Of a stretch of DNA of 32,126 bases, positions 1 through 32,126 are shown one piece after another. Each line of letters opens with the position of its first letter. The stretch's first letter is position 1. The notes beneath the pieces are model-generated. The model worked only from the letters and a program-made list of their open reading frames with translations, had not been told where the DNA came from and made no database searches. A program made the position numbers and the translations under genes. This DNA is from Bacteroidota bacterium (lineage in GTDB: Bacteria > Bacteroidota > Bacteroidia > Chitinophagales > Saprospiraceae), in contig JAAAOU010000481.1 of NCBI GenBank assembly GCA_009908745.1, forward strand, positions 1-32,126, in the 5' to 3' direction.

Positions 1-212
1 TCTGTCTCCTGGAACTTCTCATTCAACAGGCGCTCCGTTTCTCGGAACCTGCGGTCCGTCTCCTGGAACTTGCGGTCCGTCTCTTGGAACTTGCGGTCCG
101 TCTCCTGGAACTTGCGGTCCGTCTCCTGGAACTTGCGGTCCGTCTCCACTTGACTGCGGAGCAAGTCAGCGATCATCTGTTTAAGGTCTTGGATTTCTAT
201 CTCGACATTCAT
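1..212 (-). CDS. N-terminal part of a coiled-coil protein with tandem TDRKFQE heptads (DUF3782/PD-(D/E)XK-associated type); truncated by the window edge
   Basis: ATG at 212 on minus strand opens a frame running off the window: MNVEIEIQDLKQMIADLLRSQVETDRKFQETDRKFQETDRKFQETDRKFQETDRRFRETERLLNEKFQET... Confidence 0.7.
   Translation of the reverse strand, partial: MNVEIEIQDLKQMIADLLRSQVETDRKFQETDRKFQETDRKFQETDRKFQETDRRFRETERLLNEKFQET
39..143. repeat. 21-bp tandem repeat (unit ctcctggaacttgcggtccgt), about 5 copies, first one degenerate
   Basis: Units at 60-80, 81-101, 102-122, 123-143 nearly identical; degenerate unit at 39-59; encodes 7-aa heptads on the minus strand. Confidence 0.9.
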
Positions 213-287
213 AGGCTGATGGTATTACACAAAACTCAAACGACGATACTTGGTTTTTAGTTCCTGAGCTACGATTAATGAGGTGTC

Positions 288-950
288 TCACTCTACTACG
301 TAGAAGCAGTAGCCGCCGGCATCGTAAAAACGTTCTTGTGGGCGTTGCAGTATCCAGTCGTTATAATGCGAGTCAGGGCTTTCCGATAATAGATCTATAT
401 TATTATCAGTCATATTATCATTTATTCGCATGACGGGTCTATAGCCATCAAGTCCTGCACACTTTCCAGGGAAAGGTTGCCGGTCATCCAATATGAGTGA
501 ATTGATGAAAAGAACGAATAACCCTTCTCGTTCCGGAACGATTTGCAGCTCTAAGTTGTAAGTTTCATTCTTATAGGAATATTCGCCGATATAGACTGAT
601 GCTCCGGTGCTATACTCCCTAAACTCAAGTTCCACATTCGATTCAGCTACAATAAAGAGCCGAATAGCGCCCTCATCAGCATTGACTGTATCTAACTTGA
701 CCGCTGCCACGTTAGGATCAAACTTGAAGTTATCTAGTTTGTAAGTTCTGGCGGTGTTGACTTCGTAGACTTGATTGGAAAAGCTCGATCGAATTGAGAT
801 GGTATCCCCTATTTTAAAGGTGTCTAATGCCGGACTTAACTCAACAGGGATCTCGAATTGGTACCCTCCCGGAATATCCCGACATTCTTTCCTAATACAA
901 GCCGCCATGAACAGACTGAACACTATACATAAAATCGTAAGGTTTTTCAT
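288..950 (-). CDS. Lipoprotein of unknown function, paralogous to 1455..2153
   Basis: Lipobox-like N-terminus (MKNLTILCIVFSLFMAACIRKECRD); shares ECRD..GGYQF.IP..LSPA.DTF..GDTI.I.S.FS..VYE and C-terminal DAGGYCFYV.E with 1455..2153. Confidence 0.8.
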   Translation of the reverse strand: MKNLTILCIVFSLFMAACIRKECRDIPGGYQFEIPVELSPALDTFKIGDTISIRSSFSNQVYEVNTARTYKLDNFKFDPNVAAVKLDTVNADEGAIRLFIVAESNVELEFREYSTGASVYIGEYSYKNETYNLELQIVPEREGLFVLFINSLILDDRQPFPGKCAGLDGYRPVMRINDNMTDNNIDLLSESPDSHYNDWILQRPQERFYDAGGYCFYVVE

Positions 951-1010
951 GTTCGGTATTTTGAATTTCGAGTGCGGCGCAATGCACTCAGCCGCACTCG
1001 AAGTCGTTTT

Positions 1011-1425
1011 TTAGTAGCTGTTAAACAACGCGTTTACGTCGGCTGCCATGACACCAGAGCCTGGTAGCAAGTCCCAAAGAATCCTGGTTTGATAAATACC
1101 GGGGTCGGTAGTATTCTCATCTAACACCGAGAATAACTGACCGTTAGTGAAACCAGCTACGTTGTCTACTATCGGACCGCAGCCGCCGCCCTCTCTGTCG
1201 CAAGCATTGTTAACATCAGGCATGTTGTCAAACAAATCAAAGTGCAAGCCTATTGGGACGTGGTTGGGAGAATCATTCCGAATCTCTTCCAGCTCATCAA
1301 GCCATGTACGCCCCGCAGGGAAAAGACTCGTATTCCCCCCATACGCCCGGTCCGTATACACCTACTCCAGGTGCTCCGCCCAGCTTTCGCAGATAGCTAG
1401 GCGGCCGGCATCGGGTGGCCGATAA
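1011..1425 (-). pseudogene. Truncated copy of the C-terminal part of the HExxH protein 2175..3416
   Basis: NDSPNHVPIG.H.DLFDNM...DREGGG.G..VDNV.G.TNGQLFSVLD...LLPGSG...DV.ALFNSY shared with the intact gene; the DAGRLAICESWAEHLE stretch is followed by in-frame TAG at 1362-1364 where the intact copy has CAT; no HExxH region. Confidence 0.7.
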
Positions 1426-1454
1426 CGACGCTGCCGCCCCATAAAGGTTTCATC

Positions 1455-2153
1455 TCACTCTGCTACGTAGAAGCAGTAGCCGCCGGCATCATGAAAATTA
1501 TCCTGCGGCCTGGCTAGTATACGTTCATTGTAGTACACATCAGGGCTATTTTGGAGGAACTCGACGTTATTATCTGCACCTCCATTCAGCTCCACATTGG
1601 TCTCAGAAGTTACCCTCGGGCAGCGCCCGGGGAAGTCTTGGTCGTCATCAATACCCTGCGCAGCGAACTGAGTAAAATAATAAAGCCCCGGCTGCTGGGG
1701 GATCAGTTTGAATTTTAGGGAATACTGACCATCCTGATAAAGGTACTCACCGAGTAAACCAATTGCCCCTGACCCATAATCAAAGCGGTCATAGTCATAT
1801 TGTGTAGGGATAATATATTGAAAATCAGCCAAGCCATCCTGTACAAAGTTGGAATCGACTTTGTCAATCTTATCCAATCGCGTAGTCGGATAAAACCGCC
1901 AGTCCTCTAGCTTGTAATATTCCTCCGTCTGCCGCTCGTATACTTCATCGCTAAAGACAGAAGAGATGTGGATGGTGTCCCCTACCCGGAAGGTGTCCTT
2001 TGCTGGGCTCAGCGTAGCCGGGATGACGAACTGATAGGCACCGCCGAAGTCGGCATCGCGGCATTCTTCGCGGGGACAGCCCCAGCAGAGGAGCAGGAGG
2101 AAGGGGAATAAAATGATTAAAGATCTCATAAGCAGAAGTAAAGTGGACGGCAT
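1455..2153 (-). CDS. Lipoprotein of unknown function, paralogous to 288..950
   Basis: Hydrophobic leader ending LLLLCWGCPREECRD; strong similarity to 288..950. Confidence 0.8.
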   Translation of the reverse strand: MPSTLLLLMRSLIILFPFLLLLCWGCPREECRDADFGGAYQFVIPATLSPAKDTFRVGDTIHISSVFSDEVYERQTEEYYKLEDWRFYPTTRLDKIDKVDSNFVQDGLADFQYIIPTQYDYDRFDYGSGAIGLLGEYLYQDGQYSLKFKLIPQQPGLYYFTQFAAQGIDDDQDFPGRCPRVTSETNVELNGGADNNVEFLQNSPDVYYNERILARPQDNFHDAGGYCFYVAE

Positions 2154-2174
2154 ATAAATGCCGCCCGTTATTTT

Positions 2175-3416
2175 TTAATAGCTGTTAAAGAGTGCGTCGA
2201 CATCGCCAACCGCGATCCCTGAGCCAGGCAACAAATCATTGATAATCCGCTGTCGGTATTCCTGAGGATCATCAGTTGCTGCATCTAAAACGGAAAACAG
2301 CTGCCCGTTTGTCAAGCCTGTCACATTGTCAACCACCAGACCGCTTCCTCCTCCCTCTCTGTCAAATGAAAGCGGAGGTTCCATATTGTCAAACAGGTCT
2401 AAATGAATGCCAATAGGGACATGATTGGGAGAATCATTTCTCCATCTATCTAACCTGTCTACCCAAGGCTCATTAATACTCGTAGGAAACCCATTATACG
2501 CCCGGTCCGTATACACATGCTCCAGGTGCTCGGCCCAGCTTTCGCAGATGGCGAGGATGCCGGCGTCAAACACATCCTCATCCCCCCAAGGGTCGCCGGT
2601 GGCTATGCGAGCGTTGAGCGTTGCCAGGCCCAGCCGCCCCCAGAATATGGCGCCAGCGTTAGTGAAGTGGGACGTATGGGCCAGTTCGTGCTGCGTTACG
2701 GACCACTGCTGGTCAGAGTTTTGAAAATTGCAGCCGATGGCGACATCGGGTACGGCAGCCAGTATACTGTTATTGCTGATGATGTAAGGCAGCAAACCGG
2801 AGCTAAATAGCCCTTGCCCGACCAAGTCATTGACCGTCTGCTGAGGGAGCTGCGAGGTCATCAAAGCGATACCGTCCCTCCTGTTGGCCGTCAGGTAGAT
2901 ATCCAAGCCCGAGGGAGGGGTGTTGATGCCGTCATTCTGTGCCTCCCGGTGGAAATGATGGATGCCGTTCATCACCGTAGAGGCCGACCAGGTGCGGTGG
3001 TCAGAGCCGCCTTGGTTATTCCACATGTTGTAGTCGATCTGTATATTATGGTAGCTGCCGCCGCCGAGTTGCCCCCGGTAATCCGTGACGGGGAGCAGCA
3101 GCCTCCACAGTTTTGCGGTGTTCCCCACAAAGCCACGAAGCATGGCCCGGCTGTTTTGGAAAGTCACCCACATGTACGCTTTACCCCGCTCGCGGTGGCG
3201 ATCAATGGACCAACATCCTGCACCGTCCGTGCTTGTGGTCTTGAAAGTAAACCAACCGTTCCACCAAGTTACCTTGACATCCTCTACGCCCAGCATCATA
3301 TTATTCATTTGTACATCCTCCACCTGTATGCAGCCGGCCGGCTTGCGTTTATCATTGGGGATGGGGCAGCCGCAGGCATGCTGTTCATCCTCTTCGGCAT
3401 CGTAATGAGTGATCAT
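2175..3416 (-). CDS. Putative zinc metallopeptidase-like protein (HELAH motif)
   Basis: 413-aa ORF with QHELAHTSHF and downstream ICESWAEHLEH; N-terminal region resembles a regulatory-like beta domain; no obvious signal peptide; in-frame TGA just upstream of the ATG. Confidence 0.6.
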   Translation of the reverse strand: MITHYDAEEDEQHACGCPIPNDKRKPAGCIQVEDVQMNNMMLGVEDVKVTWWNGWFTFKTTSTDGAGCWSIDRHRERGKAYMWVTFQNSRAMLRGFVGNTAKLWRLLLPVTDYRGQLGGGSYHNIQIDYNMWNNQGGSDHRTWSASTVMNGIHHFHREAQNDGINTPPSGLDIYLTANRRDGIALMTSQLPQQTVNDLVGQGLFSSGLLPYIISNNSILAAVPDVAIGCNFQNSDQQWSVTQHELAHTSHFTNAGAIFWGRLGLATLNARIATGDPWGDEDVFDAGILAICESWAEHLEHVYTDRAYNGFPTSINEPWVDRLDRWRNDSPNHVPIGIHLDLFDNMEPPLSFDREGGGSGLVVDNVTGLTNGQLFSVLDAATDDPQEYRQRIINDLLPGSGIAVGDVDALFNSY

Positions 3417-3436
3417 AGCCCAACGCCCTCATCCCC

Positions 3437-5953
3437 CTAAAACCGCCAATCCCGCTTCCAGGTATCAATGATATCCAGCGCGATTTTGTACGTTGTTTTG
3501 GGCTTGGTGTAGTTGCCGTCCGCCGCCACGCCGAACAGGCCGACCCGCAGCCGGCGGCGCGCGCCTAGCTTGAATACCCGTTCTACACCCGCGAACAGCT
3601 CCTCGTGCCGGAATTTGCCTTCAGACAACCAGAGCAGCCCCCCACCCGCTACCAAACGGATACCCGTCTTTTTGATCAGCGGCAAGTTGTTGATGAGCGC
3701 GCCGTTGAAGTGGTGGATCAGGTGAAACTCGACAAAGGGGGAGGTAGTCGCCAAAGCCGTGTCCAAAATCTGGAAAGAGCGGCGCGGGGAGGAATACCAA
3801 ATCGGGTCTGACTGCCGGAAGCGCCGGTAGTCGATAAACTCCAGGCCGCGGGTATTGATGAAGTTGCCGACTTCCACATTGTACAGGCTGTGGCCGAAAA
3901 TGCCCAGCAGCAAATCCTGCTTGATCTCCAGCTCTAGGTAATCAAAGTCGACATCGCTGCCCAAGGGGCCCCGCCAGCCCCGTTTGTGCCGCAGGCTGAA
4001 GGTAGGGAACTTGCTGCCTAGCACCACTTTGCGGTTGGGCTCCGTCATATACTGCTGCGCTGGGGTATAGCTGATGCCCCAGTCGGTGATAAAAGCCTGG
4101 TAGGTCTCAAAATCAAGGACTTCCTCTGTATCCTCGATGAAGCTCGTGAGGAAGGAAGTGTCGTTTAACCCGACGATGGACTGCCGGTTTTGGAACTGCA
4201 TATCCGTACGCAAGTAGAAACCATTGAACAGCTCGATGCGGTGGCCAGCGTATAGCTCATCGTTGAGGATGTAATTAGAAGGGCGCAGCTGATTGAGGAA
4301 AGCGTCGTAGGTATTGATGGACTGAAAAGCCCGCCCGCCGCCGAGGCTAACATCCGCCAAGCGGTGTGGGTTGTAGCGCATCCAGCCGTCGGCGTAGCCC
4401 TGCACGTCCTCATTGCGAAACCCATAGTGGACCCGCCCCGACAGGCTCATCATGCGGCCGTTTTCCCAGCGTTTGAACCCGGACATATAGGGCCCAACAC
4501 GAAAGCCGCCGACTACAGAGAAATCTATTAAAGCCGGGATAGAGCCCATATACAAGTGCAGTTTGCGCTCGTTGTGCCGCCACCCTACCCCGTCCCAGAC
4601 CAATTCCAAAAAAGAAACCTTGTTGTAAGCCGCAGTGATGCTGTCTTGGTATTCCTTGCTGTTGTGCACCCGCTCGATGCTGTCACGCAGCGCCACCAAC
4701 TGTTGCTGCTGTGCCGTGAGGGCTTCAGGCCGGGTGGTATTCCAGTAGGCGGTGTCCCGCTCGTAGGCTTCCTGCGTAGTGCGCACGATCTCATTGTCAA
4801 AGAAATCAGCCGGAAAATCATAGTCCGCTTCGTATTCCTCGAAGCGTATCGTGGTGTTGCCTTTGAAGGTCTTGAAGCGGCCCTGATTGGTCTCGTAGTT
4901 GAATTCCTGCCGGTAGGGGATCCACCGTTCATCGGGGAGCTGCCGGTAGTCGAGGCGCAGCTGAAAGGCGTCGAAGAACTTTAGGCCGTCTTCGGGCAGG
5001 GTGACGGCTATGCGGTTGATGTTCCACAAGCCATCGTTGATGTAGATATGGCCGCTGCAGGTGGAGTTGCCGCTTTTGCGGGGGATGATCTCGATTTTGT
5101 GCACCAGCTGCCCGTCTTCCTCCACGCTCTCGATCAGCTTGTATTTGTAAGACAGAATAGCGGTACTGCTGAGCGGGGAGATAATCGGTGCGGCGGCAAT
5201 ACCGTGCAGGTGGACCAAATTGCGGTAGAAATTGAAGTCTACTTCACCAAAGCGGGGGATGAACAGCCCTTCTTTACTGCCGTAAAGCTTGTAGCCCGTC
5301 CGTTCCTCTTTGTACTGTTTGGGGTAGGCGTAATTGAGGGTGAGCTGCATTTCGACCATATTCAAATTGCTGAGCAGCTCTTGCCGGGCTTTTTCCGCTT
5401 CTGCGAACGGGTCATCGGGTATACTGTTCTCCAACTGCAGTTCGTCGTCCTGCGGCTTGCGGCGGGGGCGTTCTTCTTCCTCGATCAATTCGGTTGCTTT
5501 CACGTATACCTGCGAGCGGAAGCTGTTGATGCTTTTCAGGTACTCCTTTTTGTGGTCGATGGCATGCTGAATGATGGCGTAGGCGGGGTCTTTTTTGGAA
5601 GCCCGCACCACCACCTCTTCTAGCTCTACGGAAGAGGTAGGCAGGAAGACATCCATGCGCAACGGCTCATCCTCCGCTGTAATGGGCAAGGCCTGTGTCT
5701 CGTAGCCCAAGCTGGAAACAATCAGCTCATACTCGCCGGGGGCGGGCAGGGTGAGAAAGTAGTAGCCATTTTCATCAGCAGTAGTGCCCGACTGCAGCTG
5801 CGTGATATAGATATTAGCGTAAGGGACCGGTGCTTGCCCCTCCGTGAGCACGTAGCCGCTGACTTGCTGGGCGCAGAGGTACGATACACTGATGAGCAAT
5901 AAGGCAAAAAGTAGCAGTAGTCGCATTGGCATGGTTCGCTTACATTTCTGCAA
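3437..5953 (-). CDS. DUF5686 and carboxypeptidase-like regulatory domain-containing outer-membrane protein
   Basis: Signal peptide, then VSGYVLTEGQAPVPYANIYITQLQSGTTADENGYYFLTLPAPGEYELIVSSLGYE (CarboxypepD_reg-like), long beta-rich C-terminus typical of the DUF5686 family. Confidence 0.8.
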   Translation of the reverse strand: MQKCKRTMPMRLLLLFALLLISVSYLCAQQVSGYVLTEGQAPVPYANIYITQLQSGTTADENGYYFLTLPAPGEYELIVSSLGYETQALPITAEDEPLRMDVFLPTSSVELEEVVVRASKKDPAYAIIQHAIDHKKEYLKSINSFRSQVYVKATELIEEEERPRRKPQDDELQLENSIPDDPFAEAEKARQELLSNLNMVEMQLTLNYAYPKQYKEERTGYKLYGSKEGLFIPRFGEVDFNFYRNLVHLHGIAAAPIISPLSSTAILSYKYKLIESVEEDGQLVHKIEIIPRKSGNSTCSGHIYINDGLWNINRIAVTLPEDGLKFFDAFQLRLDYRQLPDERWIPYRQEFNYETNQGRFKTFKGNTTIRFEEYEADYDFPADFFDNEIVRTTQEAYERDTAYWNTTRPEALTAQQQQLVALRDSIERVHNSKEYQDSITAAYNKVSFLELVWDGVGWRHNERKLHLYMGSIPALIDFSVVGGFRVGPYMSGFKRWENGRMMSLSGRVHYGFRNEDVQGYADGWMRYNPHRLADVSLGGGRAFQSINTYDAFLNQLRPSNYILNDELYAGHRIELFNGFYLRTDMQFQNRQSIVGLNDTSFLTSFIEDTEEVLDFETYQAFITDWGISYTPAQQYMTEPNRKVVLGSKFPTFSLRHKRGWRGPLGSDVDFDYLELEIKQDLLLGIFGHSLYNVEVGNFINTRGLEFIDYRRFRQSDPIWYSSPRRSFQILDTALATTSPFVEFHLIHHFNGALINNLPLIKKTGIRLVAGGGLLWLSEGKFRHEELFAGVERVFKLGARRRLRVGLFGVAADGNYTKPKTTYKIALDIIDTWKRDWRF

Positions 5954-6043
5954 ACGGTTATCCGGCTATTAAGTTATACGGAAAGCGGTGACTTAACATA
6001 AACACAATCCAATAGCAGCGCCTCAAGGAGCCATATACAACAA

Positions 6044-6071
6044 CAGCCTTCCCCGCGAGCGAGGAAGGCTG
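6044..6071 (-). terminator. Probable intrinsic terminator after nqrF
   Basis: cagccttcc-(10 nt)-ggaaggctg perfect 9-bp stem, ~30 nt past the nqrF stop; minus-strand 3' flank TTGTTGTAT is only moderately U-rich. Confidence 0.55.
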
Positions 6072-6101
6072 CCTTAAAAATGTATATTTTGAAAACAGTG
6101 G

Positions 6102-7418
6102 TTAACTGCCGAAATCGTCAAATGCGATATTCTCATCTGGTACACCCAGCTCGTCCAGCATCTTCATGGCTGCTTGCAGCATGAGGGGCGGGCCACAGAG
6201 GTAGTACTCTACTTCCTCTGGCTCGGGGTGATCCTTCAGGTAGTTATCATAAAGGACTTGGTGAATAAAGCCGAGGTAACCATCGCCTTCTTTGTCATCC
6301 AAGCTTTTCTTCACTTTCCAGTTGTCTACTTCCTCCGCCACCTTCGTATCAGAAAGCGCCAAGTAGTAGTTGAAATTATCAAACTCCTGCTCAATATCGC
6401 GGAAATCCTGCGTGTAGAACAGCTCGCGCTTGGAGCGGCCACCGTACCAGTAGGTCACCTTCCGGTCCCGCGTCTTCAGCGTGTGGAACAAGTGGAAAAT
6501 GTGTGAACGCAGCGGTGCCATACCTGCACCACCACCGATGTAGACCATCTCCTTCTTAGTAGGCTTGATAAAGAACTCGCCGAACGGGCCAGAGATCGTC
6601 ACCTTGTCGCCCGGCTTGCGGCTAAAGACGTAAGAAGAGCAGACCCCTGGGTTGACAGGCATCCAAGTATTGTTCTTTCGGTCCCAAGGCGGCGTGGCGA
6701 TACGGATGTTCAACATGATGATGTTGCCCTCCGCCGGGTGGTTGGCCATGGAATAGGCGCGGAATTGCTCCTCGTCGTTCTTCATCTTGAGGTCCCACAT
6801 CTTGAAGTTGTCCCATTCCGACTGATACTCGTCCGGTGCTTTGTCGGTCATGCGAGGGTGCGCGGTGATGTCAAAGTCTTTGAAATCTACCTCGACTTTG
6901 GGCACATCAATTTGAATGTAGCCACCAGATTCGAAGTCCATATTCTCTCCCTCTGGCAGTTTCACTACAAACTCCTTGATAAAGGAAGCCACATTATAGT
7001 TGGAGACCACTTCGCACTCCCACTTTTTGATACCGAAGATTTCCTCCGGAATGCGGATGCGCATGTCCTGACGCACTTTGACCTGACAAGCTAAGCGCTT
7101 ATTTTCCGCTGCTTCGCGGCGGGTCAAGTGGTTCATCTCGGTGGGCAGCACATCGCCGCCGCCTTCGTCTACGTGGCATTCGCACATGGCGCAGGTACCG
7201 CCGCCGCCACAGGCTGATGGCAAAAATACACTCCTATCAGACAGTGCGGTCAGCAGAGAAGCACCAGGCTTGACTAACAAAGGGTTTTCTTCGTCGCCGT
7301 TTACAACGATTTTTACATCGCCCTGTGGTACCAGCCGCTTTCGCGCAAAAATAAGCATGAAAGACAACGCCAGTATCACCAGGCTAAAAACGACAACAGC
7401 AAATACGATAGTGGTCAT
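6102..7418 (-). CDS. nqrF: Na+-translocating NADH:quinone reductase subunit F
   Basis: N-terminal TM, 2Fe-2S motif [21 protein letters not shown] reductase domain ([27 protein letters not shown]). Confidence 0.95.
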
Positions 7419-7516
7419 GGTATCTAGAGTATTTTATAGTTGTTCAATTACTTGTTGAACAAGCGATATTTAAACCCCGCTTATCCAAAGTAGTTGTCAA
7501 CGGATCGTCATGGTGA

Positions 7517-8125
7517 TTATCCGTTGGAAAATGCAGCAGGGTCGATGCCCATCAGGCTCATGAAGGCAATGCCCATCAAGCCTGTAAGGATGAAAGCCAT
7601 CCCTAGTCCGCGCAGTGCAGGCGGCACATTGGAATAACGGATTTTCTCACGAATAGCCGCAATAGCGATGATGGCCAAGAACCAGCCAAAACCACCTCCT
7701 AATCCGAAGGCTATAGAATTAGAGAAGTTGTACTCGCGGGATACCATAAACAGCGAACCGCCCAAAATGGCGCAGTTCACCGTAATCAAGGGCAAGAAGA
7801 TACCCAACGAACTGTAAAGAGAAGGCGAATACTTCTCCACGACCATCTCTACTAACTGCACCATGGAGGCAATAACAGCAATGAAGAGAATGAAACGTAG
7901 AAAAGTCAGGTCAACCCCCAAAATACCGCTCTCGCTCAGCAGGTATTCGTTGATCACCCAGTTGATCGGCATCGTGATGCCCAGTACAAAAATAACCGCC
8001 AGCCCGAGGCCGAAAGCGGTATTTACACTTTTAGAAACGGCCAAATAGGAGCACATGCCCAAGAAGTAGGCAAGCACCAAATTCTCGATGAAAGCCGCTT
8101 TTATGAAGGTATTGAGAAATTCCAT
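7517..8125 (-). CDS. nqrE: Na+-translocating NADH:quinone reductase subunit E
   Basis: 202-aa membrane protein, NqrE/RnfA family, in nqr order. Confidence 0.94.
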
Positions 8126-8161
8126 TGCGCTTTGGTTTGAATGAGTTGCTAAATCCGGTAT

Positions 8162-8872
8162 TTAGGATACGTCTACCAGCTTAGTGTTATAGCTACGCTG
8201 AATCCAGATCATAATACCGATGATGAACATGGCGGAAGCCGGCAGTACCATCAAGTTGTTATTGGCGTACCAGCCAAACATCACGCTGTCCGTCGTATTG
8301 ATCAGGTAGTTGGCGGTAGGGCCAATGATCTTCAGCTCAATCGGGCTGCCCGCAAACAAGCTGCCCTTCCCGAAAATCTCGCGTACTACGCCCACAGCTA
8401 CCAGAATCACACCGTAGCCCAAACCGTTGCCTACGCCGTCCAAGAACGAGCGCCACGGCTTATTGGCCATAGAAAACGCTTCCAAGCGCCCCATCACGAT
8501 ACAGTTGGTAATGATCAAACCGATGTATACAGACAACTGCTTGTAGACCGGGTAGTTGAGGTACTTCAGCGTCAACTCCACCACCGTCACCAAAGAGGCG
8601 ATGATAACCAGTTGGACAATCATCCGCACTGATTTTGGAATGTAATTCCGCAGCAGGGACGTAAACAAGCTGGAAAAAGCACATACAAACACCACGGCGA
8701 TCGCCATAACCAGCGACGGGTAAACCAGTGATGTAACCGCCAAAGCGGAGCAAATGCCCAGCACCTGCACGGTGATCGGGTTATTGTCGTTGAGCGGATC
8801 AGTCAGGAGCTTGCGCTCTTTTTTCCCAAACTGAAATACCGACTCTTTCTCTTTTACTGCAGTTTCAGCCAT
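8162..8872 (-). CDS. nqrD: Na+-translocating NADH:quinone reductase subunit D
   Basis: 236-aa membrane protein with LTDPLNDNNPITVQVLGICSALAVT and VYIGLIITNCIVMGRLEAFSM, NqrD/RnfE family. Confidence 0.94.
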   Translation of the reverse strand: MAETAVKEKESVFQFGKKERKLLTDPLNDNNPITVQVLGICSALAVTSLVYPSLVMAIAVVFVCAFSSLFTSLLRNYIPKSVRMIVQLVIIASLVTVVELTLKYLNYPVYKQLSVYIGLIITNCIVMGRLEAFSMANKPWRSFLDGVGNGLGYGVILVAVGVVREIFGKGSLFAGSPIELKIIGPTANYLINTTDSVMFGWYANNNLMVLPASAMFIIGIMIWIQRSYNTKLVDVS

Positions 8873-8929
8873 TGCGAGTCTGTTTTATGTTTGCACCCCG
8901 GCACCCCGGAGTATCTAATGTTTGTTGTG

Positions 8930-9661
8930 TTATTGAACAAGCAGGCTCTGCTGCTTAAGGTCTTTCAAATAGGGTTGATAGTATTTTATGCCCCGGTAGA
9001 GCATTTCTTCTACGCCATCCGCTGTAACGGTGGCACCCGAGATACCATCCACTTCGTAGGTGTCATCCTTGGCACCGCCTTTGCGGACTTTGATGGACAC
9101 GTACTCGCCATCGTCGTAGATTTTCTTGCCTTGGAATTGCTTCGCAAAAGCGGGGTTGTCTTTGATTTCAGCACCCAGGCCAGGCGTTTCCCCCTTATGG
9201 TCAAAAGCGGCACCGGCTACCGTATTCAAGTCACTCTTGAGGGCGATGTTACCCCAAATTTCATCCCACAGCCCGTTTCCGCGTACGGACAGGATGTAGA
9301 ATTTTTCACCATCGTGCTCGTAAATGTATACGGGCAAGCGGCGTTCCGGCTCCGGCTTCTTGCGTTCCTTCGCCATGTTGATATCTTCCGCTTTGACGCC
9401 CTCAATAGGCTCGCCTTCCATATTGACGACAGGCTGCTTCATTTCGTCAAAAAGCGCAAGCACTTCCTGGTCAGAAAGCTCGCTCACTTTCTTGCCACCG
9501 GGCAGGTAGTTCTCCACCGCGGTCAGAATAGCCCGCTTGTTGAAGATGTCTTCGTTGGTAGCCGCTTGGCTTTTGGTGGCTTCACGCAGCCCGGTCAAGC
9601 TGATGGCTACCGCTCCTGTGAGGATAAGGATGAATATGATGACATATTTAGTAGACTCCAT
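8930..9661 (-). CDS. nqrC: Na+-translocating NADH:quinone reductase subunit C
   Basis: Single TM plus FMN-attachment motif DGISGATVTADGV. Confidence 0.94.
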   Translation of the reverse strand: MESTKYVIIFILILTGAVAISLTGLREATKSQAATNEDIFNKRAILTAVENYLPGGKKVSELSDQEVLALFDEMKQPVVNMEGEPIEGVKAEDINMAKERKKPEPERRLPVYIYEHDGEKFYILSVRGNGLWDEIWGNIALKSDLNTVAGAAFDHKGETPGLGAEIKDNPAFAKQFQGKKIYDDGEYVSIKVRKGGAKDDTYEVDGISGATVTADGVEEMLYRGIKYYQPYLKDLKQQSLLVQ

Positions 9662-9689
9662 GAGTTCTCTTTTTTTGCTCCTTCAAAAA

Positions 9690-11018
9690 TTACGCTTGTG
9701 CTTGTGCGGGCGCAGGCGCGCTTGTGCCTTCTTCATCTTGCGTTTTGGCTATGGCGGTCAACCGCTTAGCACGGCGCTTGATGTTAGCCTGCAGCACATA
9801 GTGGTCAATCAGCGGCGCAAATACATTCATGAACAAAATCGCCAGCATCCAACCTTCCGGATAAGCTGGGTTGAGCACCCGGACAATCATACCGACAAAA
9901 CCGATGAGGAAACCGTATATCCATTTGCCAGTCGCCGTAGAGGTCGCCGTTACCGGGTCCGTAGCCATGAAGGCCATCGCAAACAAGAAGCTACCCATGT
10001 AGAACTGGTAATACCAAGGTACTTCCATAAATTCGGTAGCCCCCCATGCATTCAGCAACAGTGCCATAAAGGCAGCACCGAACACCATAGATACCATGAT
10101 CTTCCAGTCGGCGATCTTCGTGACAATCAAGAACAAGGTACCGAGAATGATCAACGGCTTGGAGCTTTCGCCAATAGACCCCGGGATGGTACCCCACCAC
10201 ATCTGTGCAGTCGAGTATTCCGCGGTCACCGCCCCCCATCCTTCTTTGGCCGCCAAGGCCAGCGGGGTGGCCCCTGTATAGCCATCGACGACGGCATTAC
10301 CGCCAGCGCCGAAAGTGCTTAGCCCAATCGAGGCAAATATGCTGTCAAAGAATTGGTATACGCCACCGTAGGCTTGGGCGAAGTAACCGCCTTCCGCTGC
10401 CTTTTCTATACCGGCAATCCATACTTCATCTCCAGAGATATAAGTCGGGTAAGCGAAGAATATAAATACGCGGGACAGCAACGCGATGTTGAGGATATTC
10501 ATGCCCGTTCCACCAAATGCTTCTTTGCCAATCCACACGGCAAAAGCGACGGAAACGCCCAGGATCCAAAGCGGGATATCCGGCGGCATGATCAAAGGGA
10601 TCAAAGCCCCGGAGACCAAAAATCCTTCTTCTACCCCGTGCCCTTTTTTGTAGGCATAGTAAAATTCAATGCCCAGGCCGACCACGTGGGTGACGATGAA
10701 GATCGGGATAATCTTGATCAAGCCGTAGATCAGCTTGAGGTGTACGCCTTCCAAAAAACCAGTGTACTCGCCCAAGGCTACAAAGTGCTGATGGCCGATA
10801 TTGTAAGTACCGAACAGGTAAAGCACCTGCAGGGCAATCACCACGTGCACCATCTGCCGTTTCAGGTCCATGCCGTCGCGGATGTGCACGCCGTTTTTAG
10901 TCACCATATTGGGCGTAAATGCAAAGGTGAAGAACGCATCATAAGCCGTGTGCAAAAACGGAGACTTGTCCTTGTCCGGCTCGATCTTCTTGAAGAGGTT
11001 CAATAAGCTCTTTTTCAT
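9690..11018 (-). CDS. nqrB: Na+-translocating NADH:quinone reductase subunit B
   Basis: 442-aa membrane protein with DGYTGATPLA FMN-site motif and DPVTATSTATGKWIYG. Confidence 0.94.
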   Translation of the reverse strand: MKKSLLNLFKKIEPDKDKSPFLHTAYDAFFTFAFTPNMVTKNGVHIRDGMDLKRQMVHVVIALQVLYLFGTYNIGHQHFVALGEYTGFLEGVHLKLIYGLIKIIPIFIVTHVVGLGIEFYYAYKKGHGVEEGFLVSGALIPLIMPPDIPLWILGVSVAFAVWIGKEAFGGTGMNILNIALLSRVFIFFAYPTYISGDEVWIAGIEKAAEGGYFAQAYGGVYQFFDSIFASIGLSTFGAGGNAVVDGYTGATPLALAAKEGWGAVTAEYSTAQMWWGTIPGSIGESSKPLIILGTLFLIVTKIADWKIMVSMVFGAAFMALLLNAWGATEFMEVPWYYQFYMGSFLFAMAFMATDPVTATSTATGKWIYGFLIGFVGMIVRVLNPAYPEGWMLAILFMNVFAPLIDHYVLQANIKRRAKRLTAIAKTQDEEGTSAPAPAQAQA

Positions 11019-11060
11019 ATCTCTATTATAGTGAGATTCTCGAAAGTTATTTATTACAAA

Positions 11061-12719
11061 TTAAGCTTGTTCACGCATTGTATCCAAGCCTTGCCGCAGA
11101 ATCTGCTGTACCGGCTGCTTAGATACACAAACAAACTCACACAGGGCAACGTCTTCTTCTACCAATTCGGGCAGCCCTAAGCCCTCCATTTGTTCGAAGT
11201 CGCCAATCAAAATGGACTTCATCAACTCCTGTGGATAAACATCCATTGGTGTCACGGCCTCATAATTGCCCGTCACCACAAAGGCGCGGCGCTCACCGTG
11301 CATATTGGTCTCTGCCTTGAACTTCATGTTCGGAATAATGGCAGAAGGGAATGTATTGGAAACACTCGGCGTGTTGAAAGAAGGCAGCAACCAGCCAAAC
11401 AGGGCGTAGTCGTCTCCTTCTTCTACCACCGTGAGTTGATCGTCGTAGAAATTGAGGTAGTCATCCTCGGCTTTGCGCTTGCCAGACAGCACATCACCGG
11501 AGATGTAGCGGACGTGGTCGTTCTTGAGGTTGCCTTTTACCAAGTCGCTGACTTTAGCGCCTATCTTAGTCTTGACGTAAGCCGGCTTTTCGAGCTCAGC
11601 ACCAGCCAAGGCAACCACCCGCGTAGCGTCGTAGCGGCGCTCTGTGAAGATTTTACCCAGGGTAATCACCTCCTGAACGCCCAGCGTCCATACTTTGCTA
11701 TTAAGGCTGACTGGCTTGATGTGGTGAATCTGCACACCTACATTACCAGCGGGGTGCTTGCCGTGGAACCACCGCTTGCTGACATTTTCTGCTTCGGTAA
11801 AGGCTTTGTGCGGCTGCTTGTCTTTGCGCGCGTCCAGCCCCAAGTACACTTGACCGCTCGTAAGCTTCGTCAGCACATTTAGCCCTTCTTGGAAAGCCGC
11901 TTCCGACCCCTCGACAACGAAATTAAGGTCCGGTGCGAGCGGGGCGGTGTCGAAGGTAGAAATGAAAATGTCGCGGGGCACTTCACTGACGTCCGCCACA
12001 ATATCAAAGGGGCGTTGACGGAACAACGTCCACGCGCCTGCGTCGAGCAGATAATCCACCAGTGCGCTGCGGTCTGCATTCTGATAATCGAAAGCTTCCA
12101 GCTCGCGGTACTGCTGCTCTTTATCTGCCAGTATAGTCACCGCCGTGATGGCACGCTTAGCGCCGCGCTCTACCGCAATGACCTCGCCGCTTACCGGGGC
12201 TACCCACTTGATTTCGGGGCGCTTTTTGTCATAAAACAGGTGGTCACCTGCCTTTACTTCCGCTCCCTGATCCACTACCATCTTGGGAATGGGGGAAATA
12301 CCGATAAAATTGGGCGGTTGTACCGCGTAGGTTGTTGCCTGTACGCTGTCATCAATTTGCGGCTCTGCTTCGCCTTCCAGCAAAATATCGTGACCCCGGC
12401 GCAGTACATAAACGGGCTCGGATTCGTCAACGTATTCGGGTAGGCTGGGCTTGAACAAATTGCCGAAAAAACCACCGCTCGAAGCAGTAGAGTTGCTTTC
12501 CCCGTCTTCGGATATGCCAATCTGCTTCGCTTCGATAGCCAACAGGTTGTCAGAAACCTGCACGACCAGGAAAAAGAAAATAAGTACAGCGACTGCTATC
12601 AGGGAGTAGGTCAAGATAGAGCTAGACCCCGCACCTGTACCGCCCTCCTGTGCCAGCAGCATGGTAGTAACACACAGGGCAAAGAGGGTGAAAATCGCCT
12701 TACTTGCTGTTTGTTTCAT
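11061..12719 (-). CDS. nqrA: Na+-translocating NADH:quinone reductase subunit A with ~100-aa N-terminal extension
   Basis: NqrA core from about VYVLRRGHDILLEGEAEPQI onward; preceded by a signal-like segment, a TM segment (LTYSLIAVAVLIFFFLVVQVS) and a linker. Confidence 0.9.
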   Translation of the reverse strand: MKQTASKAIFTLFALCVTTMLLAQEGGTGAGSSSILTYSLIAVAVLIFFFLVVQVSDNLLAIEAKQIGISEDGESNSTASSGGFFGNLFKPSLPEYVDESEPVYVLRRGHDILLEGEAEPQIDDSVQATTYAVQPPNFIGISPIPKMVVDQGAEVKAGDHLFYDKKRPEIKWVAPVSGEVIAVERGAKRAITAVTILADKEQQYRELEAFDYQNADRSALVDYLLDAGAWTLFRQRPFDIVADVSEVPRDIFISTFDTAPLAPDLNFVVEGSEAAFQEGLNVLTKLTSGQVYLGLDARKDKQPHKAFTEAENVSKRWFHGKHPAGNVGVQIHHIKPVSLNSKVWTLGVQEVITLGKIFTERRYDATRVVALAGAELEKPAYVKTKIGAKVSDLVKGNLKNDHVRYISGDVLSGKRKAEDDYLNFYDDQLTVVEEGDDYALFGWLLPSFNTPSVSNTFPSAIIPNMKFKAETNMHGERRAFVVTGNYEAVTPMDVYPQELMKSILIGDFEQMEGLGLPELVEEDVALCEFVCVSKQPVQQILRQGLDTMREQA

Positions 12720-12988
12720 CCTGTTTTATTGTTTGTTGCTCGTCTGCTTGTTTATTGCAGACCGGTTCTCGTTGATTATGCTTCTCGAAAATCACCGCAA
12801 ATATAGAAACCTTTCACCCTAAAAAAGAAGTGGGCGTTTACTTTAGTTGAGTACTTTGGTTTATTTAGATTTATTCTAAATAGAGCCATAGTAGATTTAA
12901 AATCAATAAGTTACAGAAGCTTTTGCTGCAGCCGCGAGCCCAGTACAGGTTTAAAAGTGGACTTCGCTGACGGCTTATCTTTCTTTCG

Positions 12989-13642
12989 CTAATATTGACG
13001 ACCTGAAGCACCGTTTTGTTCGTGCGAAAGCCCCGAATTGACGCGTAGTTGATAATCGCGCCACCAATCGTGCAGCGCCACAGCCGCAATAGCCGTGTAA
13101 ATGACCATGAGCAAAGCGAAAAGATAAGCCCCCCGGCTCGCGTACAGGCCTACATAAACCGCATCGACGACCACCCAGTACGCCCAGTTATCTAGTACCT
13201 TACGGACCAACAAGAATGTGGCCAGAACGGAAAATACGGTAGTCCCGGCGTCCCAGTAAGTAGCCGCCGCGGGCGTGTAAGCGTCAAAAAAGTAGCCAAA
13301 CCCCAACGCTGCGGCTCCTCCGCCCAGCAATACCCAGACGTGTTCCCGCCAGGCGAGCCGGCGTATTGGCGCCTCCCCGCCCCCCTTGCCGCTGTAGGCC
13401 CACTCGTACCAGCCTACCACCGCCATAACCACATAGAAGACCTGCAGCAGCGCATCCAGATACAACTCATAGAAAGCGTACGAAGCGTACGCCCACAGGC
13501 TGCAGCTGATGATGCCCCACAACCAGCACCAGATATTGCCGCGGGCCGCCAGAAAGACATAGACGAGCGCGGTCAGGGTGGCAACCCAGTCTATCCAGCT
13601 TAGGGCTACGGCTTGTTCGTAAAGCGTATTGAGTGCTTCCAT
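12989..13642 (-). CDS. pnuC: PnuC family nicotinamide mononucleotide/riboside transporter
   Basis: 217-aa multi-TM protein with NIWCWLWGIISCSLWAYASYAFYELYLDALLQVFYVVMAVVGWYEW, a PnuC signature region. Confidence 0.85.
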   Translation of the reverse strand: MEALNTLYEQAVALSWIDWVATLTALVYVFLAARGNIWCWLWGIISCSLWAYASYAFYELYLDALLQVFYVVMAVVGWYEWAYSGKGGGEAPIRRLAWREHVWVLLGGGAAALGFGYFFDAYTPAAATYWDAGTTVFSVLATFLLVRKVLDNWAYWVVVDAVYVGLYASRGAYLFALLMVIYTAIAAVALHDWWRDYQLRVNSGLSHEQNGASGRQY

Positions 13643-13663
13643 AGTTCTCCTTCAAAGATACGA

Positions 13664-13696
13664 AAAGGCTTACGCGCCCATTGCCCGTAAGCCTTT
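13664..13696 (-). terminator. Probable intrinsic terminator downstream of the OmpA-family gene
   Basis: aaaggcttacg-(11 nt)-cgtaagccttt perfect 11-bp stem 34 nt past the stop at 13730; minus-strand 3' flank TTCGTATCTTTG. Confidence 0.7.
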
Positions 13697-13729
13697 CCCC
13701 GCTCTAAAGTGTGATTGCCGATTGATCAA

Positions 13730-16300
13730 TTATTTCACCAGCTCGAACTTATACTGTATCGTTTTCATGAGCTGCATGCCGTTCTCGTCGGTCTCTTCCA
13801 GGAAGATATCGATATCAATCGTTTCCGACTCTTCCTTTTCGGAGCTGTCGAAGATAATGGGCAAGCGGCCCTTTTCGCCGGGCTGGAAAGTCTCGCCGGT
13901 GAGGTCTTCCTCAAAAGAAGTGCAGTCACAGGCAGAGATCAAGTCGATGGTGAAGGGCACCTCGCCGGCGTTGTAGAAGATGAAGGTGTGCTTGCGCTTT
14001 TCGCCTTTGCGCACCTTGCCGAAGTCGAGCGACTCTTGCGTGAATTTGATCACGGGCTTTTTGTTGCCTTGATCCACTACCGGCATACTGCCCCGGTCTT
14101 TGCCTTTTTCGACCTTCTCTTTTTTCTTGATCCGCTTGATGGTGATCACCTTTGGGCCTTCCAGTATTTTGAATTCCGTACGGCGGTTGAGGCTGTGCGC
14201 TGCTTCCTGCTGCTCTTCGGTTTCCAACTCATCGATAAACTCGCCGGTCAGCACATCACCTTCCTCCAAGAAATCGTAGCGCCCTGCCTTGAGGGTACTC
14301 ACGGTTTGCGGTTGGTTCTCGCCGTAGCCTTTCGCCACAATACGGTCGCGGTCAATGCCTTCGCGTACCAGCCAGCGGCGGGCGGATTCGGCGCGGCGCT
14401 GCGAGAGGTCTTCGTTGTAATTGTCGTCGCCGCGGTTATCCGTGTGGGAGCTAAGTTCGATGACCATGTCCGGATACTCCATCATGAGACCGTATACCAC
14501 CTGCAGATCGCTTTCCGCCTCTTCCTGAATGCGGTCATCGTCAAATTCGTACAGGATGTTTTCCAGTACAATCGGCTCCTTTTCATATATGGTATCAAAC
14601 TTCGGCTCGGGCGGGGGCACCGGCTTGGCTTCTAGGTAAAAACGGTGTTCCAGTGATTTGGACTCGGTCACCCCTACTGTATTCAGGCGCACCGTATCGG
14701 GGTAGTAGTCCGGGTGCGTGCCGATCAACAGGTACTCGGTTTCCAGTGCTAGGTCAAAGCCGACTACGTTGCTCTTATCCCCCGTAGGCTGTGAGTTAGG
14801 CTTGCCTTTCGTAGGCACAAGGTTTACCGTTGCACCCGTCAGCGGCTTTTTGTCTTTGGTGAAAGTCCCCACTACGATATCGACTACGATACGGGCGATA
14901 TCCACCGTGAAGAGGTCGTCACAGCAAGTCCGCCCGTAAGCAGAGCGCCCGCCTTCGGGGCGGTTGGACGTCAGCATGCCAAAGTAGCCTTCATCGTCCA
15001 GTGTGAAGGACTTGTCGTCGTAGCTTGTATTGTAGCCGCGGCCCATGTTGAGTACCGGCGACCAGTCGGAGCCATCCCAAGTGGAGTAAAACAGGTCAAA
15101 GCCGCCCAAGCCCGGGTGGGTAGTGGAAGCAAAGTACAGGTTCCCCTCGCGGTAGTAGGGCGTCACTTCGTCCCCCGGTCCGTTGATGGTAGCGCCAAGG
15201 TTGACGGGGTTGTTGTACTCCCCTTCGCCTATGCGGGTCGCGTAGTAGAGGTCGTAGCCGCCGTAGCCGCCTTCCATGTCAGAAGCAAAGAACAGCACCT
15301 GCTTGCCAAAGAGCTCGCCCGGTGCCGGGTGCTTAGCCAGGTATTCCCCATTGATGCCTTTGATTTCGTTGGCCCCTTGCCAGCTGCCGCCGCCGTCTAC
15401 GCTGTAGAAGAGTTTGCTTTCTTCCAGCGTATTGCCTTGCAGCTTGGCACGGGTAAAGTACATGGTACGCCCGTCTTTAGACAGTGCTACATTACTATTA
15501 TGATATTCAGGCCGGTTGACCTCGCCGCCGAGCGGTTGGCGTTCACCCCACTCGCTATCGTCGCGGGTAGCTTTGAAAATGAGGGCGTATTTGTTGACCT
15601 CCTCTTCCCCGCCTTTGTCGTTTTTCTTGTCTTTTTTCTTGTCGCTTTTGGCATCTGAGCGGGTACTGCTGCCGCTATCCGCGCCTTCTTCCCCACCGGA
15701 CTCCAGCTCCATATAGATAACGTCATCGGCATCGAAGCCGGCGAAGTAGACCTCGTTGCCCTGCTTGGCCAGCGCGGGCGTATACTCCGAGGTTTTCATG
15801 TTGATGTCGCGGCCGGCAAAATCGACAGAAACGCCTTTTAGGTTCTCGGGAAGCTCCTGCCCCAGCTCGATACCCGCCATTTCGTTCTTTGCCAGTGTCT
15901 CTAGGCTGTCACCGGGGTTGGTTTTGAGGAACTGCTCGAATTCCGGTATGGCGTCCTCGTACTTCTCATTGATTTTGAGCAGGCGGCCGTAGGTAAAGCG
16001 CAGGTGGTCTTTCTCGCCTTCCTCGGCGCGGCGCAGGATGCTGCGGTAGGTCCGTTCTGCCGAGCGGTAGTCGCGAATGCGGAACTCCAGGTAAGCGATG
16101 GTATCCCGCAGGCTATCTTCACCCCGGTCATCGTAGGCCGTTTCGAAGCGTTCCAGCGCGTTGATGAAGTCGTTATTGGCATAAGCCTTCCGCGCGGCTT
16201 TCAGGTTTTCTTCGTAAGAAGACTGCGTAATGGGCTGCGCCTGCAGCATCCCCCCTCCCAAAAAGCCGAATGTGAGCAGAAGTATCAGTGCGTTTTTCAT
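13730..16300 (-). CDS. PorE-like OmpA family protein (TPR + PD40 propeller + regulatory-like + OmpA) with C-terminal DUF1573-like domain
   Basis: Start reassigned to ATG at 16300 (MKNALILLLTFGFLGGGMLQAQ signal peptide); TPR-like N-term, propeller repeats (GREMYFTRA, LYYATRIGEGEYNNPVNLG), OmpA motif ELSSHTDNRGDDNYNEDLSQRRAESARRWLV, then FTQESLDFGKVRKGEKRKHTFIFYNAGEVPFTI. Confidence 0.85.
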   Translation of the reverse strand: MKNALILLLTFGFLGGGMLQAQPITQSSYEENLKAARKAYANNDFINALERFETAYDDRGEDSLRDTIAYLEFRIRDYRSAERTYRSILRRAEEGEKDHLRFTYGRLLKINEKYEDAIPEFEQFLKTNPGDSLETLAKNEMAGIELGQELPENLKGVSVDFAGRDINMKTSEYTPALAKQGNEVYFAGFDADDVIYMELESGGEEGADSGSSTRSDAKSDKKKDKKNDKGGEEEVNKYALIFKATRDDSEWGERQPLGGEVNRPEYHNSNVALSKDGRTMYFTRAKLQGNTLEESKLFYSVDGGGSWQGANEIKGINGEYLAKHPAPGELFGKQVLFFASDMEGGYGGYDLYYATRIGEGEYNNPVNLGATINGPGDEVTPYYREGNLYFASTTHPGLGGFDLFYSTWDGSDWSPVLNMGRGYNTSYDDKSFTLDDEGYFGMLTSNRPEGGRSAYGRTCCDDLFTVDIARIVVDIVVGTFTKDKKPLTGATVNLVPTKGKPNSQPTGDKSNVVGFDLALETEYLLIGTHPDYYPDTVRLNTVGVTESKSLEHRFYLEAKPVPPPEPKFDTIYEKEPIVLENILYEFDDDRIQEEAESDLQVVYGLMMEYPDMVIELSSHTDNRGDDNYNEDLSQRRAESARRWLVREGIDRDRIVAKGYGENQPQTVSTLKAGRYDFLEEGDVLTGEFIDELETEEQQEAAHSLNRRTEFKILEGPKVITIKRIKKKEKVEKGKDRGSMPVVDQGNKKPVIKFTQESLDFGKVRKGEKRKHTFIFYNAGEVPFTIDLISACDCTSFEEDLTGETFQPGEKGRLPIIFDSSEKEESETIDIDIFLEETDENGMQLMKTIQYKFELVK

Positions 16301-16458
16301 AAATAGCTTTGGTAGTTTGATGCGCTGACTGCTTTGCGGAAAGCAGCTTGCTCGCCGCCGCTTTCGGTCGATTCGCAGCGGTAGCCAGCACACGAAATAA
16401 TGTATCTTTATATAAACGACACTTGCGGGCCGATCTTTTTTAAAATTTTGTTAAAACA

Positions 16459-17556
16459 CTAGAGTTCCGGGCAAAGGATAGCGGGCTTGATCTCCGGCTC
16501 CTTGTAAATCTTGAAGATGTAGAAAGCCGCGATCTCGAACGCCCCTTGGTAGTCCGTGGCTACGTTGTACTCGGAGACGTTCACGTCAAAAGCGGCCGCT
16601 ACCCGCAACGGGCCGTAATCTAGCCCAGCCAGTACCTTGGCTGCATCGCCTACCCGGTAGCCAAGGCCAAAGTGCAGTTTGGTCTCTTGGTCCGGTTTGA
16701 AATCTTTCAGGTCGTAGCCCATCCAGCCCTGCAGGTTGATTTCCCGTGCACCAGACACGGTTTGGAACATCGCCGTAGGCGCGGCGGACCACTTTTTGTT
16801 CAGTGCCCACTCGTAGCGGGCGTGGGCCGTGATGAGCATACCGCGCCGGCTGAGGTCGTTGTTGCCGGTGCCTTGGGTGCCGAACAGGTACTCCGGGTTG
16901 TTAATACGCCCGAATGCCAAGCCGACTTCGACATTATCGAAATCGTCGTCTAGCTTGGATTTGAACAGCAGGCCAGCGCGTAAGTCTAGGTAGTTGGTTT
17001 CTATGTCGTTCTGTTCGCCTCGCATCTGATTTGGATTCGTCGTCCCTGCCCCGCCACCTTGGAGAACCGGGTCATTTACCTCTTCTATAAATCCTCCATT
17101 TTCAAACTGGCTTGCCAGCCTTACGTTCCGCGAATTCAGGCTGCGGTTGATGCTGCCACCCTGCAGGCCCAGCGTCAGTACAGAGTTGCCGTCTTTACCC
17201 AGCCCTAGGTGGTAGGCGACAGACAGCATGTTCTGGTTGGTAATGAAATTCAGCGAGCCGGAGCGGTCCTGAATCAGCGTAGCGCCAACCCCTACCCAGT
17301 CCTGATCGCGGAAGCCCCGGATGATAGGCGCATCCACGTAGCCGCCGGGCGTATTGTAGCCCCGCTCGGAATTGACGGCCCACCACTGCCCGCGGTAAAT
17401 GCCCCCTACGCGCACGGAGCCGAAGAAGGCACCGGTATTGGCGGGGTTCAGCGAGAGCGGCGACATATTAAACAAGGTGTAGTGCAGGTCTTGCGCGGAC
17501 AAGCTTCCTAAGAAGGAGCAGCAAAAAAATAAGAGTAGAGGTTTTACTAGCTTCAT
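16459..17556 (-). CDS. PorP/SprF family type IX secretion system membrane protein
   Basis: Signal peptide then QDLHYTLFNMSPLSLNPANTGAFFGSVRVGGIYRGQW, typical PorP/SprF N-terminus; adjacent to the PorE-like gene. Confidence 0.9.
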   Translation of the reverse strand: MKLVKPLLLFFCCSFLGSLSAQDLHYTLFNMSPLSLNPANTGAFFGSVRVGGIYRGQWWAVNSERGYNTPGGYVDAPIIRGFRDQDWVGVGATLIQDRSGSLNFITNQNMLSVAYHLGLGKDGNSVLTLGLQGGSINRSLNSRNVRLASQFENGGFIEEVNDPVLQGGGAGTTNPNQMRGEQNDIETNYLDLRAGLLFKSKLDDDFDNVEVGLAFGRINNPEYLFGTQGTGNNDLSRRGMLITAHARYEWALNKKWSAAPTAMFQTVSGAREINLQGWMGYDLKDFKPDQETKLHFGLGYRVGDAAKVLAGLDYGPLRVAAAFDVNVSEYNVATDYQGAFEIAAFYIFKIYKEPEIKPAILCPEL

Positions 17557-17753
17557 AGAGTTCTATTGTTTTGGCTGGTTTGGGAAGCGCTGCGACTAGC
17601 GCCGTTTCCCATAGTCGAAGCCGAAAGATAATTTTTTTCTCCCACAAAAGTATAAAAACTGCGGGCAAGTTAGAGCTTATGCCCCATCCCCCAATAGCAT
17701 GCGCCTGAATTTTCTCCCTGATAGCCGACAAAAGGTCAAAATCCGCTGCCCGT

Positions 17754-18746
17754 TCACTCCGCGGCGCTGACGACCTCTTCCAAAGGGATGCCGCGCATGC
17801 ACTTGAAATGGCCCTTCGGACACTGCTGAAAGCCGATCTTGGAGCAGGGGCGGCACTTCAAGCCTTCTACTTCAAACGTGCTATTCTTTTGTACGCCGTC
17901 CGGGTAAAAAGGATACATCCCAAAGGCAGGAATGGTATTTCCCCAGAGCGACAGTATCTGTTTTTGAAAGGCGGCGGCGATGTGCATCATGCCCGTATCG
18001 TGGGTGATGACTTTGGCGGCTTGCCGTACTACGGAGGCCGATTGGTTGATGTTGAACCGGCCGCAGGTATTGACGACTTGTTGCTGCCGCACCGCTTTGG
18101 CTATAGCCTCGCCCTCCTCCGCTTCGCCTGGCCCGCCCAGCAAGACCACCGGCAGGGGCAGTTGATCGCAGAGGGCGATAATGCGGTCCGTGGGCATACG
18201 CTTGGTATTGTGCGCCGCGCCAATGGCGAAAGCGATGTAGGGAGGTGCCTCCGGGCTGCCGCCGAAAGCTTCCGTGGCCAGCAGGGGAGCCATGGCCACC
18301 TCGTCTTCCTCCGGGATGAAATAGTCTAAGCCCTGCCCATCGTAAGCCGCGCCGATACGCGTTGCCGGTGCCATATAGCGGTGCACGATATGTTGGCCGG
18401 GCAAACGGTTGATCTTGAAGTTGACCATCAGCCACTTTTCCCAGTTGATCTTGTCGAAGGTGTAGGCTGTCGCCGAAAGCGCCCACTTGACTTGCAGGCT
18501 GCGCAGGTTGTTGTGCAAATCGATGACGTAGTCAAAGTCTTGTTGCTGTAGGCCCGCTTTTACCTCGCCCACTTTTTTGTCAATGGCCCATACCTTATCT
18601 ATATGTGGGTTGGGCTGCAATAGGCTTTGAAAGGAGCGTTTGCTCAAATAATGGACTTCAGCGCCAAGCTGCTTTACGGCGCGCACAACCGGCGTGGTGA
18701 GCACGATATCTCCGATGGAAGAAAAGCGGACGATCAGGACTTTCAT
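17754..18746 (-). CDS. Glycosyltransferase family 9 (ADP-heptose:LPS heptosyltransferase-like)
   Basis: MKVLIVRFSSIGDIVLTTPVVRAVK N-terminus and THDTGMMHIAAAFQKQILSLWG motif. Confidence 0.9.
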   Translation of the reverse strand: MKVLIVRFSSIGDIVLTTPVVRAVKQLGAEVHYLSKRSFQSLLQPNPHIDKVWAIDKKVGEVKAGLQQQDFDYVIDLHNNLRSLQVKWALSATAYTFDKINWEKWLMVNFKINRLPGQHIVHRYMAPATRIGAAYDGQGLDYFIPEEDEVAMAPLLATEAFGGSPEAPPYIAFAIGAAHNTKRMPTDRIIALCDQLPLPVVLLGGPGEAEEGEAIAKAVRQQQVVNTCGRFNINQSASVVRQAAKVITHDTGMMHIAAAFQKQILSLWGNTIPAFGMYPFYPDGVQKNSTFEVEGLKCRPCSKIGFQQCPKGHFKCMRGIPLEEVVSAAE

Positions 18747-19510
18747 TGGCGGAGGCTTACGTTTTCGGTTTCGATCAGGGAGACTTGCTCCAGGCTTCCG
18801 GCCTCAAACAGGGAGTCGAAAGTAGCGACCGCGCGGCTATCGCCCTTTGCCTTGTAATTCCGGTAGTCCGCGATACGCAAGCCATTAATGTTGCGTACGT
18901 TATAGGCTTCCCGGAAACGGGCACCGCCGCCGTTCACCTGGTAATTATAGGCTAGGTAGTCCATGGTGTGCCGGCCGCGGTGGAACCAGTAGACATACTC
19001 GTCTTCGTAGTCCGTACCGCCGCCCTCCTGCCGGAAGACGACTTTAATTTTATCGTACGCTTCCCCTTTGATCGTCGTTTCGCCTAAGTACTCCGTTTGC
19101 ACGGCGGGGTCTTGCAGAAAGTAAGGCAACAGCGCAAAGTATACCACCGAATTGACGGAGCCGGCGTAAGCAGCGCTGTCTTTGGCGCTTAGCTCCACGG
19201 GCTCGCCGTTGATGCTGCGGCGGAGGGCGTCGTTGGTCAGCTGGTCGCGTATGGTATCGCCGTCTTCCGAGACAAAGGTGCGGGTGTAGCGGTATTGGCC
19301 GCCTTGCCGCTCGGCTTCGTACGCATATTTGCGGAAGCGGAATTGTACGGTGCTGCTGTCTAGCAAGGTGCTGCCGTGTGCTTGCAGGGCTTGCTGGATC
19401 ACAGAAGCCGCGGCGTCCTTCGGGTTTGCGGCCTCAGCGCCTTCTGAAGGGGGCTCGGCACTGCAGCTCCACAGCAGCGCCAATAGTGATGCTATGATGA
19501 TTGTCCTCAT
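18743..19510 (-). CDS. Lipoprotein (DUF6503-like)
   Basis: Start reassigned to ATG at 19510 (MRTIIIASLLALLWSCSAEPP lipobox); stop overlaps start of the GT9 gene by 4 bp. Confidence 0.7.
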   Translation of the reverse strand: MRTIIIASLLALLWSCSAEPPSEGAEAANPKDAAASVIQQALQAHGSTLLDSSTVQFRFRKYAYEAERQGGQYRYTRTFVSEDGDTIRDQLTNDALRRSINGEPVELSAKDSAAYAGSVNSVVYFALLPYFLQDPAVQTEYLGETTIKGEAYDKIKVVFRQEGGGTDYEDEYVYWFHRGRHTMDYLAYNYQVNGGGARFREAYNVRNINGLRIADYRNYKAKGDSRAVATFDSLFEAGSLEQVSLIETENVSLRQ

Positions 19511-19538
19511 GGGTGCGAAGTTATTATTTTTCTTAGAG

Positions 19539-19799
19539 ATGCTTCGCCATTTGCTATCCCGTGGACTCAGCAAACCGAAGATCAGGCGGTTATACGACTT
19601 CATCAACCACTACACGGGCTTAGAAAATATAGAGAATAAGCTTAAATTTGAAAGTGATGCCCAGAAAATCACTAAATCGAGACAAGCTATGGGACTGAAA
19701 GAAGCCATTCTGCAGGAAGTAAGGGAGCAGGGCATCGAGCAAGGCATCGTGAGCCTCACCCCAAAAACTGGACAAGGGTTTAAGGTGATAAATTCATAA
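19539..19799 (+). pseudogene. C-terminal remnant of an Rpn-family recombination-promoting nuclease/putative transposase
   Basis: RHLLSRGLSKPKIRRLYDFINHYTGLENIENKLKFESDAQKITKSRQAMGLKEAILQEVREQGIEQG matches the C-terminal pattern of Rpn/PD-(D/E)XK transposases; catalytic N-terminal part absent. Confidence 0.6.
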
Positions 19800-20150
19800 A
19801 TTTCATCACCAAAATTAAGACCAGCTATTGCAAGAAGAGGCGTACAAAAACATAAAGACACAGCACAATATTACGGGATTAAACATGACCGCACTACTTT
19901 ATAGAATTTAGTATTGTAAAACCATATTACGCACGTTAAGCGGCGCAAAAATTCGATTGCTCGAACAAAATCTGCTTTGTTAAACACAGTTCAAGTAGTA
20001 AGCTCCTCTGCCTACCTGATAGCTATGACAAGTCTATAGCTAAAAGAGTTGGGTGTAAACCAAGTTGTTACAATCGGTTCGTAGACTCTTTAAGGCTGAA
20101 AAGTGTGACTCCGCTGGAGTCGGTAATATGGTTTGAACCCATGGTGACTA

Positions 20151-20214
20151 ATGTACGCCCCCAACAAAGGACGAATGTTAGTAAAAAATAGCTCCCATCT
20201 TTTAATTAACGCCG
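20151..20214 (+). repeat. Inverted-repeat copy A flanking the peptide-export island
   Basis: 37-bp core ttagtaaaaaatagctcccatcttttaattaacgccg (20178-20214) matches reverse complement of 29525-29561 at 35/37; weaker ungapped similarity extends to 20151. Confidence 0.85.
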
Positions 20215-20397
20215 AAGTTTTACGCTCACCCAAGAGAATAAGTATCTATATGACCATCTTGTTTACGCTTAGAGATTCCAACGTAGTATTAGTTCTACCA
20301 TATAACCTCTGACACAAGTATCGGGCACTCGCTCGATTATTTATGCACAATTAGTACAAGGTTACACCAAACACTACAAAATCACATCTTCTCCCAA

Positions 20398-21966
20398 TTA
20401 CTCACTTTCTAACTTGTACTCAGATTTTAGAGCATCATACAACTGCAGTCGATTCCTAGGAGAAGGGGCGTTATAGTCAACAATGGTACCATTTATTAAT
20501 ATCAAATAACGTGGGATCTTTGACACTTTTTTTGAGTACTGATTCTTGAACAACAAAGCCTTCAGCTCTTCACCAGCTAAAATATGATAACCTCCAAGGT
20601 GGTATTTATCAATAATACTCACCCATTCGTTATATTTACGATCAGGAGAATCAACAGATATGTATAACCTGTCATACCCCATAGAGCTTAGCATACTATC
20701 TGTAGATGCATTAGAACTAAAATCTTCCAAGCAGCTTAAGCACCAAGTTGCCCAAACATCAATGAAATATTTCCCCTCTCGAAGATTTACCCCCTCTTTA
20801 GAAAATGAGAAATCTGTTATACTCCCACTATCATCAATGATAATAGGTGCCCATTTAGCGTAATATTCATCTGGGTATGGTTGAGTAGAGGAGGTATTCG
20901 CCGCTTCAATCAACTTTTGAGTGTTCCGAAACCGTTCATCGTGAATAACATTTAAATACTTGCTTCCAGGGTATTCCCTTTTAAATAGTTGAAATAAAGC
21001 TTTTCGGTCCCTGTCAAATTCGTTTCCTATGAGTGATGAAAATTCAAAATAAAGCTGATATGCGATCAAAAATTCACGAAGTTCATCATCTGGCTCCAAT
21101 AACAAATGCGCGTGTTTCTTTGAGATATGAAGTGCTTTATATCCTTCATTCACAATAGTGTCAGGCAGTTGCGCATACTCTTTTTTATTATTAGTTATCA
21201 TCCGCTTATATTTGAGCTTTGCAGAGCGAAATAGAGCAAAGCTTGTGTTTACTAGAGCGTGTTCTTCTGCAAGATCACAATAGCAATTGATTTTCTTCCC
21301 AGTACGCAATCGTTTTTCTTGATCGAAACCGGATCCAAACCTACCCCATCGGACATTGAAAACATCTGATAGCAGCCTTGAGCAAAGCGTTGATTTCAAG
21401 TGATTTGCAACTATATTGGCATATGAGGAATCAATTCTACCTAGATTTAGAAGATCGTTGTATGGTTTTACAATAGATTCAATTTTTCTGATAACGGTAT
21501 CCGCAACACCTTCCACATCTGGATTGATGTCATAAAACCAGTTCATATAATCCGTGTACTTGGGGAAATGGTCTTTAAAGTCAAGGAATTCTTGATGTCC
21601 GGCAGCGTTTGCTCCGTAGATCTCCATTTTTAAATCAGGTCCTTTACCTTGATAAGTAAAAACAAGACTAACACTGTCATTAGGCAGCATAAAAAGAACC
21701 AGATGCTCTTGTAGTTTCTGTACACTGCGCTTTTGATATGATATGCGTACCATTACAGCGTCAGTAATGTTACTTGGAAGTACTATTTCTGATTTCCCAT
21801 ACTCAAGTTTTGACTTATGTTGAACTTCAAACAAGCCATAACTTTCAGCATAAGAATACACGACTGTATCAAAAGGGTACTCTTCAGGGAAAGATACATT
21901 CACAATTGTCCGTGAAAGAGATAGGGTTGGACACAATAACAATAAAAATACACAGACCGATAGCAT
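20398..21966 (-). CDS. TlpA-like thiol:disulfide oxidoreductase with large N-terminal domain
   Basis: Start reassigned to ATG at 21966 (MLSVCVFLLLLCPTLSLSRT signal-like); C-terminal thioredoxin fold KYFIDVWATWCLSCLEDF (CxxC) and KVSKIPRYLI (cis-Pro). Confidence 0.8.
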   Translation of the reverse strand: MLSVCVFLLLLCPTLSLSRTIVNVSFPEEYPFDTVVYSYAESYGLFEVQHKSKLEYGKSEIVLPSNITDAVMVRISYQKRSVQKLQEHLVLFMLPNDSVSLVFTYQGKGPDLKMEIYGANAAGHQEFLDFKDHFPKYTDYMNWFYDINPDVEGVADTVIRKIESIVKPYNDLLNLGRIDSSYANIVANHLKSTLCSRLLSDVFNVRWGRFGSGFDQEKRLRTGKKINCYCDLAEEHALVNTSFALFRSAKLKYKRMITNNKKEYAQLPDTIVNEGYKALHISKKHAHLLLEPDDELREFLIAYQLYFEFSSLIGNEFDRDRKALFQLFKREYPGSKYLNVIHDERFRNTQKLIEAANTSSTQPYPDEYYAKWAPIIIDDSGSITDFSFSKEGVNLREGKYFIDVWATWCLSCLEDFSSNASTDSMLSSMGYDRLYISVDSPDRKYNEWVSIIDKYHLGGYHILAGEELKALLFKNQYSKKVSKIPRYLILINGTIVDYNAPSPRNRLQLYDALKSEYKLESE

Positions 21967-22365
21967 ACGATTTAGCCCCTTATGCTTGTTGCTTTGCCTT
22001 AATGATAAATAGCAGCTATTTCTTATTATCTCTTGTGCTGTCTTGGTCATGTGAATTAGATTTAATTGTAATTAATCTTTTTTAGAATCAACATCTATGA
22101 TCTGACACCCTAAGGTTTGTGAATCCTAAGTTATCAGACTATAAAAAGTAGGGTGTGTAATCTATTGTGTTCGCCTCCTAATGCTTTAGGACCTCAGGAT
22201 TAGGGACGTAAACCTAATGCTTTTCATCTGATCTACGAATTTTTACTCCCCATAAACACGTCTGGCTGATTTCTTGTCAAGCTACACTCCTTACATCTAA
22301 AAAAGTGTCTTAGTGGCGTTGAAATTCTTTTCTCCTTCTAAGCAAGTTGTCTGGAGAAAACTGTA

Positions 22366-22396
22366 GACCGTATTAATAAAAGGTCATAATACGGTC
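22366..22396. repeat. Perfect 10-bp inverted repeat gaccgtatta/taatacggtc
   Basis: Direct reading; 11-nt loop. Confidence 0.7.
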
Positions 22397-22420
22397 CTGA
22401 ATCAAAGGCAACATTGATTT

Positions 22421-22612
22421 TAGGCTGACAACTTTGGGTTTGTGAAAGTCATGACGCTGCTATTTTTTCTGCTATCGAGTCAAAAAACGTACGCATAGCC
22501 TACACGAAGCGTGGGGAAAAAGGGATCCCACAGTGAAGTCAGCGAGGCTTTTTGGCGAAGAGTGGCGGAGAAATAGCAAGTCATGATTCACAAATCTTGG
22601 GTTATCAGCCTA
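22421..22612. repeat. Palindromic MITE-like element with ~50-bp imperfect terminal inverted repeats
   Basis: Left TAGGCTGACAACTTTGGGTTTGTGAAAGTCATGACGCTGCTATTTTTTCTGC; right (reverse complement) TAGGCTGATAACCCAAGATTTGTGAATCATGACTTGCTATTTCTCCGCC. Confidence 0.65.
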
Positions 22613-22699
22613 CATCTTAGGTATGTTTGTCTAATACGAAACTTAGGTTTCTGATGTTTTCAATATCGAAGTCGATTGCACTAAGAGAGAAGGAAAGCA

Positions 22700-22731
22700 T
22701 TGTCTTTGTAGTATTTTCACCACAAAGACAA
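22700..22731 (-). terminator. Candidate terminator/attenuator hairpin downstream of the peptide gene
   Basis: ttgtctttgt-(12 nt)-acaaagacaa perfect 10-bp stem ~66 nt past the peptide stop; minus-strand 3' flank is pyrimidine-rich but not a clean U-tract. Confidence 0.45.
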
Positions 22732-22797
22732 AAACTCTCCCAAACCTTTCAAAACTTTTGGATACCTCGACTATGAAACAAACAGCTCAAAGTCTAT

Positions 22798-23109
22798 CTA
22801 ATGAGCTAATTGTTGATTTAGATATCCAGTACTAGGATTTTCTAGGGCTTGAGCAGCACATCGGTCCGTGTAAGAACAGGCACCAGTTCCGTCGTTTGCC
22901 CCAGGTGAAGTTTCACAGTGACTTGCTAAATCCTCATGTACTGGGATATCATTGCCATTCCCGCCAGAAGTCCCAGGATAGTACCAACATCCTGATACTC
23001 CTCCGGTACAACTACAATGAAGGTTCGCCCCTCCTTTCACAAACTTCATTTTTTCAATGGAGATGATGTGCTCATTAGTAATACCAAGCTTTTTGATTAA
23101 CTCTTCCAT
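22798..23109 (-). CDS. Double-glycine leader peptide precursor with six-Cys core (candidate bacteriocin or signalling peptide)
   Basis: Leader MEELIKKLGITNEHIISIEKMKFVKGG followed by a 76-aa Gly/Cys-rich core with 6 Cys; 17 nt downstream of the VKOR fusion gene. Confidence 0.8.
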   Translation of the reverse strand: MEELIKKLGITNEHIISIEKMKFVKGGANLHCSCTGGVSGCWYYPGTSGGNGNDIPVHEDLASHCETSPGANDGTGACSYTDRCAAQALENPSTGYLNQQLAH

Positions 23110-23126
23110 AAGAATAAATTTTAGGT

Positions 23127-24746
23127 TTAAGAAAATCTGATGAAATATGTTAAGTCTTTGAGGTTATATTGAGACGGCAACTCATGTCCGTTATAATATA
23201 TCATAGGAGTACCCTCTATGCCTTCTTTTTTGGCCCAGATTCTAGTTTGTTCAATATGTTCAAAACCACTATCTTTTTGATTAGCGGTATTATTCAAATT
23301 CGACCGTTGCCGTTTAGCTTGAGTAGAATTACTATTAAACCAATGATGCAGATATTGTATAGCTTCCTCCGAACCTTTAGCTAAGTATATATCAAGCATT
23401 TGCATTGATGCATGCACGCTATTTTTGTCCGTAGCGAAGAATACTAATTGTATTTTAATGTTTGCATTAGATTTTAATATATCGATCAACTGCCTACCAA
23501 GCTCGGAACAATATTCACAAAAGGGGTTATACACTACTAAAATCCACCTTTTGCTCTCTTTATTCCCTAATATCATTCCCACATCTTCTATATCCTGTAG
23601 ATTTTGTATTATTTTTGCAGAACGCAATAGAGACCAAAATACGATAGAATTGTACTTTATTTCTTTATACAGGTTTCTGTAGTTTTCAGACTCAGCTTTT
23701 TTAGTTGTTGCCAGTAAAATTGCTTTAACAAACGAAAAGGCAGCAACCATAAATAAAATAAAAATCAGTAAATACTTTAATATTGACATTTTAGTCAAAA
23801 GAACGATGCTTGGTTCAAAAGTTAAAGCCACGGTAAATTCCAATGCAAGAATGACCTGTATTATAATACAAAGAGGGCACCATGCTTTTGCTATTTTCCA
23901 TTGGTAAACTATTGAGAATATAGTATAAGGAAACACAAGTATACTGATCAATGAAGCAGTCTGTATGAGTCGTATGTCAACCATTATAGCTAAAAGAATA
24001 CAAATCCCTCCACCTGCAAAATACGAAAAGCCAATTTCACTCCAGGTAGCTAGATTTGCAAATTTAGATCCTTTTGAATTCAATACTTTATCACAATTAG
24101 TTTTTCTATTAAAATTACATATCCTTTTAACGAATTTATTTGGTAGAACACCTACTTGCTGTTTCAGGAGTTGCCAAGAAACCATTATCCCTAGCAACTT
24201 AAATATCAGCATTAAGCTAAATTGAGAAGAGAGTATTAAATTAACACTACCTGTGCTGAGTATGTACCATATCAATACTGTAGTTAACACTACAAAAAAC
24301 ATTACCATTATACCTTTGACTATACTCTTAAGTGATTTACGAGTTGATATATTTTGTTCAACTGTGTTGCTTATTAAAATAGTGATTAAATCTTTATGGT
24401 CTAAGAAATTATTGATGTGTTCTTTTTCATGTTGACCTTCGACACTTAAGTAGCCGTTTTCTTCTGCAGTAATTAATTTGAATTGATTTTTATTTGATAT
24501 ATACATTATGAAGGGTGGATCTAAACTTTTAAGTTTATCATTATCTAACGTAACTGCTACATTATCTACTCCATAAAAGTTAAGTGTATCGTGAACTCCA
24601 AGCAACGAATTAGCATTTGGATGTTCTTGTAAAAGTTTAAAAACCTCTTTCTTTTCAGCCTGCACACCTAAAACTTTCAAAGTTCTCCAAACGACTTCGA
24701 TAATTCTATCAATATCTGTTTCGCTCCTAAGTGACAAAGAAAGCAT
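23127..24746 (-). CDS. C39-like / vitamin K epoxide reductase / thioredoxin-fold fusion membrane protein
   Basis: N-term HPNANSLLGVHDTLNFYGVDNVAV...DPPFIMYISNKNQFKLIT (C39-like without catalytic Cys/His); VKOR TNCDKVLNSKGSKFANLATWSEIGFSYFAGG and AWCPLCI; Trx-like VVYNPFCEYCSELG and GTPMIYYNG. Confidence 0.88.
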   Translation of the reverse strand: MLSLSLRSETDIDRIIEVVWRTLKVLGVQAEKKEVFKLLQEHPNANSLLGVHDTLNFYGVDNVAVTLDNDKLKSLDPPFIMYISNKNQFKLITAEENGYLSVEGQHEKEHINNFLDHKDLITILISNTVEQNISTRKSLKSIVKGIMVMFFVVLTTVLIWYILSTGSVNLILSSQFSLMLIFKLLGIMVSWQLLKQQVGVLPNKFVKRICNFNRKTNCDKVLNSKGSKFANLATWSEIGFSYFAGGGICILLAIMVDIRLIQTASLISILVFPYTIFSIVYQWKIAKAWCPLCIIIQVILALEFTVALTFEPSIVLLTKMSILKYLLIFILFMVAAFSFVKAILLATTKKAESENYRNLYKEIKYNSIVFWSLLRSAKIIQNLQDIEDVGMILGNKESKRWILVVYNPFCEYCSELGRQLIDILKSNANIKIQLVFFATDKNSVHASMQMLDIYLAKGSEEAIQYLHHWFNSNSTQAKRQRSNLNNTANQKDSGFEHIEQTRIWAKKEGIEGTPMIYYNGHELPSQYNLKDLTYFIRFS

Positions 24747-25079
24747 ATAATAGATTTTTTATGTTCGCTGAATTTTACCCTACCATAACTTTAAATGAAG
24801 TTTGGTAATATGCATGTAAGGGTATTTATGTTGTATGCAAATGCTTTATCTTGTAATTGAAACGCATTGCAACAAAAAAGACAAACAACTTAACATTTTA
24901 GATATTTAGAATACAATAACCAGTTTTGCCTTGGTGCTTTTATTCGAAACAAGAAACCTTTCTTACTTTATCAACTTCTATAAATGCCATATTGTAGAAG
25001 TAAAGAAGTTAGATTCTTATCATTACTAAACGAATGACTTGAACCCCAGTAAGACGAATCCGACTATTTATTCTTTCAA

Positions 25080-25412
25080 TCATACTGTAAAACTACGCCC
25101 ATCCACTGCAGCATACGTGCAGTGGAAAAAATAATTCAAATTTTTTCCTCCTTTTACTCTTTTCTCACCGGAACGATTGATCAAAGGCGTGAAGTAAAAC
25201 TCCGTTTCTTGCGTGTAGCAATAAGAACGACGCTTATGGTCGTAAGAGATCGAAGCCCCCTGATAGCGAAGGTCATTGAGTAGCTGGTAAACGGTCCTTG
25301 GGCAGACATTCAGGCGTTCCGACAACTCTTCGGCACTGCCCGTTCCTTTTCTTTTTATCAAATGGTGTAGCCGGTCTAATTTTTGGAGACGCTCTCGAAA
25401 AGTCATTTTCAT
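25080..25412 (-). CDS. Small HTH (DeoR/HTH_11-like) regulator with VKGG-containing C-terminal tail
   Basis: FRERLQKLDRLHHLIKRKGTGSAEELSERLNVCPRTVYQLLNDLRYQGASISYDHKRRSYCY winged-HTH pattern; tail GEKRVKGGKNLNYFFHCTYAAVDGRSFTV. Confidence 0.8.
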   Translation of the reverse strand: MKMTFRERLQKLDRLHHLIKRKGTGSAEELSERLNVCPRTVYQLLNDLRYQGASISYDHKRRSYCYTQETEFYFTPLINRSGEKRVKGGKNLNYFFHCTYAAVDGRSFTV

Positions 25413-25444
25413 AATGCTAGGTTTTTATATGTACAAAGAGATTT

Positions 25445-26746
25445 TCAATTCTTCACCAAATCGACCAAACGAGCAAATACTCGCTCTAATATTCTACGGT
25501 CTTCTGTGATAAGGACTGCTTGACCTGGCATCCGGGCTGTTATTGGCAGGATATTGCCATAAGTTGTGCGAAGCGAATCAGGTAATTGGGCTTTCACGCT
25601 GTAAACCCAACTGCCATCTTCTTGACGTTGAGGGGTTTCGTCTATGGCAGTAACTCGGGCGTTAAGCTGACCGAATTCTGTCTCTGGATAGGCATCAAGA
25701 CTGATTTTCACAGGTGCGCCTATCTTTATCTTCCCAATACCACCAGCGGGCACTAGCAGGTGGGCGATAGACTGTCCCCGTTTATGCTCGGTTGGCACCA
25801 CTGTACCTAAGAGCTCGCCAGCCTGTATAGTCGAATGAGGCTGCACAGGGCGGAGTAATTCCAGTTGTCCGGCAATCGGACTACGCAGTAAGTACTGAGC
25901 CTGCCACTCCTGCAAACTTCCAATGAGTTGTTTTTTTGCCTGCTCGATGGCAAGTTGCAGAGCGTTCTGGCTTTGCAAGTATTCATCTTTCAACGTAGCG
26001 AGCTGCGTTTTGAGCTGCTGAATCTGCGCCTCGTTTTGCAGCATCGTCACCTCCAAGTTTTTCAGTTGGCGCTCATACTGCAGTACTTGCATCTTTTGCT
26101 GCTCCCACTCTGCAGTACTCCGTACCCCCTCTTGGTGCAAAGCATCGGTCCGGTTCATTTCACTTTGAACTAGAGATTGCTCTTCGACGAAAGTTACTTT
26201 TTGGGCGCTGTAAGCATTAGCTAGCTTTTTCAAGGACTTTATTTCCTGCTCTAGAGCTTGTTGCCTTTCTTTAAAAATCGTTCGGTTTTGAAAATTTGAC
26301 CAATCTTTGGACGCTTGTACATAATTAGCCCAAGCGGATTGTATATTGCCTAGTTCTAAAGGTTCATTGAACAAAGGAAGTTGACCACTATCGTCTGTTA
26401 ACCCCTCAAGCAGCCGGTCGATATCCCTCCAATCCGCTGCACTTTCTAATAGTATAATGGGGTCATTAATAGACACTTTCGTCCTATCTCTATATAATAA
26501 GGTGTCAACCCGCCCAGAGATCAAAGACCGCAATTCGTGAGGAGGGCGGGCTTGCTCAAGTACTACAGTAGCCGCTAGCTCATCAGGGTAGCGGATTAAC
26601 CAACTGAGTAAAAGTCCTATTGCCATGACAAAAGCGATAACGGTAATACCTGAGTGCATTATCCAGCCAGGAGGGTGTCCTAGCATTTCCTGCAATTCAT
26701 CTTGGGGGGCAGCAGCCCTGACATTCAGTCCATTTTCAGAAGGCAT
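25445..26746 (-). CDS. HlyD family periplasmic adaptor subunit
   Basis: One N-terminal TM, long coiled-coil hairpin, lipoyl-like AGQLELLRPVQPHSTIQAGELLGTVVP. Confidence 0.88.
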   Translation of the reverse strand: MPSENGLNVRAAAPQDELQEMLGHPPGWIMHSGITVIAFVMAIGLLLSWLIRYPDELAATVVLEQARPPHELRSLISGRVDTLLYRDRTKVSINDPIILLESAADWRDIDRLLEGLTDDSGQLPLFNEPLELGNIQSAWANYVQASKDWSNFQNRTIFKERQQALEQEIKSLKKLANAYSAQKVTFVEEQSLVQSEMNRTDALHQEGVRSTAEWEQQKMQVLQYERQLKNLEVTMLQNEAQIQQLKTQLATLKDEYLQSQNALQLAIEQAKKQLIGSLQEWQAQYLLRSPIAGQLELLRPVQPHSTIQAGELLGTVVPTEHKRGQSIAHLLVPAGGIGKIKIGAPVKISLDAYPETEFGQLNARVTAIDETPQRQEDGSWVYSVKAQLPDSLRTTYGNILPITARMPGQAVLITEDRRILERVFARLVDLVKN

Positions 26747-26768
26747 ATCAAAAGGTTTTTGGGAAATA

Positions 26769-28967
26769 TTAATTACCGAGTTCTAATTGGTTTTTCACAA
26801 GCGTGTAATAGGCCCCACTTTTTCGGACCAAGCTATCGTGGCAGCCCTCTTCTACGATTCGCCCATCATCAATGACCACGATTTTATCAGCATGCCGTAC
26901 TGTGCTCAATCGGTGGGCAACAACGACTACAGTACGACCTTCAAAAAACTGATTAAGTTTCTCCATAATCTCCCGTTCGTTATTGGCATCCAAAGCATTA
27001 GTCGCTTCGTCAAAGAATAAAAACTCCGGGTCTTTGTAGACCGACCTCGCTATCAGCAGCCGCTGCCGTTGCCCTTGACTGATGCCGTTACCCTTCGCAC
27101 CTATCATTGTATTGTACCCCAGAGGTAGCTGCTCTACAAAGTCCTGTATATTGGCGACATGCACGGCATGTTGCAGTTTTTCAATATGGTTGCCACCGAA
27201 ATAGCCCTTTTCGCTCTCCGCAATATTATTGGCAATTTTATCGGAGAAGATATAGCCGTCCTGCATGACCACTCCGCACTGCTGTCGCCATACGTTTGCA
27301 CGGATACGCTCTAAATTGGCGGGACCAATGCTGATGCTTCCTTTTTCCGGAGGGTAAAACCCCAATAGTAATTTGAGTAAGGTAGTCTTGCCGCTTCCGC
27401 TTACCCCTACTAATGCTGTTACCTTCCCGCGGGGGATGGTCAGATTAATGTCTTCTAGTGTCCAATCGTGAAGCTTATTGTAGCGAAAGTGGACATTTTT
27501 GAGTACAATATCCCCCTGTGGGATGAGGCTAGACTTATTGTGATCTTCAGCGTCCTCGGTAGGCTGGTTTTGTATCTCACCTAATCTTTCCAAACTGATC
27601 CTCGCATCTTGGGCGCTGCGCACAAACCCCACCAATTGAGCAAGTGGGGCATTAAGCTGTCCTAAAATATACTGGATTGCCAACATCATACCTAATGTGA
27701 TCTGACCATCAATGACCGCTTTAGCCGCAATAAAGGTGATGAGAATGTCTTTCAGCTGGCTAATGAATGAAGCCCCTCCATCTTGAAATTGGGTGATGAC
27801 CAATGACTTGATCTGCACTTTAAAAAGCTTAGCCTGTATTTCGGCCCACCGCCATCGTCGCTTGGCATGGCTACCTTGCAGTTTTATCTCCTGCATTCCC
27901 TGTACAAGCTCTATCAAAGTATCTTGATTATCTGACATCTGCTGGAATGCACGGTAATCAATCTCTCGCCTTTTTTTGAGAAAAAAAGTGATCCACAGTA
28001 TATAAAGTACAGCTGCTATTGCAAAAGCTGTGAATATGGTGATGGAGTAATACAGCAGCACAAGGCTAAAAACAATGAGATTGAAAACAGAAAATATAAC
28101 AGAAAGCGCTGACTGGGTTAGAAAAGACTCAATACGTCTATGATCGCCAATTCGTTGCAATAAATCACCCGTCATTTTCGTATCGAAAAAACCGATAGGA
28201 AGCCGCATTAAACGGCTAAGAAAGTCATTGATTAGACTGATGTTGATACGGGTGCCTATATGCAGCAATATCCAGTTTTGGATGAAACGCACTGCTGTTT
28301 GACTAAGGAAAAGTGTTAAGTGGCCAATCAGCAGCAAATAAATAAAGCCAATATTCTGATTCTGAATACCGATGTCAACAACTGACTGGGTCAAAAACGG
28401 AAAAACAAGAGAGAAAAGGGAGCCTAATGCCAGTCCAATCACTAGTTGCACAAGGAGCCTACGGTGAGGTTTCAAATACTGTAGCAGATAAGCAAAACCT
28501 AAAGGTTTATCTTTTTGCTCTTCTTCTTGATAAAATTGACCTCCTGGAGATAGCAGCAAACATATCCCTTTTTGGCCATCCGCTAACCAACCTGCTTTGA
28601 ATTCATTCACTGGGAGTTTAAACTTTCCTGCGCCTGGGTCTGCTACCCATACATATTTCTTATTCGCCTTATAGACTACAATAAAATGGTTCTGGTTCCA
28701 ATGGGCAATAACTGGCATGGGAGCAACTAGTAGCGAGGGGGATCCATTGGGCGCAGAAAAGGGAATTTTGACGGCCATCGGTTGTAGACCAATCCGGTCG
28801 GCAGCTTCGCTGATGCCCTTTAAGCTAACCCCTTCCCGGTCGATATAAGATATATTCCTTAGATGTTGCAGCGAATAAGACCTGCCGTGGTATTTAGCAA
28901 TCATTCGGAGGCAACTTGGACCACAATCCATAGCATCTAATTGCTTGTAAAACGGAAAGCGCTTCAT
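26769..28967 (-). CDS. Peptidase-containing ABC transporter (C39 peptidase + TM + ATPase)
   Basis: Start reassigned to ATG at 28967; QLDAMDCGPSCLRMIAKYHG (Cys), HWNQNHFIVVY (His), WVADPG (Asp); Walker A GVSGSGKTTLL, signature SQGQRQRLLIAR, Walker B LFFDEATNALD. Confidence 0.95.
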   Translation of the reverse strand: MKRFPFYKQLDAMDCGPSCLRMIAKYHGRSYSLQHLRNISYIDREGVSLKGISEAADRIGLQPMAVKIPFSAPNGSPSLLVAPMPVIAHWNQNHFIVVYKANKKYVWVADPGAGKFKLPVNEFKAGWLADGQKGICLLLSPGGQFYQEEEQKDKPLGFAYLLQYLKPHRRLLVQLVIGLALGSLFSLVFPFLTQSVVDIGIQNQNIGFIYLLLIGHLTLFLSQTAVRFIQNWILLHIGTRINISLINDFLSRLMRLPIGFFDTKMTGDLLQRIGDHRRIESFLTQSALSVIFSVFNLIVFSLVLLYYSITIFTAFAIAAVLYILWITFFLKKRREIDYRAFQQMSDNQDTLIELVQGMQEIKLQGSHAKRRWRWAEIQAKLFKVQIKSLVITQFQDGGASFISQLKDILITFIAAKAVIDGQITLGMMLAIQYILGQLNAPLAQLVGFVRSAQDARISLERLGEIQNQPTEDAEDHNKSSLIPQGDIVLKNVHFRYNKLHDWTLEDINLTIPRGKVTALVGVSGSGKTTLLKLLLGFYPPEKGSISIGPANLERIRANVWRQQCGVVMQDGYIFSDKIANNIAESEKGYFGGNHIEKLQHAVHVANIQDFVEQLPLGYNTMIGAKGNGISQGQRQRLLIARSVYKDPEFLFFDEATNALDANNEREIMEKLNQFFEGRTVVVVAHRLSTVRHADKIVVIDDGRIVEEGCHDSLVRKSGAYYTLVKNQLELGN

Positions 28968-29524
28968 ACAGTTGCGTAGCTTTTCAGGCTTTAAACCACA
29001 CCTCAATTGCGGCTAAAGCGGGGGTTAATAATAGCATGGCATTAAGTGGCTAGGCGAATATATACCGACGACGAAGTAGTTTGGGACCAACCATGACTTC
29101 GTGCCTGCCCGACATGCAAAGGCAGGCGGGTCGGCATATACTCGTGCGTCGGGTTTGTGCCTTACGCCCAAACCTCTCCGTTCCGAGTATATCTACCTTG
29201 CCACTTCCTTGGTTTTATATACGTTTGTGCAAAAGAGCGTCAACGCTCAGCGTTACAGCGTCATGAGTTCGATATAACAAGTCAGGGCGCGCTGTATTTT
29301 AAATAGACATAAATATACTGACAATAGGGGCACAATGCAAGTTTTATAGCTGTTTTTTTTTAAAAGCACTCCTATAAATTTGAGCAATCACTAGATGACA
29401 GTGATAACACCTGCTCAAAACCAATAAACACCAACAAAGTTTTTTACAACAATCACAGGCGGCAAACGGACGCCAACCAAATTGTCGCATCAGCCCCTCT
29501 TTTTCGCTGGAAGTGTGACACCTA

Positions 29525-29588
29525 CGGCGTCAATTAAAAGATGGAAGCTATTTTTTACTAATGGTTGACTCCCATGGGGGTCGCACAT
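29525..29588 (-). repeat. Inverted-repeat copy B flanking the peptide-export island
   Basis: Core 29525-29561 is the reverse complement of 20178-20214 with 2 mismatches. Confidence 0.85.
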
Positions 29589-29819
29589 CGGTAAACCCAA
29601 ACTTACATTTGAGGATGAGGTCCAAAAATTCATCAAAAAAAACCATCGAATTGTGGGAAAAGGGTGGGAATTCCGGCTGTTAGTTGCTACTATAGCTGGC
29701 AAATGTTGAACACCGATATGGAACAAAGGCTGAACACAATTTTATCAAGCGTAAGGAAGCTGAATCAACCCATTGCTTTTAGCCCGCTTTACCGGCTTCT
29801 TATCCTACCGTTTATCCAC

Positions 29820-31010
29820 ATGCGGCCACACTTCCTCTTCCTGCTCCTCTGCACAGCGCTGTGGGGCTGCGCTGACGAAGCGGGCGAGGCCAAGCCTCTG
29901 CCCCCCGAGCTGCAAGCCTTCATCGATGAAATGCGCAAAGCCCACGCGCCGGACAAGCGGGTGGCCCTGCTGCAGCTGGAGCCCGAGTTTCGGGATGGCA
30001 AGTGGATTATCCGGGGCGAGACCAACCTGCCGGACGCGCAAACGGAACTGGAAAAGGGCCTAACGGATTTAGGGGTGGATCATGCAGTAAGCCTACTGCC
30101 CGCCGAAAACCTGAACGGCCAGCACCACGGCATCGTCCGCTTATCGGCCTGCAACATCCGCTCGGAGGCGCGGCATTCCGCCGAATTATCCACCCAAGCC
30201 ACATTGGGTACTCCACTTAATGTGTACAAGAAAGAAGAAGATTGGTATTTGGTGCAAACGCCCGATGGCTATCTCGGATGGTTGGACGAAGCCGGCTTCA
30301 CCCTCATGGACGAAAAGGCTTACCAAGATTGGGAGGCCCGGGAAAAGGTGGTTTTCCTGCCCGATTTTGGCATGGTTTACGCCTCACCGTCAACCGACGC
30401 TCGCCCTGTCTCCGACCTGATGGCGGGAAATATCTTAGCAGCGCAGTCTGCTGGAGAGGGTTTTGTGAAGGCACAGTTCCCCGATGGGCGGACAGGCTAC
30501 GTACCTGAAGGCCAGCTAATGCCCTATGAGCAATGGCTCAATCGCCCCGCCCCCGATGCTACACAAATTTTGCAGACCGCCGAACGTTTTCTCGGCCGGC
30601 CCTACCTGTGGGGCGGCACCTCGGGCAAAGCCATGGACTGCAGCGGCTTCACGAAAACGGTCTTCTTTTTGAACGGCTTGATGCTGCCGCGGGACGCCTC
30701 CCAGCAAGTCCACAGTGGGGTGGCAATACAAGCCGACACCAGCCTCCAAAACCTGCAAGCCGGCGATTTGCTCTTCTTCGGCCGGGCGGCCACCGCAGAT
30801 ACCCCCGAGAAGATCACGCACGTGGCTATCTACAGAGGAGACGGTGAGATCATTCACGCCGCCGGCATGGTGAAAGTCGAAAGCTTGCGCCCGGGAACAC
30901 CAAACTTCGCACCGGAGCGGCTGATGACCTTTGTGCGGGCCAAACGCTTCTTGGCAGAGCGGGAAGCGGTGCCGGGGGTGGTGCCGCTGGAAGAGGTGGC
31001 GGGCTATTAG
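29820..31010 (+). CDS. NlpC/P60 family cell-wall hydrolase lipoprotein with SH3-like domains
   Basis: Start reassigned to ATG at 29820 (MRPHFLFLLLCTALWGCADE lipobox); C-term FLGRPYLWGGTSGKAMDCSGFTKTVF and ITHVAIYRGDGEIIHAAG. Confidence 0.9.
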   Translation: MRPHFLFLLLCTALWGCADEAGEAKPLPPELQAFIDEMRKAHAPDKRVALLQLEPEFRDGKWIIRGETNLPDAQTELEKGLTDLGVDHAVSLLPAENLNGQHHGIVRLSACNIRSEARHSAELSTQATLGTPLNVYKKEEDWYLVQTPDGYLGWLDEAGFTLMDEKAYQDWEAREKVVFLPDFGMVYASPSTDARPVSDLMAGNILAAQSAGEGFVKAQFPDGRTGYVPEGQLMPYEQWLNRPAPDATQILQTAERFLGRPYLWGGTSGKAMDCSGFTKTVFFLNGLMLPRDASQQVHSGVAIQADTSLQNLQAGDLLFFGRAATADTPEKITHVAIYRGDGEIIHAAGMVKVESLRPGTPNFAPERLMTFVRAKRFLAEREAVPGVVPLEEVAGY

Positions 31011-31116
31011 ACTAGGCTGTTCGGTCTGATGAGGTTCTCCCCCTAGGGATTTAAACTCTTTATCATTGCGGTTTCGCAAGCCATAGCAGTTGTGTCGTCA
31101 GCGACAACCCGCAGCC

Positions 31117-31161
31117 CGCCCTATCTGTAGACTGGCTCTAAGCCAGCCTACAGGTGGGGCG
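31117..31161. terminator. Long near-perfect hairpin between convergent genes; bidirectional terminator or REP-like palindrome
   Basis: cgccctatctgtag-a-ctggct-cta-agccag-c-ctacaggtggggcg, ~20 bp stem with one internal mismatch (some G-T pairs) and 3-nt loop. Confidence 0.6.
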
Positions 31162-31270
31162 GAAAAGCAACGCACAGCAGCTCCACAGCCTTACAAAGCA
31201 TAAGGGGTAACACCTGATGCCAAAATCCGCAGGACGGATGATATACCAGACAACACCCTAAATACCAGGC

Positions 31271-31717
31271 CTACAACACCCACAACTTCAAAAACTCCAG
31301 CATCCGCTGCTGAAAGGCCCAAAACTCCGTTTCCATCCACCAGCACCAGAGGCCCGAGAGCGCAAAATAAATCAGCAAGTGGCTGATCACGAACGCCCAG
31401 ATGATACACAAAAACACATATGACCAGCCCACCCAGCTCATCGGGTGCAGGTAGGAGAAAAACTCGCTGCCGCCATCGCCCTGTACCGGCCGGTTGAAGC
31501 GCTTCATCACCCGGTGCAGATGCCCTTCGAACCAGTCGGCGAAAAAGCAGGGCAGGAAAAACACGGGAAACTGCCAGCCTTTCATGCTGCGGCCGATGGA
31601 TTTCCAGCGCGACCGTACATCCCGCGCAATGCCGATTTTGATCCGCCCGGGGTTGCGGGTGGACATCCCCAAATAGATAAAGCGGTAGCCAAACAAGGAA
31701 TAGAGGAGTTGCTTCAT
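31271..31717 (-). CDS. GIY-YIG/T5orf172-like domain protein with C-terminal TM helices
   Basis: RFIYLGMSTRNPGRIKIGIARDVRSRWKSIG...EGHLHRVMKRFNRPVQGDGGSEFF, then WSYVFLCIIWAFVISHLLIYFALSGLWCWW. Confidence 0.65.
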   Translation of the reverse strand: MKQLLYSLFGYRFIYLGMSTRNPGRIKIGIARDVRSRWKSIGRSMKGWQFPVFFLPCFFADWFEGHLHRVMKRFNRPVQGDGGSEFFSYLHPMSWVGWSYVFLCIIWAFVISHLLIYFALSGLWCWWMETEFWAFQQRMLEFLKLWVL

Positions 31718-31802
31718 TGCGAACCGTTGGTTAGACGGGGCAAATATACGTTTTTGTTTGATTTTTTGAAATTATTTGTACGGGCCAGCAGCATCCCGCT
31801 CA

Positions 31803-32126
31803 CTACAACTGCCCCGCATTCCGAATCAACACACAAAGCTCCTTCCGGTAGCCGTGCGGGTCGTGCTGCACGGTACTGTCGGCCAGCTCCTGCAAGGTCT
31901 CCCAAGTCAGGTCGCCCTTGTGCTCGGAATCCCGCAGCAGCATGCCGAAGCCAGCCGCCGCGGCTGCTAGCCGGAAATTGTCGCTGCCCTTCTCCTGCAG
32001 CTCATCTGTGGAGACCGTTTGCTCCAGCAGGCGGCTGCTTTCGCCCGACTGTGGGGGGATGTACCGGAATTTCAAGGTCAGCCACTCCTCGCTGGCGCCG
32101 ACCTTGGTTTCGGCCCGCTGCTGATA
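31803..32126 (-). CDS. C-terminal part of a YfbK/DUF3520-type vWA domain protein; 5' truncated by the window edge
   Basis: Frame is open to the window edge (YQQRAETKVGASEEWLTLKFRYIPPQSGESSRLLEQ...NFRLAAAAAGFGMLLRDSEHKGDLTWETLQELA...DPHGYRKELCVLI), typical YfbK C-terminal domain. Confidence 0.8.
   Translation of the reverse strand, partial: YQQRAETKVGASEEWLTLKFRYIPPQSGESSRLLEQTVSTDELQEKGSDNFRLAAAAAGFGMLLRDSEHKGDLTWETLQELADSTVQHDPHGYRKELCVLIRNAGQL

Follow-up and report, generated by a model that had tools for sequence, protein, structure and literature searches.

A 32,126-nt stretch of Saprospiraceae DNA (the window; contig JAAAOU010000481.1) contains a short ORF for a peptide with a GG leader and six cysteines. 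The question raised by this locus is what such a peptide is for, and how it would be cut, exported and folded. On our reading, the product of the ORF is a secreted peptide with disulfide bonds, for which the locus brings a secretion and oxidative-folding line of its own; the product is most likely bacteriocin-like, and we put the probability of this reading at about 0.6. The folding machinery, which the sequence-only reading of this DNA left out, is the more informative part of the locus.

The precursor gene and its operon

The precursor is the fifth of six genes on one strand, in the order C39-peptidase ABC exporter, HlyD adaptor, small HTH protein, VKOR-thioredoxin fusion, precursor and TlpA-like oxidoreductase. 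The features of the locus are as follows.

26769..29006, minus strand: C39-peptidase ABC exporter (PCAT) carrying the Cys (MDCG), His (NHF) and Asp (ADPG) motifs; putative leader cleavage and export
25445..26746, minus strand: HlyD-family membrane-fusion protein
25080..25412, minus strand: small HTH protein, probable regulator, with homologues in other clusters of the same type
23127..24746, minus strand: VKOR-thioredoxin fusion, 539 aa, proposed oxidase of the peptide
22798..23109, minus strand: precursor peptide gene, 103 aa, with ATG at 23109 and stop at 22798
23109..23029, minus strand: GG leader of the precursor, 27 aa
23028..22801, minus strand: six-Cys core of the precursor, 76 aa
22700..22731, minus strand: 14-bp hairpin, 66 nt past the precursor stop
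20398..22050, minus strand: TlpA/ResA-like thiol-disulfide oxidoreductase, 550 aa, proposed peptide-specific disulfide editor

Re-reading of the DNA reproduced exactly the ORF, the leader (27 aa, MEELIKKLGITNEHIISIEKMKFVKGG), the core (76 aa, ANLHCSCTGGVSGCWYYPGTSGGNGNDIPVHEDLASHCETSPGANDGTGACSYTDRCAAQALENPSTGYLNQQLAH) and the cysteine positions (32, 34, 41, 65, 78 and 84, or CxC-x6-C-x23-C-x12-C-x5-C) given in the sequence-only reading. The leader carries hydrophobic residues (V24, M21 and I16) at -4, -7 and -12, the leader positions bound by a C39 peptidase (PMC6363468), and the start codon lies 17 nt past the stop codon of the same-strand VKOR-thioredoxin gene. Because of this proximity, the C39-type leader residues and the VKOR homologues that elsewhere precede GG-leader Cys-rich ORFs, the ORF is more than a chance occurrence. 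It is a real gene, and its description as a GG-leader precursor is supported. A spurious ORF would fit the absence of close homologues from 399 genomes of the order and 398 of the family (overlapping samples) and from contigs of GTDB species, but this explanation is hardly credible given the gene position, the leader, and the homologous cores and TlpA clade described below. Searches of Pfam, NCBIfam and PDB gave no match to the core, which agrees with the sequence-only reading, where its spacing was not recognised from any named bacteriocin class. The AlphaFold model of the precursor (pLDDT 42.5, two sequences) is uninformative on disulfide geometry.

The TlpA gene lies 748 nt downstream of the precursor in the window, compared with usually about 25-170 nt elsewhere, and the two genes may therefore not be co-transcribed. 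The hairpin is a possible partial terminator before the TlpA gene, as called by a pattern scan only, with terminator-like sites overall not above shuffled expectation. The gap itself (22050-22798) contains imperfect repeats at 22102-22123 and 22425-22446, plus an inverted one at 22578-22608. No Rfam RNA was found in the operon. The GC content is 36-38% over 20-26 kb and 45-57% in the remainder of the window; searches did not find the precursor in the congeneric genomes sampled, or the VKOR gene in the one congener tested. The low GC and these negative searches are consistent with a horizontally acquired island. Short ORFs at 19610-19861, at the edge of the low-GC stretch, resemble, as judged by eye, a fragment of an Rpn/PD-(D/E)XK transposase-type nuclease.

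Homologues of the small HTH protein lie at L179:11502-11843, L091:3574-3906, L053:10463-10801, L098:3843-4175, L182:7354-7686, L071:11063-11404 and L069:4500-4811. The tail of these proteins resembles the GG leaders of the precursors, for example MPKEEMRKINGG, GQVLTREEMAAIG and EKRVKGGK, and a leader profile matches those of L179, L091 and L053 with per-sequence E-values of 6e-5 to 2.5e-3; the HTH protein of the window scores only 0.26. From this resemblance, the HTH protein may possibly be a regulator that senses C39 domains through leader mimicry.

A proposed oxidase fused to a C39-like domain

In the 539-aa fusion an N-terminal C39-like domain without the catalytic Cys is followed by a VKOR membrane domain and a C-terminal thioredoxin domain. 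The redox cysteines of the VKOR domain (C210, C218, C290 and C293) and of the thioredoxin domain (C410 and C413) are all invariant in 11 sequences. The first ~130 residues align with exporter C39 domains at an hhalign probability of 98.9 (E 2e-17), and Pfam C39 matches 10 of 11 fusion members; the catalytic DCG motif is found in none of 101 fusion N-termini. On these alignments we take the N-terminus to be a dead C39 domain joined to an oxidase. In type I exporters, HlyB among them, C39-like domains without catalytic activity serve to recruit substrate (PMC6363468). The HlyB C39-like domain (CLD) has in common with the window domain a C39 fold without the active Cys, but it sits on the ABC transporter, whereas here the dead domain is fused to a VKOR-thioredoxin oxidase.

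Peptides encoded next to VKOR homologues

With the VKOR fusion as a marker, 114 loci were gathered, 101 of them non-redundant. A GG-leader Cys-rich ORF lies no more than 1.5 kb downstream of the VKOR homologue in at least 70 of these 101, a lower bound since gene order can differ, as in L071. Cysteine was not part of the pattern that selected the peptides, and seven hits to what were plainly other proteins were removed by eye. The number of cysteines, mostly 6 or 8, is even in 83 of 88 non-redundant VKOR-adjacent GG peptides (binomial p about 1e-19, only a guide since the peptides are related to each other), as expected if the cysteines are paired; this parity strengthens the earlier suggestion that the even count in the window core is compatible with three disulfides. 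The sequence-only reading also singled out the core as polar. Polar it is, and acidic (net charge -6), but polar cores are the rule across the whole VKOR-linked group and not a peculiarity of this one. Among these peptides the window core is the longest, with a Cys density below average, and the cores are extremely diverse between clusters. The literature searched on VKOR with bacteriocins or GG peptides in Bacteroidota, mostly papers outside subscription, does not describe this arrangement, so its novelty is unproven.

A family of distant core homologues

A scan of the GTDB-species contigs with the precursor gave no matches. Weak single-sequence matches arose in genomes of the order and family (L002-L006 and L072-L088), and the best-looking of them, on inspection, were wrong-frame or unrelated coincidences; a CxC match in L002, for instance, spans a SusD/TlpA gene boundary in a different frame. 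Phylum-wide profile matches were likewise rejected, their similarity to other GG peptides being confined to the leader.

Comparison with the VKOR-adjacent peptides identified L132 (z = 6.5 against shuffles), which phmmer also ranks first among 7,794 ORFs (E 0.018). A profile of the two sequences then recovered five more members (L179, L180, L181, L182 and L183), for a total of six distant core homologues from profile searches, all in Chitinophagaceae. Every family member has six cysteines, and the alignment shows C32, C34, W42, Y44, C65, C78 and C84 (window numbering) to be invariant. The third cysteine, C41, is mobile: it forms a CxCxC in some members, stands beside the Trp in the window and lies elsewhere in others. 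Conservation of the cysteines among homologues, on which the sequence-only reading had made its interpretation depend, is thus borne out for the number of cysteines and for five of the six positions but not for C41. The exact spacing is therefore not the family signature, which is instead CxC...GxWxY...C...C...C.

A profile made from cores only, with the window protein left out, ranks L132, itself in the profile, first and the window peptide second among 7,794 ORFs, at E = 5e-4, a value that is not fully independent since five of the six profile sequences were recruited with a profile containing the window peptide; the next, unrelated ORF has E 0.25. By these sequence comparisons we assign the window peptide to a small unnamed CxC-GxWxY-C-C-C family of GG peptides with a one-clade TlpA-like partner.

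In other Bacteroidota families, a phylum-wide search found GG peptides with CGCSCSGSVTGPWYC in L186, L187, L195 and L196. These four share the 12-residue motif CSC[ST]GxV[ST]GxWY with the window core (z 4-5.5) without the rest of it, through either kinship or convergence.

A TlpA-like partner that follows the core

The TlpA-like protein has a hydrophobic, signal-like N-terminus, a beta-rich and then helical N-terminal region and a C-terminal Trx domain (C437, C440); its AlphaFold model is moderate (pLDDT 58.5) and confident in the Trx domain. This domain is common to TlpA/ResA (PDB 2lja, 4nmu, 1st9) by sequence (1.5e-5) and by fold, but the window protein differs in having an extra N-terminal part of ~380 residues and in co-varying, as a whole protein, with the peptide core.

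Among the VKOR loci, 67 of 94 Trx-motif ORFs of 250-720 aa lie shortly after a GG-Cys peptide. A tree of 61 such proteins places the seven TlpA partners of the family in a single clade (100/99; 0 of 500 shuffles), and since the partner genes had no part in defining the family, this clade is independent support for it. For five of these loci the VKOR proteins were placed as well, and they are scattered over five separate positions (five changes for five rows). Across 61 pairs, similarity between TlpA proteins rises modestly with similarity between cores (r 0.18, p 0.001), and the correlation with leader similarity is r 0.04 (p 0.19); in a subset of 38 loci, r is 0.24 for core and TlpA (p 0.0004), and VKOR too follows the core to a degree (r 0.18, p 0.018). 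As TlpA tracks the core and not the leader, its substrate is most likely the mature core, once the leader has been removed. The peptide and its TlpA seem to be inherited together and to be fitted, as a pair, into machinery that is generic. In L183 (9523-11082) the TlpA partner is split over two ORFs by a frameshift or sequencing error; it is intact in the other loci.

Comparison with known systems

The GG-leader peptides of Bacteroidota in the NCBIfam entries TIGR04149 and NF047798 have a similar type of leader, but these entries model leaders, not the core. TIGR04149 is named for a radical-SAM association missing at the window locus, and the window leader scores 14.8 bits against its cut-off of 25 bits.

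Class II microcins (e.g. microcin V) and class IIa pediocin-like bacteriocins also combine a GG leader, C39-ABC export and disulfides. The window peptide differs from both in having no recognised sequence similarity to them, and inspection of the sequence near the core N-terminus found no YGNGV motif of class IIa. We know of no VKOR or TlpA partner of the window kind in these classes.

The bacteroidetocins (class IIf, Coyne et al. 2019) unite a GG-leader Cys peptide, a C39 exporter and a thiol oxidoreductase required for full toxin activity (PMC6671954), and they kill Bacteroidales through BamA (PMC8546649). They share with the window system their occurrence in Bacteroidota, the GG leader, the Cys core with a dedicated thiol oxidoreductase and the lack of an obvious immunity gene. 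The C39-peptidase ABC exporter is present in the window locus, as are two thiol oxidoreductases, neither of which need be an orthologue of the bacteroidetocin enzyme; no stand-alone gene for the five-TM protein of bacteroidetocin loci was identified in the window, where the VKOR domain is multi-TM. The leader, however, has 27 aa as against 15-16 aa, and the core is acidic with 76 aa and 6 Cys as against basic with 42 aa and 4 (at least 2) Cys. The window peptide is not filed under bacteroidetocins because its leader and core lengths differ from theirs. The window locus further adds HlyD, the VKOR-Trx fusion with its dead C39 domain and the large TlpA. By analogy, the window system would work like the bacteroidetocins though outside that family.

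Proposed route to the mature peptide

As its domains and catalytic motifs suggest, the ABC exporter would recognise and cut the 27-aa GG leader with its C39 domain and, together with HlyD, carry the 76-aa core out of the cytoplasm. The VKOR-Trx protein, with its conserved redox cysteines, is predicted to oxidise the exported core in the periplasm and form its disulfides, oxidising equivalents passing from quinone through VKOR and Trx to the substrate. Its dead C39 domain may bind the GG leader as well, which would place the oxidase where export takes place. The co-inherited TlpA-like protein would reshuffle or reduce wrong disulfides of its cognate core. The mature product would be released and then most likely act as a bacteriocin-like antagonist of related bacteria, the weakest step of the route and one drawn from the analogy with bacteroidetocins. 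On that analogy the peptide is probably a weapon against other bacteria. More tentatively, and at somewhat less than even odds in our estimate, a generic leader-guided oxidase of dead C39, VKOR and Trx domains may serve many unrelated Cys-rich peptides, with the TlpA of each family an exchangeable cassette acting in folding or in redox immunity.

Alternative readings

The role of the TlpA-like protein could be protective: as an immunity factor it would reduce, in the periplasm, the disulfides of peptide re-entering the producer. The Trx CxxC is present, no other immunity gene was recognised in the operon, and peptide and TlpA co-vary with each other, the export machinery being generic, as toxin-immunity pairs do. 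We nevertheless consider immunity unlikely, a foldase being the simpler reading for a redox enzyme beside a multi-Cys peptide; the bacteroidetocin thiol oxidoreductase, possibly no orthologue of the window TlpA, gave a sensitive strain no protection, and its deletion lowered toxin activity (PMC6671954). Unlikely, too, is a signalling or other non-antibacterial role for the peptide, with the HTH gene of the operon as part of the response. The long, polar, acidic core, in contrast to the slightly basic bacteroidetocins (+2 and +6; PMC6671954), would suit it, and the small HTH gene recurs in related clusters, but no sensor kinase or receptor is linked to the locus, and extreme core diversity with a peptide-TlpA pair moving between machineries is more typical of conflict systems.

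The leader raises another possibility, that of a TIGR04149 radical-SAM RiPP, in which a radical SAM or lanthipeptide enzyme would act on the core in place of oxidation. The TIGR04149 leader profile matches the whole family of seven, with 2.4e-6 for the best member and 0.02, under the cut-off, for the window peptide. In the operon, however, no gene for a radical SAM enzyme, LanB/C/M or YcaO can be recognised, nor is a radical SAM gene visible among the larger ORFs of the window; the linked enzymes are two thiol-disulfide enzymes and Cys parity is strongly even. This reading is largely refuted for the window locus, and we regard it as very improbable. A secreted disulfide-bonded peptide, folded by its own enzymes, is the reading we prefer.

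Implications

Bacteroidota beyond the well-studied gut species appear to secrete disulfide-rich peptides of great diversity, served by a dedicated folding line, and the gene of the VKOR fusion can be searched for as a marker of such peptides even though they themselves have few or no recognisable homologues. The pairing of peptide and TlpA raises the question of whether a thioredoxin-family protein can have a single small disulfide peptide as its specific partner, and whether it would serve folding or immunity. The arrangement also suggests a route to making multi-disulfide peptides in laboratory strains, alongside their own oxidase and editor.
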